In this document: in pieces, positions 1-64,000 of the stretch
Numbering within the stretch: position 1 is the stretch's first letter
Layout: each line of letters begins with the position of its first letter
Origin: Microcaldota archaeon
GTDB taxonomy: Archaea; Micrarchaeota; Micrarchaeia; Micrarchaeales; CABMGC01
Length of the DNA: 64,000 bases
Reading direction: 5' to 3'
NCBI GenBank assembly: GCA_021852055.1
Contig: JAJZOD010000012.1
Location: forward strand, 3,931-67,930
The notes under the pieces: generated by a model
What the model was told of the DNA's origin: nothing
Databases searched by the model: none
The model's input: the letters and a program-made list of their open reading frames with translations, nothing else
Translations under genes and position numbers: made by a program

Positions 1-1698
1 GCCACAAACACAATAGTTAATACAATAACAGTAGGCACAAATCCCGAAGGCGTTGCCTTCAATCCATCGGGCACTCTCGCCTATGTAACTAATTACGGCA
101 GCGGCACTGTCAACGTGATCGATCCGTCAGAAACATCAATGCAGAACCTTCCTTCAATCAACGCGCTTACCCTGAACATAGATGCAGTATCAAGCGACAT
201 CGTCGCATTGATATTCAACGGAGTAGAGTCGCAGTTCAGCACAGACAGCAGCACCATCTATGGGGCATGGACATTCTACGGATACGCTCAGGACAGCACA
301 ACTGGACTCGCTGGAATAACCGGACTGACAGGCACGAACACAATAACATCAAGCAACACATTGACTATCAATCCTGCACCAACGGCAACATCGTTCACCC
401 CGAGCAACACGGTGGTTAATCCAGGCCAGTATGTTACTTACAATGTGATAATTAATGGTGGCACATTGCCGATTACTGCGAATGTGGTACTCGTCAGCAA
501 CTCCATACCAATCCAGATAAATGGCGCAAACGCAATTTCTGGAACTACCTATAACACAATCGTGCTGGGTGTCGGCAGCGTAGAGCCCAATGCAATAACC
601 TTCAATTCGCTCGAACTGAATACGGCCAGTACATCTGGCGGCAATGTCATATTTGCCGTCAAAGCGGTAGACGGTGCAAGCACGCCATTATCATTTAATT
701 CCATATCTAACACGGTAATCATAAATGCTGTAGTAACACAGCAGTCATCAGGCGGCAACGGACCAGCAGAATACACTTTCACACTTTCCGACAATATAAA
801 TTCATCACTTGCCTCCACAAAGCCAGTTTATACATTGTATACAAGCAATGGCAATACAACCTATTATCAGAACCAATTGCCGCTTATCCTATCTTCGCGT
901 ACACCTTACATAAACGTGAGCTGGGCCTGCAATGTTTCCATAAATACCACAGCATACACATATCAGAATGACGTGTATGGCTTAGGTTTTGGGATTCCAT
1001 GCGGCAAACACTACAATGCATACGCACACAACATCGAGAGCATATACTCCATATCCTCTCCAGCAAAAATTAATACGACAACCACCTCTACAACGACAAT
1101 AATCCCTATTACTACGATATTCCCTGTAAATAGATCTATTATTGTGCGCAGTACCCTGTCATCGTCTTTACCGATATCGATAAACTTCACCGACATGAAT
1201 GTGATTGTCGAGCTCACAACTACGTCCTTAATGCCCGTGCAGGTATCTACCTATCTGATTAACGAGACATCATTTCTCCTACCTTCTCCTGCCAACTACA
1301 CGCTCATAAGCGCGCTTAACGTCAGCGTTTCCACAACCGCAAATGTTTCTGTTAAAGTAACCGCGCCATATTCGTGTGGCGTGAATTCGTCTCTTATAAA
1401 ACCTTTTGAACTTGTCCACGGAACATGGTATGCTATAATGCCTTTCTCTATAAACGCTACTTCGTGCGTGGTTTCGTTTGCGGTGTCGAAAGATACAGTA
1501 GTAGGTCTTTTTCAGAAGGTTGTGCCGGTCACAACAACGAGGAACACTACTGTTAACACAACGACAACAATAGCGTCTGCTGTCGCAAAACCGCAGCCCC
1601 AGTCAAACTACACAGTGCCTGTTGTATTAATAGTGATTGTTGTAATTGTAGTGATAATGGTGTACTTCTACCGTATGAGAGGGCGCAGGCGCAGGTAA
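1..1698 (+). CDS. YVTN-type beta-propeller surface protein, 5' truncated by window edge, with C-terminal TM anchor
   Basis: Frame 1 is open from base 1 (ATNTIVNTITVGTNPEGVAFNPSGTLAYVTNYGSGTVNVIDPS...), a YVTN repeat; Thr-rich linker, then VPVVLIVIVVIVVIMVYFYRMRGRRRR at the C-terminus. Confidence 0.85.
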   Translation, partial: ATNTIVNTITVGTNPEGVAFNPSGTLAYVTNYGSGTVNVIDPSETSMQNLPSINALTLNIDAVSSDIVALIFNGVESQFSTDSSTIYGAWTFYGYAQDSTTGLAGITGLTGTNTITSSNTLTINPAPTATSFTPSNTVVNPGQYVTYNVIINGGTLPITANVVLVSNSIPIQINGANAISGTTYNTIVLGVGSVEPNAITFNSLELNTASTSGGNVIFAVKAVDGASTPLSFNSISNTVIINAVVTQQSSGGNGPAEYTFTLSDNINSSLASTKPVYTLYTSNGNTTYYQNQLPLILSSRTPYINVSWACNVSINTTAYTYQNDVYGLGFGIPCGKHYNAYAHNIESIYSISSPAKINTTTTSTTTIIPITTIFPVNRSIIVRSTLSSSLPISINFTDMNVIVELTTTSLMPVQVSTYLINETSFLLPSPANYTLISALNVSVSTTANVSVKVTAPYSCGVNSSLIKPFELVHGTWYAIMPFSINATSCVVSFAVSKDTVVGLFQKVVPVTTTRNTTVNTTTTIASAVAKPQPQSNYTVPVVLIVIVVIVVIMVYFYRMRGRRRR

Positions 1699-1893
1699 TG
1701 TGCATCATTCTATCCATCATCAGCCATAATAGTATAAGAAATATATAATTAACCAAGGGAGCCGTTCAAGAACACATGACAAAATATAACTCTTCATTAA
1801 AATAAGTACAATAATCAATCTGTTCTTGTCAATTAGGTCAAGCAAATGGATTACAACTGCGGCTCAGAGGTCGGTCGCAACATTACCATACCC

Positions 1894-2250
1894 CTATTTG
1901 CGCCTTAATGCGCTAAATCCAAGCAGTGCTGTAAGAATGGCTATAACAATTACCGCAGCTCCGGTAAATTCCAAGACCTGCATGTCTTTTGCAATAGCTG
2001 TAATGACCATTGCTGCTCCAAGCACTGCAATTGCAATGCCTGCCACAATCACCGAGCCGCCAAGATTGCGCTGCTTGCTTGCAGGCAGCTGGCCTGAGAT
2101 ATCAAAAAGAGCCCACCTTCCGCACATTTTGCACTTCATGTACCTGGAACTGCCAAGCCTTATAGCTGTTGCCGAAGCTCCAGGTATGAATTCATACTCA
2201 AAGCTTTTTCCGCATTTAGGGCACGTAACCATTGTTTTTATGCCTGGCAT
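1894..2250 (-). CDS. Small zinc-ribbon membrane protein
   Basis: CPKCGKSFEYEF...CKMCGRWALF cysteine pairs followed by two hydrophobic segments. Confidence 0.7.
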   Translation of the reverse strand: MPGIKTMVTCPKCGKSFEYEFIPGASATAIRLGSSRYMKCKMCGRWALFDISGQLPASKQRNLGGSVIVAGIAIAVLGAAMVITAIAKDMQVLEFTGAAVIVIAILTALLGFSALRRK

Positions 2251-2278
2251 CAGATCACTTGATTTTGTAAATTATCGG

Positions 2279-4858
2279 CTAGGTTGACGTACCGTTGGTG
2301 CTGTTGTAGGTTATCTTGAATATCTTTGTATCTGGGTTGAAGTATACAAGGCTCAGCTTTGCAGTTTTGCTGCCGTAGTTCCATTCGCACTGGTTGCTGT
2401 TGCAGAAGTATATTAGCTTGAGCATGTTGCTGTCTGCCATGCCTGGCGCGAACACAGCTGCTGTTGTTACATTAACAGGAAGCCCGAGCTGTGTACTAGG
2501 GACCTGCGAGTACATAACAAACAGCATCTCGCCATTTGTCTTGTTGTATGCAGTTACAGGCTGTATGCTGAAGTTTCCGTTATTCTGGTTGTAAAGTGCA
2601 ACGTATGAAAACGGAGACAGCTCCTGCTGGCCATTCTGTGCAGTATAAGCCAAAAAGCTGTCCGTAACTATTCCATTCTGCGTGTAAAGATATGCATTTA
2701 TGCCGCTGTTGCTGAATTTGAAACTGACTGCGTCGCTGCTCCTGTTCGCCGATTCGTATATGTTAGTCAGGGGTGCATATCCATAGTACTGCCCAAGGCT
2801 GGAGTTTATTCCTGACTCTATGAATATGCCCTGGCTCTCCTCAAGCCATATGTTCCTTACTAGAAGGTAGTTCGGGTAGCCGTTTATGCTGCTCTCAAGG
2901 AATGCAGGGTCGCTGCTTGAATTGAGAAGCCAGGCTGCAAATGCATCTGCTTTTGTGCCGTTCTGCGATCCTACGCTGTCTGTAACGCTTGTCCTGTTGC
3001 CCCATCCCTCTACAACGCTTCCATCAGGCCACAGAGTAAGAACAACACTGTTTATCGGGGTGTTGGTCTTAAGCCATGTTGTTGCATTAAGGAACAGCGG
3101 ATTAATGAAGTCTGCCTGCGCGTAAGTGCCGAAATACATATCCCAGATAAGTATTATCATAAGTATTATAATTATCATGGCCGTTGCAATAGCTGCATAT
3201 GTGTATCCAGTGCCAAAGCGTTTCCTTATGAATATATTTACAAATGCGACAGACAGTCCTATGATTGCATATTCCAGAATTCCGCCAATGTTCAGGATTA
3301 TCATAAGTAAAATTATTATCACTGGCAGTACTACTGATGTTATTACTAATTTCATCATTGTAGATGCATTGAAACCATCAGCAAAATACCTTCTCAATAT
3401 AAGGTTCCTAACCATAAGCAGCACAAGGTACAGCATATATGCGCTGAATATTGCCAGAGGTATTGATACAAGGGAGTTGAACCTTATTGCTGCCATCTGG
3501 AGATATGCTGTAAGGGCAAAATAAGCTATTATAATAAGCAGCTCTGGCTTCGGGTCAAATATGAGCCTTGCCCTGCCCCCAAGCCAGCCTTTGGAGTCGT
3601 ATATGCGTATGAAAAGGTAAGGCACAAATCCTATGAGGAGCACCAGCCAGAACAGGGTCACGTAACCCTGCACAATAGACGATATCGCCATAATAGCCGT
3701 CATCGGGCTCATGAACAGTGCGATGTTGAAGCTTGCAAACAGGAATCCGAAAGTCGGTGGCGTAAGCTCCTGTATTGTTGCCGCAAATCCGCTCGTTATA
3801 ACGAAGCCGTTTGCTATGAATACCTGCTGTATGAAGCCGTATTCAAACACTACAAATACCACAGAGCCGATAATTATGAGCGCTATTATAACAAGCGACC
3901 TTTTCAAGGCGCTTCCTACAATGCCTGCGTAGTTGTTCTGGTTATTGTTCAGATAAGCAACAATGAGCCATCCCACTAGAAGAGCAAACCATAGCCCGAT
4001 GAAGTAAAGTCCGGTAAACGTCTGATGGTACATATATCCTAGAAGTATGTATGCATTTGCTAGAAGGTACCATATCGCCAAAGAGGCCAGGACGTACCCC
4101 ATGTCTCTGAGAAGGTCCTTCTTATCCGTTATAAATGCAAATATGGAGATGACAAGGAATGACAGCACGTACACTGCAACAGCGAACGAAGCGCCGTTCC
4201 ATACAATATCGCCTAAACTCAGCGCAAAACCTCCAAGGAACATGTAAAGCAGCTTCCTGTTCCTCCTTTTTTCATTTATTATCAAACCTATGAATATCAA
4301 TGCAAGGATAAGGAATATTGTGACAAAACCATCGCCCCTGTATATCAGCGCGCTTGTCCTTGCAGCATCTCCTGCATTCAATCCTACAAAAGCCATTACA
4401 AGCAATCCGAATATCCTGTCTTTGCTTATGAACCTCGCAAGGTAGTATGCCCCTACTATGTCAAGAAGTGCAAACAGCAGCGGGACAAGGCGCATTACAG
4501 TGTAGTAGCTTACTCCGAAGAACTGAAGGAGCGCATAAGGCACCAGAGTAACCCAGTAAAGCCCATCCGGCTCAGTCACAGGCGTATTTGCAGGCCATCC
4601 TGATATGCCAAGCACTTTAGGTATAACAAATCCGTGGTTAACTGCCGAGCGTATTACAGAAAAATGATAAAAGCCGTCGGGTTCGTAAAATCCCTGCTGG
4701 TTAAGCAGCGGCGTGCGTATGTAGATTGTTGCTACAAATATGGCGAGTACTGCAATTAGGAATAAGACATTGTCCCTGGTAATCAGTGATGCGTGCCATG
4801 GCGACATGCTCTTGTCGGGCATAGCCTGGGCAGCCTTGCTACTTACCTCATCAGCCAA
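2279..4858 (-). CDS. aglB: Oligosaccharyltransferase STT3/AglB family
   Basis: 859 aa, many TM helices; N-terminal EPDGFYHF (DXD-like loop); post-TM LWPDGSVVEGWGNRTSVTDSVGSQNG at the WWDYG position. Confidence 0.85.
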   Translation of the reverse strand: MADEVSSKAAQAMPDKSMSPWHASLITRDNVLFLIAVLAIFVATIYIRTPLLNQQGFYEPDGFYHFSVIRSAVNHGFVIPKVLGISGWPANTPVTEPDGLYWVTLVPYALLQFFGVSYYTVMRLVPLLFALLDIVGAYYLARFISKDRIFGLLVMAFVGLNAGDAARTSALIYRGDGFVTIFLILALIFIGLIINEKRRNRKLLYMFLGGFALSLGDIVWNGASFAVAVYVLSFLVISIFAFITDKKDLLRDMGYVLASLAIWYLLANAYILLGYMYHQTFTGLYFIGLWFALLVGWLIVAYLNNNQNNYAGIVGSALKRSLVIIALIIIGSVVFVVFEYGFIQQVFIANGFVITSGFAATIQELTPPTFGFLFASFNIALFMSPMTAIMAISSIVQGYVTLFWLVLLIGFVPYLFIRIYDSKGWLGGRARLIFDPKPELLIIIAYFALTAYLQMAAIRFNSLVSIPLAIFSAYMLYLVLLMVRNLILRRYFADGFNASTMMKLVITSVVLPVIIILLMIILNIGGILEYAIIGLSVAFVNIFIRKRFGTGYTYAAIATAMIIIILMIILIWDMYFGTYAQADFINPLFLNATTWLKTNTPINSVVLTLWPDGSVVEGWGNRTSVTDSVGSQNGTKADAFAAWLLNSSSDPAFLESSINGYPNYLLVRNIWLEESQGIFIESGINSSLGQYYGYAPLTNIYESANRSSDAVSFKFSNSGINAYLYTQNGIVTDSFLAYTAQNGQQELSPFSYVALYNQNNGNFSIQPVTAYNKTNGEMLFVMYSQVPSTQLGLPVNVTTAAVFAPGMADSNMLKLIYFCNSNQCEWNYGSKTAKLSLVYFNPDTKIFKITYNSTNGTST

Positions 4859-5035
4859 AAAACCACTACTCTAATTACTAGCAAGAAAAAAGGGAAATTT
4901 TCAAGCCAGACAAATCTTTTATCACCTAAAAGTATTTATAAGATTGGATTGCAAGCATAAGGTGGGTGCTCTGTTCGCCTACATCTTTCGCTAGGAACAT
5001 GGCAAAAAACAAACAAACTGTAAAAAGATCTCATC

Positions 5036-7990
5036 ATGGACGTATCAAGCAACATAGGCGGCACAGAAGCATCAACTGCCAGCGCGTCTCAGGTCAAGCC
5101 TACAGCGGACAGTAGTGGAAAGCGAAAACCCCTTATTCTTGTACTTGCCGGAGCCGTCATAATAGCGGTATTAGCTGCCATCTTATTTGGCTCGGGAGTT
5201 TTCAACGGCAATAGGGCAACCATGCCAAATTCAGCATTAAACGGCTCCACAACTACTGCTGTTGCTGCCGTTAACGCAACAAACAGTGCAGCAGTACGGC
5301 TCAATGGCACGCTGTACGTCGTAAACCAATATGGATATTCGTCTGGCAATCTGGTTGCGTTAAATCTGTCTTCAGGCAAGGCGACAAGCAGTGTAAATTC
5401 AGGTACAATCTCGTTTTACGATCCGTCGCACATCGCAGTCTACGGCAACACTGCATATATAGTTAATCGGCAGGGCGGCAGTCCTCTGACCCACAACGGC
5501 AACATAACTATAATGGATCTTGCAACAAACGCCATAATAGGCAGCATAAACTCTGCCGCTTTCGACGCACCCACTGGCATAAGCACATACGGTTCAACGG
5601 CTTATGTGCTAAACGTCTTTGGAGGTCCGGCCGGATACGGCAATGTAATTATAATCAACCTTACAACTGACAAGGTAGTGGGAAGCATAAACTCCACTGC
5701 GAACGTGCTATTCAACAATCCTATGTATGCGGCATCATCTGGTACAACAGAATACGTAGTAAATGAGCAAGGCGGTCTGCCAATAGACGGTACAACTGGT
5801 GGCAACATAACGATACTCAACACTGCCACAGGCACTGTAACCGGCAGCATAAACTCCAATCTGTTCTTTGGCCTTGCAGGCATAGCCATCTCGGGCAACA
5901 CCGTTTATGTGGTAAATCATCAATTAAGCCTCAATACGAGCGGCAGCAGGATGTCCACTGGCAGCATTCTCTTAATCAATATGCAAAGCAATCAGGTGGT
6001 CGGCAGCATAAGCTCCAACGCCTTTGGTGTACCTGCAGGCATAGCCATCTCGGGCAACATTGCATATGTACTTAATCAACGTGGCAACTTCGGCAATAAC
6101 GGTAGCAATGTCCTAATAATAAATCTCACAACCAGACAAGTAACTGGCAGCATAAATTACACGGAATTTACTGATGCTTACCCAGTAAGCATCACTGTAT
6201 CCGGTACCTTGGCATATATCGTGAACCGGGAAGGCGGCGAGTACATGAACGGAAATATTATCATAATCAATCTAACCGATGGCAAGATAGCTGGCAGCAT
6301 AGACTCTCCTGCCATTGATTTCTATCTTGACACACCCGGCGTAGCCATCTCAGGCAACACCGCTTACATAGCAAACTCAGCCGGCGGAACTACGGGAACA
6401 GGCAACATACTTGTAGTCAATCTCTCCAACGATCAGATAGCTGGCAGCATAAACTCCGGCGGATTCGCAACACCAGAAGCAATCACACCCGCCGGCTCAA
6501 ATCTATACGCGTTAAACCAGTACGGCGGTGCATATAACACAGGCAATGTAGTGATAATAAATCTTACAAATAGCAAGATAACCGGAGCCATAAGTGCCGG
6601 TACAGGGTTCAACTGGCCCAGTGACATAGCTGTTTCCGGAACAACAGCATATGTTACGGATCCGGCAGATACTGGTGTCTTAATAGTAAACCTTACCACA
6701 AAGAAGATAACAGGCAGCATAAGCTCCAACGTCTTTGCTGTACCTGAAGGCATAGCCATCTCGGACAACACCGCATATATAGCAGATAGATTCGGAGGGG
6801 TATACGACAACGGCACGATAGTGATTGTGAACCTTACAACTGACAAAGTAGTTGGAAGCATAAACTCAAGCGCCTTTGACTGGCCTTCGGATATAGCCAT
6901 AAGAGGGACAAAGGCTTACGTAATAAACCAGGACTCAAACTCCACTGCTGCATCTGCAGGCAACATAGTAGTAATCAACCTCACCGACAATCAGATAATG
7001 GGCAGTATCAACTCCAAAGAGTTTTATGCCCCCGCCGGCATATTTATTCGGGGAACAACCGCATATGTTACGAATCCTTCTAGCAGTCTGTACAAAACGG
7101 GTGCCATACTTCTGGTTAATCTTACGAACGACAGCATGGCCGGCAGCTTAGGTTCAAGGATAGGATTTGACAATCCTGCAGGCATAGCCCTCTCGGGTTC
7201 AACAGTCTATGTGGTAAACCACAACAATCCAGTTATACTGGAGATAGATTCCGCCGACGGCAAGATAACCGGCAGCATAAGCTCATCCGCGTTCGCAGGA
7301 AGGCCATACGCCAACGCACCTACCGGCGGTTCCTATGGAATAGCAATATCGGGCTCAACAGCTTACGTGACAAATCCCAATGGTGGGTTGTCAAACAGCA
7401 GTAACGGATTCTCTTCTTATCCATCGCCTGCTGAGAACCAATTCGGCAACGTGATAATAGTCAACATTTCGACAGGCCAGGTGACGGGCAGCATAGCGTC
7501 CAATTCGTTTTACTACCCTACCGGGATCGCAGTCTCAGGCAATCTGGCGTTCGTGGTAAACTCATACACTGACTTTGGCGACGGCATCGCTTACGCCAGT
7601 GCGGGTGGCGGCAGAATCACAATAATAAATCTCACGGATTACAAGGTAGTGGGAAGCATAAACTCCTCAATGTTCTATAATCCTGTAGGAATAGCAATAT
7701 CGGGCTCAACGGCTTATGTTGCAAACGTGAAGGGAGGAACGAACGGCAAAGGTGACGTACTGATTATAAACACGAAAACAGGCCAGGTGACGGGCAGCAT
7801 AGAGTCCAATTTGTTTTACTACCCACTAGGAATAACCGTACTGGGCTCCGACGCGTTCGTAACAAACAACGCCGGGCAACAGCCAGGGAATGTTGGAAAT
7901 ATACTTATAATCAACCTTACAACTGACAAGGTAGTGGGAAGCATAAACTCCACGGCACTCTCCAGTCCTATTGGAATAACTGCGATATGA
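5036..7990 (+). CDS. Large secreted/membrane-anchored beta-propeller-like repeat protein
   Basis: N-terminal TM (LILVLAGAVIIAVLAAILFGSG), then many ~45-50 aa repeats of the form ISGNTAYVVN..GG..GNIIIINLTTDKVVGSINSSAF. Confidence 0.85.
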   Translation: MDVSSNIGGTEASTASASQVKPTADSSGKRKPLILVLAGAVIIAVLAAILFGSGVFNGNRATMPNSALNGSTTTAVAAVNATNSAAVRLNGTLYVVNQYGYSSGNLVALNLSSGKATSSVNSGTISFYDPSHIAVYGNTAYIVNRQGGSPLTHNGNITIMDLATNAIIGSINSAAFDAPTGISTYGSTAYVLNVFGGPAGYGNVIIINLTTDKVVGSINSTANVLFNNPMYAASSGTTEYVVNEQGGLPIDGTTGGNITILNTATGTVTGSINSNLFFGLAGIAISGNTVYVVNHQLSLNTSGSRMSTGSILLINMQSNQVVGSISSNAFGVPAGIAISGNIAYVLNQRGNFGNNGSNVLIINLTTRQVTGSINYTEFTDAYPVSITVSGTLAYIVNREGGEYMNGNIIIINLTDGKIAGSIDSPAIDFYLDTPGVAISGNTAYIANSAGGTTGTGNILVVNLSNDQIAGSINSGGFATPEAITPAGSNLYALNQYGGAYNTGNVVIINLTNSKITGAISAGTGFNWPSDIAVSGTTAYVTDPADTGVLIVNLTTKKITGSISSNVFAVPEGIAISDNTAYIADRFGGVYDNGTIVIVNLTTDKVVGSINSSAFDWPSDIAIRGTKAYVINQDSNSTAASAGNIVVINLTDNQIMGSINSKEFYAPAGIFIRGTTAYVTNPSSSLYKTGAILLVNLTNDSMAGSLGSRIGFDNPAGIALSGSTVYVVNHNNPVILEIDSADGKITGSISSSAFAGRPYANAPTGGSYGIAISGSTAYVTNPNGGLSNSSNGFSSYPSPAENQFGNVIIVNISTGQVTGSIASNSFYYPTGIAVSGNLAFVVNSYTDFGDGIAYASAGGGRITIINLTDYKVVGSINSSMFYNPVGIAISGSTAYVANVKGGTNGKGDVLIINTKTGQVTGSIESNLFYYPLGITVLGSDAFVTNNAGQQPGNVGNILIINLTTDKVVGSINSTALSSPIGITAI

Positions 7991-8059
7991 TATCTGTGCT
8001 CCTGCATACATTTTTATAGGCTTTCTTGCATATCTAAAACTGCTACAGCGGATGTTCAA

Positions 8060-8776
8060 ATGCTCGATACAGCAATAATACTTGCAGGGGGCCAGGGAAC
8101 GAGGCTCAGACCAGCAGTGCAGCATATACCTAAAGTCATGATAGAGGTGCGTGGCCAGCCGCTGCTTAGCTATGTGATACGCGATTTTGAAAGGCAGGGG
8201 ATAAAACGCATAGTAATATCAATAGGCTACAAAGCAGACAAGATAGTCGAGCATTTTGACAAGCAGAAGCATGGCTTCCCTTCAGAACTGATATACTCTA
8301 TAGAAGACAAGCCGCTGGGCACCGGTGGCGCAATAAAACTTGCTGCAAGGCAGCTCCGATCACAAAGCGACATTCTTGTTGCGAATGGCGACACCATATA
8401 CCAGTTTGACATCAATGAGATGTACCGCATTCACAAAGAGAGCAATGCATTTGTAACTGTGGGGCTTACTACAGTTGATGACATAAGGGCATTCGGCGCA
8501 GTCGAGGTACACGGAAACATCATAAAAAGGTTTACAGAGAAGCCCAAGCTTTCCGTGCCTACCCCCGGCATAATAAATGCCGGTCTGTATATAATAAGCG
8601 AACGTGCCCTGCACAAGCTGCCTGCAGAAGAGGCATTCTCATTCGAGCGCGACTTTCTCGAAAAGGTGATAAGCACCGAGAAAGTGTGCTGGCATAAGAT
8701 ACAGGGCTTCTATACTGTAAACAACATAGAGCAGTACTTTGACATGCTCAAGAAGCTTCCGCAGCAGAAGCAGTAA
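8060..8776 (+). CDS. NDP-sugar pyrophosphorylase / sugar-1-phosphate nucleotidyltransferase
   Basis: AIILAGGQGTRLRP...PKVMIEVRGQPLLSY, the nucleotidyltransferase signature. Confidence 0.9.
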   Translation: MLDTAIILAGGQGTRLRPAVQHIPKVMIEVRGQPLLSYVIRDFERQGIKRIVISIGYKADKIVEHFDKQKHGFPSELIYSIEDKPLGTGGAIKLAARQLRSQSDILVANGDTIYQFDINEMYRIHKESNAFVTVGLTTVDDIRAFGAVEVHGNIIKRFTEKPKLSVPTPGIINAGLYIISERALHKLPAEEAFSFERDFLEKVISTEKVCWHKIQGFYTVNNIEQYFDMLKKLPQQKQ

Positions 8777-9719
8777 AAAGGCAAGCAATTCCGCATTTTA
8801 TCAAAGCAGCAATATATGCGTTTGGGAATTCTTGCTGTGTTCGGCACCTATTTATATCAAGAACAATACACATAAGCTAAATATTACTGGTGGATATACG
8901 AGTAGCATAAAATCAAAATCTCAGCGTTCAGCGCAGAGTCAAGCAGCAGCAGATGCAATTGCCGCCTTACCCGGTTCTGCATCCCACAGCGCAGCACATG
9001 ACGAGTTGCCTTTTGTCGGATTGGAAAAAATTTTTGTCGGGATAGAAAAAAGCAGCTATCTGACTTCAATTAATCCCAAGTCCTCTCAAACAAAGCACTA
9101 TTTAAATTATCCGAAGGACAAAGGCATAGACGAGCATATGCCTGGACCTCAAGTCAGGCTGACAAACTTCAAGATATTTTTCGGCGGTATCTCGCAGTTC
9201 AATATCTGGGTTAACGACTGGATGTATTGTTTAAATGCAACAAAACTGTCAGCATTAAATGACCTGTCAATTGCTGTCGAAGTTCCAAAACCATGGTCTG
9301 ATCCTGCAAGGATGCTTATTGAAAAAAGGCGCAAAAGCTATCAGTATAATGGCCGTGAAATAAAGCTTGCCATAGGTGGTTATATAACCTACTCTATTAA
9401 ACAGGACACTGCCTTTTCAGTATCGTATTTGCCGCTATTATTTGTAAGCGCTTGTGACAAACAAGGTCTGCGCAGGCTGCCTTACATTATCGAATTTATG
9501 GCAGTAAGCGTGCTTGCCTGCGATGGCGTTAAATACATCTCAACAACCCAATGTCCAAGCCCTCTCAGGACTGCACAGCTGTCGAGAATAGGGCTGCCGG
9601 TAAACCAGGCAGTGCCTATCTCAGACTGGCTGTCCTCGATGAAAAGAGGTGCAGAAGCAGTATCAGGTGCATCAGTCGAATCCTTGCTGAAGATTACAAA
9701 CAACGCATCAAACCCTTAA
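8739..9719 (+). CDS. Uncharacterized protein; paralog of the 33351..33929 product
   Basis: Long ORF; the 5' part overlaps the preceding gene, so the true start is probably downstream (in-frame TTG 8832 or ATG 9138). C-terminal half aligns with the 33351 ORF without gaps over 64 aa. Confidence 0.7.
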   Translation: MTCSRSFRSRSSKKASNSAFYQSSNICVWEFLLCSAPIYIKNNTHKLNITGGYTSSIKSKSQRSAQSQAAADAIAALPGSASHSAAHDELPFVGLEKIFVGIEKSSYLTSINPKSSQTKHYLNYPKDKGIDEHMPGPQVRLTNFKIFFGGISQFNIWVNDWMYCLNATKLSALNDLSIAVEVPKPWSDPARMLIEKRRKSYQYNGREIKLAIGGYITYSIKQDTAFSVSYLPLLFVSACDKQGLRRLPYIIEFMAVSVLACDGVKYISTTQCPSPLRTAQLSRIGLPVNQAVPISDWLSSMKRGAEAVSGASVESLLKITNNASNP

Positions 9720-9831
9720 AGCCATAAAATAGCCTCCCGTCGTAGATATTCGTCTATAGTAGAAGTGTAATACTGTATTAGACGAATATTTCTATGCTTC
9801 ATATAAACAAAATGTTAAACATGACCGTAGG

Positions 9832-9839
9832 TTTAAATA
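9832..9839 (+). promoter_or_regulatory. Probable archaeal TATA box for the S-layer-like gene
   Basis: TTTAAATA about 42 nt upstream of ATG 9881. Confidence 0.5.
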
Positions 9840-9880
9840 CTTATCTTCCGAACTACATTCACAAATGTTAATGTGATGGC

Positions 9881-12800
9881 ATGAAAAGTCTAAATGCGAA
9901 GAGAATAGCCGCAGTCGCGGCAAGTTTGTTGGTAGGTCTTGCAGCTGCAGGACAAGGCGTGTACTATAATAGTGTACCTATTATAAACACCCAAGGTCAG
10001 CCTGTAGTGCAGATAGTAGTAGGATCGCAGGCACAACCTAGCGACGGTGTCGTAGCTGCAAACATAGCTGCAGTAATCGGCAGCCTAGCGCACACATCAC
10101 AGCCTATAACCGCAACGATAAGCGGCAGGAGCGGTGTGCAATGCGTTGTGACAACACCTACGTGCACGCTTTCAAACCAGCAGGTCTGGTTGGGAGAGCA
10201 GGGACTTGTAGTGCCAACGGGATCATACTCGTTCAGCGCACTCATAGGCTCAGTGCTCAACGGCGGAGTTGAGAACTCAGGCACATTGTCATATACAAAG
10301 ATACCGCAGAGTAGTTCTAGCTCATATGTGTACTCGCACCCGAGCTCTGGACCGTACCCTATAACAAGCAGCCCAACGGCTACTTCAGCATATACTGGCA
10401 CAAGCGCCACAATAGCTACCGGGTCGCCTACACCTGCTGCAGGGTCAACAGGCGGCGGAATGACATTCACGCAGTTCACAAAGAACAGCGTTGATAACAT
10501 TCTAGAGTTAACAAGCGCACAGGTACCTGGTCTGCTTTCCAACTCAGGAAATGCGCAGGAAACTGAAAGTTTGTGGCTTGCTGGATTCCCAGTATTTAAC
10601 CAGAACTCCGGCGATCTGTCTCTATTCAACACAAATGGAGCATACCTCGCTACTTTTGGTAAGCCTATAACAAATACAGAAACAAACAGGACAACAGGCG
10701 AATCAATATCGCTGCTAGGCCAGAACTGGACAGTGTATAACCTTGCCCCTCCATCTATGACTGGTGTTACATCAAGCACATTCGTAGTTGGCGGAAACGT
10801 AACATTGGCACAGGCATCCACACCCCCTACAGTAATATATGTTGGTCAAAACATAACCAGTGGTCCGTTCAAGGTTGTTCTGACAGACTTGTCATACCCT
10901 GACTCGAATGGTCTCAGCCAGGCTGCTTTGTCTATATACAAGAATGGTGTACTGACAAACGTAACCTCAATTGGGCCTTCATCTGCAGGCACTGCAAGCC
11001 AGCATGGTGTGATAAACGCATCCGGAACTAAGTTGTACATAACCGTATCGCAGACCTTCCCTGGTTTGTATGCATACCAGAAATGGGCAAAGATACAGCT
11101 GTTCAGCAACACTGTCAATGTTACTAGTGGCGATTACTTCAACACTAATAACAAGGCATGGGATGTAGCTCTGCGCTGGACAACAAACCAGAGCAGCACC
11201 GGCGGCGCAACAACTGCAAACGCAGCACTGCAGGGCATAGTCTTATACAACGGCAACGAGAGCAGCTCAGTGATACTGACTCCCGGAACCAACTTTGACT
11301 ATATATCAAGCCCATCGCAGTGGCAGGTAAACTTTGCCGGAGATTCACTTGGTCAGCCAAGCAGTGGCAACTCAAACTATGACCACCTAACTCTCTCGAC
11401 AGGCTCGTCCTCCAGTGCAGTTACTTACTCGAACTCCCAGGGCGGCGCAGCTGTAGGTCCTGTAACAGTTACCGGTACGACATTTACAGATGCAAATGTT
11501 GTAGGGACTGGTGCAACTCCAAAGCAGGTGAACATAACCACTGTAACTGAACCTGTGAACAAGTTTACAGTTTCAAGTTCAATACCGACAGCTTTCCAAG
11601 TGAGCGGTGCAGCTAGCTTCCCGGCTCCTACGTCGAACCAGCAGAACGTCACGTACAACCTTGATCCGTACACGTTCAATGCTGTGAGCGCTGTAGATGC
11701 GGCAGGTCTTGCTAATGTGATAGCCACAGGCCAAGGCGGACTGATCTTCAAGATAGTCAACAACGGAGTTTCCGGAAACTATCTGAACCAGTCTACGCTT
11801 TCAGTAACAGCCTCTGGTTACTACGGCACTACAAAGGAGAGCGGCTATGGTCCATCTGTTAGCGGCTTCGCTAATATGAACACCGCAGGTTCTTCAAACA
11901 CGCAGATAGTGCAGGGCGATTACCTGACAAACATGACAGGCATAACGCTTGGTTATGCTGTGCCTTACCCTGGAGTCAACGTGATAGTATACGAAACGGC
12001 AAACACAGCTGCTGGTATAACACTAGGTGTTGGCGGCAATGATGTGGTACTTGGTTATCTTAACTACTCCACTTCGCCTACAGATTTGTACTCTGTACCG
12101 CAGCGGAACTACGAGATAGCTTCACCAAGCCCTACGGCAGCGTATACTGGAGAGCAGTATTTGCTTGACTTTAGCCTTGGTACAACATCGCGCCCTTCAA
12201 CTGCACCTACAGGAAGGACAACGTACTACACGTACACAATCCCTGAGATAACTGTGCCTGGAGTGTCTACGGCCTCAGCTAACGTAGTAGTGGATCTGAC
12301 CAACAGCTCGTCAGTAACGACAACGCCACTCTACTGGCTCAACTACACAAACGGCAACAACAACGCTGTTGAGTACCAGAGCTCGCAGAACATAGATGTC
12401 AAGGCAACCCAGGGCTTCAGGACAGAGCGCGGCGGCGAGGTTAGCTCAATAAGCACATCGCAGATAGTATACGATGAGCCGAAGAGCGTAGACGGGCTTA
12501 ACTTCATAGTTGGTCCAGCGTCTAACTCGAACAGCAACACCCTGACAACGAAGCTGTACGGTCCTTACACAGTGGGTCAGGCAACGAACATACCGAACGT
12601 AACCATAGGCAAGGTTAATGCGACATGCGCATTCACGACATCATCGTGCAATGTGACAGGCCTCAGCAACCTGACGGCAGTGCCTTCAGCATCACAGGCA
12701 ATAGTGCCTACAGTGCTGAACACTGTAACAACGCCTTTGGCTGTACTCGACTCTGGTGCAAGCAATGCATCAAGTCTGATAGTAGTCGGGAGCAAGTACG

Positions 12801-12985
12801 TGAACTCAGTGGCAGCGCAGATATTCGCAAGCCAGCCTTCACTGAACTCCTCGTTCGGTCCAAGCAGCGCACCTATAGTCCAGGTCTTCGGAAACAAGAT
12901 CCTGGTCGCAGGGTACTCTGCAGCCCAGACAGTTCAGGCAGGAGACGAGTTCATAAACGCACTGTTGAATGCGTCGACATCCTGA
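9881..12985 (+). CDS. S-layer-type surface protein
   Basis: 1034 aa; signal-peptide-like N-terminus; PVVQIVVGSQAQPSDGVVAANIAAVIG and C-terminal SLIVVGSKYVNSVAAQ...VFGNKILVAGYSAAQTVQAGDEFINALL resemble archaeal S-layer N/C domains. Confidence 0.8.
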   Translation: MKSLNAKRIAAVAASLLVGLAAAGQGVYYNSVPIINTQGQPVVQIVVGSQAQPSDGVVAANIAAVIGSLAHTSQPITATISGRSGVQCVVTTPTCTLSNQQVWLGEQGLVVPTGSYSFSALIGSVLNGGVENSGTLSYTKIPQSSSSSYVYSHPSSGPYPITSSPTATSAYTGTSATIATGSPTPAAGSTGGGMTFTQFTKNSVDNILELTSAQVPGLLSNSGNAQETESLWLAGFPVFNQNSGDLSLFNTNGAYLATFGKPITNTETNRTTGESISLLGQNWTVYNLAPPSMTGVTSSTFVVGGNVTLAQASTPPTVIYVGQNITSGPFKVVLTDLSYPDSNGLSQAALSIYKNGVLTNVTSIGPSSAGTASQHGVINASGTKLYITVSQTFPGLYAYQKWAKIQLFSNTVNVTSGDYFNTNNKAWDVALRWTTNQSSTGGATTANAALQGIVLYNGNESSSVILTPGTNFDYISSPSQWQVNFAGDSLGQPSSGNSNYDHLTLSTGSSSSAVTYSNSQGGAAVGPVTVTGTTFTDANVVGTGATPKQVNITTVTEPVNKFTVSSSIPTAFQVSGAASFPAPTSNQQNVTYNLDPYTFNAVSAVDAAGLANVIATGQGGLIFKIVNNGVSGNYLNQSTLSVTASGYYGTTKESGYGPSVSGFANMNTAGSSNTQIVQGDYLTNMTGITLGYAVPYPGVNVIVYETANTAAGITLGVGGNDVVLGYLNYSTSPTDLYSVPQRNYEIASPSPTAAYTGEQYLLDFSLGTTSRPSTAPTGRTTYYTYTIPEITVPGVSTASANVVVDLTNSSSVTTTPLYWLNYTNGNNNAVEYQSSQNIDVKATQGFRTERGGEVSSISTSQIVYDEPKSVDGLNFIVGPASNSNSNTLTTKLYGPYTVGQATNIPNVTIGKVNATCAFTTSSCNVTGLSNLTAVPSASQAIVPTVLNTVTTPLAVLDSGASNASSLIVVGSKYVNSVAAQIFASQPSLNSSFGPSSAPIVQVFGNKILVAGYSAAQTVQAGDEFINALLNASTS

Positions 12986-13052
12986 ATGCACAGGCCGTAG
13001 CGTAGTAAGTTTATTTTGTGTTTGCCTTTTTGGCTTTCCTTCTCCTTTTTGA

Positions 13053-13075
13053 GGGGGCGCATGCCCCCAGTTTTT
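13053..13075 (+). terminator. Hairpin plus T-tract downstream of the S-layer-like gene
   Basis: GGGGGC-GCAT-GCCCCC (13053-13068), then AG and TTTTT; further T-rich runs just upstream. Confidence 0.5.
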
Positions 13076-13171
13076 AACTATTAGCTTTAGCTTAGCTCGC
13101 AGCCAGGAGAAAATAGCGCATAGAGAAAAGCATAATAATCTTAGAGATTAACGCTCTACTGGGTTGATGGC

Positions 13172-13528
13172 ATGGGAAACGTTACGGTTAAAAAGGCAGG
13201 CGGAAAAACAGAGCTTACTGGAGCACTCAGGTCAACTGAGGAAAGGCACGGGCTGCAGACGCTGTTTACTGGGGCATTCAGATCTGCTGCAATTGCTGCA
13301 GTAGCGGGAGCATCGATTCTGGCTAGCGGGTGTGCATCTACCTCTTATCCTGTGTACGAAACTCCTAGATACTGGGGTTATAATTATTATTACTATACGC
13401 CTGCACCTGGTTACGGATATTATGTACCAGGGTACGAGTTCGTTCAGCCTCCATTGGTTTACCCAAGGCCCTTCTGCGGAAACAGATTCTTTTTCAGGTT
13501 TGGGCACAGGGATTTTGATGACAGGTAG
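13172..13528 (+). CDS. Small lipoprotein-like protein, Tyr/Pro-rich
   Basis: Hydrophobic stretch ending in LASGC (lipobox-like), then a YNYYYYTPAPGYGYYVPGYE low-complexity tail. Confidence 0.6.
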   Translation: MGNVTVKKAGGKTELTGALRSTEERHGLQTLFTGAFRSAAIAAVAGASILASGCASTSYPVYETPRYWGYNYYYYTPAPGYGYYVPGYEFVQPPLVYPRPFCGNRFFFRFGHRDFDDR

Positions 13529-13852
13529 CGCATGATGCAATGCATGCCGCTATGTGCATATTTTCCATCAATCTGCGAAGAGGACAATCTGCGGAAGATG
13601 ATATATTATATATCGCATTACCTATTTGCATGCATTCAAACTACGCGCCATATGCTGTTATTTGTCCTCTTAATCGCTAATCCTGCTGCATTGGCAGTTC
13701 CCTCCATATCTTTATGCGTTGCACACACTGTGTGATTATTTAGCGTTGCTGCTAATGCGACCTTCTCAAAGTCCAACAAACTCCAGCAGTGTAAAAACAG
13801 CAATTGCTACGCTGGGTTTATAAATATTTCTTGTTAATTGATAACTGATTGG

Positions 13853-15925
13853 ATGTACGGCAAAAGCGGCCTTGCGGTATTTGTATTTGCAGTTTCAGCC
13901 ATGCTGTTTGCAGGCAGCGTATATGCATCAACATCAGCAGAAACGCTGCTCAAAGCCTATAACGTGCCCAACAACCTAACAGCATCCGCAACATTTCATA
14001 ATATAACATATTCGGGTTTAGTCTACACGCTTGTAAACGTCAGCAGCACCCCCTATTTTCTGATAAATACGACAGGCCAGGGAAGCTTCGTGCTTAATGC
14101 GAGCACTGCAGCAAAGATAATCGGGCCTGAAATGGTTTCCTCATTGTCATCTAAATTAAACTTCACCCCAATAGAAAATGACATGTCAAGCTATATCAAC
14201 AGCTCTGCTTCATCGTTGAACGACTGCATACAGGAAACAGGGCTTAACCGCGGCACATGCACCCTTGGAAACTACTGCAACTCCTGTGCAGAAGTGCCTT
14301 CATGCAATAAGGCTTTATACGCGACAAACGGCCCCTCGGGGCCATTAGGCGAGGGCATAATGCTTCTCGAGCAGCAGTATGCAAGCCTTGAATCAAACAT
14401 ATCAATATTCAACGAGTATGCAAACGGCACTGGTTCATCAAACGCAACAATAAGGTCGCAGAAGGTTGTTGCGGCATTTGCAAACATCTCCAAGCTGACG
14501 CAGATAATAAGTGAAAATCCTCTGTTTCCTCCGCCGCAAAATGCCGATTTGTCATCCTGTGGGGGATCATATGCGGGAAGCACAACATTCAACATAAGTT
14601 CACAGTCCGGCAACTGGTACTGCAATGCCATAGGCTACTGCCAGTTTACTACTTATAATGCATCAATGCTCTCCCGCGTGCAGCTGCTCATAAACAATCT
14701 AAATTCGGAGCTTCCGACTACCGCCTCAATATCGCGCATAGCAGGCAACATAACGTCTTATGAGAATACATATCTGACCCCGGTCCTTGCATCAAAGCAG
14801 CATAAGCTTCTTCAGAGCGCGCTGAACACAACGCTTGCCGGGTTCAACTCAACTCTAAACGAGAGTGAAATGCTTCTTACCCATGTGAACAACGCTACGC
14901 TGCGTACAGACGTTTCATCAGCTTTAGCCGGCTATCTCAACCTGACAATAAACTATCTGCAGGTAAACATAACTAAGTACTCGCAAAGCATCTCCTCGCA
15001 GCTCAGCAGCCTGCGCCAGACATATTCAAAGCTCAATGCAACATACTCCGCAGTACTGGGAGAGGCAAAGAACAACACAGCAGAGCTTATAGTGCTGCAG
15101 CTAGGGGGTGACAGGTCCAACAAGACCTCTGCAATGTCCTTTGAGCAGCAGCAGCTTAATGCGCAGCTTGATGCGCAGATATCAAATATCACTGCATTAA
15201 AAGCAAAGCTTAACGCCATATCGGCAAGCATACCTGCACTTGGCTCGCAGATAGACCTGAGCCCTGAGGCGCTGTCAAGGGCCATAGACGGGCCTTTCGT
15301 GTCTTTAATATCAGGCGCAACTGGCATGACATACAACAACACAGTCGCATCGGCTCCTATTCTTTCAGCTTTATTCTCACTGATAATAGGCATAATCCTG
15401 TTCCTGATACTGTTTGTGCAGTACCTGCGGCTTGTCCACCACCATAGAATACGCCATAGTCCTAACGTGCACCGCGCATGGCGTATGGTCTTCATAATTG
15501 CAGCAATTCTTGTCGCTTTGTATGTAATAGGCACATACCTTATTGCAGCGGCAGCCAGCTCAAGCGCTCCTGCAAGCGCATTTACTGGAGCTCTTGCATC
15601 ATCGCACGGCGTTGTCATAGCTATAAACGGCACAACTTCTCCTGCGCTGTCAAACTGCGCCTCGCAGATAAGCACGTATGCAAGCCAGCGCGGCTACAAG
15701 GCAAGCACCATCTACCTGTCAGGATCAACATGCACAGGCGCAGGCTCAATAATGAACACGAGCGAGTGCCTCAACCAGTATGCACGGCTTAATATCCCTG
15801 TAATACTGCTTACCCAGTCATCAGGCAACAATATGAGCATATATTCAATGTACGGCACCATCGCAAAAGCAACTGGAAGCCAAGCATTCATCAATGCCTG
15901 CTACATCGGCTTCCTTGTAAGATAG
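13853..15925 (+). CDS. Signal-peptide membrane protein with a C-terminal four-Cys domain
   Basis: MYGKSGLAVFVFAVSAMLFAGSVYAS signal; TM segments near residues 500-580; ORF track starts at TTG 13838, ATG 13853 is more likely. Confidence 0.75.
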   Translation: MYGKSGLAVFVFAVSAMLFAGSVYASTSAETLLKAYNVPNNLTASATFHNITYSGLVYTLVNVSSTPYFLINTTGQGSFVLNASTAAKIIGPEMVSSLSSKLNFTPIENDMSSYINSSASSLNDCIQETGLNRGTCTLGNYCNSCAEVPSCNKALYATNGPSGPLGEGIMLLEQQYASLESNISIFNEYANGTGSSNATIRSQKVVAAFANISKLTQIISENPLFPPPQNADLSSCGGSYAGSTTFNISSQSGNWYCNAIGYCQFTTYNASMLSRVQLLINNLNSELPTTASISRIAGNITSYENTYLTPVLASKQHKLLQSALNTTLAGFNSTLNESEMLLTHVNNATLRTDVSSALAGYLNLTINYLQVNITKYSQSISSQLSSLRQTYSKLNATYSAVLGEAKNNTAELIVLQLGGDRSNKTSAMSFEQQQLNAQLDAQISNITALKAKLNAISASIPALGSQIDLSPEALSRAIDGPFVSLISGATGMTYNNTVASAPILSALFSLIIGIILFLILFVQYLRLVHHHRIRHSPNVHRAWRMVFIIAAILVALYVIGTYLIAAAASSSAPASAFTGALASSHGVVIAINGTTSPALSNCASQISTYASQRGYKASTIYLSGSTCTGAGSIMNTSECLNQYARLNIPVILLTQSSGNNMSIYSMYGTIAKATGSQAFINACYIGFLVR

Positions 15926-16094
15926 AAAGGATAGAGGCGATAGAAAGGCAGACGTAGTTCGGTCAATGCATGATGCATGCAAGGATGGGCGTTGTAGAAT
16001 ATTATAATATTATAAAAGGATAAATAAAGAAAAGGATAAATAAAGAGTAAAAAATAAATATAAAAAACGAAGGATAAAGCAATACGGTGTATAT

Positions 16095-16745
16095 ATGGCA
16101 AAGAAACAAAAAACAGATCAGCAGACGTCGAAACAGCAGGATGCAAAAGGCAGGCAGCAGAAGAATTCGGCAAAACCGGCAGCAGCAACAGCTGCCAGGG
16201 CATATCAAGGCAGTACAAACGGCGCAAATGCAAATAGTGCAATACGCAGCAGAACATGGATTTATGCAATTGCAGCAGTAATAATCATAATAATCGCCAT
16301 AGCAGCTGTATTCGTTCTTATGCCAAAAAGCGGCGCACCTAGTGCCGTGGGTCCTACGACAGTGCCTTTCTCAACATTCAAGGCCAATCTTGATTCTGCG
16401 TCAAATATCTCTGTGCTGCTTATCTACTCCAACAATACGCAGCAGAGCTATGAGAGGCAGTGCTATACCTATATCCTAGAAGTTCTGGGGAGCCAAAGAA
16501 GCCCAAAGAGTATCTCATTTTTTGACTCTAACCAGACAAGCTGCGTGTACTCGAGGTCGCTAGGCTATCCTATAAATCTTTCATATGCAAGCAGGCAGGC
16601 GTGCATAAACATGGCCGACTCTACCCCTGGCATGGTTTTCAACTATACGTCGTCAAACACTACCGTTATAACAGCGCAGCGTGCCAATTTATCTGGCAAC
16701 GCAGCGTTCTTCAATAAGTGCGCCATAGCCGCAGACTTAACGTAA
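16095..16745 (+). CDS. Membrane-anchored extracellular protein with a four-Cys domain
   Basis: TM WIYAIAAVIIIIIAIAAVFVLMP; four cysteines spaced like the C-terminus of the upstream gene. Confidence 0.7.
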   Translation: MAKKQKTDQQTSKQQDAKGRQQKNSAKPAAATAARAYQGSTNGANANSAIRSRTWIYAIAAVIIIIIAIAAVFVLMPKSGAPSAVGPTTVPFSTFKANLDSASNISVLLIYSNNTQQSYERQCYTYILEVLGSQRSPKSISFFDSNQTSCVYSRSLGYPINLSYASRQACINMADSTPGMVFNYTSSNTTVITAQRANLSGNAAFFNKCAIAADLT

Positions 16746-16758
16746 TTGCGGTGGCCAT

Positions 16759-17571
16759 GTGCTGCAGAGCCCTATGGAAGTTGCAGGCAGGCGTTTTGAA
16801 GTAGAGTACGTCAGCGAGAAAAGGAAAACAGTGGCAGCGTATTTTTATCCTGACAGGGTAGTAATAAAGATGCCGCTGTCGCTGCGCCAAGGGAGCCGCA
16901 CGCATGTGCTCGATTCTCTCGAAAGAAGGATACTGCGCCATTTGGAAAAGCTGTCTGCAAGAGGCTTTGAAGCGCTTGACAAAGAAAAACTGCCGCAGTT
17001 TCAGAATGGGCAGCAGGTAACAGTCCTGGGAAGGGCATTCGATATAACTATAATAGAGAAGCAGTCGGCAAAGCGACCTAAGGCTGTACTCAGAAACGGC
17101 ACTCTCATAGATGTAACATTGCCGGCTTCGCTTCAAGGTCAGCCTGCTGCTGAAATAGTATCTGACCTTGTAAGGCGCGTGCTGTCAAAATGCATGCTGC
17201 CGGATCTCAGCGCGCGTCTTGACGCAATAAACAGCATGTACTACGGGTTCAGCTACAATACGCTCCGGATTAAAAAACAGAGCAGGCTCTGGGGAAGCAC
17301 ATCCTATCCCGAAGGCAACATAAATATAAACTACAGGCTTCTTTTTGCGCCAGAACCAATGCTGGAGTATGTAATGGCGCATGAACTGTCGCATCTTAAG
17401 GTGCGCAACCACTCTAAAAGCTTCTGGATGCTTGTTGAGCGCGCTGTGCCTGACCATAAACAGAGAAGGAGGTGGCTTAGGCAGAATGGCAGCAGGCTCG
17501 GGATCGGAATCCAGAATGAAAACGTCAGCTATGTTGCTGCCCCTCCTCTGCAGCAAGCACAGGCGCCCTGA
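16759..17571 (+). CDS. YgjP/DUF45-family metallopeptidase
   Basis: MAHELSHLKVRNHSKSFWMLVERAVPDHKQRRRWLR (HExxH-type motif and typical tail). Confidence 0.85.
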   Translation: MLQSPMEVAGRRFEVEYVSEKRKTVAAYFYPDRVVIKMPLSLRQGSRTHVLDSLERRILRHLEKLSARGFEALDKEKLPQFQNGQQVTVLGRAFDITIIEKQSAKRPKAVLRNGTLIDVTLPASLQGQPAAEIVSDLVRRVLSKCMLPDLSARLDAINSMYYGFSYNTLRIKKQSRLWGSTSYPEGNININYRLLFAPEPMLEYVMAHELSHLKVRNHSKSFWMLVERAVPDHKQRRRWLRQNGSRLGIGIQNENVSYVAAPPLQQAQAP

Positions 17572-17965
17572 CCTCAGCAACATGCTCTAATATATTATCG
17601 TAAAGCCTGTTTATCTCAAGGGTGCGTATCCTTGTTATGCTGTGGTCCTTTTCGCCGTGCTTCAACTCATCAAGCGTCAGGAAAAACCAGCCCTTGCCGT
17701 TCATCCTCCATGCTATATATGTTGGAAATTTGGTGTTGTTCTGCCACTCGAAAAGCTTCTGGTATGCCTCCGGGTCTATGCTTAGCCTGTTCTTCTCCCA
17801 GGCTTTGCACTCAAATGCCATCATAACCCTGTCTTTTACTGCTATTATGTCAGGTCCAAGCGCATTTACCCCAGAACCTGCGCTTCTTATAACAGACCAC
17901 CCGCTGTCATATAACCTGTTGAGAAGCTCCCTTTCGCTACGAGCACCCTTCATGTACCTGTGCAA
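17525..17965 (-). CDS. hjc: Archaeal Holliday junction resolvase Hjc
   Basis: GARSERELLNRLYDSGWSVIRSAGSG...GPDIIAVKDRVMMAFECKAW. Confidence 0.9.
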   Translation of the reverse strand: MHRYMKGARSERELLNRLYDSGWSVIRSAGSGVNALGPDIIAVKDRVMMAFECKAWEKNRLSIDPEAYQKLFEWQNNTKFPTYIAWRMNGKGWFFLTLDELKHGEKDHSITRIRTLEINRLYDNILEHVAEVRAPVLAAEEGQQHS

Positions 17966-18192
17966 GGCATCGCCGTATCTAATTCAAAGTAAAAATATAT
18001 ATCCTGATGCCCGCAGTGCTGGAATCATCAGCGTTCAGCGAACCTGCACAAGATATATAAGCTTATCATCCTATAACTAAGTATTAAGTTGCATTTACGA
18101 GTGATAATGTTGACATTATACCATCATAATCATAATGTTTCTGCGCCTGCATTCGGCAGCGCGCAGCGTCGTCTCTAGATGCAGCTTTTCCT

Positions 18193-18603
18193 GTGGTTAA
18201 ATTGAGGCATTCAAAGCCCTATGTAAGGAAGAAAGCAGTAGAGCATCTGCTTTCAAAGATGAGATCCGCATATGTTATAGTGGAAGGCAGGCACGACGTT
18301 GCAGCTCTTCATGCTCTGGGAATAGATGCGCATACATATGAAAGCACCATGCGCAGCTTCACTATGACATGCACAAGCGTTCTCATATTTACAGACAATG
18401 ACAGGCGCGGCCGTGAAAAAGCCGAGAAGCTAAGCTCATTTTTTGCTGAAAATGGGGTAGCAGCAGACACAGCAACAGGCACACGGCTCCTGAAGATCCT
18501 CAATTCAGTCCATGTCGAGGAGATACTCATGCCTGTAGTAGAGGCCACAGAAGAAAACATGGCAAAAAAAGAAAGAAACACAAAACATATGCTAAAAAGT
18601 TAA
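18193..18603 (+). CDS. Small Toprim-domain protein (UPF0292/COG1658-like)
   Basis: YVIVEGRHDVAALHALGI...VLIFTDNDRRGREKA, Toprim motifs. Confidence 0.8.
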   Translation: MVKLRHSKPYVRKKAVEHLLSKMRSAYVIVEGRHDVAALHALGIDAHTYESTMRSFTMTCTSVLIFTDNDRRGREKAEKLSSFFAENGVAADTATGTRLLKILNSVHVEEILMPVVEATEENMAKKERNTKHMLKS

Positions 18604-18610
18604 ATAAAAA

Positions 18611-20029
18611 TTGGTGAAAGTAATGGCAAAAACTTATCTGGACATAGTAAAATACATGGTAGAGGCAAAGTTCTCTATAAACGGAAATGTTGACAAGCCC
18701 GACATAATAGGGGCGGTATTCGGTCAGACAGAAGGGCTGCTCGGCGACGACCTCGACTTGAGGGAACTCCAAAAAGGCGGAAAGATAGGCCGGATAGAGA
18801 TTGAACTGTCGCAGTCAAATAACAGGTGCGTAGGAAAGCTTCTGCTTCCCGCATCGCTTGACAGGATAGAAACATGCATACTTGCAGCTGCAGTTGAGTC
18901 TGTAGACCGCGTAGGCCCGTACGAAGCGCAGTTTTCAGTAGAAAAGGTTGAAGACACGCGTTCGGAGAAGAGGCGCAAGATACTCTCAAGGGCAAAGGAT
19001 CTGGTAAAGCTTCTTCTTAATACAGAGATACCCGACAGCAAGGAGCTCTCAGAGATGGTGCAATCGGAAGTGCGCGTCAGCGAGATAACATCATTCGGGC
19101 CGGAGAAACTGCCGTCAGGCCCCGAGGTGGGCAAAAGCCCTGAGCTGGTAGTAGTCGAAGGCCGTGCAGACGTCCTCAATCTCCTAAAGAATGATGTCGC
19201 AAGCGTCATAGCAGTCGGCGGCGCAACTGCAGTCCCTAAAAGCATAATAAATCTGTGCAGGGAGAAGGAGGTGACAGTGTTTCTCGATGGTGATCGCGGC
19301 GGAGACCTTATACTAAGGAATCTGACGAGCGCATGCGACATAGATTACGTCGCCAGGGCTCCCGATGGAAAAGAGGTTGAAGACCTTACCAGAAAAGAGA
19401 TAATAAAAGCCATGCGCACAAGAGTGCCTCTGGATCAGTACAGGCCGGGCCTCCGTGGCAGGCAGCACATGCCGCAGGATCGCATGCAGCACCAGCAGCC
19501 GTTTCACGAGATGCAGCAATCAGGTGCGCCAGATAAGCAGCCTGATTATGCTGTTCAAGATAACAATCCCTCTACAGAAGCGCAGGTACAAAATGCAGAT
19601 CCAAGCGACGAGACTCATGACAATTCATCGCAGCAGAGGTCAGTGCTCGATTCTGATGATGACTCACTGCAGACGATGGAATCGGAGCCTGTGCGCACGC
19701 AGCGGGTTGCGGCTCCGCAAAAGCCTGCAGTAGAGAGCATGGTGTTGTCAGAGCTGGTAACAGGGCTTGATGCATTGTCGGGCACGCTGCGCAGCAGGCT
19801 TTATGACAACAGCGGCACAGTAATAAAAGAGGTACCGATACGCGATCTGCTCTCTTCCGTGCAGAGCTCAAGCAATGTATATGGAATAGTTCTGGATGGC
19901 GTTATAACGCAGAGGCTTGTCGAGCTTGCCCTTCAAAAAGGCGTGCGCGCCATATACGGCCTCCGCGCAAATCCGATGCAGAGGAAGCATACTGATATAA
20001 TATTATACACAAAAGACGGCAGCGTGTGA
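18611..20029 (+). CDS. dnaG: Archaeal DnaG-like primase
   Basis: DIVKYMVEAKFSINGNVDKPDIIGAVFGQTEGLLG; Toprim VVVEGRADVLNLLK...VTVFLDGDRGGDLI. Confidence 0.95.
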   Translation: MVKVMAKTYLDIVKYMVEAKFSINGNVDKPDIIGAVFGQTEGLLGDDLDLRELQKGGKIGRIEIELSQSNNRCVGKLLLPASLDRIETCILAAAVESVDRVGPYEAQFSVEKVEDTRSEKRRKILSRAKDLVKLLLNTEIPDSKELSEMVQSEVRVSEITSFGPEKLPSGPEVGKSPELVVVEGRADVLNLLKNDVASVIAVGGATAVPKSIINLCREKEVTVFLDGDRGGDLILRNLTSACDIDYVARAPDGKEVEDLTRKEIIKAMRTRVPLDQYRPGLRGRQHMPQDRMQHQQPFHEMQQSGAPDKQPDYAVQDNNPSTEAQVQNADPSDETHDNSSQQRSVLDSDDDSLQTMESEPVRTQRVAAPQKPAVESMVLSELVTGLDALSGTLRSRLYDNSGTVIKEVPIRDLLSSVQSSSNVYGIVLDGVITQRLVELALQKGVRAIYGLRANPMQRKHTDIILYTKDGSV

Positions 20030-20107
20030 CAGTGCCAATGGATATGCGCCGCCTGCAGCTCGGCGGCTGTTTGGATAAGATGCAGGGCTTCAAGCAATGG
20101 TAATGCC

Positions 20108-20830
20108 ATGGTCGGTAATATGCCAAGCAAAAATACAGAGAGGCATTCACACTCAAGCTCCAGATTCCTCTCTGATTTTATCCTGGGTAGCCAGGACGGT
20201 CTTGTGAATGTCCTCGGCATAATACTCGGCGTCTCTGCTGCAACAAGCGACATACGCATAATATTCGTTGCTGCACTGGCAGCTCTCGGGGCAGAGTCAG
20301 TTTCAATGGGTGCTGTAGCATACACCTCTACTCTTGCTAGGCGCAGGTACTATCTGGGAGAGCTGAAAAGGGAGAAAAAAGAGATGCAGGAAGTGCCGAA
20401 AACAGAGCGCAAGGAGATAATAAACATATTAAAAGGCTGGGGCTACAAAGGCCGCGCACTGAAGGAGATGACATCTCACATAGTATCAAATCCCAAAGCC
20501 ATGCTCGAGTTCATGATGTCTTTTGAGCTGTCATTGTCTCCTGTTGGCGAGTCACAGCCGCTGCGTAGTTTCACAACTGTCCTGCTTTCTACAATATTCG
20601 GGTCTGTAATACCATTGCTGCCTTTCCTGTTCTTTACCCATAATATACTCTGGGGTGCTATAGCCTCAGTTATAATATCAGGCATATTCCTTTTCATAAT
20701 AGGCTATTACGAGGCAAAATACACAATAGGCTCTTTATGGCGCAGCGGGATGCAGCTACTTATAATAGGCCTTGCCGCAGGCCTTGTCGGATACCTGATT
20801 GGCCACTTTGTCGGTGCAGTGCCTTTGTAA
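20108..20830 (+). CDS. VIT1/CCC1-family transporter
   Basis: SDFILGSQDGLVNVLGIILGVSAAT...AALAALGAESVSMGAVAYTS. Confidence 0.85.
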   Translation: MVGNMPSKNTERHSHSSSRFLSDFILGSQDGLVNVLGIILGVSAATSDIRIIFVAALAALGAESVSMGAVAYTSTLARRRYYLGELKREKKEMQEVPKTERKEIINILKGWGYKGRALKEMTSHIVSNPKAMLEFMMSFELSLSPVGESQPLRSFTTVLLSTIFGSVIPLLPFLFFTHNILWGAIASVIISGIFLFIIGYYEAKYTIGSLWRSGMQLLIIGLAAGLVGYLIGHFVGAVPL

Positions 20831-20891
20831 GCCCGATGCCATTCCTCAGCAATCCATCGCCTGTTTTATAGCTTTGCAGCATATAACGTTT

Positions 20892-21473
20892 ATGCATTTT
20901 GGAAGAGGAGCAGAAGCACAGGGCTCTGTGCAGCATACGGGCAGCGACTGCCACAGGCATGTAGACAGGCTTATACGCTCTTCCAAGGAGCTCATGATAG
21001 TGTCCCCGTATGTCGACCAGTATTATGCGGATATACTACGCCGTTCTTCAGGCGGCAAGAAAGTGCTGCTCATCTCTTCATCGATAGATTGGCGCGCTGC
21101 AAAAGAGCTCGGAAGGCGCAGGCACATATTCATATTTGCGGCATTGTCAATACTGCTTGCAATGCTTGATATATCAGAACTGTATGTCAATTCACTGACA
21201 TTTGCAAACCTGTTCGCAACAGTTTTCCTGGTAGGGGTTCTGGCACTCTTTCTCCTTCGGGGAGGCGGCAATGTCCAGCTCAGAAAGCCATTGAAATTTG
21301 TCCACATGAAGCTTTATATTTCGGAAAGCCAGGCCATACAGGGATCTGCAAACCTTACATACAACGGCATGCATAGGAATGTGGAGCATATAGAGATAAT
21401 AAGCGATCCATCGGTGATCAACGCACTCAGGAAGGAGTTCATGGAGCTTTGGAAAAACTCGGAGCCTATCTGA
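20892..21473 (+). CDS. Phospholipase D-like protein interrupted by two TM segments
   Basis: LIRSSKELMIVSPYVD and the HxK motif FVHMKLYISESQAIQGSANLTYNGMHRNVEH; ORF track starts at 20799, ATG 20892 preferred. Confidence 0.75.
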   Translation: MHFGRGAEAQGSVQHTGSDCHRHVDRLIRSSKELMIVSPYVDQYYADILRRSSGGKKVLLISSSIDWRAAKELGRRRHIFIFAALSILLAMLDISELYVNSLTFANLFATVFLVGVLALFLLRGGGNVQLRKPLKFVHMKLYISESQAIQGSANLTYNGMHRNVEHIEIISDPSVINALRKEFMELWKNSEPI

Positions 21474-22155
21474 ATACTATCTCCATGTCTCCGGCATAGT
21501 TGAATTCGGGGCACTTTATGAACAGCGTAACTATGTAGCTGTCTTTCACATCAACTGACAACGGAACTGAAGGCTGCGTTGACACAATGCTGAACGGAGC
21601 CGAGGCCTCTACAGAACTGATCTTCTGCTGAAAACTAAGTATCTTGTACAGTTGTATATCCCTCCTGAATACCTGACCTTTTTTGATATTCATGTTGAAT
21701 GCAGAACTTTCAAGATCTGCCCTTTTCTCGCCGTTCACAAGCACGATTTTAGCTACATTAATATCTATGTTGTCGGAGCTTCCAGTGCCGAATTTGACAA
21801 TAAGCGGGCCGTTATAGCTGCCATCCGGCGGCTTTATCCTAAGTGCGAAATTCTCTTCCGACATATACTGTACATTAATTGGCAGCGCCGGCTTTATGCT
21901 TATAAGCTCAAATGGCTTCTCTATAGAAATAGTGCTTACAGTTATGTCAGGTCCCTTCAGATTATCAGGAAGCAGACCGTTGCCCAGCCTGTTCTTGAAC
22001 GGTATGTTTATATCAAATATGCCGCTGACGTCCTTTCCTGGGAGGCTGTGGACGTCTCCGCCAAGCCTTATGTTTATGCTTGTTATGGTTGTCGCCGGCG
22101 CTGCGCCGCCATGATCTTTCAGCCCCTTTCCCTTAATAAAATCAAAAAACGCCAT
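21466..22155 (-). CDS. Hypothetical beta-rich protein
   Basis: MAFFDFIKGKGLKDHGG... start at 22155 is more plausible than 22350; long open frame. Confidence 0.6.
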   Translation of the reverse strand: MAFFDFIKGKGLKDHGGAAPATTITSINIRLGGDVHSLPGKDVSGIFDINIPFKNRLGNGLLPDNLKGPDITVSTISIEKPFELISIKPALPINVQYMSEENFALRIKPPDGSYNGPLIVKFGTGSSDNIDINVAKIVLVNGEKRADLESSAFNMNIKKGQVFRRDIQLYKILSFQQKISSVEASAPFSIVSTQPSVPLSVDVKDSYIVTLFIKCPEFNYAGDMEIVFR

Positions 22156-22270
22156 AATCTCTGCCTTTATGCTTTTATCTACGGTAAATATATTGCAGTG
22201 ATAAACTATATATTCATAATCTGTAGAACAATAACTAAATATAATCCTCAACAACAAATTATGTGATAAG

Positions 22271-22729
22271 ATGCTGGAAGAAAACTCTAAAGCCCCTGAA
22301 TTTGAACTTGACGGATCCGATGGCAGAAAGCATACGCTTTCCGAATTCAAAGGAAAATACCTTATTCTTTATTTCTATCCCAAAGACGACACTCCTGGCT
22401 GCACCACAGAGGCAAAAGGCTTCAATTCAGACATAAAGAAAATAAGGGACATGGGGGCCGAGGTAGTAGGCATAAGCAAGGATGACATAAAGTCCCATGG
22501 AAAATTCTGCAGCAAATACGGACTTAGTTTCCTTCTACTCTCAGATCCGGATAGCAAGACAATAAAAGCCTATGGTGCATACGGCGACAGAGGGATCTTC
22601 GGTGTTGGTACCCTCAGAAACACGTACATTATAGGAAAAGACGGCAGGATAGCCAAGGCATACACAAAAGTAAAGCCGAATGGCCACAGTGCAGAGGTAA
22701 TCGATTTTCTAAGCAACGTCAGCAAATAA
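22271..22729 (+). CDS. Peroxiredoxin, Bcp/AhpC-TSA type
   Basis: LILYFYPKDDTPGCTTEAKGF. Confidence 0.95.
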   Translation: MLEENSKAPEFELDGSDGRKHTLSEFKGKYLILYFYPKDDTPGCTTEAKGFNSDIKKIRDMGAEVVGISKDDIKSHGKFCSKYGLSFLLLSDPDSKTIKAYGAYGDRGIFGVGTLRNTYIIGKDGRIAKAYTKVKPNGHSAEVIDFLSNVSK

Positions 22730-22745
22730 AAGTGCTTCTACATTG

Positions 22746-22850
22746 CGACATCCATTGTTTACATCGTTATCAATGTTTACATTCATTATTTATGCAGTTC
22801 GCTCTCATCCCACAGTAAAGCATGTGAGGTTTCCTGCTCACACTGTTAAG
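22746..22850 (-). mobile_element. Solo relic of an IS200/IS605-type tnpB 5' region
   Basis: Matches 40845-40955 upstream of truncated tnpB: shared TTTACATCGTTATC, ATTTATGCAGTTCGCT and TCATCCC; first codons ATGGATGTC retained, then stop. Confidence 0.6.
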
Positions 22851-23120
22851 TTCTTTACGCTTTTCTCAAGCATCCTGTTGTCTATAAATCCGTACGCTCC
22901 TTAAAGCCCGTTCCTGAAATTCTCAGGGATTACAACATCATACACTCTTCTAAACCTATCATAGAAATCATACCTTGAGAATATCCAACTGCGTATCGAG
23001 CCAGCGTCGTGTATAGGGGTTGCCATAATGAATAAGTACTGGATATCAGTGAGCCTGCAGCTTACCCATAATACTCCTGCCTGCAGTTGTGTGGTTGATT
23101 CACCGTAGTGTCTGAGTTGC
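22850..23120 (-). pseudogene. Decayed coding relic of unknown family
   Basis: Minus-strand frame reads ...TDIQYLFIMATPIHDAGSIRSWIFSRYDFYDRFRRVYDVVIPENFRNGL*GAYGFIDNRMLEKSVKNL with in-frame stop at 22901-22903; ATG at 23026. Confidence 0.4.
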
Positions 23121-23172
23121 CAGGTGCGACAACATAGAAAAGTCTTTAAAAACCAAATGTAATATATAAACT

Positions 23173-25707
23173 ATGCAATATAAACGCGAGTCTCTGGGAA
23201 ACAGCGTAATTCCATCGAGATACGAACTATTTTTCGAGCCCGACATGGAAAAATTCACATATTCTGCCAAGTCAATTATACACATAGACATAAAGGAAAA
23301 AACAAAATCTATAAATCTAAACTCTGCAGGATTGGAGATAAGCAAGGCATCGATAAACAGCAACGGCAAGCTTCAAAATGCATCAATAAATTTAAACAGC
23401 GCGCGGGAGCTCCTTACCCTATTGTTTCCGAAGCCCGTATCTGGAAAGGCTAGTATTGAGATACTATTCAGCGGTAAATGCACCGACAGCATGAACGGGC
23501 TCTACCGTAGCAAATATACAATCAACGGCAAGACGCAATGGATGCTTACTACGCAGTTTGAAGCCGCAAATGCGCGCAATGCATTTCCATGCTTCGACGA
23601 GCCTGGGCTCAAGGCAGTGTACGACCTTTCACTTCTTGTTGATAATAATCTGCAGTGCATTTCAAACATGCCTATAAAAAACGAATCAAAAACAGGCAGC
23701 AAAAAACTGGTTGTTTTCGACACAACTCTGAAGATGTCAACATATCTGCTGTACATAGGCGTAGGCAACTTCGACGTAATAACAGACCACCTGGGGCGCC
23801 TTCAGATAAATGCAGTTACCGTTCCAGGGAAAAAAGACCTCGCTTCGCTCGCGCTTAGCTACGCAAAGAAGTTCATACGGTTTTATGAAACATATTTCGG
23901 CATACAGTATCCACTGCCCAAAATAGACCTGATAGCAGTGCCCGATTTCGCTGCAGGTGCCATGGAGAACTGGGGCGCCATAACCTTCCGTGAGACCGCG
24001 CTTCTCGCCGAGGGAAACGCTTCAATATTTACTAAGCAGAGAATAGCAGAAACAGTAGCACATGAACTTACCCACCAGTGGTTCGGTGATCTTGTCACTA
24101 TGAAGTGGTGGGACGACCTGTGGCTAAATGAGAGCTTCGCAACCTTTATGAGCTATAAGGCCATGGATGCGGTATTTCCCGAATGGAACATCAGCACCGA
24201 GTACTTAAACAGCGTGATAAGCCAGGCTTTTGCAGCAGACCAGCTCCTCTCAACGCACCCTATACATGTGAACGTAAGCAATCCAGGAGAAATAGACCAG
24301 ATATTTGACGAGATAAGCTACCAGAAAGGCGGCAGCGTGCTCAATATGCTGGAGGACTATGTAGGCAAAGACGTATTCAGAAAAGGGCTACACATCTATC
24401 TTAAGAATAAATCCTACTCTAATGCCGAGGCAGATGACCTGTGGGATGCGTTAGGAAAGGTTTCGAAAAAGGGTCACGGCTCTGATATCAAATCAGTCGC
24501 AAACAGCTGGATCTCAAAAAAAGGCTATCCTTATATAAATGTTAAAAAATCAAGCGGCGGTGTAACTCTTAAGCAGGAACGGTTCACACTCTTAAACTCA
24601 AAAGAGCGCAGCGGCATATGGCCAGTACCAATCCATTACTCAGCTTCACCGAAAGACAAATCAGGGAAGAAGATACTGATGTCCTCGGCCACGATCAGTC
24701 TCCCTGTAAAAGAGCTTTCTATAAAACTTAATCTTAACCAGAAAGGCTTTTTCAGGACATTGTATTCTAAAGAGAAGCTTGACGAACTAGGCAATATGAT
24801 CAAAGAGAACGAGCTGACAAATGTTGATGCATGGGGCATAGAGAACGACCTTTACGCATTCACAAAACGATGCGATTATACCCTTGAGGAGTATCTGGAC
24901 TTTATAGGAAGCTACTGCTTTGCTGCAAAGTACCCTCTTAACCTTAGTGTAATCCAGCACCTTGGTGGTCTTTACAATCTTACTTACAACTCTAAGAGCC
25001 CTGTGCGCGATCGCATAAAGAAGCTGCTGAAAGATTACAGCACTGAAACGCTCAAGCAGGTTGGATGGATACGCTCACAAAACGAAAGTACTGTAACCAC
25101 AAAGCTCCGCTCGGCAGCAATCTCCGCATCAGGTTTTTCTGGTGATACCGCAACAATTCACAAGGCAGGGAAGCTTTTCGAGATGTTAATTGAAAGCAAG
25201 AAGCCTATAGATCCGAACCTGCGCAGCTCTGTATACGGTATTGTTGCATTCAATGGCAACAAATCTATTCACAAGGCTTTTACTGATATGTACATCAAAG
25301 AGGAGATTCCAGACGAGAAATCAAGGTACCTTCAGGCGCTAGGAATGTTTAATGATATCAGTCTTCTAAAGGAGTCGCTAAGATTTACTTTGTCAGACAG
25401 CGTAAAATACGGGGACTCCATAACAATACCTGCAGTAATATCATCAAGGCCTGCGGGCAGGTCAGTCATCTGGCAGTGGACTCGCGACAACTGGACTCTT
25501 CTCAGGTCGAGATACCAGAGCGGGACGCATCTTCTCCAATACTTTGTAGACAATCTTGCAGCTGTGCCTGATGAAAAAACGCTAAATAACATAAACTCGT
25601 TCTTTTCAAAGAAACAGAACATGCGTGATGACATAAGGCAGTCGCTGGAGCAGGCGAATGAGATTGCCAGGATAAACCTCAGATTCATGAGAGAGAATGG
25701 GGTGTGA
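23173..25707 (+). CDS. M1-family aminopeptidase (tricorn-interacting-factor-like)
   Basis: GAMENWGAITFRE; HELTHQWFGDLVTMKWWDDLWLNESFATF. Confidence 0.95.
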   Translation: MQYKRESLGNSVIPSRYELFFEPDMEKFTYSAKSIIHIDIKEKTKSINLNSAGLEISKASINSNGKLQNASINLNSARELLTLLFPKPVSGKASIEILFSGKCTDSMNGLYRSKYTINGKTQWMLTTQFEAANARNAFPCFDEPGLKAVYDLSLLVDNNLQCISNMPIKNESKTGSKKLVVFDTTLKMSTYLLYIGVGNFDVITDHLGRLQINAVTVPGKKDLASLALSYAKKFIRFYETYFGIQYPLPKIDLIAVPDFAAGAMENWGAITFRETALLAEGNASIFTKQRIAETVAHELTHQWFGDLVTMKWWDDLWLNESFATFMSYKAMDAVFPEWNISTEYLNSVISQAFAADQLLSTHPIHVNVSNPGEIDQIFDEISYQKGGSVLNMLEDYVGKDVFRKGLHIYLKNKSYSNAEADDLWDALGKVSKKGHGSDIKSVANSWISKKGYPYINVKKSSGGVTLKQERFTLLNSKERSGIWPVPIHYSASPKDKSGKKILMSSATISLPVKELSIKLNLNQKGFFRTLYSKEKLDELGNMIKENELTNVDAWGIENDLYAFTKRCDYTLEEYLDFIGSYCFAAKYPLNLSVIQHLGGLYNLTYNSKSPVRDRIKKLLKDYSTETLKQVGWIRSQNESTVTTKLRSAAISASGFSGDTATIHKAGKLFEMLIESKKPIDPNLRSSVYGIVAFNGNKSIHKAFTDMYIKEEIPDEKSRYLQALGMFNDISLLKESLRFTLSDSVKYGDSITIPAVISSRPAGRSVIWQWTRDNWTLLRSRYQSGTHLLQYFVDNLAAVPDEKTLNNINSFFSKKQNMRDDIRQSLEQANEIARINLRFMRENGV

Positions 25708-25710
25708 CAT

Positions 25711-27552
25711 TTGTCGGACTTCCCGTTCCGCTTCGACAAGCCGCGGCCCTATCAGGACATAATGATGTCAGAGATAAAATCTGCGCTGTCCGAGAAGAGA
25801 AGCATACTTGTAAATGCGCCTACGGGCATAGGCAAGACAGATGCGTCTATATCTGCTGTTCTGGAGTTTGCAATGAGCCATGGACAAAAGGTTTTTTTCC
25901 TTACCCCGAAAATATCGCAGCACAAGATAGCAGTCGAAGTGCTCTCAGGCATACGCAAGAAGTTTGGGTTGGCCATAAGCTATATTGATATTGTGGGGAA
26001 GAGGAACCTATGCGTTAACAACAAGATAAATTTTATAGAGGGGGAATCATTCTACAGGGGCTGCGACTCTCTTGTGAAAACCAAGAAATGCAGCTTCTAT
26101 TCAAAAGCAAAGCTAAAGGGCTCTGTTGACGAGGTGGCGCAGTATGCTGGCTTGGGTCACAACATGTTTTTCGACGCGTGCTTCAGCAAAGGCATATGCG
26201 CTTACGAAGCTGCATCGGATCTTGCAAAGGAATCCAATTTCATAATAGCAGACTATGCCCACATACTGAATCCATATACAAAAGCGGCATTTATGAAAAG
26301 GATAGCAGGCAGGCTTGAGAACTCGATAATAATATGGGACGAGGCGCATAACATACTCGGAGCAGCAAGCTCATATCTCAGCGCTACGCTGAGCAGCTAC
26401 TCCATAGCCAATGCGCAGAAGGAGCTGGCAGAGATAGACAACAGACTTGATATCACCTACCTTGAATTTGTCCTTGAAAGCATCGCAGGCAAGCGTCTCT
26501 CGGGCACTGCAAATGCTGAGGCGTACTTTGAGCTTGAAGATATGAATAGCTTCATGCCTTCGGGAATAGAGGAGATAACAGAACAGTTTGAAAAGGCGGG
26601 CCTTGAGTATGTGTCAAAAACCGAGGCCAAACGTTCATCGCTTTCGCATATATCCAGATTTCTTTCAGCATTAAGCGGCGCGGACGATTCATGCGCAAGA
26701 ATAGTTTCCAGAAGGGGCAGGGACGTAAAGCTGTCGATTACATCCTTGTATCCGAAAGAGCCGCTCGAATCGCTTAAAGAAGCGTATGCCAACGTATTCA
26801 TGAGTGGCACCCTGCTTCCGCTTGAGATGTACAAGGAGCTGCTGGGCCTGAAAGACGCAAAAACAGCAAACCTCAGCTCGCCATTCCCAAAATCCAATAA
26901 GCTGTGCCTGGTCGATTCTGAGACTTCTACAAAATACGAATACAGGTCTGTGGAGAACTACAAGAAGATAGCAGAAAAGATAGCTGTTTTAAAAAACAGG
27001 ACAAACGGCAATGTTGCAGTGTTCTTCCCCAGCTTCGATGTCCTCGATTCCGTATACAGGCATATGGGCCGCCAGGTGGAGTACATCCAGCGCCGCGACA
27101 TGCGCACCTCTGCAGTCGAATCGATGATACGCGATTTCAAGTCGTGCAGCGACTCGCTAATGTTTGCAGTCATGGGCGGCAGCTTCAGCGAAGGCATAGA
27201 CTACTCTGGCAATATAATAAAAGGCATAATAATAGTCGGAATACCTCTTGAAAGGCCGAATCTGGAACTTAACTCAAAGATAGCCTACATGAATAAGCTG
27301 TTTAACGGAAAGGGCAGCGAGTATGCTTATATAATACCCGGAGTTGTCCGGGCTGCGCAGGCAGCAGGCAGGGCCATAAGGAGCGAGTCGGACCGCGCAT
27401 TCATAGTATTGATGGACAAACGGTACAACTGGCACTTATACCGTTCACTGATAAGCAATTTTGTAAGCGTATCAAAATCAGAAGACAACATACGCTCGAT
27501 AAGCGAATTTCTAGGCAAAGCAACAGTGACAGGTAAGGCTAAATCTGAATAA
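25711..27552 (+). CDS. xpd: XPD/Rad3-family DNA helicase
   Basis: APTGIGKTDA; DEAHN; Fe-S-type cysteines; GSFSEGIDYSG; AAGRAIRSESDRA. Confidence 0.9.
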   Translation: MSDFPFRFDKPRPYQDIMMSEIKSALSEKRSILVNAPTGIGKTDASISAVLEFAMSHGQKVFFLTPKISQHKIAVEVLSGIRKKFGLAISYIDIVGKRNLCVNNKINFIEGESFYRGCDSLVKTKKCSFYSKAKLKGSVDEVAQYAGLGHNMFFDACFSKGICAYEAASDLAKESNFIIADYAHILNPYTKAAFMKRIAGRLENSIIIWDEAHNILGAASSYLSATLSSYSIANAQKELAEIDNRLDITYLEFVLESIAGKRLSGTANAEAYFELEDMNSFMPSGIEEITEQFEKAGLEYVSKTEAKRSSLSHISRFLSALSGADDSCARIVSRRGRDVKLSITSLYPKEPLESLKEAYANVFMSGTLLPLEMYKELLGLKDAKTANLSSPFPKSNKLCLVDSETSTKYEYRSVENYKKIAEKIAVLKNRTNGNVAVFFPSFDVLDSVYRHMGRQVEYIQRRDMRTSAVESMIRDFKSCSDSLMFAVMGGSFSEGIDYSGNIIKGIIIVGIPLERPNLELNSKIAYMNKLFNGKGSEYAYIIPGVVRAAQAAGRAIRSESDRAFIVLMDKRYNWHLYRSLISNFVSVSKSEDNIRSISEFLGKATVTGKAKSE

Positions 27553-27859
27553 GTAACTCACCTGATTCATCCTCTTCGACAGCATAATGACGTGTGTCAG
27601 TTACCCACGGCGTGTTCTCATCAGCTTTTCCTGTTTCTATGTCAAATGCGCCGCTGTGCCATGGACATATCAGCTCATTATTGTCTACACTGCCTTCAAA
27701 AAGCGGGCCTTGTTCATGAGTGCATAAGCCGTCAAGGGCGTGCACACTTCCGTTGTGAAGCACTATTGCATAGTCTTTGCCTGCGACATTTGCCTTTATA
27801 GGCTCGTTTTCTCTAAGATCCGACTTCTTAACTCCAAGCCTCTCAGCCATTCCCAGCAC
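27539..27859 (-). CDS. Rieske-type [2Fe-2S] protein
   Basis: CTHEQGPLFEG...CPWHSGAFDIETGKA. Confidence 0.9.
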   Translation of the reverse strand: MLGMAERLGVKKSDLRENEPIKANVAGKDYAIVLHNGSVHALDGLCTHEQGPLFEGSVDNNELICPWHSGAFDIETGKADENTPWVTDTRHYAVEEDESGELLIQI

Positions 27860-27862
27860 CCA

Positions 27863-28237
27863 TTACCTCAGTGATACTGGCTCTGACTTCCCGGTATCTT
27901 TTTCTGCAACAACTCCGGTGCCGTATGCCACTACCTCAGTCATCACCTGGCCTATGTCTGCAGAGTCAAATCTCATATCTACAACTGCGTTTGCGCCGTT
28001 CTTCTCCGCATCCTGTATCATGCGCTGTATTGCATGCTCCCTCGCTTCAGTAAGCATCTGTGTATACTCGTCTATTTCACCGCCTACAAGTCCTCTCAGG
28101 CTGGCTACTATGTTGCCGCCAAGGCCCCTGCTTCTGACTATTATGCCGAATACGGGTCCTACAACCTTTGTTATGCGGCTGCCGGGAACGTAGTTTGTTG
28201 TAACCACTACAAAGCTGTTTTTGTTATCCATTGCCAT
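27863..28237 (-). CDS. YbjQ/UPF0145-family protein
   Basis: VVTTNYVPGSRITKVVGPVFGIIVRSRGLGGNI...GANAVVDMRFDS. Confidence 0.9.
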   Translation of the reverse strand: MAMDNKNSFVVVTTNYVPGSRITKVVGPVFGIIVRSRGLGGNIVASLRGLVGGEIDEYTQMLTEAREHAIQRMIQDAEKNGANAVVDMRFDSADIGQVMTEVVAYGTGVVAEKDTGKSEPVSLR

Positions 28238-28291
28238 GCGATCACTTTTTAGACATACACGTGCAAAGTCTATAAACCAAATGCCTCGATC

Positions 28292-29416
28292 TCAAGCCTG
28301 CATGAGTTTATACCTATTTCCTCTCCATGTTATCTCATGCATCCTGCTTGCAATAATAAGATTGATATCATATAAAAAAGGAAGAGCAAGGACTATGAGC
28401 GGCATCTCTAGGTAATGTTTTTTCGCCCTTTTATATCCTATGGCAATATTCCTTATGTAATGCAGGAACATAAACAGAAACAGCGGGCTTGCAAATACCG
28501 ACAGCAATACACCAGATACTATAACCACTGCCTCCATCGAGTAGTATACAAGCCCGACATACAGGTTTTTCCTATAACCCAGAAGCGTGAGCGCAGTCTG
28601 CCTGTTTGCCCACTCAAAAAAGCTAGAAAAGCTCTCGCTGCAGTTTACTACTGGCTTTGGTGATCTCACGTACTCTATCCGCATGCCTCTGGACTTCGTT
28701 ATTTTGGTGAGGCATATGTCATCAGAAACCGAGTACTTTGAGTCCTTGAAAAATTTAATTGCACCCTTATCAACCAGCTCCTTTCTAAATGCAAGGCTTC
28801 CCCCCCATCCAAAGCGCGTTGACTCCCTCTCCAGCAGGCTGTCACCTACAAAGCCCCACATCATCTTTATCTTTGACCAGAACCCATGTTCCGGCATGAA
28901 ATATGGGTACATTGTCGAAAGACCTACTGTTTTGTCGGATAACGGAGCAAGAAGAGAGGCAAGCCATCCTCTGCCTACACTTACGTCAGAATCAACAATT
29001 GCGTATGCCTCATAATCATTGAACTTTTCCAATGCAGTGCTTATCGCCTTTACCTTGCCGCTGCAATTTTTGCATTTTGAATCGCTTATGATATGGCTTA
29101 TGCCCAGTCTTTTTATTATCTTAAGCGCAGGGTCGTTTTCGCTGTCAACTATTGCAATCAGTTTATGCTTTTTGTAATCCTGCGCTTTCAAAGACTTCAG
29201 ATTCTGTTCCAGTGTAAGGTCGATGCCTTTGCATGGAACCATAACAAGCGTATTGGGCATGTAGCTGCTGCGACCTCTGGCATGTTCATGATATGCTTTT
29301 TTCTTTGGCATCAAGCCGCCAATGTCAAGGGCTATGAGTACTGCAAACGAGAGGACGGCAAGGCCCTCCAACACATATACTGCAAAAACAGCCATTAGCA
29401 CGTCAATACCTGTCAA
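28292..29416 (-). CDS. Family 2/21 membrane glycosyltransferase
   Basis: VPCKGIDLTLEQNLKSLKAQDY...AIVDSDVSVGRGWL; W..RQ motif WANRQT; C-terminal TM segments. Confidence 0.85.
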   Translation of the reverse strand: MTGIDVLMAVFAVYVLEGLAVLSFAVLIALDIGGLMPKKKAYHEHARGRSSYMPNTLVMVPCKGIDLTLEQNLKSLKAQDYKKHKLIAIVDSENDPALKIIKRLGISHIISDSKCKNCSGKVKAISTALEKFNDYEAYAIVDSDVSVGRGWLASLLAPLSDKTVGLSTMYPYFMPEHGFWSKIKMMWGFVGDSLLERESTRFGWGGSLAFRKELVDKGAIKFFKDSKYSVSDDICLTKITKSRGMRIEYVRSPKPVVNCSESFSSFFEWANRQTALTLLGYRKNLYVGLVYYSMEAVVIVSGVLLSVFASPLFLFMFLHYIRNIAIGYKRAKKHYLEMPLIVLALPFLYDINLIIASRMHEITWRGNRYKLMQA

Positions 29417-29463
29417 TACCTCAAACTGCTAACTATTTATTACTTATTGGTTTAATCCTTATC

Positions 29464-30516
29464 ATGTATCAGACCTTTGCCACTATAATAATACCTGCTG
29501 TAGTGGTTTTTATAACAACATTCTACAGCACGAGGTTCCTTATAAGCTATCTTTTCGGCGCAGGCATAATAGCAGAGGATATAAACAAGGCAAAGCCTGT
29601 AAAGCTTGCGAGCAGCGGCGGCATAGGCGTAGCATTCGGGATAGTTTTTGGCATTCTCCTGTATATTTTTGGCACTACATTCATATTCAAGCCAGTGCTT
29701 GATATAGATGCACTGATGGCAGTTGCCTTGTCGATATCGCTTATTACGTTCGTAGGCTTTATAGACGACATAAACGTAAAAGGCGAAAAGGTCAAGTCTA
29801 CAGACATTATGGATATAAGGCAGGGTCTCAAGCAGTGGCAGAAACCCATACTAACGCTTGTAGGAGCGTTGCCTCTGATGGCCATAAATGCAGGTACAAG
29901 CACAATAATCCTGCCCTTTATAGGAACTGTCGGGTTTGGGCTCCTGTACCCTCTGCTTATAATACCCCTTGCAGTGGTGTTCATTCCAAATGCAGTCAAT
30001 ATACTGGGCGGATTTGACGGACTGCAGCCTGCAATGATACTCGTGGCAAGCGGTGGCCTTATGATTTACTCTATAGTCTTCGGCACCGGCGCGAGTGCGT
30101 ATATGGGTGCATTTCTTGCTGCAATGCTGTTCTCAGCAGTACTGGCGTTCTTTCCTTACAATAAATACAAGGCGAGGGTCATACCTGGCGACAGCTTCAC
30201 CTATGCTGCAGGTGCAGGCCTTGCTGCAATAATGATAATGGGCAATGCAGAGGCATTTGGACTCATAATATTCATCCCATGGATAATAGAGTTCTTCCTG
30301 CATCTACGCAGAAAGTTCAAGGTAAGAGACCTTGGTATAAGGCAGAGCGACGGGACAATGAAAGCGCCTTATGGCAAGAAGATATACAGCCTGTGCCACC
30401 TTGTAATGAATCTGAAGAAAAAGCCTGTTGAGACAGATGTTACGTTGTGGCTCACAGTTCTTGAGGTGCTGTTTGTCGTGCTTGCATTCGGCCTGAAGAT
30501 ATTCGGATTCCTATAA
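29464..30516 (+). CDS. GPT/MraY-family UDP-GlcNAc:dolichyl-phosphate phosphotransferase
   Basis: TM protein with ASSGGIGVAFG, VGFIDDINVKG and NAVNILGGFDGLQP motifs. Confidence 0.85.
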   Translation: MYQTFATIIIPAVVVFITTFYSTRFLISYLFGAGIIAEDINKAKPVKLASSGGIGVAFGIVFGILLYIFGTTFIFKPVLDIDALMAVALSISLITFVGFIDDINVKGEKVKSTDIMDIRQGLKQWQKPILTLVGALPLMAINAGTSTIILPFIGTVGFGLLYPLLIIPLAVVFIPNAVNILGGFDGLQPAMILVASGGLMIYSIVFGTGASAYMGAFLAAMLFSAVLAFFPYNKYKARVIPGDSFTYAAGAGLAAIMIMGNAEAFGLIIFIPWIIEFFLHLRRKFKVRDLGIRQSDGTMKAPYGKKIYSLCHLVMNLKKKPVETDVTLWLTVLEVLFVVLAFGLKIFGFL

Positions 30517-30574
30517 TCAGTAATGCTCCATTAGGCAATACAGTCTAGCCATGTCAGCGAAATATTTATAATTC

Positions 30575-31693
30575 TTGGCGGAGAATAGCATCATGGACAG
30601 CTTTACGCAGAAACTTGAGAAGGCACCGTTTGCCTTCAACTTTGATGACCTGCTTCTCCTTCCGGGATTTTCCGAGGTAAGGTCCAAGGATATAAGCCTT
30701 AAGACAATGTTCTCAAAGAGCATAACCATCAGCTCGCCCCTCGTATCTTCGCCTATGGACACTGTAACTGAAAGTGCAATGGCGATAGCTATGGCCGAAA
30801 ACGGCGGCATAGGCGTCATCCACAGGAACATGTCTGCCGAAGAGCAGGTAGAAATTCTAAAAACTGTCAAGTCAGCAGAGCCTAACAGTCCAAATGCAAC
30901 TATCGGAGATGACAAGAGGCTTGCAGTTGCTGCTGCACTTTCGCCATTTGATATAGACCGCGCAAAGCTCATTTCAAAGTACACTGATGCATTACTTTTT
31001 GATGTTGCTCATTTTCATACTAAGGCAATACTTGAGTCAGTGAAAAAGATAATCAGTGAAACAGGCAAGGACATCATAATAGGCAGCATGGGTACAAAAG
31101 AGGATGTCATGCACTCTGTAAGCTATCTGGAAAAGGTAGACGGCCTCAGGGTCGGTATAGGCGGAGGTTCAATATGCATAACAACTGACGTGACCAAGGC
31201 CGGTTCTCCAACGCCGTTTGCTGTTTCGCAGGCAGCTGATGCACTCCGTGAACTGGGCCTGGAGATACCAATAATAGCCGATGGCGGCATAAGAACTGCA
31301 GGAGACATAGCACTTGTTTTTGCGCTTGGTGCTGATTCTGCAATGCTCGGGTACGGCGTCGCAGGCACTGATGAGAGCCCTGGCGACATTAAAACAGTGA
31401 ATGGCGCGAAGTACAAGCCTTATCGCGGCATGGGAAGCAAAGGCGCACGCGAGAAACGCCTTGTGAACGACCGCTATGCAGATACAGGGGGCAAGAACTT
31501 CGATGAAGGCATAGAGGGCATGATACCGTACAAGGGAAGTGTGGCTGATGTAATCAGCGTTATGAACTCCTCTGTTAAGGCATCAATAGGCTATGCCGGC
31601 GCAGGCAGCATAAATGACATGCACGCAAAGGCAAGGATAGCGCGCATAAGCAGCGGAAGGACCTCTAAAGCAGAGATAAAGCCAGGCAGGTAA
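30575..31693 (+). CDS. guaB: IMP dehydrogenase without CBS domains
   Basis: FNFDDLLLLPGFSEV; SSPMDTVTE; GIGGGSICITTDVTKAG; DGGIRTAGDI; only 372 aa. Confidence 0.9.
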   Translation: MAENSIMDSFTQKLEKAPFAFNFDDLLLLPGFSEVRSKDISLKTMFSKSITISSPLVSSPMDTVTESAMAIAMAENGGIGVIHRNMSAEEQVEILKTVKSAEPNSPNATIGDDKRLAVAAALSPFDIDRAKLISKYTDALLFDVAHFHTKAILESVKKIISETGKDIIIGSMGTKEDVMHSVSYLEKVDGLRVGIGGGSICITTDVTKAGSPTPFAVSQAADALRELGLEIPIIADGGIRTAGDIALVFALGADSAMLGYGVAGTDESPGDIKTVNGAKYKPYRGMGSKGAREKRLVNDRYADTGGKNFDEGIEGMIPYKGSVADVISVMNSSVKASIGYAGAGSINDMHAKARIARISSGRTSKAEIKPGR

Positions 31694-31696
31694 TGC

Positions 31697-33244
31697 GTGT
31701 TTGAGATGGATGCCATTCTAGTCCTGAATTTCGGCGGCCAGTACTGCCACCTTATAGCAAGAAGGATACGCGACAGCGGCGTTTACTCGGAGATAGTGCC
31801 TAATGATATGACCATTGATGGCATAAACGATATGAAGGATAGGCTTAATATAAAAGGCATAATACTTTCGGGCGGGCCTTTAAGCATATACGAAAAGGAT
31901 TCTCCGCAGATGGATAAAGGCATAATAAGAAGCGGCATTCCGATACTGGGCATATGCTATGGCCATCAGCTTCTTGCACACTACCTTAATGGGAAGGTTG
32001 TCAAGGCAGAAAAACAGGAGTACGGATATTCACATGCAGTTATAAAAAGCGCAAAAGGCATATTCAGCGGACTTTCAAAAACAGAAGAGGTATGGATGAG
32101 CCACGGCGACACTGTTGTGTCCATGCCTGCAGATTCAGAGATCGCCGCAAGCACGGAGAACTGCCCTGTTGCAGCTTTTGCATCAAAAGGCATGAAGGTT
32201 TTCGGAGTGCAGTGGCACCCTGAAGTAGTGCATACAAAGAACGGCAAACTCCTCCTTGACAATTTTATATTCGGCGTATGCGGTGCAGTGCAGGGATGGA
32301 ATCCCGATAAAGACGTTTCAGAATATACTGACATGATAAGCGGCAAGGTGGGAAAAGGCAATGCCCTGATAGCCCTGAGTGGTGGAGTTGACTCGAGCAC
32401 TGCCGCCCTTCTTTCATCAAAATCCCTCGGCAAAAGGCTCACTGCAGTATTCATAGATACCGGGCTAATGCGGAATAATGAATCCGAACAGGTTAAAAAC
32501 ATTGCAGCCAAATTGGGCATAAACCTGCTATGCATCGATGCCGGCAAGAATTTCCTAAAGGCACTGAAAGGAGTGTCGGATCCCGAAGAGAAGCGAAAAG
32601 TCATTGGCAGGGAGTTCATACGCGAGTTCGAGAAGGTTGCAAGGGATGTAAATGCCGACTACCTGATACAAGGGACAATCTACCCTGACAGGATAGAATC
32701 CGGAAGCATAGGCAAATCAAGCGTTATAAAAACGCACCATAATGTAGGCGGGCTTCCCAGCGATATAAAGTTCAAAGGCGTTATAGAGCCGCTCCGCGAC
32801 CTGTACAAGGACGAGGTGAAAAAGCTGGCGCTCAAGCTTGGCATGCCAAAAAACATGGTGTACCGGCAACCATTTCCAGGCCCTGGCCTCGCAGTCAGGA
32901 TAATCGGCAGCATAGATCCCGAAAAGATACGCATTTTAAGAAGAGCCGATGCAATAATCGCTTATGAAGCCGAAAGCTCCGGATTCAGCGATAAGCTCTG
33001 GCAGTATTTTGCAGTGCTGACCGATATCAAAAGCACCGGGGTAAAAGGCGATGCGCGCACATACGGCAGCGTAGTGGCAATAAGGATGGTGGAGAGCACG
33101 GATGCGATGACGGCCAATTTCGCAAAGCCTCCTTATGAACTTCTTGAACGAATCTCTACTCGATTAACTGGGGAGATACCCGAGGTCACGCGCGTAGTTT
33201 ATGATGTGACGCACAAGCCTCCATCTACAATCGAGTGGGAGTGA
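31697..33244 (+). CDS. guaA: GMP synthase, fused glutaminase and synthetase
   Basis: LGICYGHQ; FGVQWHPEV; ALSGGVDSSTAA; C-terminal VTRVVYDVTHKPPSTIEWE. Confidence 0.95.
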   Translation: MFEMDAILVLNFGGQYCHLIARRIRDSGVYSEIVPNDMTIDGINDMKDRLNIKGIILSGGPLSIYEKDSPQMDKGIIRSGIPILGICYGHQLLAHYLNGKVVKAEKQEYGYSHAVIKSAKGIFSGLSKTEEVWMSHGDTVVSMPADSEIAASTENCPVAAFASKGMKVFGVQWHPEVVHTKNGKLLLDNFIFGVCGAVQGWNPDKDVSEYTDMISGKVGKGNALIALSGGVDSSTAALLSSKSLGKRLTAVFIDTGLMRNNESEQVKNIAAKLGINLLCIDAGKNFLKALKGVSDPEEKRKVIGREFIREFEKVARDVNADYLIQGTIYPDRIESGSIGKSSVIKTHHNVGGLPSDIKFKGVIEPLRDLYKDEVKKLALKLGMPKNMVYRQPFPGPGLAVRIIGSIDPEKIRILRRADAIIAYEAESSGFSDKLWQYFAVLTDIKSTGVKGDARTYGSVVAIRMVESTDAMTANFAKPPYELLERISTRLTGEIPEVTRVVYDVTHKPPSTIEWE

Positions 33245-33350
33245 CAATAAAAGTACAAATTAAGCGCAAACAAGGCAAAAAGCAAAAAGGCAAAAGCAAA
33301 AAGGCAAAACAAAGCTTATATATCAGTAAATTATTATTCAAAAAGATGAA

Positions 33351-33929
33351 ATGGCCTACAAGAACCTGCTGCATTCGGCGCCCTCGGGGAACGAGCTCTG
33401 CATCGGGGTAAAGGCCGAGCGCTGGAAGTATCTGGGACTAGAGTGCGTAACGTACAAATTTTATACTGGATCGCAGGAGAGCCAAGTACGTATTTCGCAG
33501 CTCGTATCCGTGTTCAGGGCCCCTGCTTTCTGGAAGGAAGAGCTTGAGAAACATCATGGCAACAACACAGAGACAGCAAGATACATGGGGCGCATAAGCT
33601 ATGGGCACTCTATGCCTATTCCAAATTGTTCCTATGCTGCAGCTGAGGTGTTCGAGTACTACCCTAAGGAGGGTCTAAGTAAGGGCATGGCCTACGGGCT
33701 GCCTTATTTTTTGGAGTCCATAACAACCAAAAACGAAGAGAATTTGGGAAAAACACACATTCAGACGCGTACTCCGCAAAGTATTTTTAGGATAAAGCAA
33801 CTGCATCGCATTGGCCTAGCAGTAGGAAACGATGTTGCAATAAACTACTGGATAAAGTCACTACTCCGTGGCGTGCATCAGGTAACGGGAACAGATCAGC
33901 TGCTGGACAACATACTTGCAGACCTGTAG
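33351..33929 (+). CDS. Uncharacterized protein; paralog of the 8739..9719 product
   Basis: 192-aa ORF; block LPYFLES...RIKQLHRIGLAVGNDVAINYWIKSLLRGVHQVTG aligns gaplessly to the other ORF. Confidence 0.75.
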   Translation: MAYKNLLHSAPSGNELCIGVKAERWKYLGLECVTYKFYTGSQESQVRISQLVSVFRAPAFWKEELEKHHGNNTETARYMGRISYGHSMPIPNCSYAAAEVFEYYPKEGLSKGMAYGLPYFLESITTKNEENLGKTHIQTRTPQSIFRIKQLHRIGLAVGNDVAINYWIKSLLRGVHQVTGTDQLLDNILADL

Positions 33930-33989
33930 AATATATCCTGATGCGCGTTGGCCTACTCTGCTTTTATCTCGTTAATTCTGAAACAGCCT

Positions 33990-34123
33990 GGGGTTGCCGG
34001 GATTTGAACCCGAACTTGCAGGTTTCTTCATACAAGAATTTCCAGATCTTCATCACAGCCAAAGGCTCAAAGTCTATTAAACATTCTGGAGCCTGCCGCG
34101 CTGCCAAGTTACGCCACAACCCC
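33990..34123 (-). tRNA. tRNA-Trp(CCA) with ~62-nt intron at 37/38 (intron about 34024-34085)
   Basis: Acceptor GGGGTTG/CAACCCC, D arm with GG, anticodon stem GCAGG/CCTGC, loop CTCCAGA, T arm TCGGG-TTCAAAT-CCCGG. Confidence 0.9.
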
Positions 34124-34344
34124 TCTCCGCTGCTGTGTAAAATTACTGCGTAAAGGTATTAATATTAATGCTTATTCTGGTTCTGCATATATTGCGCGCG
34201 CTGGATGCGATATGCTTTCAAAGCATAACATACTTATTTAAGCTTTAAAGTCAAAATAATCTAGTATAATTTTAAACTATGCCTACTAAAGCATCCGGAG
34301 TCGAATCCCCGCATGCATGCAAGCAATACGCAATATATGATTTT

Positions 34345-35049
34345 ATGAAGCGAAATTCCGATAATGTTATAATCGTCGATGAAGTCATGAAGGTCTACAA
34401 GACCAGGAAGATAGAGTACACTGCCATACGCAACATATCGCTTACTGTAAAAACAGGAGAGTTTGTTTCAGTACTCGGGCCTTCCGGCAGCGGAAAAACA
34501 ACACTTATGAATCTTCTGGGCACCTTGGACAGGCCAACCAATGGCAAGATATTCATAGATGGGGTGGACACCTCTACGCTAAATGAAAGGGAGCTAGCTA
34601 TACTGCGAAACAGAAAAATAGGGTTCGTGTTCCAGTCCTACAATCTGGTGCCGTACCTCACTGCATTTGAAAATGTCTCGCTGCCGCTCATGGTTGACGG
34701 GATCGATACAAGCGAAAACCTCAAGCGCGGCAAGGACCTGCTTTCAGAAGTAGATTTGGAGGGCAAGATGCATAAGAAACCCAACGAGCTTAGCGGCGGG
34801 GAGCAGCAAAGAGTGGCAATAGTAAGGGCGCTTATAAACTCACCTCCAATTATACTTGCCGATGAACCAACCGGCAATCTTGACTCAAAAACTTCAGATG
34901 CAGTGATGAGCGTGCTTGTCCGCATGGCTAAAGAAAACAACGTAACTATAGTAATGGTTACCCATGAAGAAGATATAGCTGCATATTCCGATAGAAGTGT
35001 ATACTTAAAGGATGGCGTGGTAGAACGTGAAAAAAGGCTGAAAAAATGA
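34345..35049 (+). CDS. ABC transporter ATPase, MacB/LolD-like
   Basis: LGPSGSGKTTLMNLLG; LSGGEQQRVAIVRALI; DEPTGNLD; ORF track start 34279, internal ATG 34345 likely. Confidence 0.95.
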   Translation: MKRNSDNVIIVDEVMKVYKTRKIEYTAIRNISLTVKTGEFVSVLGPSGSGKTTLMNLLGTLDRPTNGKIFIDGVDTSTLNERELAILRNRKIGFVFQSYNLVPYLTAFENVSLPLMVDGIDTSENLKRGKDLLSEVDLEGKMHKKPNELSGGEQQRVAIVRALINSPPIILADEPTGNLDSKTSDAVMSVLVRMAKENNVTIVMVTHEEDIAAYSDRSVYLKDGVVEREKRLKK

Positions 35050-36662
35050 ATTATAAAACTCTGTTTTTGACTATAGGTTTGGTGCTGCTGTCTTTTGGCA
35101 TTGTTAATGCCGCCTGCACTAATCCCTCTGGATCCAGCATAAAGATTTTGGGCGTGCAATGGGGCAACTCGACCCACGTAGTTTCAGCAGGCCCCGGAAG
35201 CAGGGATATCCCGCTGACAGTGAGCATGGAAAGTTTTGGAAATGACTGTGCACTTAGCAATATAGAAGGCACTTTGGAAACGTATGGCGGAGTATCTAAC
35301 TTCAACGGTTCAATATACTCGAAGTACTTCATTGAAAATGCCAATGCCTACTCTATATTCAACATGGTCTTTTATCTTAATCTGGCTAGAAACCTAAGTG
35401 TAGGACAGAATACAACGCTGTCATATCCGATTTACATAGCATGGAACTACACCGGAAACAGCACAGAACGATATACACAGGAACTCAATGTCAGCCTGCC
35501 CTTGAAGGGCTCTCCGAGCCTTGTGTTCAGCATACCGTACTCTACGCTTATTGCAGGTCAGACAAACAACGTCACAGTCCAGGTGTCAAACATAGGTACA
35601 GGATATGCTTATGATATAAATCTGCCCCTTACGTCATCCCCGGTGATAAACCTCATCAGGCAGGCAGGCACTATATCCTCGCTTGCCCCCGGATCTGATG
35701 TTAACACGACTTTCTTGGCGTATGTGCCCCCAACACTTAAAGGCGAGGAGGTAACCCTGAACCTGAATCCGCATTATATAAATCCTTATGGATATAACTC
35801 AACAAACAGCAGCACTATTGAACTGTATGTGCTTCAGAATCAGGGAAGCGTAAACATCTCTTCAAATATGCAATCGCTGTTTTCTGGAGAGGTAAACACC
35901 GCAAACATAATAATCACAAACGGCGCAGATTCGGCAATGACCAATCTGTCCGTGTCGCTTACTCCAAGCTCATCTCTCAGCATAATAGGTTCAGATGGTT
36001 ATGTACCAATACAAAGGATAAACCCGCACAGCAGTGCGACAATACCGCTGCAGCTGTATCCTTCTGCATCCGGTACGGTGGCAAGCCTCGGAGTTTCTCT
36101 GTCCTACTCAGGAGGCAACATCACAAGGACCATAAGTTTTCTTACTCCTGGCTACATAAATCTGAGTGAAGTAAGCTCCACAGTCCTTCCTGCAGCTCCG
36201 CAAAAAGGTGAGATATTCACAATCACATCGACGCTTGACAATCTAGGTAGCGAAACTGCATATGCAGTAACCGTAACGCCAGAACCTCCCAAAGGCATAA
36301 ACATAGTAGGGCAAAATTCAAGCTTCATAGGCGATGTTGCATCAGACACACCGACATCAGTGACGCTCAGCTTTACTGCAGTGCAGAGCCTTAATCCCGG
36401 AACTTACTCCATACCTGTAAAGCTAAGTTATGTAAACAACATAAACCAGAGGCTGAACCAGACACTTTATTACAGTGTGGATATAGCCCAGGGAAGCGTG
36501 CAGAACCGTACGCTGCCGCAATCCGGAACAGCGGTGCGCACACAAGGAGGCGGGGGGCTTTTTGTTGCTTTTGTAATAGTTGTAATTATCCTGATTGCCG
36601 TGTATCTTTACATTCGGAATCAAGGCAAGAAAGAAGCAAAAAAGGCGAAGGTTTCTAAATGA
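35046..36662 (+). CDS. COG1361-like extracellular protein with C-terminal TM, ABC accessory
   Basis: Signal peptide, repeated Ig-like/NEW3-like segments, [23 protein letters not shown]; 4-nt overlaps with both neighbours. Confidence 0.8.
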
Positions 36663-37978
36663 AGCTATCCGACATAATAAAACTGGGCATTAAGGGCATA
36701 TCCGAGCGCAAGGTGCGCACTGCCCTTACGGTGCTAACAGTGGTAATAGGGATAGCCGCTATTGTGTCCCTTGTATCACTTGTTTCCGGGATAACTGCAA
36801 GTATAACAAGCTCACTGCAAAGCATAGGCCCGACAAGCCTGTTCGTAATCCCGAGCAGGTCAGGTCTGCTTACTGCTGCAGACGTGGCAGAGATAGAAGC
36901 ATTCCCAAATGTCAGCGATGTAATACCTGCAATAGAGATAAGCGCAAATGTAACAATAAACGGTCAGCAGACAACGGCAACCATAGTTGGCATAAACAAC
37001 TACAGTGTTGCAGATGCGATAGGCAGCATAAACCTGTACAGCGGAACAATGTACAACCAGACAACCCTTCCGCTTGCTGTTGTCGGCCACGACCTGGCAT
37101 TTCCTACGTCATCACAGACCAGCCCGTCTGTGAACCTGAACCAGCCGCTTTACCTTACGCTGCGCACACCATCAGGCCTGAAGAGCGTTTCGGTAGTTCC
37201 AATAGGTATTCTAGATGCATACGGATCTTCAACACTGTCCCCTGATTCTGCCATTTTTATGCCCCTGGGCGCAGTGGAAGGCATAACAAACCAGTACTCG
37301 TTCAGTGCACTTATAGTGAAGGCGAGCAATGCAGCTGCTGTTACACCGCTTTACAACTTGTTGACTGAGGTATACGGAAGCACTGCATCTGTTCTGTCAG
37401 TGCAGCAGATAGCCGCAACCGTCGCATCAATAACGGGCTCACTCGCACTTCTTCTGGGCTCGATTGCCGGAGTTTCACTGATAGTTGCCGGAATAAGCAT
37501 ACTTAGCATAATGATGGTGTCTGTTACTGAACGAACAAAAGAGATAGGCATACTCAAGGCTATCGGATTTAAGAAACGCGATATACTTGTGCTGTTCCTT
37601 ACCGAAGCAGTGATAATCGGCTTCCTTGGTGGTGTCATAGGTATCTTTGTGGGCGGAGGAGGTGCATATGCCCTTCCTGCTCTCCTTTCAGGTGCGTCTC
37701 ATGCGGGTGCTCCTGGAGCTGGCGCTGTAGGCAGATCTGGTGCCGTAGCTGTGCAATCAAGCCGCGGAGCCGAAGCAGGCTCTGCTGCATTCTCCTCAGG
37801 TGCAGGGTCATCAGCATTTGGATCATCGAGCAGCAGCATATCGCTAACTCCAATAATAACCCCGACTACAATCATACTTGCCATCATCATAGCCCTGGTG
37901 GTTAGCATACTTGCAAGCCTTTACCCTGCATTCAAGGCTGCATCTGTCGATCCGATAGTTGCATTAAGGAGCGAGTAG
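36659..37978 (+). CDS. MacB/FtsX-type ABC permease
   Basis: N-terminal TM, periplasmic-like domain, [30 protein letters not shown]-terminal [19 protein letters not shown]. Confidence 0.9.
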
Positions 37979-37988
37979 GTTTGTAGGT

Positions 37989-38426
37989 TTATTCCGACGA
38001 ACCCTTTTCCCTGTGGTCGAAGTAGTGGACGCCGCGGAAAAGCAGATTCTTCTCCATACGTTTCGGCGCAAAATACTTTTTAGTAAAGCTTATTACCTTC
38101 TCAGGATCGTATTCTTTGCAGCTGTATACATCGATGCTAATGAAGTTGCGCTTGGTCATAGTATGTATTACTATTGATGAATCGGCAAGCGGCACCCATC
38201 CGCTAAGCCCCGTCTTTGTCGGAAACTCCTTTCTGTCAGTCCTAAATATTGATGGCGGCGCCTGCTTGTGCATGCCTATGAACTCTACCATCTTGTCCAG
38301 ATAGCTATAGCAGTGCTCAAGATCGTCGCATGTGCCCGGTCTGCATGAGTAGCAGTCTAAAAGTAGCTCGTAGCCGAATACCTGCCACCTCCTCCCTTTT
38401 TTCCTTATGGTTTTTGTTGCTGTCAT
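37989..38426 (-). CDS. speD: S-adenosylmethionine decarboxylase-like (SpeD family)
   Basis: GYELLLDCYSC...LADSSIVIHTMTKRNFISIDVYSCKEYDPEKVISFTKKYF. Confidence 0.75.
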   Translation of the reverse strand: MTATKTIRKKGRRWQVFGYELLLDCYSCRPGTCDDLEHCYSYLDKMVEFIGMHKQAPPSIFRTDRKEFPTKTGLSGWVPLADSSIVIHTMTKRNFISIDVYSCKEYDPEKVISFTKKYFAPKRMEKNLLFRGVHYFDHREKGSSE

Positions 38427-38477
38427 CCCATCCCATATAACTGTAATAGTTATACTTTAAATCCTTTGCCCTTGCAA

Positions 38478-38711
38478 TTAATCGCTTCCGCCAGAATTGC
38501 CGCTGTTGCTCTCGACGAACTTCTTTATCGCGTCAAGGTTGGCAAGTATCAGCCGCGCTTTTCCAAGTCCAAAAGTGAATGGACGAAGGTCATCGTCATC
38601 CTTGAGAAGGCTTATCGTAGGGTGTCCCTTGAACTCTCCTGTTTTTACTGGCATTTTATCACAGGTGAATATTGCCAGCAAAACCATAAATACTTTTATC
38701 CGTGCTTGCAT
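38478..38711 (-). CDS. Small conserved protein
   Basis: MPVKTGEFKGHPTISLLKDDDDLRPFTFGLGKARLILANLDAIKKFVE resembles a widespread short conserved family; start may be internal. Confidence 0.6.
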   Translation of the reverse strand: MQARIKVFMVLLAIFTCDKMPVKTGEFKGHPTISLLKDDDDLRPFTFGLGKARLILANLDAIKKFVESNSGNSGGSD

Positions 38712-38826
38712 AAACTCTCCGGGTCCGGGATCCGAGAATGCAACTTATTCAGCAGAGACTTGCCGAGTCAAGGCATGAAGGCAGAATTATAAATTAATAT
38801 GTGCTAGTACATAATTGGTCAGTTAG

Positions 38827-39816
38827 ATGTCTTATCGCAGGACTGGTAATACATGGAAAAGAAGGCATGTAAACCGAGGATATGCTAAAAAAGAGGAGTC
38901 TCAGAGTGCAACAGAATTCCTGATAACTTACGGCTGGTCGATACTTATAATAGCGACAATACTCGTAGGTCTTTATGCAACTGGTGCATTCAACAATGTG
39001 CAGCTAAGAGCCAGCCCTGGAATGTGCCGTGTTTTCAGGCCTTATGGTCCATACAGCGGGTCAGGTTTAAACTTGGTGGGCATATGTACTAAAGAGCTTC
39101 CTGAATCAGTGGCGAGCTTCAATCCTATATATGACGGCAGCAACTCATGCACTGGCAAAGGTTCCGGATCGTGCAGCTACCCAAACTACATAAAACTGAT
39201 GCCATTCGAGAATGGTGCTCTTAAAAACAGCTTCACAATAACCGCATGGATATATTGGTATGGGCCAGACAGTACGCACTGCCAAGGCATATTCGACAGC
39301 CTCCCAAGCCCAAGTTCGGGCTTCGGGCTCTTCGGCTACGGGGGCAACAACGGAGCCTGCGGAACATTATGGATAAACGGCTCGTATGTCAAATGGCCGG
39401 GTCCGTTCAACAACTTTTCAAAAGGATCCTGGCAGTTCATAGTTGCTGAGTACAATTACAGCACAGGAGTTGCAGCAGTATATAATAACACGCATATGTT
39501 CTCAATGTCCAATCAGGGCAGTAGGATTGTCGGCACAAGCAATGCGAGTACAATAGGCGCTGTCACGTGGCCAAGCAGTTCTGTTTATCCGTTCAATGGC
39601 ATGATTGCAAATGTGCAATTGTATAATACATCGCTCAGCGTAAATGACATGAATACGCTTTACAATGAAGGAATAGGCGGCCAGCCTGTTGACATATACA
39701 ACCTTGTAGGATGGTGGCCCCTGAACATGAATGCAAATGATTACAGCGGCAACTTTAACAATGGCACTGCATACAACGTTAGCTTCACAGGCAGCTATTC
39801 TACCAGTATACCTTAA
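38827..39816 (+). CDS. Type IV pilin-like protein with C-terminal LamG/concanavalin-like domain
   Basis: KKEESQSATEFLITYGWSILIIATILVGLYATG class III-like signal; IVGTSNASTIGAVTW...FNGMIANVQLYNTSLSVNDMNTLYNEGIGG, LamG-like ending. Confidence 0.8.
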   Translation: MSYRRTGNTWKRRHVNRGYAKKEESQSATEFLITYGWSILIIATILVGLYATGAFNNVQLRASPGMCRVFRPYGPYSGSGLNLVGICTKELPESVASFNPIYDGSNSCTGKGSGSCSYPNYIKLMPFENGALKNSFTITAWIYWYGPDSTHCQGIFDSLPSPSSGFGLFGYGGNNGACGTLWINGSYVKWPGPFNNFSKGSWQFIVAEYNYSTGVAAVYNNTHMFSMSNQGSRIVGTSNASTIGAVTWPSSSVYPFNGMIANVQLYNTSLSVNDMNTLYNEGIGGQPVDIYNLVGWWPLNMNANDYSGNFNNGTAYNVSFTGSYSTSIP

Positions 39817-39872
39817 ACTAATGCATATCAGTGGCAATTTTTCCATCACGGTTTTTGCAGTATGTACAGCAT

Positions 39873-40511
39873 TTAACTGTGTTGTTCAAACATCTCATTT
39901 TTTATCAGGACAGACTTTCTGCCATTCAATTCAAATATGAGCACGCCGGTATTCTTCGCATTGTACTTCTTGACTCTGTGTATCGGAATCTTTGTCAATA
40001 TTGAAGTCATTGACCATGCAGTTCCTGCATGGGCTGATATCAGCACTGTTTTTCCTTGGAGGCTTTTGCTATGCGATATTCTTGCGATAAAATGCCTTGT
40101 CCTACGCAACTGGTCTGCGTTGCTCTCTCCGCCCTTTGGTGTAAAATCAATATCAGCAACACGCATTGCTGCTGTCTCACTCCAAGGCCTGCCCTGAAAA
40201 ATCCCATAGTGCCGCTCGCGCAAGTCTTCGGTATAAACTATCGGGACAGCATGGTACTTCGCAACTATCTTTGTTGTTTGAACTGCACGCCGCAGGTCGC
40301 TTGAGTATATCTTATGTATGTTCTCTTTGCGGAGCTTTAGCGCGAGCCTTTGCGCCTGCTTCTTTCCTTTCTCATTGAGCTTCCCATGCAGCTGGCCCTG
40401 ATGAATCCCTTTTGCGTTAAGGTATGTTTCACCGTGCCTTATTACTATGAGCCTTATTGGTTTTTTGCGCATGTTATCCCTGTGTCTTGTTGATATATTA
40501 TTGACTTGCAC
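39873..40511 (-). CDS. Histidine phosphatase / phosphoglycerate mutase family; start likely near the internal MRKKPIRL
   Basis: LIVIRHGETYLNAKG...IYSSDLRRAVQTTKIV. Confidence 0.9.
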   Translation of the reverse strand: MQVNNISTRHRDNMRKKPIRLIVIRHGETYLNAKGIHQGQLHGKLNEKGKKQAQRLALKLRKENIHKIYSSDLRRAVQTTKIVAKYHAVPIVYTEDLRERHYGIFQGRPWSETAAMRVADIDFTPKGGESNADQLRRTRHFIARISHSKSLQGKTVLISAHAGTAWSMTSILTKIPIHRVKKYNAKNTGVLIFELNGRKSVLIKNEMFEQHS

Positions 40512-40876
40512 CTGTTCCCTGGTTTGAAGTGGCGAAATCCGACTTTTATCTTTTTGCCTGAATTCTTTTCATTACATCTTCTGAAGAAGTTTTGATATGC
40601 CTTCAGCACACGGTATTTCATCTCGCGTCTTGTTTGCAAATATATTTGCAGGATTTTTCTGTCTTTTTCTATCTCTTTTGCAAATCTGTTTAGAATTGCC
40701 ATTGAAAACTTATTGCTCCATTCCCTGTATGCTTTTATCGACTTTTCGAGAAGCAAATTGTAGAATTCTTTTGATAAAACAAGTTGTAGATTTATTTCTG
40801 ATTGATGTTTTGCATCTGGATAGATCCTGAATTTGTATGCTCTTGTGACATCCATATTATTTACATCGTTATCCAT
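40500..40876 (-). pseudogene. tnpB: Truncated TnpB (IS200/IS605 family), N-terminal part only
   Basis: MDVTRAYKFRIYPDAKHQSEINLQLVLSKEFYNLLLEK...KVGFRHFKPGNRCKSIIYQQ, then similarity ends at the upstream region of the phosphatase gene; no catalytic domain. Confidence 0.8.
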
Positions 40877-40955
40877 GCTTATATATCCTATTTATGCAGT
40901 TCGCTTTCATCCCTCCGCTGAAACACGTGGGATTTCCCGCTCACGCAGTTAAATA
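40877..40955 (-). mobile_element. Conserved structured region upstream of tnpB (IS605-type end or leader)
   Basis: Homologous to 22765-22850; hairpin-forming ATCCCACG...CGGAGGGAT. Confidence 0.55.
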
Positions 40956-41094
40956 GGAGCATGTCGAGCTCGCGCCCCGCTCAAACGCCTCCGGCGCTTG
41001 GCATGGGAGCGCTCGCCTGTGGCAAAACGTCCACTACTTCATGAAACTGCGGACAGCATAAAAACGTTCGCGTGCACTTAAGTTCGGCGATCAC

Positions 41095-41331
41095 ATGGTG
41101 TCTGAAAAAGGCAGAAGGGAAGCTGTGCGAAGGATGAGTAAGGCCTACAGGGCGTACGCGCGCGAGAGGGCCAGAGTCGGCGGAAAACCAGTTGCACATG
41201 GGCTCAGCTATGAGCAGGCGGGCCAGGTGCTCTTCGAGGAGCTGTATCTCAGGGGCAAGTTTGCGAGAAGGAACCTGCATGAGATGCGCTTCCTGGTCGA
41301 AAAGCTTAGGGAGCGGTCCGGCGCGGCATGA
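41095..41331 (+). CDS. Small basic hypothetical protein
   Basis: 78-aa ORF MVSEKGRREAVRRMSKAYRAYARERARVGG...; GC-richer than its flanks. Confidence 0.45.
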   Translation: MVSEKGRREAVRRMSKAYRAYARERARVGGKPVAHGLSYEQAGQVLFEELYLRGKFARRNLHEMRFLVEKLRERSGAA

Positions 41332-41485
41332 TGTCTCAGGCGGACAGAGAATCGTGAGTGCGGAGGCATGGTGTGATGATGGCGGCAGTGCCGTGCCCCG
41401 CAGGAGCGAGAACACGGCCATTGACTTTTCATGCTGTACGCCGTGAATGTAAAATATGCAAATGAAACACTTTAGGACGGATAGC

Positions 41486-42010
41486 CTACTCTTTGCCCTG
41501 GGTTACCATGTAATATAGTATTCCTGCTATACTTGGCATGCTAATGATCTTTCCATCCATAATCATATGAAGCACATCATCAAGCGTGGCAAACTCTACT
41601 TTTATGGTTTCGTCAGATTCCAATTCCTGTTCCCCATTACCTGCAAGCCGTGCAATGAAGAAATAATTGAGCTGTTTTATGAAAGATGGGCTTAGCCAGG
41701 CGCGAAACAGTGGCTTTATGCTCTTCGCCTTGTACCCTGTCTCCTCCTCAATTTCGCGTCTTGCGCCAGCCGATGGTGCCTCCCCTTTCTCAATCTTTCC
41801 ACCAGGCAACTGATACACCCAACATCCCAGCATAGGCCTGTATTCCTTCAATAGTAGAAGTCTGTTTTCTTTGAATGCCAATATCAAAGCTCCGGGTCCT
41901 CTTTTTATGAATGGATATCGCCTTACAATTCGGTCTCCAGGTAGCTCAAAGTCCTTCTCCATGACAACGAACTTAGGACATCTGTAAACTATCCTCTCGG
42001 AGCCTTTCAT
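41486..42010 (-). CDS. NUDIX hydrolase (ADP-ribose pyrophosphatase-like)
   Basis: GGKIEKGEAPSAGARREIEEETGY. Confidence 0.95.
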   Translation of the reverse strand: MKGSERIVYRCPKFVVMEKDFELPGDRIVRRYPFIKRGPGALILAFKENRLLLLKEYRPMLGCWVYQLPGGKIEKGEAPSAGARREIEEETGYKAKSIKPLFRAWLSPSFIKQLNYFFIARLAGNGEQELESDETIKVEFATLDDVLHMIMDGKIISMPSIAGILYYMVTQGKE

Positions 42011-42384
42011 AATATCAGTAGGGACTTGACAAATTAAATAACTTACGTTTTTAATTCAGGTCAATTAAAAAGTGCCTCTCAAGAAGTGGCTTGAAAAAGA
42101 ATGAATTATATAGTCGGGGTCTCAATATTACAGGGGATGAGATTATGACTATTACGCCAAGCGACATTATCCGAATAGAGATTGATAGGGAGATGAGGGA
42201 AAGAGCAGAAGATGGAGAGCAGAATGTATACTAAGGCAGGAACCGAAATGATAAAGGAAGGGCTTGAATACTCTGTTGCCTTTATGAAAGATCTGATAAA
42301 GGACCTGGAATAATGATTCGCCGCGGTTCCGGGATTTAATACCCAGATAATGAATCATTCCCGGTGTCATTTAATAATTCCACG

Positions 42385-45048
42385 CTAGGATTTTCTGCTC
42401 TTCTCAGATTTATACTGCTGTATCACTGCCCTTATTAGCGGGTCGTCCGCCTTTGTCATTGAAAGCTCCTCCAGGAATGCATCCGGGTTCGCCTTCCACT
42501 CAAGGAACTTCTGGAAGTGCCTCTGCAGAGTCTCGAATACCTTCTGCTTTGGCTGGGCAGCGTCCATGCCAGAGTAAACATTCCCATCATTGATCACCTG
42601 TCTCAGGCCTATGAACCCTATCGCCACTTTGATATTCTTGGGGTCTATCCCTTTTTCTTCTGCGTATGCGCGCCTGTACAGCTCAAGCTGGCGCCTGTAT
42701 TCGCTTGCGCTGTCTGTGCTTTTGCTCGTCTTCCAGTCTACTATTAAGTATTTATCGCCGTTCCTGAAGATAGCGTCTATATAGCCCTTGAAGTGCATCA
42801 TGTCTCTGGTATTTACTATTGTGCTGAGCGGAATGTATACCTTATGCTCTGCCTCAATGAACTCCGGATACTCTTTTCCTATATCATTTATCATCTTCTT
42901 TGCATTCTCGAAGAACAGTTTGCTACCTTCTTCAGGGGTAACCTGTTTGCCATTCAGATAGTTCTGGATCATCTCATGCACGTTGCTTCCCAAGCTTGTT
43001 GCAAAACTCTCCTCCCTGAGCTGCAATATGTTTTTCATGAAGTACTCGTACGGATCGGTGCTTAGCCTTGAGAATGAGATATGCTCCAAATTGGTGAAGT
43101 GTTCTGCTACGAACGACCTGAGCCATTGGCTGTCTGTCTCAAGCAGCTCCTTCGCGCCATCATAATCCCTGTTCAGGAACATGCTGTAGGCGCGCCTCTG
43201 CTTCTCCTCGAAGCTCGCTGATGCGTTCTCCGCTTCAAGCGCCATTGTTTCCGAATGTTCATTTGAATAATCTTTTGATGTTTCTGCTATGAGGTACAGT
43301 TCCTTCTTCGCCCTTGTATATGCAACAAAATCTATCCTGAGCAGCTCCTCCTCAAGCTCTACAGATTCGAGCTTGCCTTCTGCTTCCAGGATCTTCTCAA
43401 TCACATAATCGTAGAATCCGCTGCTGTCATGCGACTTCTTTGTCCAGTAAATTACCTTATCGTACTCCAAACCTTTTGCTTTGTGCACCGTGCTTAGGGT
43501 GATTTTTGCATCCTTTTTTGCTGTGGAGCTTAGCAGGTCGGTAGCCTGAAGGTAGCGTATCAGGTTTTCAAGCGTTTTATTGCTTATCAGCGTGAGCGCT
43601 TCCTGTGTTGCTGAATGGAGCGACTGCGCAGCAAGCAGGTACTCCTCGCCGTACGGAACGCACGCAGGGAAGATCCTCCCGGTAAACAAGCCTGATACAG
43701 TCTCCAGGTCTTTCTGGTTCTCCCTTATGTTCCTGAACTCGGGGCACTCCTTGTATACCTGTTCCATTGTCAATTTCTTTCTTGCAGTGAGCTCAAATGC
43801 CTTCTGCAAGCTTATCGGGAAGAAAGGCGTGAAGAATGCAGTTTTGACTTCATCGATGCTTTCGCCGAACACTGCCCTAAGGAAGCGTATTATATTTTCC
43901 TTTGCCTCAAGCGACGATGCGACATGCGTGGACGAGAAGCTGATGTTCCTGCTCTGCAGCTCCTTTGAAAGCTCTATTATCTGGGCATTGGTCCTTACCA
44001 ATATGGCCGTCTGTCCGTCTCCCCCGAGTTTGTTAAGCAGCGAGCATATTTTGCCTACAGTCTCTTCCCTCTCAGCCTCGATTATCCTCACTTTTTTCCC
44101 TGTTTTGTTTTCAAAGCTTTTCAGGCCTTCAAGCTCCTTTTTTGTATCATTGTCCTTTGATTTGTTCCTGTAGTCCACTGCTGCAAAGTCCAGTATCTGC
44201 TGCGTGCTCCTCCTGTTCTCCGTAAGGTTGAACTCTGCAGGTTTTTTGTCTTGAAACATCTTGAAATTCTCTATTGATCCGCCTTGGAATCCGAATATCG
44301 CCTGTTTCTTGTCTCCTACTGCAAAGAAGGTCTCTCCGCTTTCCAACGCTATATGCGCCTCAAGGCTGTTTACGTCCTGCAGCTCATCAACAAGGACATA
44401 CTTGAACCTGGGCTTGTTTTTCAGCTTCAGGAAGTTGATCAGAAGGTCGGCATAATCGATGCCCTTCCTTGCCTTCTCCTTCTCGTACATTGCAAATATC
44501 TCAATAAAATAATCAAGGAACTTCTCCAAATCCGCCTTGTCTACGGTGTCCCTGCTCCTCTCATAGCTGCTGATGAGCTCCTTTGTTCTCTTCTTGTTTA
44601 TCCTGTCTGGAGTTATGCCGTAGCTCTTCAGGTATCTCATCAAGTTCTCCAATCTTGGAACAACCTCATCTATAAGGCGTTCGTCGCTGTAGTTGAATAC
44701 CTCTTTCTCCTTCAGGTATTCATATATAACAAACCTTAGGAGGTTTGTAGATATTATGTCGCCTTCATCTATGTAATCAAGCGCATAGGAGTGAAACGTG
44801 TAGACATTCAGCTTCGACATGTCAGCCTTGATGTTCTCCTTTTCCAGCACGCTGATTATCCTCTCCTCCATCTCGCGCTTTGCCTTGTTGGTAAACGTCA
44901 GGCACAGGATGTCGTCCTCTGAAATGCCGTCGCTGACAAGCCTGGCGTATTTCCTCGCCAGCAGATATGTCTTCCCCGTTCCGGGATTTGCCGTAATCAG
45001 GACATTGCCGCTTGTTGAGAGTATTCTGTCATACATTGATGTTGCCAT
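42385..45048 (-). CDS. UvrD/PcrA-superfamily helicase with RecB-like C-terminal nuclease
   Basis: ANPGTGKTYLLARK; LVDELQDVNSLE; TLSTVHKAKGLEYDKVI; C-terminal FKGYIDAIFRNGDKYLIVDWKTSKS. Confidence 0.9.
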   Translation of the reverse strand: MATSMYDRILSTSGNVLITANPGTGKTYLLARKYARLVSDGISEDDILCLTFTNKAKREMEERIISVLEKENIKADMSKLNVYTFHSYALDYIDEGDIISTNLLRFVIYEYLKEKEVFNYSDERLIDEVVPRLENLMRYLKSYGITPDRINKKRTKELISSYERSRDTVDKADLEKFLDYFIEIFAMYEKEKARKGIDYADLLINFLKLKNKPRFKYVLVDELQDVNSLEAHIALESGETFFAVGDKKQAIFGFQGGSIENFKMFQDKKPAEFNLTENRRSTQQILDFAAVDYRNKSKDNDTKKELEGLKSFENKTGKKVRIIEAEREETVGKICSLLNKLGGDGQTAILVRTNAQIIELSKELQSRNISFSSTHVASSLEAKENIIRFLRAVFGESIDEVKTAFFTPFFPISLQKAFELTARKKLTMEQVYKECPEFRNIRENQKDLETVSGLFTGRIFPACVPYGEEYLLAAQSLHSATQEALTLISNKTLENLIRYLQATDLLSSTAKKDAKITLSTVHKAKGLEYDKVIYWTKKSHDSSGFYDYVIEKILEAEGKLESVELEEELLRIDFVAYTRAKKELYLIAETSKDYSNEHSETMALEAENASASFEEKQRRAYSMFLNRDYDGAKELLETDSQWLRSFVAEHFTNLEHISFSRLSTDPYEYFMKNILQLREESFATSLGSNVHEMIQNYLNGKQVTPEEGSKLFFENAKKMINDIGKEYPEFIEAEHKVYIPLSTIVNTRDMMHFKGYIDAIFRNGDKYLIVDWKTSKSTDSASEYRRQLELYRRAYAEEKGIDPKNIKVAIGFIGLRQVINDGNVYSGMDAAQPKQKVFETLQRHFQKFLEWKANPDAFLEELSMTKADDPLIRAVIQQYKSEKSRKS

Positions 45049-45276
45049 GATATCCTATTGTGCAGTTTATCTTTTAGCTTTTTATGTCATTCTTTTTTTC
45101 ATTGTATTGACGCCATCAGCACTTGTTGTTCATTGCCAATCATGAAGTCCAATATTGTCCGGCATTGTACTGCGTTTCAGATGTATATAAGCCATTGAAA
45201 TGTCCCATTTTTGACATGATTCCGAACACTTTTTATTGATTCTCATCTAATCTTTATTGCAAATGCATATAACACA

Positions 45277-45864
45277 ATGGAGAGAGAAATGATTGCTGAT
45301 TTGTTTGTTGTTAAAAAATGTCCAAAATACGGAAAAGATGAAAAAGGCATATTTGCAACGCAGTTCATCCCTAAGGGCACTATCGTGCATTTCCTGTGCA
45401 AAAAATGCGGAACCTGGTCATTAAAGGAAATGGCCAGATTATCCAAACCAAGGATACTCCAAGTTCTGACTCATGAATATCCTACGAAATACTGCGACAG
45501 ACGGCTTGGGTATATCAACCATTCCTGTAACCCGAAGATTATGGAGACCCAAAAGGGATTTGATATTGTAGTAAGGGATATTGCAAAAGGCGAAGAGGCA
45601 ACAGAAGATTATAGAATATTTAATGAAGAAAAGCATTTCGATGGCGGTTGCAAATGCGGAGAGAAGAACTGCATGAAAAATACCACCTATAGGTCTCCTG
45701 CACCCAAAAAACTGCGTAGATTCTGGGATGGTGAAATACGTTCTGCAATGAGATTGATTCCCGATGTAAAACAACCTTTGAAAAAGGAGCTTCTGAAAGA
45801 GCATCCAGAGCTAAGGCGTCTTTTCAATAAGAACGAGAAGCGACCGAAGCATCAGTCAAACTAA
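45277..45864 (+). CDS. SET-domain protein (putative protein-lysine methyltransferase)
   Basis: KGIFATQFIPKGTIV; GYINHSCNPKIM; GEEATEDYRIF; post-SET-like CKCGEKNCM. Confidence 0.85.
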   Translation: MEREMIADLFVVKKCPKYGKDEKGIFATQFIPKGTIVHFLCKKCGTWSLKEMARLSKPRILQVLTHEYPTKYCDRRLGYINHSCNPKIMETQKGFDIVVRDIAKGEEATEDYRIFNEEKHFDGGCKCGEKNCMKNTTYRSPAPKKLRRFWDGEIRSAMRLIPDVKQPLKKELLKEHPELRRLFNKNEKRPKHQSN

Positions 45865-45971
45865 CGTTTTAAGTTTAATCGAAGTTTTCTTGCTCAATCT
45901 CAATCGCTTTCCTTTATTTATCCTTTTCTTCAACCTGAACAACTGCTTTTTCGATAATCCAATATGCCTAG

Positions 45972-46115
45972 AGTTTTCGTTGCCATGTTATCAAGAAACT
46001 AACGCCAAAGCAGGCAAAGGCAATAGGAATTTCTAGGAGAAATCTGCGTTATCTGAAGATGAAAGTGAGAGAGGGTTCAGAGGACCTTGTTCATAAACTC
46101 TGGGTTTTTGGATAG
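45972..46115 (+). pseudogene. Small HTH-like coding relic
   Basis: Frame reads SFRCHVIKKLTPKQAKAIGISRRNLRYLKMKVREGSEDLVHKLWVFG*, no start codon. Confidence 0.35.
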
Positions 46116-46153
46116 GATGTGGAGTTTATGGACAAGGCTATAGTCAGAGATCA

Positions 46154-46432
46154 TTATTTCACCCTCCTTATTATCATGATCTCGCTGAATAAATCTGGAA
46201 TGCCAAACTCATTGCGGCTTTTTGCCTTATACGTATGGTGGGCATAGTTGAAGATGTCGTATTTCTTCTCATCCTTACCCTTGTAATCATAATCGTTAAA
46301 CTCGCTTTCCATGATCTTATAGACTTCCTCTATATCAAAACCTCGGATCTCTAGCGAGTCCCCTAACTTAAGATCTGAAATCATTTCATCTACACTTCTG
46401 TAGACGTATTTACTGCCTTTGCTTTTTTTCAT
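46154..46432 (-). CDS. Hypothetical protein
   Basis: MKKSKGSKYVYRSVDEMISDLKLGDSLEIRGFDIEEVYKIMESEF...; internal start preferred over the 46513 ORF start. Confidence 0.55.
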   Translation of the reverse strand: MKKSKGSKYVYRSVDEMISDLKLGDSLEIRGFDIEEVYKIMESEFNDYDYKGKDEKKYDIFNYAHHTYKAKSRNEFGIPDLFSEIMIIRRVK

Positions 46433-46463
46433 CTTGTCTTTTTTAGTCACATTATCTACCTTT

Positions 46464-46739
46464 TTATTCTTGGAGATATGGCAATGTGAACCAGAACGTG
46501 CTTCCCTTTCCAATTTCAGAGATAATGCCTACTCTGCCTCCATGAAGGTTCGCTGTTTCCTTTGCAGTGTACAGCCCGCGACCTCCAGATCGCTTGAATA
46601 GTTTAGTTCTGTACTCTTTGCCTATTCCGGTGTCCGTAACCTCTACCCTAACGTTCCTGCCTTTCTCGAATATTTTTACACCTACACCTCCTTTTCCAGT
46701 CCTTCTCCATGCTAAAACTATGTTGGAAAAAGGTAACAT
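46464..46739 (-). pseudogene. C-terminal remnant of a histidine kinase ATPase domain
   Basis: RVEVTDTGIGKEYRTKLFKRSGGRGLYTAKETANLHGGRVGIISEIGKGSTFWFTLP; no N-box, DHp domain or His box upstream. Confidence 0.7.
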
Positions 46740-46773
46740 TTGAGGCTTCTATATATAAACCCTGACAGTCATT

Positions 46774-46845
46774 GGGGAGTACGAGATTTGAACTCGTGTC
46801 ACCACCTCCCGAAGGTGGTAGCCTACCAAGCTAGCATAACTCCCC
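46774..46845 (-). tRNA. tRNA-Pro(CGG)
   Basis: 72 nt; acceptor GGGGAGT/ACTCCCC, anticodon arm CCACC-TTCGGGA-GGTGG, T loop TTCAAAT. Confidence 0.92.
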
Positions 46846-47094
46846 GTGAGCATTTGTAGTATACATCTGACCTTATGGTATTTATTCATGAGCATTAACG
46901 GTTCTGTTGCAGTGCACGCAATGTAAATCTTTATGTAACTCATCGATAATGGAAAGACCATAAATAAATTGGATGTGTTGATAGCAGCAGTAGTGGTAGC
47001 GCATGGCGGGCTTCTAGTGACAAAAGACAAAGGCTTCAGGAATGTTGGAGTTTTGAAGCTATTAGTTCTCTTCCTCTGAGAGTAATGCTATAGA

Positions 47095-48210
47095 TCAGAG
47101 CACCTCTGCCCCCTTTTCAGTTACAAGTATGTCGTCTTCTATTCTTACCCCGCCAAATCCCTCCACATATATCCCTGGCTCGTCAGTGATGACCATGCCA
47201 GGCTTGAGCAGCTGCCTTGCCCCCGGGCTGAATCCTGGGCCATCGTGCACTTCTATCCCGAGAGAGTGGCCCAGTGCATGTATAAACGTGCCTTTGTACT
47301 TGCCGCCTGCAGAAGTGTCTATTATCCTTTGCGCCGTTTCGTGGATTGAGCTTCCGGTCACTCCTGGCCTGATTCTGCGTATGGCCGCCAGCTGTGCATC
47401 CTTGACTATCTTCAGCATCTCCTGTTTTTTGTCGTAATCTGGTATTTTCGACTTGTCGGTGCCGAAGAGGGTAGTGCGCGTTATATCAGAGCAGTAGTTA
47501 TTCACTTTTGCGCCGGCATCAATGAGTATGAAGTCGCCATATTTGAGTTTAGTGTTGTCAGGAGAATGGTGAGGCAGCGCGGCATTTGCGCCAAAGCACA
47601 CTATCGTCTTGAAGGATGGCTCTTCGGAGCCTAAAGAAGCCGAAATGCTGTCGAACTTAGCAGCGAGCTGCAGCTCTGTCATGCCCTCCTTAAACTCTTT
47701 TTGTATTAGAACCTGCGCCCACTTTGTTATGCCGACTGCCTTTCTTATAGTCTTGACCTCGCTAATCGACTTTACAAGCCTTGCATCTGTAAGCTGTTTT
47801 GTCACATCCAGCGTCTTCTTTGGCTTGTAGCGCTTCTGTATTGAACTATATATTGCGTAGGGCATGAACCACTCGTTTATTCCTATGACTGAGTTGTTTA
47901 GAAGGCTCTTCATCTCTGCCCTGAACTTCTTTATATCCTCTATTTTTATGATTTCAAGGCCTTTTACTTTCTGTGATAACGCAGTATCATATTCCAATGC
48001 AGATGTGAACAGCTTTGCAGAGGATTTGTCAGCGACAAGGTAACTGTACTCAAACAGCCCGGATGTGAAGCCTGTTAGATAGAAGAAGTTTGGATCGGAG
48101 TTGTCTGTGTTCATGAGAAGTATCCTGTCTGGGGCATTTTTGCCATCAAATACCTTGTGCAGTCTTGAGTTAAATTCTTCTGGTGCCATAATATCAAAAA
48201 AGTATTGCAT
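47095..48210 (-). CDS. M24-family Xaa-Pro peptidase
   Basis: LIDAGAKVNNYCSDITRTTLFG; HALGHSLGIEVHDGP; ITDEPGIYVEGFGGVRIEDDILVT. Confidence 0.92.
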   Translation of the reverse strand: MQYFFDIMAPEEFNSRLHKVFDGKNAPDRILLMNTDNSDPNFFYLTGFTSGLFEYSYLVADKSSAKLFTSALEYDTALSQKVKGLEIIKIEDIKKFRAEMKSLLNNSVIGINEWFMPYAIYSSIQKRYKPKKTLDVTKQLTDARLVKSISEVKTIRKAVGITKWAQVLIQKEFKEGMTELQLAAKFDSISASLGSEEPSFKTIVCFGANAALPHHSPDNTKLKYGDFILIDAGAKVNNYCSDITRTTLFGTDKSKIPDYDKKQEMLKIVKDAQLAAIRRIRPGVTGSSIHETAQRIIDTSAGGKYKGTFIHALGHSLGIEVHDGPGFSPGARQLLKPGMVITDEPGIYVEGFGGVRIEDDILVTEKGAEVL

Positions 48211-48487
48211 TACAGTTATTTATTCGTATCGTACTTTTTAAATCTTATCCCCCAAATAAAAGTTTACGTATTTTATAACATATACGTACTGCGAAATAGT
48301 ACAAGAAGCTGTGCAAAAGTCAATCTATGGAATCGGTTTAGAGATGGGTTCCTGAGTGCCATCCCCCAAATGTCGGGATTTTCTTACTGCCGCAGTTCCT
48401 CTGCATTCTGTTGCGAATTGAGATATTTACTTTCAGGATATGCTGCAGATGCGCATGACTTTATATTTAGGCGCAGTCGTTTATGGC

Positions 48488-49708
48488 ATGGCAGCAGAAA
48501 CTCCGAAAATCAGGGTCACCGGAGACGTGTACAGGAACATGCGCAACCCTTACATGCTTAAGGATTACTATAGGTTCAGGACCATACAGATGATAAAAGA
48601 CAATGAGATTTACGGCTCTTCGCCTCCGGACATATTTGTTGGCAGGATAGGGTGGCCGCAGGTGTACGTAGGGCCGCTTGTGCCGCCGCAGCTTGGAGAC
48701 ACATCAATGCTCGGCACTCCGGAGATGTGGGTAAACAAGACAATACCAGAGATAGTCGAGATGCGCTCGCTGCTCATACGCGGCATGCACCGCACAAGCG
48801 TGAAGAATGCAGACAACGGACGTGTTGAAGAGATGATAAAAGAGATGGCATTGTCTGAGAAGTACAGCAATGTTGATGTAAAGCTAAAGCATGCGCCTAC
48901 CGGAGCCATAAGCTTCAGCGAAAACAGCCAGCCTTTTGGGCCCGGGGCGCCGCTCGAATCGATGAGCATAGAAAACAACAATTCAGACACGCGCCTCGAA
49001 GCTGCATATGAGGATGATGCCATGGGCGCATCTGCAGCAATGCTAGAGCTGTACGAAAAAGGGGTAGAGGTATCAAAGATACAGCGTGCACTTGCAGCCG
49101 GAACTCTGGGAAGAAAGGGCAGGCGCGTGTTCGTGCCTACGAGGTGGAGCATAACTGCAGCTGATGACACAATATCCAAGGCCAAGCTCAAGGCAATCAA
49201 GGAGTACAGCCCTATAGATGCAGTCCGCATATACGAAAACTACTCGCTTGACAACCGCTGGATAATAATGATGGTTCCGGGCTCCTGGGAATACGAGTCT
49301 ATGGAGGCGTGGTATCCTAATACAACGTGGAACATGAACAGCAAGGATATAGACCTGGGTGCATCGTACGAGCCTTTTGACGGCCGGAAGACCTACGCAG
49401 AGATCGGAGGCTGCTATTATGCTGCAAGGCTCGCAGTATCAGAGAGGCTTGAGGCGCTCAAAGGCCAGGCAAAGGTTATTATACTGCGTGAGGTGCACTC
49501 CGGATACATAATGCCCGTAGGCGTATGGAACGTAAGGGAGCATGTGCGCGAGGCGTTAAGGACGCAGCCAAAGGTGTTCTCAAATCTTAATGAAGCTGTG
49601 GCGTATGCTGCAAGCAAACTCGAGATACCAATCCCAGTATGGATGCGCAACGGCAAGCTTCTCAAGCGGCTTTTCTACCAGAAGGTTCTGAGCTCTTACA
49701 GATTTTGA
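48488..49708 (+). CDS. nreA: NreA-like archaeal DNA repair protein
   Basis: IYGSSPPDIFVGRIGWPQVYVGPLVPPQLGDTSMLGTPEMW; ORF track start 48440, ATG 48488 (MAAETPKIRV) plausible. Confidence 0.85.
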   Translation: MAAETPKIRVTGDVYRNMRNPYMLKDYYRFRTIQMIKDNEIYGSSPPDIFVGRIGWPQVYVGPLVPPQLGDTSMLGTPEMWVNKTIPEIVEMRSLLIRGMHRTSVKNADNGRVEEMIKEMALSEKYSNVDVKLKHAPTGAISFSENSQPFGPGAPLESMSIENNNSDTRLEAAYEDDAMGASAAMLELYEKGVEVSKIQRALAAGTLGRKGRRVFVPTRWSITAADDTISKAKLKAIKEYSPIDAVRIYENYSLDNRWIIMMVPGSWEYESMEAWYPNTTWNMNSKDIDLGASYEPFDGRKTYAEIGGCYYAARLAVSERLEALKGQAKVIILREVHSGYIMPVGVWNVREHVREALRTQPKVFSNLNEAVAYAASKLEIPIPVWMRNGKLLKRLFYQKVLSSYRF

Positions 49709-49773
49709 GGTTGCAGGCAAGGCATAACATAGTTTTTTATATCATGTACTGTCCAATTACCTCGGTAGCAGAC

Positions 49774-50613
49774 ATGTCACATCACAGGATCCAGAAAAAC
49801 ACTGCCGGTGACGGCATAACAGCTTCAGCATATGCGGCAGTTGCAACGCATTCCGGTGCGCAGGCAAATGCCCAGCCAAAGCTTAACAGCACTGACATCT
49901 CAGCTGTAAACCTAGAGATAAAGAATGTGCTTGCAGAAGTTCTAAGGTATGGCAATTCGCCAAATAAAGCAAATGTCGATAACATGAGCTCCTTCTTGAT
50001 TTCCAAGCGTGTACGGAAGCTATGGTATGAGGTCTTTAAGCATCGCCCGTTGAGTGATAAGCAGCGGAGAAGCCACGATGCAATAATGGACATATTCAAC
50101 ATATACGGAAGGCACGGGAACATCAATGCCGTTTCTGTCATAAGGTCAGTGCTTGCCATGTATAACCAGGACTTTTATTCAGAGCAGTTCTGCGAATATA
50201 ATGAAAGTTATGTGCATTCAATAAATCATTACATCAAATCTATGCTTCAGAAAGTTGAGCCGGAGCCGCAGCTTATAGTGCCAATAATGTTTGACGGAAT
50301 CCTGCCTGCCTCTTTTGTCCATGGCCTTCTGACCAGGTTAGGCATTCCAACAGAGGTTGCATTTATCGGATATTCAAGGTATGACAATTATGCTGCCTGT
50401 GCGTGCAATTACGAAAGCAAAACAGTCTATGTGCCTCCGCAGTCTGCAGAAAAACTGCGGCGTCATGCCAACAGCAGGGTGCTTGTTGTTGATGACATAA
50501 TAGAAACAGGCGAAACATCAATGGCAGTCATGGCAAGGCTCTACAGCGAATTCGGCATAAGCAACCCCAAAACATTATTCATGAAAGATATGCGCAGCCG
50601 AGATCCTGCATAG
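49774..50613 (+). CDS. Phosphoribosyltransferase-domain protein
   Basis: RVLVVDDIIETGETSMAVMARL (PRPP-binding motif); ATG 49774 preferred over 49639. Confidence 0.8.
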   Translation: MSHHRIQKNTAGDGITASAYAAVATHSGAQANAQPKLNSTDISAVNLEIKNVLAEVLRYGNSPNKANVDNMSSFLISKRVRKLWYEVFKHRPLSDKQRRSHDAIMDIFNIYGRHGNINAVSVIRSVLAMYNQDFYSEQFCEYNESYVHSINHYIKSMLQKVEPEPQLIVPIMFDGILPASFVHGLLTRLGIPTEVAFIGYSRYDNYAACACNYESKTVYVPPQSAEKLRRHANSRVLVVDDIIETGETSMAVMARLYSEFGISNPKTLFMKDMRSRDPA

Positions 50614-50641
50614 GAAAGAAGCTCCGGGAAATCGCACATGC

Positions 50642-51886
50642 CTACTTTACGACTACCTTGTCGGATATCTCAACTATCCTGTCTATGTTGTAGTTTACCG
50701 GGTTCCCGAAGCTTGTGTTTATAACAAAGCGCCCACGCTTCATGTCTATGCCCCCGACCTTTCCTATGAGTGCGCCGAGCTCATTCACTACAAGCTTGTC
50801 CTTCAGCTTCCTCTTCCTGATTACGCGATTGCGCATAAATCCTGCAGCAGAGGAAACGCCAACGCCTATGATTACTGCAAGTGCTGCAAAGTCTACAAAC
50901 TGGCTGAAGTATATCTGCCCGGCTATCCACTCGACAAACGAGAACATAAGGACCCACACTATTATCGACGAGCCTATGTATATGCCGTACCTGAAGTTGC
51001 GGAACAGGTAGCGCCTGCTTTTCGTGTCTATTATCCTGCCTATTAAATAAAGGACCATTGCAACAGGCAGAAGAAGCAGGAAGCCCTCTATGCCGTACGC
51101 TGCAGCTATAGCGTAGTTCACGCTAAGCTCAGAGGTGTAGTTGCCTAGGCCTATGAGGAAGCTGCTTGCTATGAAAACTATTGCAGCTGCGTAGAACACG
51201 AAGCTCATCCTGTCAATGCTGAAGCCGAAGCCGCGGAATGATTCAAGAAATGCATTCTCCAGGCCGAAGCCCTTGACAAGCAGGTATAAGCCTATCAGTG
51301 CAGCAGGGATCTCCCATCCTGCCCCCAATACATAACTTACCGCAAACAGGAGTATGACAAGTGCAGGTATGCCGAATATTATGCGCGCGTAGTGCGGCTC
51401 CTTGAGCTTCTCAAGAACAGTGAAGTAGGTGCTTTCCAAGCCGGCAGCCTGCTTCACTACAACAAGCTTGATGCTGTTTACTTTTACTCTTGCCTCTACA
51501 AGAGGCAGTATGCGGTTGTCTCCTGCACCGTCGGTTACAAACACGCATGAATCGGCCCTGTACCGTTCAAGCGCAAGCTCGAGCTGGCGTATGATCTCCC
51601 GGTCAGCTTCATAGCCTTCGTCCTCGCTGCCTGTTATAGCTGCTACGTTTACTACATAGCCGTCTTTTCTAAGGTCATCATGCAGCTTAACAGCCTGGAA
51701 CATTGCATTAGAGTCCGTATCCTCGGGGTCTGCCAGGGCAAGCTGCGTCGCCCCGTTGAGCACCTGCACACGTCCAAGGAGCGGCCCGCTGATTCTTGTC
51801 TTCCTGTACAGATCGTTGTCTATATCAGCGACAAGCACAAGTACGCGCTCCTCCTCTTTCTTAAGCAATCCCTTCTTATGGGCCAT
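50642..51886 (-). CDS. DUF373-family membrane protein
   Basis: ERVLVLVADIDNDLYRKTRISGPLLGR...LADPEDTDSNAMFQAVKL. Confidence 0.9.
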   Translation of the reverse strand: MAHKKGLLKKEEERVLVLVADIDNDLYRKTRISGPLLGRVQVLNGATQLALADPEDTDSNAMFQAVKLHDDLRKDGYVVNVAAITGSEDEGYEADREIIRQLELALERYRADSCVFVTDGAGDNRILPLVEARVKVNSIKLVVVKQAAGLESTYFTVLEKLKEPHYARIIFGIPALVILLFAVSYVLGAGWEIPAALIGLYLLVKGFGLENAFLESFRGFGFSIDRMSFVFYAAAIVFIASSFLIGLGNYTSELSVNYAIAAAYGIEGFLLLLPVAMVLYLIGRIIDTKSRRYLFRNFRYGIYIGSSIIVWVLMFSFVEWIAGQIYFSQFVDFAALAVIIGVGVSSAAGFMRNRVIRKRKLKDKLVVNELGALIGKVGGIDMKRGRFVINTSFGNPVNYNIDRIVEISDKVVVK

Positions 51887-51955
51887 GCAACCAGCATATA
51901 TATGTGTATAACAAAGCTTAAAAGTATTGTCAGCGATATGGTAAGCTGTCTAAAT

Positions 51956-52080
51956 GCCAGGGTGGCAGAATCTGGTAACGCGCTGGTCTTGAGCTTTCAA
52001 AGCCGCAAGAGCTGATACGGTGATGCAACAGGCGAACCAGTGCCCTTCGGGGCTTTAGGGTTCAAATCCCTACCCTGGCG
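51956..52080 (+). tRNA. tRNA-Ser(UGA) with ~41-nt intron (about 51994-52034)
   Basis: Acceptor GCCAGGG/CCCTGGC, discriminator G, anticodon stem CTGGT/ACCAG, long variable arm TGCCC-TTCG-GGGCT, T arm TAGGG-TTCAAAT-CCCTA. Confidence 0.88.
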
Positions 52081-52626
52081 AATTCTGAATTCGCCTACAA
52101 AGCAGGGTCCGAAAGCATCGAACCAACAAAGCAGAATTTTAGCAAACAAGCGGCAAACGGGTGCGAATTCAACTCCTTTTCGAGCCTCCTCGAAAAGTAT
52201 GCAATGTCTATTCCTCAGTCGCAACTCGAAAAGTTGAGGTCTGTCCTACACCATGTAGACACACGGCGTTTTAAAGGCAAGCGCAAAACGCCCAAATACG
52301 GCTCGATAAACAAAGGCTTTACTGAACTTGAGCTCCAACATTTCCTCAGAAATGTTCCTAATGAAAAGTTCAGGCTTTTGTTCAAATATCAGGCGTATTT
52401 AGGTCTCCGTGTCGGTGAAGTCTCAAGGTTGCACATACGCAACATAGACTTCGACAAGCGAGAACTGACAATAAAGAGCGAAAAATCTGGTGTCTCAGAT
52501 TCCTTAAAGATTCCATCAGGCCTGTTCAACGAAACAGTGGAATATATAACTGACCGCAGCACATTACTTGGCGTGTATATCCCTGATTTTGCAAACAAAA
52601 TCGAGGGTTCCATTAATGCCCATTAA
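52060..52626 (+). pseudogene. Truncated tyrosine recombinase/integrase, frame continuing from the tRNA-Ser 3' half
   Basis: FRLLFKYQAYLGLRVGEVSRLHIRNIDFDKRELTIKSEKSG contains the Arg box; HxxR and Tyr motifs absent. ORF track start at ATG 52204; same frame open upstream to 52024. Confidence 0.75.
52077..52095. repeat. Perfect palindrome at tRNA-Ser/integrase junction
   Basis: GGCGAATTC-T-GAATTCGCC. Confidence 0.9.
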
Positions 52627-53060
52627 AGAAGAGACAATACGAATTGGCTGGAATTGCCTAGATACAGAAAATTGCCATGTTGCAATAAATCCCTTCCTAT
52701 CAGTCCTGAAATGTTTTGCCTTGTTAGGATTACACTGTTAAATTTACCTTCCCATGTAATAATTCCGTTCGGCGTGGTTATTCTCATTCTCATAAAGTAT
52801 ACAGACGCTTGTCCTTCTCCAGCAGCAGTGAATATGGTTGTGACTCCGATTGGTTCTATTCCCAATTGCTTAGGGATTTCTTCACTCACAGAGCATATTC
52901 CACATCCGGTATCTATTAGAACCCTAACTGTAACAGGGTTCGGCACCTGCTTATTCTGCTGCCTTAAATTCGCTTCTAAACTAGCAGATACTAAGAATTG
53001 CACCTCTATAATTGGGCCTTCAGGCAAGATATTTGGAGAAGAAAGCGTAATAGAAGGCAT
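52623..53060 (-). CDS. Retropepsin-like (clan AA) aspartic protease
   Basis: VRVLIDTGCGICSVSEEIPKQLGI...ISGLIGRDLLQHGNF (DTG plus downstream GRD/L motif). Confidence 0.8.
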   Translation of the reverse strand: MPSITLSSPNILPEGPIIEVQFLVSASLEANLRQQNKQVPNPVTVRVLIDTGCGICSVSEEIPKQLGIEPIGVTTIFTAAGEGQASVYFMRMRITTPNGIITWEGKFNSVILTRQNISGLIGRDLLQHGNFLYLGNSSQFVLSLL

Positions 53061-53309
53061 TTATCTCCCTATGGTTACTAATCCTGACCAATAAGTTTGA
53101 GTTTCATCTACTTCGCTGATTTTCTTTACTAAAAATGGGCTGTTGCCGAACTTTTTAGTGCCCATATTTATCGCATCATTTTCTGATTCAAAAACGCCGA
53201 TAATTTCAATATCTTTAATCAGAACATACTTTCCATTAGCCTCTTTTAGTAATCTTTCTTTGTTATTTTTGTAAGTTTCTAGTTCTTTTTCTAATACCAT
53301 ATAAACCAC
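53061..53309 (-). CDS. Small DUF5678-like protein, partner of the aspartic protease
   Basis: LKEANGKYVLIKDIEIIGVFESENDAINMGTKKFGNSPFLVKKI; immediately upstream of the protease on the same strand. Confidence 0.7.
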   Translation of the reverse strand: MVYMVLEKELETYKNNKERLLKEANGKYVLIKDIEIIGVFESENDAINMGTKKFGNSPFLVKKISEVDETQTYWSGLVTIGR

Positions 53310-53598
53310 CAGAATAGAGTCCTGTCTGATAATTTATCTCATCTAAGCTATATAAGTCTTACTATCTCCTCGGGTCAACCTGAAACCTCTGGTTTCACAG
53401 GCGCGGCCTGCAAGGGTCTCCCTAAGCCACAACTGGCAGATTAAGGAACCTTAAAATGCGATTTCTCAAGGAACATCCTGGGCTGAATTACCTTTTTGAG
53501 AAAGCAGAAGGGCATAAGCTTTGCAGCCTCAAATAGTTTTTTAGCTTTGAGCATTCAATGCATGAATGCACAGGTGCGATGCCTGCGGGGCGTGCTTA

Positions 53599-54537
53599 AT
53601 GAGATCAATACTTTCTTTCGGGGACATAAAAAGAGGCGAGTTTCATGCCATGCTTGACAACGCAAAACAGCTCAAGAGCGCCATAAAGTCCGGCAGACAC
53701 CTGCGTATCCTGGAAGGCAGGGTTGTAGGGCTGTTGTTTGAAAAGCCATCAACGCGTACTAGGACTTCTTTCGAGACTGCTGTAATCCGTCTTGGAGGCA
53801 GTCCGATATACATGGCAGAATCGGAGCTGCAGCTCACAAGGGGAGAGTTGGTAAAGGACACAGCGCGCGTACTCGGGGGCTATCTCGATGCAATAGTTGC
53901 GCGTGTGCATACACATGATACAGTTGTGCAGCTTGCAGAGTGGTCCGGCAAGCCGGTCATAAACGGCCTAAGCGATCTTGAGCATCCGACGCAGTTGGTA
54001 TCGGATATGCTTACCATATATGAAATCAAGAAAAGGATAAAAGGCCTTAATATAGTGTATGTCGGCGATGGAGACAATGTTGCCAACAGCCTGCTTCTTG
54101 CGGCTGCAACTGTCGGAGCAAATGCAACCATAGCGTGTCCGAGAGGCTACGAGCCAAATGCAGATATAATGTTAAAGGCCATGAAGATAGCCGATAAGAC
54201 CGGTTCAGTTATCTCTGTAATAAACAATCCTGAAAAAGCGGCAGTCGATGCTGATGTGCTGTACACTGACGTGTGGGTCAGCATGGGCGAAGAATCCGAA
54301 AGGAAAAAGCGGATGAATGCATTCAAAGGCTTCCAGATAAATTCTAAGCTCCTCTCTCTTGCCAAAAAAGATGCCGTAGTCATGCACTGTCTGCCTGCGC
54401 ACCGCGGCCTTGAGATTACCGACGAGGTCATAGAATCCAAACAGTCAATAGTGTGGCAGCAGGCTGAGAACAAGCTCTATGGTGCAGCAGCTGTGCTTGA
54501 TTTTGCCATCAATGGCAAACTGAAAGTGCGTCAATGA
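53599..54537 (+). CDS. argF: Ornithine carbamoyltransferase
   Basis: EKPSTRTRTSFE; HPTQLVSDMLT; VMHCLPAHRGLEITDEVI; ORF track start 53566, ATG 53599 more likely. Confidence 0.95.
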   Translation: MRSILSFGDIKRGEFHAMLDNAKQLKSAIKSGRHLRILEGRVVGLLFEKPSTRTRTSFETAVIRLGGSPIYMAESELQLTRGELVKDTARVLGGYLDAIVARVHTHDTVVQLAEWSGKPVINGLSDLEHPTQLVSDMLTIYEIKKRIKGLNIVYVGDGDNVANSLLLAAATVGANATIACPRGYEPNADIMLKAMKIADKTGSVISVINNPEKAAVDADVLYTDVWVSMGEESERKKRMNAFKGFQINSKLLSLAKKDAVVMHCLPAHRGLEITDEVIESKQSIVWQQAENKLYGAAAVLDFAINGKLKVRQ

Positions 54538-55478
54538 ACATAGTTGTAGCTTTAGGTGGGAACGCCATACTTCAGGAAGGAGAAAAGGGCACATACGCTG
54601 AACAGATGAGGAACATAAGCTCTACTGCAGCGCACCTTGTAAAACTGGTAAAGCACGGAAACAATGTAGTGATAACGCACGGCAATGGGCCGCAGGTCGG
54701 TGATATACTGCTCAGATACGAGCTCTCAAAAAATCAGCTGCCAGTTATGCCTCTTCATGTATGCGGCGGCGAGAGCCAGGGGATGCTTGGTTATATGATA
54801 AGCCAGGCAATGTCTACAGCGTTGGCAAAGGCCGGAGTTAAAAAAGATGTGGCGTGCATACTTACGCGTACTATCGTAGATACGAACGATAATGCATTCA
54901 AGAGACCCTCCAAGCCGATAGGCCCATTCTATACAAAATATAAGGCAAATGCGCTTTCAAAGAAATATGGCTGGTCAATAGTCCAAGAGGGCAAGATGTA
55001 CCGCAGGGTTGTACCCTCTCCAAAGCCAGTTGAGATACTTGAGCTTGACACCATCAAAAACATAATTGCAAACGGCACCGTGCTCGTCTGCACAGGCGGC
55101 GGGGGCGTACCCGTGGTCTGGCGTTCAGGCGTATACACTGGCATAGATGCTGTAATAGACAAAGACCTCTCATCATCGCTGCTCGCAAAGAAACTGGATG
55201 CCGATATGTTCATCATACTGACCGATGTCAAAAACGTCATGCTTGATTACGGGAAAAAAACAGCGCGCAGACTAAGTAGGATAAGTTCAGACGAGTGCTA
55301 TGGTTATCTGTCTAGAAAAAAATTCGAGGAAGGCACAATGGCGCCAAAGATAAGGGCTGCAGCAGATTTTGCAAGCTTTACCGGGAGGCATGCAGTTATA
55401 ACCTCAATTGAAAATGCTGAGAAGGCAGTGTTGGGAAAAGCAGGTACTATAATATATAAACACAACAAGCGCAAGTAA
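54534..55478 (+). CDS. arcC: Carbamate kinase
   Basis: VVALGGNAILQEGEKGTYAEQ; VITHGNGPQVG; GGGGVPVV; overlaps the argF stop by ATGA. Confidence 0.95.
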   Translation: MNIVVALGGNAILQEGEKGTYAEQMRNISSTAAHLVKLVKHGNNVVITHGNGPQVGDILLRYELSKNQLPVMPLHVCGGESQGMLGYMISQAMSTALAKAGVKKDVACILTRTIVDTNDNAFKRPSKPIGPFYTKYKANALSKKYGWSIVQEGKMYRRVVPSPKPVEILELDTIKNIIANGTVLVCTGGGGVPVVWRSGVYTGIDAVIDKDLSSSLLAKKLDADMFIILTDVKNVMLDYGKKTARRLSRISSDECYGYLSRKKFEEGTMAPKIRAAADFASFTGRHAVITSIENAEKAVLGKAGTIIYKHNKRK

Positions 55479-55563
55479 ACAGCAGGCAGATGCGCCTGTA
55501 TACAATCCAACCCCTAAGTATACAGCATATGTTTGGAATGCGATAGCTGTACTATCCTGAAAT

Positions 55564-56331
55564 CTATCCCGCATGCACTTTTTTATTATCTTCTTCGCTT
55601 ATTATGCTGCTTATCTTGTCGGCCGCTATCGTAACCGGATTTATTATGTTGTTTATCTGCAGGTCTGCAAGATGTGATTCAACGTCCTGGCTCTGTGCTA
55701 CTATAGATATCCTTACGGTCTTGGAGAGCTTGCGTATGACCAGCACCACGTAAATCGTCTTGGAGCTGTCTGTAAGGTCTATAACAACGTCCCTGGCTCT
55801 TTCAATAGCGAACTGCCTCATGTCCTTGTCAAGCGTGTAGTCAACAAGGAACACATCATATCCCATTCCAAAAAGTTCATCTGCACGCGTCTTGTTTGCA
55901 GTTAGTATTATAAAGCGTCTGTTCTGTGCCTTGAGTCGCTGCGCAAGAAGCGCATTTGTCGCGCTGTAGCCTATAAGAATTACGTGGTTCTTGAACTTGC
56001 GTTTTTCTATGCCTGAAGCCTTGGAGTACAACCTTTCCATTCTGCTGCTCAAAAAATCACTCGATAGCACTGTAACAGCGCTCAGGAATATACTTAAACC
56101 AGAAATTATTAATATTATGGTGAATATCCTGCCTACATCTGTAACAGGGGTTATGTCACCGTACCCTACTGTGGATATCGTAACTATTGTAAAATACAGC
56201 GCCTGGATAGGCGATGTTATATTAACATTGAAGTTTCCGCTATTGCCCAGTATCAGTGCACCGACAGTTCCGTATGCGACAACACCGGCTATTGCTAAGG
56301 TGTATATGCCTATCTTTGTATTAATGCGCAT
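55564..56331 (-). CDS. Two-TM potassium channel with RCK/TrkA-N domain
   Basis: IVTISTVGYGDITPVTDVGR selectivity filter; HVILIGYSATNALLAQRL Rossmann domain. Confidence 0.9.
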   Translation of the reverse strand: MRINTKIGIYTLAIAGVVAYGTVGALILGNSGNFNVNITSPIQALYFTIVTISTVGYGDITPVTDVGRIFTIILIISGLSIFLSAVTVLSSDFLSSRMERLYSKASGIEKRKFKNHVILIGYSATNALLAQRLKAQNRRFIILTANKTRADELFGMGYDVFLVDYTLDKDMRQFAIERARDVVIDLTDSSKTIYVVLVIRKLSKTVRISIVAQSQDVESHLADLQINNIINPVTIAADKISSIISEEDNKKVHAG

Positions 56332-56687
56332 TCGAATCTCCAGAAAAAACCCAAGACATTATGCATCCGAGGCTGTCAATTGCTACAACGCAATTAAGTC
56401 TAAATTAGCACACAAACTTTAATAATGCTGCGTAGAAATAAGTTATGCTGATGTCTATGAAAGCCGGCACGCTGCAAATGTTTGCGTATGCGCCATTCAT
56501 CAGCGGAGCGGGCCTTCTTCTGTTGCTATAGCCTAAACCCGATTGCCGGGCATCCTGCCTGGCATTTGTCTGGGTCTAGGCTTTACAAGTAAATCGTTTA
56601 CGTTTACGTTGGTGCAATGTAAACTGCTTCTGGAATTTTTATTTTTATGTGACCGTGTACGGTCCTTGTTGCAAAGAGGTTATAAAA

Positions 56688-57883
56688 TGAAAATCAAAAC
56701 TGTAAAACAAAAAATCAAAAACATAAGAATATTCGACACTACATTAAGGGACGGCGAACAGGATTCGCGTGCAATACCGAACGGACATGAAAAGATAAGT
56801 GCTGCACGGGTTATAGATGGCATCGGAGTAGATGTCATAGAAGCCGGGTGCCTTGCTGCAAACTGCTCTCCTGATGAGTTTTCTGCTGTACGTGAAATAG
56901 CGCAGCTTAAGCGCTCCGGAGAACTTCACGCAGAAGTGTGTGCCCTTGCACGCGCTAAAACCGATGATATCGATACAGTCGAACGCGCAGGTGTAAGCTA
57001 TGTGCATATTTATATGGGCACTTCAGACAAGCACATGAGCTCGAAATTCAGGGGCATTACGCGTGCAACTGTAATTGGCAGTTCGGTCACTGCAGTAAGG
57101 CATGCCAAGGCAAAAGGCATGAAGGTGCTGTTCTCAGCAGAAGATGCCACAAGAACTGAAACAGATTTTCTTAAGGAGGTTTACAGGGAAGTTGTCGCAG
57201 CAGGTGCTGACGAGATAAATGTGCCAGACACTCTTGGCGTATGTGAATCAGATAATATGCGGCGCATAATATCCGAGGTAAAATCAGCAATAGGCGTACA
57301 TGTCCCTGTGCATGTACACTGCCATAATGATTACGGCATCGCAACCGCAAACACCATGTCCGCAATACTAGCCGGCGCAGACTGTGCGCAGGTGACGGTA
57401 TGTGGCATTGGAGAGAGATCAGGGAACGCATCGCTCGAACAGATAGTCTCATTACTGCACTTCAATAGCAGGTACGGCGCCTATACTACTAATGTAAACC
57501 CGCAGCTTCTTACAGATGCAGCAAGAAAAATAGCCCGCCTGTTCCATTTTAATCTTAGCGATGATGCCCCGATTGTAGGTAAAAATGCATTCACCCACAA
57601 GGCAGGGGTGCACGAGGATGCAGTGTTCAGAGATCCTGAAAACTACAAGTTTATTAACCCCGGGTACGTTGGGAACGAACGGCGCATCATAATCAGCAAG
57701 ATGTCCAGTGCACGCGCCATAAACGCAATTTTTAATGTGCGGCATATAAACCTGAATCAGACGGAATCTGATGCAGTAATAAGCATGGTGAGAAGCCTAA
57801 ACGGCAGGCAGATAAGCGAAACAGAGCTGGCAGAATTTGCATCGCAGCTGAGGCATTGTGCACGGGCCGAAGACGGGCTTTGA
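56688..57883 (+). CDS. Isopropylmalate/homocitrate/citramalate synthase family (DRE-TIM metallolyase), no C-terminal regulatory domain
   Basis: IFDTTLRDGEQDSRAI; VHVHCHNDYGIATANTMSAILAGA; THKAGVHEDAV; ATG 56688 preferred over 56543. Confidence 0.85.
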
Positions 57884-57999
57884 AAAAGGTAAACACAAGA
57901 TTCATGGCAAAGGCCTAACAATACTGTTCCATATGGTACTGCTCTGCACGCATCTGACAGTGCTGCAGCAGTACTTGTCGGATTAGTATCAATCCATAG

Positions 58000-58845
58000 A
58001 TGAGCACGCACCCAAATGGAACTACAGCATCCCAGGCAAATGCAAAAATTCTTAAAATAGTGCATTCAAATCAGACTATGGCAAACTTGGCTCTGTATGC
58101 TGGCATACTAGTTATAATAGCTGCAGCAGCATTCGCATTTTACCTTAATGTGTCTACGGGTAAGCAAAGCAAGGCAACCGCGCCGCAGGCAACTACATTA
58201 CCTAATGCTACCACAATAGCTACTACGACCATGCTGTCTTCGACTACCACAATACTACAGAATCAAACATTTACGTGTGAATCAGAAAACTCAACACTTC
58301 CTATAGGCGGCGGCAATTTCAGCACAGGCACGTTCTACGGATGGGCAGTATCGGGCACTGGCTTCGGCAATGCGCCGCTTAATCTCAGCGCTGCAAATAA
58401 CGATGGCCACTACTACACAGACAAGTGGAGCAATTCAAATTATCCGTTTGCAGCTACCACATTCAGCAACAACAAGCCCATGGCTCCGGGCAGCATATCA
58501 TTCAGCTATATCCCTACATTGCCATATCTGAATTTTCAGATATTCTCTCCGGCAAGCAAGGAGCTGTATATTAAAGTCGTGCCGTCCAGAGGCCATAGTT
58601 CTGTATATTACTACAACACCCTAAACGTCACAGGCAATACGACTGATGAATTTGAATATGCAAGCATAAACATGTCTGCGCTGATGTGCCAAAAGGTAAC
58701 TGTAGAAATTGTATCGAACATCTCCCCTACTGTTGCATCTTCTGGTATAGTACTCTCAAATCAAAACCTCTTCATTGCAGTAACAGGATTTTATCAAAGT
58801 GCTTCAGGATATCAGACATCCGGAATACAGCAGAACTTCTCTTAA
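58000..58845 (+). CDS. Membrane-anchored surface protein with Thr-rich linker
   Basis: TM LALYAGILVIIAAAAFAFYLNV, TTLPNATTIATTTMLSSTTT linker, beta-rich C-terminal domain. Confidence 0.7.
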   Translation: MSTHPNGTTASQANAKILKIVHSNQTMANLALYAGILVIIAAAAFAFYLNVSTGKQSKATAPQATTLPNATTIATTTMLSSTTTILQNQTFTCESENSTLPIGGGNFSTGTFYGWAVSGTGFGNAPLNLSAANNDGHYYTDKWSNSNYPFAATTFSNNKPMAPGSISFSYIPTLPYLNFQIFSPASKELYIKVVPSRGHSSVYYYNTLNVTGNTTDEFEYASINMSALMCQKVTVEIVSNISPTVASSGIVLSNQNLFIAVTGFYQSASGYQTSGIQQNFS

Positions 58846-58880
58846 TCGTCGTTATGTTAAATTTCTAATCAAGTGATAAA

Positions 58881-59144
58881 ATGGGTCCAAAAAATGGAAC
58901 AAACAGGAAAAATACACAGCATAGCAAGAGATACAAGATAGCAGAAGACTACAACACGCTTCGCAACATGGCAACAGAACTGCGAAGGCAGCAATCGAGC
59001 CTAAGATCAATGGGGAGAAGGATGGCAAGGGACAAAACGTACAATCTGTCTGGGCTTATAGACGGCCTGTCTAACGTAATGGAGCACATGGGCAGGGCAT
59101 CGAAGGAGATAGACAAAGCAATGAAAGAGCTGAAGCTTATATAA
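58881..59144 (+). CDS. Small basic helical hypothetical protein
   Basis: 87-aa ORF with TATA-like AT-rich upstream region. Confidence 0.6.
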   Translation: MGPKNGTNRKNTQHSKRYKIAEDYNTLRNMATELRRQQSSLRSMGRRMARDKTYNLSGLIDGLSNVMEHMGRASKEIDKAMKELKLI

Positions 59145-59349
59145 CTATGCGAAATACAACAAATAACCTGCAGGAAATCATGCAACCATGAAACAAAACG
59201 CATTCATATAATTTGGAATTGATGGAGTGCCAAGCATAAGTGCCAAGACCCTCGGCATATAAAGGCATCTAAAAGTTAGTTTCCTAAACAGCAGTGTAAA
59301 ATCATAAGATATATAGATATTTCTTAAGTAAGCTGTATTTGGTGCAAAT

Positions 59350-60234
59350 GTGACTAATGGGAAAACTATATATGTGATTGGAGCAGTAATTGTAGTGTTA
59401 ATTATTGCAATAGTGGCAGGTCTTTTTCTTTGGCATTCCCAGGCATCATCGTTGAACGCGCCTGGAAGCGGTTCAGGAAATTCTTATGCGTATGTAGCTA
59501 ATTTTGACTCAAACAATGTAATTATTGTAGATGTAACTACCGGAAATATTCACGATGCAATAACTTCCGGATTTTACGGTCCTTCTGGCATAGCCTTCTA
59601 CTCCGGAAACGCATACATTACTAATTACGGTTCTAACAACGTTGTAAAGATAAACCCCTCCGATGGCGACGCAATAGGTTCATGGACTTCTGGGTTTGGC
59701 GGCCCTGTAGACATAACCTTCTACTCCGGAAACGCATACGTTGTTAATCTCAATTCTAGCAACGTTGTAAAGATAAACCCCTCCAATGGCGGCGTAATAG
59801 GTTCATGGACTTCTGGGTTTAACTATTCTTTTAGCATAGCCTTCTACTCCGGAAACGCATACGTTGTTAATGTCAATTCTAGCAACGTTGTAAAGATAAA
59901 CCCCTCCAATGGTGGCGTAATAGGTTCATGGACTTCTGGGTTTAACTATCCTTTTGGCATAGACTTCTACTCAGGAAACGCATACGTTGTTAATCTCAAT
60001 TCTAGCAACGTTGTAAAGATAAACCCCTCCAATGGTGGCGTAATAGGTTCATGGACTTCTGGGTTTAACTATCCTTTTAGCATAGCCTTCTACTCCGGAA
60101 ACGCATACGTCGTTAATGGCGGTTCTGTCAAAGTTTCTAGCAACGTTGTAAAGATAAACCCCTCCGATGGAGGCGTAATAGGTTCATGGACTTCTGGGTT
60201 TAAAAATCCTTTGGGCATAGCCTTTCCTACGTAG
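59350..60234 (+). CDS. Membrane-anchored beta-propeller-like protein with near-identical 41-aa repeats
   Basis: TM IYVIGAVIVVLIIAIVAGLFLW; repeat SSNVVKINPSNGGVIGSWTSGFNYPFSIAFYSGNAYVVNLN. Confidence 0.85.
   Translation: MTNGKTIYVIGAVIVVLIIAIVAGLFLWHSQASSLNAPGSGSGNSYAYVANFDSNNVIIVDVTTGNIHDAITSGFYGPSGIAFYSGNAYITNYGSNNVVKINPSDGDAIGSWTSGFGGPVDITFYSGNAYVVNLNSSNVVKINPSNGGVIGSWTSGFNYSFSIAFYSGNAYVVNVNSSNVVKINPSNGGVIGSWTSGFNYPFGIDFYSGNAYVVNLNSSNVVKINPSNGGVIGSWTSGFNYPFSIAFYSGNAYVVNGGSVKVSSNVVKINPSDGGVIGSWTSGFKNPLGIAFPT
59638..60234 (+). repeat. Tandem 123-nt coding repeats
   Basis: AACGTTGTAAAGATAAACCCCTCC at 59638, 59761, 59884, 60007 (123-nt spacing) and 60142 (135 nt, insertion). Confidence 0.95.
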
Positions 60235-60360
60235 CTTTTGCTTGTTATATTTATCCTTAAATTTATTGAATTAAAGATTGCATATAATAACTTGTCAAAT
60301 TAAATAATTTCTGTTTTATATTATTTGGAGGCGTTTCTCTTCTCTTTTGTCGTCGTAAAG

Positions 60361-60576
60361 ATGGATTACTGTGAGTCTCCTGAGCAACAGATGCACAGAT
60401 GCAACGAGTACATCGATCGCCTTCCAGGAGAACGAAAACATGTGATGAAAACAGCGAAAATTCATGTGTTTTCCTGTATTCTCGGATACCTCCTCAGTTA
60501 TTGAGAAACTCTTTTGGAATTGACGAGGCGATTGAATGTAAATGTCAAGCCCCTAAAGGCATCTAAAAGTGGATAA
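60361..60576 (+). pseudogene. Small decayed ORF with in-frame TGA
   Basis: MDYCESPEQQMHRCNEYIDRLPGERKHVMKTAKIHVFSCILGYLLSY*ETLLELTRRLNVNVKPLKASKSG*; TGA at 60502-60504. Confidence 0.35.
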
Positions 60577-60614
60577 GTATATAAGTTTATACTTCAAGAG
60601 ATAAATGTGGTAAC

Positions 60615-61463
60615 ATGCGAACATCGATGCATATAGCAATACTGCTTGCAGTTTCATTAATGGTACTTCCTGCTGTATCCGCTGTGGGCTACGGCACATC
60701 AAAAATAACACTTTCAAATGGCAGCGTAAGCATCCAGCAGGGAAACAGCACCTCAGTGCAATTTACTGTAAGTCTGTACAGCGGCAACACATGGGGCACT
60801 ACATTCACCGCTGTAAATCCCACGCAGCTTAAAAGCTATGGCATAAATGTAAGCATAAGCAATCCAATGGGCGATCCTCCTTACTCCGGTTCAATTTCTG
60901 TAAGCGCATCGACATCAGCACAGCCCGGCACGTATCAGGCTATATTTGCAGCTACGGGCGATGATCCTTCAATTGCAAATGCCACACTTAACATTACAAT
61001 AAACAAAATACAACCCGCAGTTACAACTACTGTAGCTGCAGTAAACACCTTATCGTCTTCAACATCGACTCCTGGAAACACAATGCAAAGCACAGCAACT
61101 TCAACAGTAGTTGCTACGCCAAAGACCACCACAACCCAGCAGTCTAAATCATCATCACAGCAGTCAGGGAGCGTGCCATACTCTTCAGGAAATTCCGGAA
61201 GCCCTGCGTTATTGTATGCTGCAGTAATAATAATACTTTTAATAGCTGCATATCTGGTGTATATTATGAAAACTGGTTCGACGCGTGCGATAATAGTCGG
61301 TGTTGCGCTTATACTGATAGGCGTGGTTGTATGGCTGTATGGCGACTACAACGGCGGCATTATGTCCTATATCTGGGGCGGAGTTGCAGCAATACTCCTT
61401 GGCACAATAATATGGATACTTGGAGACAATGCGGCAGGAGCATTCTCAAAACCAAAGAAGTGA
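60615..61463 (+). CDS. COG1361-like surface protein with Ser/Thr-rich linker and C-terminal TM segments
   Basis: Signal peptide MRTSMHIAILLAVSLMVLPAVSAVG; TTTTQQSKSSSQQSG linker; three C-terminal TMs. Confidence 0.75.
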   Translation: MRTSMHIAILLAVSLMVLPAVSAVGYGTSKITLSNGSVSIQQGNSTSVQFTVSLYSGNTWGTTFTAVNPTQLKSYGINVSISNPMGDPPYSGSISVSASTSAQPGTYQAIFAATGDDPSIANATLNITINKIQPAVTTTVAAVNTLSSSTSTPGNTMQSTATSTVVATPKTTTTQQSKSSSQQSGSVPYSSGNSGSPALLYAAVIIILLIAAYLVYIMKTGSTRAIIVGVALILIGVVVWLYGDYNGGIMSYIWGGVAAILLGTIIWILGDNAAGAFSKPKK

Positions 61464-61620
61464 ATTAGCTTCTTACAATTTGGGTAACGGGTACGTGAGA
61501 TTAGCTTGCTTAGCGCACTCGCTTACCTGATCTACCATGTTAATTTATTCATTTTGAAGTTAATATACAATACAATCGTATCATGCGCAAAAAAGCGCAT
61601 GTCAAACTGCTCATCGCTGC

Positions 61621-63393
61621 CTACTGCTTTCTCTTCTGCGCCTTTATACGTGATACCTCGTCCAGAAGCTCGAGTTCGCTGTCGCTTATCATGTTCGTAA
61701 ATTTATAGCGCAAAGCCCTTTCATCCTCGTCGTTCAAAAATACATAAAGCTGCTCATTCTCCTGAATCTGCCTGCCGTAGGTTACGCCGTCCATTGATAA
61801 AGCGAGGCTGTCTCCCTTCTTGGCTTCCTGCAGGTTTATCCCATTATCCTGCATCTCCTTTACAGTGCCGACTACATCGCCCATCCTGTTCATCAGCTGC
61901 ACCCCGGGCTTTATCCTGCCGGAGATAACCTCAATACCGAAGATTGCAGGATGCGACACCCTGAAGCAGCTGTTTGGCAGCGTCTTCAGCAGGCCAGGGA
62001 ACACGAGCGCTTTCTCTATAGTCTGTCTGCTCTTTGCCCTCTCGCTATCAAGCCACTCCTTGTAATTGTCAACTATGCCGTATATTACGTTGCCTTTTAT
62101 TATGTTTATACCTGTGGCATAAGACTCCTGTTCTGCTTCCTCGTCAACAGGCACGTTGAATGCTATTACGACTGCACTTTCGGGATCGCTGCTGCGTATT
62201 GAAAATGCGTCAAGGACATCGCGTTTTGTAACCCTGCCTATCCCTTTCTTGCTTATGCTTACTCCAGCGCTATTCAGCAGCTTAGACAGCGCCTCTATGC
62301 CTCCTATGCTGTCAGATTTAAGTATCACTCCTGACTTATCCACATTGAAGACCTCTTGCATCTCTGCCTTTATCTCATTTTCGTAGTTAGGAAAATCAGT
62401 TGAGATTGCCAAGGAGCCAGGCAGCGCGTCCTCAAGGCCGCTTCCGCTGATCTTTATGCCAGCCGCAGCGCTGACGCTGTCTACATAGTAAAACTTGCTT
62501 GACGACTCACGCAGTTCCTGCAGTGCCTTGGGTTTCAGAAGGGCCTTTATTTTTGATGTAGAGATCCCTGCAGGCGTGGCGAATGCAATAGTGTCATTGA
62601 CTTTCAGAGATCCGTTGTATAATATAACATCAACTGTAGTCCCTAAGCCTTTCTCCTCCTTGCGCTCTATTATGCCTCCTACACCTGCTCCATTGACTTC
62701 TATCTCAAGCCTGTCCTCAAGAAAGCGCTGTGAAAGCCCTGTAGCGTATACGAGCAGTTCGGCTATGCCTTCGCCGGTCTTCGCGCTCAAAGGGCATATA
62801 AGTATCTCTTTTTTGAAATCCCTTACCCTGTCAAAACGCTCTGCGTTGAAGCCAACCTCGCTGAGGGCTCCGACAAGCTTGTAAACACGCGCTTCAAGGT
62901 CCTCAGTCACATTAATGCCCTGTTTTGATATTGCATCGGTAAAGCTCGAAAGCCCGGTCTGGTGCCAGCCTGTTATGACGTCTATCTTATTTGCAGCCAC
63001 TATAAACGGGGTCTTGTACTCCTTAAGTATCTCAATTGCTTCGAGGGTCTGTGGTTCGAAGTTTTTTGTCACGTCTACAACAAGTATTGCCAGGTCGGCG
63101 ACGCTGCCTCCCCTCTTTCTTAGGTTGGTAAATGCCTCGTGCCCGGGCGTATCTATGAACAGAAGGCCAGGTATTGTTATCTTTATGTTGAATTTCTGAA
63201 GAAGAGCACCACATGTCTTTTTGATGACGTCAAGCGGCACCTCGCTTGCGCCTATATGCTGGGTTATGCCCCCGGCTTCCTTGGCTGTCATTGTAGTGCT
63301 CCTTATGCGGTCAAGCAGCGTAGTCTTTCCATGGTCTACATGTCCCATTACTACTATTATAGGCTGACGAATCATAAGCTCACAGAAAACCAA
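61621..63393 (-). CDS. infB: Translation initiation factor aIF5B/IF2; start probably at the internal MIRQPII
   Basis: VMGHVDHGKTTLLDRIRST; IDTPGHEAFTNLRKRGG; AANKIDVI. Confidence 0.97.
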   Translation of the reverse strand: MVFCELMIRQPIIVVMGHVDHGKTTLLDRIRSTTMTAKEAGGITQHIGASEVPLDVIKKTCGALLQKFNIKITIPGLLFIDTPGHEAFTNLRKRGGSVADLAILVVDVTKNFEPQTLEAIEILKEYKTPFIVAANKIDVITGWHQTGLSSFTDAISKQGINVTEDLEARVYKLVGALSEVGFNAERFDRVRDFKKEILICPLSAKTGEGIAELLVYATGLSQRFLEDRLEIEVNGAGVGGIIERKEEKGLGTTVDVILYNGSLKVNDTIAFATPAGISTSKIKALLKPKALQELRESSSKFYYVDSVSAAAGIKISGSGLEDALPGSLAISTDFPNYENEIKAEMQEVFNVDKSGVILKSDSIGGIEALSKLLNSAGVSISKKGIGRVTKRDVLDAFSIRSSDPESAVVIAFNVPVDEEAEQESYATGINIIKGNVIYGIVDNYKEWLDSERAKSRQTIEKALVFPGLLKTLPNSCFRVSHPAIFGIEVISGRIKPGVQLMNRMGDVVGTVKEMQDNGINLQEAKKGDSLALSMDGVTYGRQIQENEQLYVFLNDEDERALRYKFTNMISDSELELLDEVSRIKAQKRKQ

Positions 63394-63452
63394 GCAATAT
63401 ATAAGTATCTACGCCAAAATAGCATATAAATCAGTAGGTTAGTGTGATAATT

Positions 63453-64000
63453 ATGCCAGAAAAAGCACTTGTATTGGTAAAACCTGACGGAGTCAAACGC
63501 GCACTGATAGGCCGAGTAATCACAAAATTTGAGGAAGCAGGGCTGAAGGTCGTTGCGATAAAGATGCTCAAGCCAACGGCAGAGCTCACTGGCGAGCACT
63601 ATGCGGCAGATGATGCGTGGCTCAAGAGCGTAGGCGAGAAGAACATAAAGTCTAACATTGAAAAAGGCATAAAGGTAAAGGAAACGGCCATGGAGATAGG
63701 CAATAGGGTGCGCAAGCTGCTAATGAGCTCAATATCCGATGAACCTATAGTCGCCATTGTAATAGAGGGCAACGCTGCTAACGAGGTTGCAAGAAAGCTT
63801 GCAGGCGCCACAGAGCCGAGAAAAGCCGATGCATCAAGCATACGCGGCGCCTTCGGATGCGACTCTTATGAATCAGCCGACCTGGGCACCAGGCCGCTTC
63901 GCAATGTTGTCCACGTATCCGAGAGCAAAGAAGCTGCAGAACGTGAGATAAAAATATGGTTCAAGAAGAACGAGATACTTGATTACAAGCGCGCGGACCA
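63453..64000 (+). CDS. ndk: Nucleoside diphosphate kinase, 3' truncated by window edge
   Basis: MPEKALVLVKPDGVKRALIGRVITKFEEAGLKVVAIKM...DSYESADLGTRPLRNVVHVSES; frame open to window end, absent from the ORF track. Confidence 0.95.
   Translation, partial: MPEKALVLVKPDGVKRALIGRVITKFEEAGLKVVAIKMLKPTAELTGEHYAADDAWLKSVGEKNIKSNIEKGIKVKETAMEIGNRVRKLLMSSISDEPIVAIVIEGNAANEVARKLAGATEPRKADASSIRGAFGCDSYESADLGTRPLRNVVHVSESKEAAEREIKIWFKKNEILDYKRAD

Follow-up and report, generated by a model that had tools for sequence, protein, structure and literature searches.

Two divergent proteins of a Micrarchaeota genome belong to a multi-copy family probably derived from the GNAT superfamily

Gcn5-related N-acetyltransferases (GNATs) hold their cofactor by a turn of the form Q/R-x-x-G-x-G/A before helix alpha3, which binds the pyrophosphate of CoA, and a proline in this turn would take away a backbone NH that normally touches the pyrophosphate. 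Two Pfam families of these enzymes are relevant here, PF00583 (Acetyltransf_1), with RimI-type enzymes and the SSAT/thialysine acetyltransferase NATA, and PF13302 (Acetyltransf_3), with enzymes of the RimJ/RimL type. Micrarchaeota contain genomes of about 1 Mb in which many genes lack annotation. We analyzed a stretch of 64,000 nucleotides from such a genome (assembly GCA_021852055.1, contig JAJZOD010000012.1; hereafter the window), in which an initial annotation had described the ORFs 8739-9719 (copy 1) and 33351-33929 (copy 2) as a distant paralog pair of no known family. The two ORFs are part of a genuine, previously unnamed, multi-copy protein family. We consider this family, at a probability of about 0.7, to be derived from GNATs, with rebuilt ends and with an altered cofactor site in the window copies, as judged from sequence profiles and a predicted fold. 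With this tentative tracing, two genes listed as 'unknown' gain a biochemical hypothesis that can be tested; the family would illustrate how strongly a widespread enzyme fold may diverge within DPANN archaea, and since one branch has lost the cofactor turn, enzyme and pseudo-enzyme could be compared directly.

Both ORFs are present in the window sequence. The alignment of their C-terminal halves from which the relationship had been proposed, 64 residues without gaps and with 24 identities, is exact and lies at window positions 9477-9668 and 33699-33890. Its ungapped BLOSUM62 score of 93 stands 9.8 standard deviations above that of shuffled sequences (mean -61, standard deviation 16, maximum 7 in 20,000 shuffles), and BLASTP aligns the whole proteins with 36% identity over 75 residues (E = 2e-10). 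A first scan of genome contigs with a single copy as query found nothing. The initial annotation would have counted it as a refutation if a profile of one copy missed the other; this did not happen, since with the 33351 protein as query the whole 1.02-Mb genome yielded the 8739 ORF at E = 1.5e-5. Neither this search nor a profile of 42 members found a third copy in the genome, the profile returning the same two copies. The positions of these and all further features are collected in Table 1.

The reading frame first assigned to copy 1 is probably too long at its start. The TTG at 8739 falls within the preceding NTP-transferase gene (8060-8776; PF00483), and the frame contains 89 codons upstream of the TTG at 9006. 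This second TTG fits the family better because in the family alignments the conserved N-terminus begins just after it, which would give a protein of about 237 aa; the exact start is unsure since no ATG or GTG lies in frame upstream of it. The NTP-transferase gene and copy 1 are flanked by genes for a 984-aa NHL/PQQ-like propeller-repeat protein (5036-7990, + strand) and a 1034-aa S-layer protein (PF05124; 9881-12985, + strand). For copy 2, the TATA-like box upstream of the ATG suggests a separate and leaderless transcript. The ORF of 70 aa that follows copy 2 ('MRVGLLCFYL...GCRDLNPNLQV', 33941-34153, + strand) is an artefact, being antisense to a tRNA gene. A further tRNA gene of the window (51956-52080, + strand) has an apparent insert near the anticodon and a long variable region, and it is recognized by Rfam and missed by ARAGORN.

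Table 1. Coordinates of the features discussed, in window positions unless a homologous locus (L) is given.
Feature	Position	Strand	Remarks
Copy 1, likely coding region	9006..9719	+	237 codons plus stop; profile match E 2.9e-43; F-[IV]-G-[VI]-Y just after TTG 9006
GNAT-like core of copy 1: GGYITY ... SYLP ... RLPYIIE ... PSPLRTAQLSRIGL	9375..9596	+	hhalign and hmmsearch register onto GNAT beta3-beta4-alpha3-beta5-alpha4
Putative degraded cofactor turn of copy 1, RLPY	9474..9485	+	GxG/A expected (GNAT motif A)
C-terminal helix of copy 1 (predicted), PISDWLSSMKRGAEAVSG	9618..9668	+	place of GNAT beta6-beta7; aligned with helix 171-192 of the L117 model
TATA-like box, cttatatatc	33316..33325	+	about 30 bases before ATG 33351; read directly from the sequence
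Copy 2, 192 aa	33351..33929	+	profile match E 8.5e-46
GNAT-like core of copy 2: GRISYG ... YYPK ... GLPYFLE ... THIQT ... SIFRIKQLHRIGL	33588..33818	+	hhalign and hmmsearch register
Putative cofactor turn of copy 2, GLPY	33696..33707	+	first glycine kept, second replaced by proline
C-terminal helix of copy 2 (predicted), AINYWIKSLLRGVHQVTG	33840..33890	+	aligned with helix of the L117 model
tRNA gene with intron, convergent to copy 2	33989-34123	-	anticodon loop CCA, i.e., Trp; found by Rfam, not by ARAGORN
tRNA gene beyond the G072 relative of copy 2	L035 10685-10774	-	convergent
tRNA-Cys-like sequence beyond the G024 copy	L037 about 5449-5519	-	

Within the taxonomic family of the source genome, 11 of the 79 genomes searched contain members; across the phylum, 34 of 301 genomes do so with a 17-row profile and 37 with the 42-row profile, the latter count taking in a few weak matches of which one (G162) is itself a GNAT. 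Six genus mates searched lack the family, and no member was found in virus, phage and plasmid collections including IMG/VR. As far as these 301 genomes and collections allow to search, the family is confined to the phylum Micrarchaeota; the members at three loci stem from named records, all of Candidatus Micrarchaeota (isolates REEA6, REEA68, and FK2.bin61). Copy number reaches seven in genome G272, four in G275, and three in G175, and tandem copies occur in these three as well as in G011 and G012; three of the seven G272 members form a head-to-tail array (L083 7098-9247). Directly upstream of the tandem copies of REEA6 and REEA68, a small kinase-like gene was observed (L117 6275-6889, HGDIHWDNV; L118 5106-5702, HGDINWGNV). 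In the close group of members, the columns P58, W61, G80, Y103, P105, Y119, E122, R147, Q150, W167, and G174 (copy-2 numbering) are invariant. For one close homologous pair, dN is 0.0099 and dS 0.164 (dN/dS 0.06), and thus purifying selection acts on that member at least.

A maximum-likelihood tree places the tandem copies of G275 and those of G272 each in a clade of their own with 100/100 support, so that expansion took place inside these lineages. Copies 1 and 2 are not nearest relatives: copy 2 groups with a G072 gene (95/79), copy 1 sits on a long branch and is weakly placed near G070, and both of these genomes belong to one genus other than the source genus. Since the copies are unpaired in the tree and the genus mates carry none, they are more likely old and divergent relatives, separated by an ancient split accompanied by loss or transfer, than products of local duplication. 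The suggestion of a lineage-expanded family thus holds for the arrays of G272, G275, and G175 and fails for the window pair as a recent local expansion. Within the stretch that also contains copy 2, the guaA gene (31697-33244) encodes a GMP synthase with 62% identity to that of G072 vs. 56-57% to those of genus mates, and searches of three genus mates did not recover it, a pattern for which transfer or loss is possible. A comparison with empty sites downstream of guaA was uninformative because synteny with genus mates is too poor.

Searches of Pfam, NCBIfam, PHROGs, PADLOC, and PDB sequences gave no credible match for the members; those to MotY, Wzc, DUF6341, Imm57, and the like are scattered, each hit by one member, and were dismissed as chance. 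None of the GNAT family models matches any of 42 members, every Pfam threshold being missed, and the curated GNAT models of Pfam, NCBIfam, and PHROGs do not take in the family's members. In the family alignment, the order of motifs is Y-x-P, G-L-G-Y-x-x-E, T-H-x-x-T, and P-S-x-x-R-x-x-Q-L-x-R-V-G-L, with V-x-P, G-x-G, beta5, and N-x-x-A...GF as GNAT counterparts. These motifs would mark the end of beta3-beta4, the turn G-L-G-Y followed by alpha3, beta5, and alpha4, respectively, of a GNAT core kept in the C-terminal half. As the alignment suggested such a core, profile tests against GNATs were run. With hhalign, the profile of 42 members aligned to a Micrarchaeota PF00583 profile over 80 columns in the same motif stretch (P 0.0022, score 26.9), at a hhalign probability for GNAT of only 13-20%; the register is nearly unchanged in most sub-alignments. 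Column shuffles (150) scored 9.8 on average and 16.6 at maximum, the reversed profile scored 11.3, and control profiles of NUDIX proteins and methyltransferases gave P values of 0.2-0.8 apart from one NUDIX value of 0.065. Using the closest relatives alone, or against GNATs of the PF13302 type, P was weaker (0.06-0.3). When run across the phylum, the family profile moreover matched a protein that is itself PF00583 at 7.8e-19, with an E of 2.6e-4 for that genome, which becomes about 0.08 after correction for 301 genomes; this match counts mainly because a GNAT was hit in the same register. When about 800 proteins from outside the family were scored unfiltered, the top two ranks went to GNATs (20.5 and 17.8 bits), ahead of about 780 others and well clear of the best non-GNAT at 8.9 bits; as a group, GNATs outscored the other ORFs (p 3e-6).

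The sole reliable structural model was obtained by AlphaFold2 for the L117 homologue from an alignment of seven sequences (pLDDT 79, pTM 0.78); single-sequence prediction was unusable (pLDDT 33). Along its chain, four strands and one helix are followed by a beta hairpin, another helix, a single strand, and a closing pair of helices. A Foldseek comparison with the PDB, one of the checks proposed for the two proteins and here applied to this homologue, returned GNAT-fold acetyltransferases as the first 11 matches, among them NATA2, SSAT, KKT23, Rv0998, and a cAMP-binding acyltransferase, none with E < 0.001 and with a TM of about 0.4 at best. About 75 columns of the model superimpose on RimI and HP0935 at 3-4 A, and the two best matches in BFVD are also GNATs (probability 0.97 and 0.96). 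Since E stays above 0.001 and TM near 0.4, the predicted likeness would extend to the GNAT core and not to the whole domain. The model departs from standard GNATs at both ends: in its N-terminal topology, where a four-strand meander plus one helix would replace beta1-alpha1-alpha2, and at the C-terminus, where a long helix with the pattern I-x-x-W-L-x-G-M/L-x-R-G would replace beta6-beta7. The assertion that the proteins belong to no known family is thus upheld with respect to sequence databases, while for ancestry it probably fails, as the profile-profile comparison, the profile match on true GNATs, and the predicted fold point to this superfamily.

The ancestral enzyme would have moved an acetyl or other acyl group from CoA onto an amine, either of a protein or of a small molecule; this chemistry, the substrate, and CoA binding by the family are inferred. 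GxG/A is kept in 33 of 52 members and missing in 19, both window copies included, and the Arg/Gln of motif A is gone nearly everywhere in the family; neither window copy shows Q/R-x-x-G-x-G/A. The Glu after the turn is retained in 45 of 52 members and resembles the 'GYATEA' style of RimJ/RimL-type GNATs. Members with GxG/A may have retained acyl transfer; catalysis by the two window copies is doubtful since the glycine turn that holds CoA is lost in both, and their affinity for CoA is probably low, or else they have another ligand or act as non-catalytic binding proteins. GNAT membership is not claimed as proven because no curated model matches and the window copies lack motif A.

Several explanations have to be weighed here. 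A mechanistic version of the GNAT-derived reading, to which we give slightly less than even odds, is that the window copies are pseudo-GNATs which inherited the fold, lost acyl transfer, and serve as ligand sensors or binding partners. Besides the window copies, many of the proteins most closely related to them have lost the turn (GLPY, RLPY, RISY, RIAY, NISY), while most of the distant members keep GxG/A; in these copies, the columns P, W, G, Y-x-P, E, R, Q, and W outside the turn vary little or not at all. However, some true GNATs function with an unusual motif A, and a catalytic role would account just as well for the strong conservation of E, R, and Q. It is a rather doubtful, broader proposition that the GNAT core was taken, both ends were rebuilt, and CoA binding was dropped in the branch that includes copies 1 and 2, giving rise to DPANN-restricted, multi-copy, non-enzymatic ligand- or protein-binding domains. 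The family could also represent a separate alpha/beta superfamily resembling GNATs by convergence or chance, in line with the empty searches of Pfam, NCBIfam, and PDB sequences, the weak Foldseek matches, and an N-terminal half without GNAT counterpart. We judge this unlikely: profile-profile comparison, profile-sequence search, and predicted fold all pick GNATs, both sequence methods do so in the same register, and the shuffled, reversed, and other-family controls lie clearly lower bar the borderline NUDIX value.

The genomic context bears on two further explanations. In 34 homologous loci and the window, no conserved neighbour or small partner gene was found and few neighbouring genes recur beyond the synteny of close relatives, and the surroundings give no pointer to a substrate or partner. 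The patchy spread, the variable copy number, and the GNAT-like core would suit a toxin which acetylates aminoacyl-tRNA, and tRNA genes adjoin three copies; TacT/AtaT-like systems, however, have an adjacent antitoxin gene, usually of the ribbon-helix-helix type, whereas the family loci lack such a partner, the tandem arrays are made of the family itself, and no PADLOC match is repeated. Missing a partner gene, the toxin-antitoxin explanation was rejected as highly improbable. The tRNA genes could instead indicate cargo of integrative elements that insert at tRNA 3' ends: a gap of 60 bases separates the end of copy 2 from the 3' end of the convergent tRNA gene with its intron, the nearest relative of copy 2, in G072, has another tRNA gene of like orientation at a distance of about 45 bases, the tRNA-Cys-like sequence follows about 60 bases beyond the G024 copy, and the six genus mates searched lack the family. 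Yet such adjacency is seen in only 2-3 of about 18 copies in the taxonomic order, an unsystematic look noticed no integrase, and IMG/VR, phage, and plasmid collections hold no member, which makes this origin quite unlikely.

The GNAT-derived reading is best placed beside the known systems it calls on. The top-ranked Foldseek match to the model, Arabidopsis NATA2 (PDB 7ovv), and the runner-up, moss SSAT (7zkt), reach E values of 0.07-0.1 and a TM of 0.36, a resemblance rather than a confident match. With PF13302, the family has in common G-x-G-Y-[AG]-x-E-[AG] at the start of alpha3, where GLGYATEAM of the family compares with GQGYGTEAL and GKGYAKEAL of RimJ/RimL-type GNATs of the phylum, at hhalign P values of only 0.06-0.09 and without a Pfam match. 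From PF00583 the family would differ by its N-terminal beta meander in place of beta1-alpha1-alpha2, by its C-terminal helix in place of beta6-beta7, and by the absent Arg/Gln of motif A. By the alignments and the model, the family and PF00583 would share the order beta3-beta4-alpha3-beta5-alpha4, the Pro after beta4, the Gly turn before alpha3, and a capped alpha4 ending in [LV]-G-[LF], and PF00583 is the source of the best PDB fold matches and profile matches for the family.
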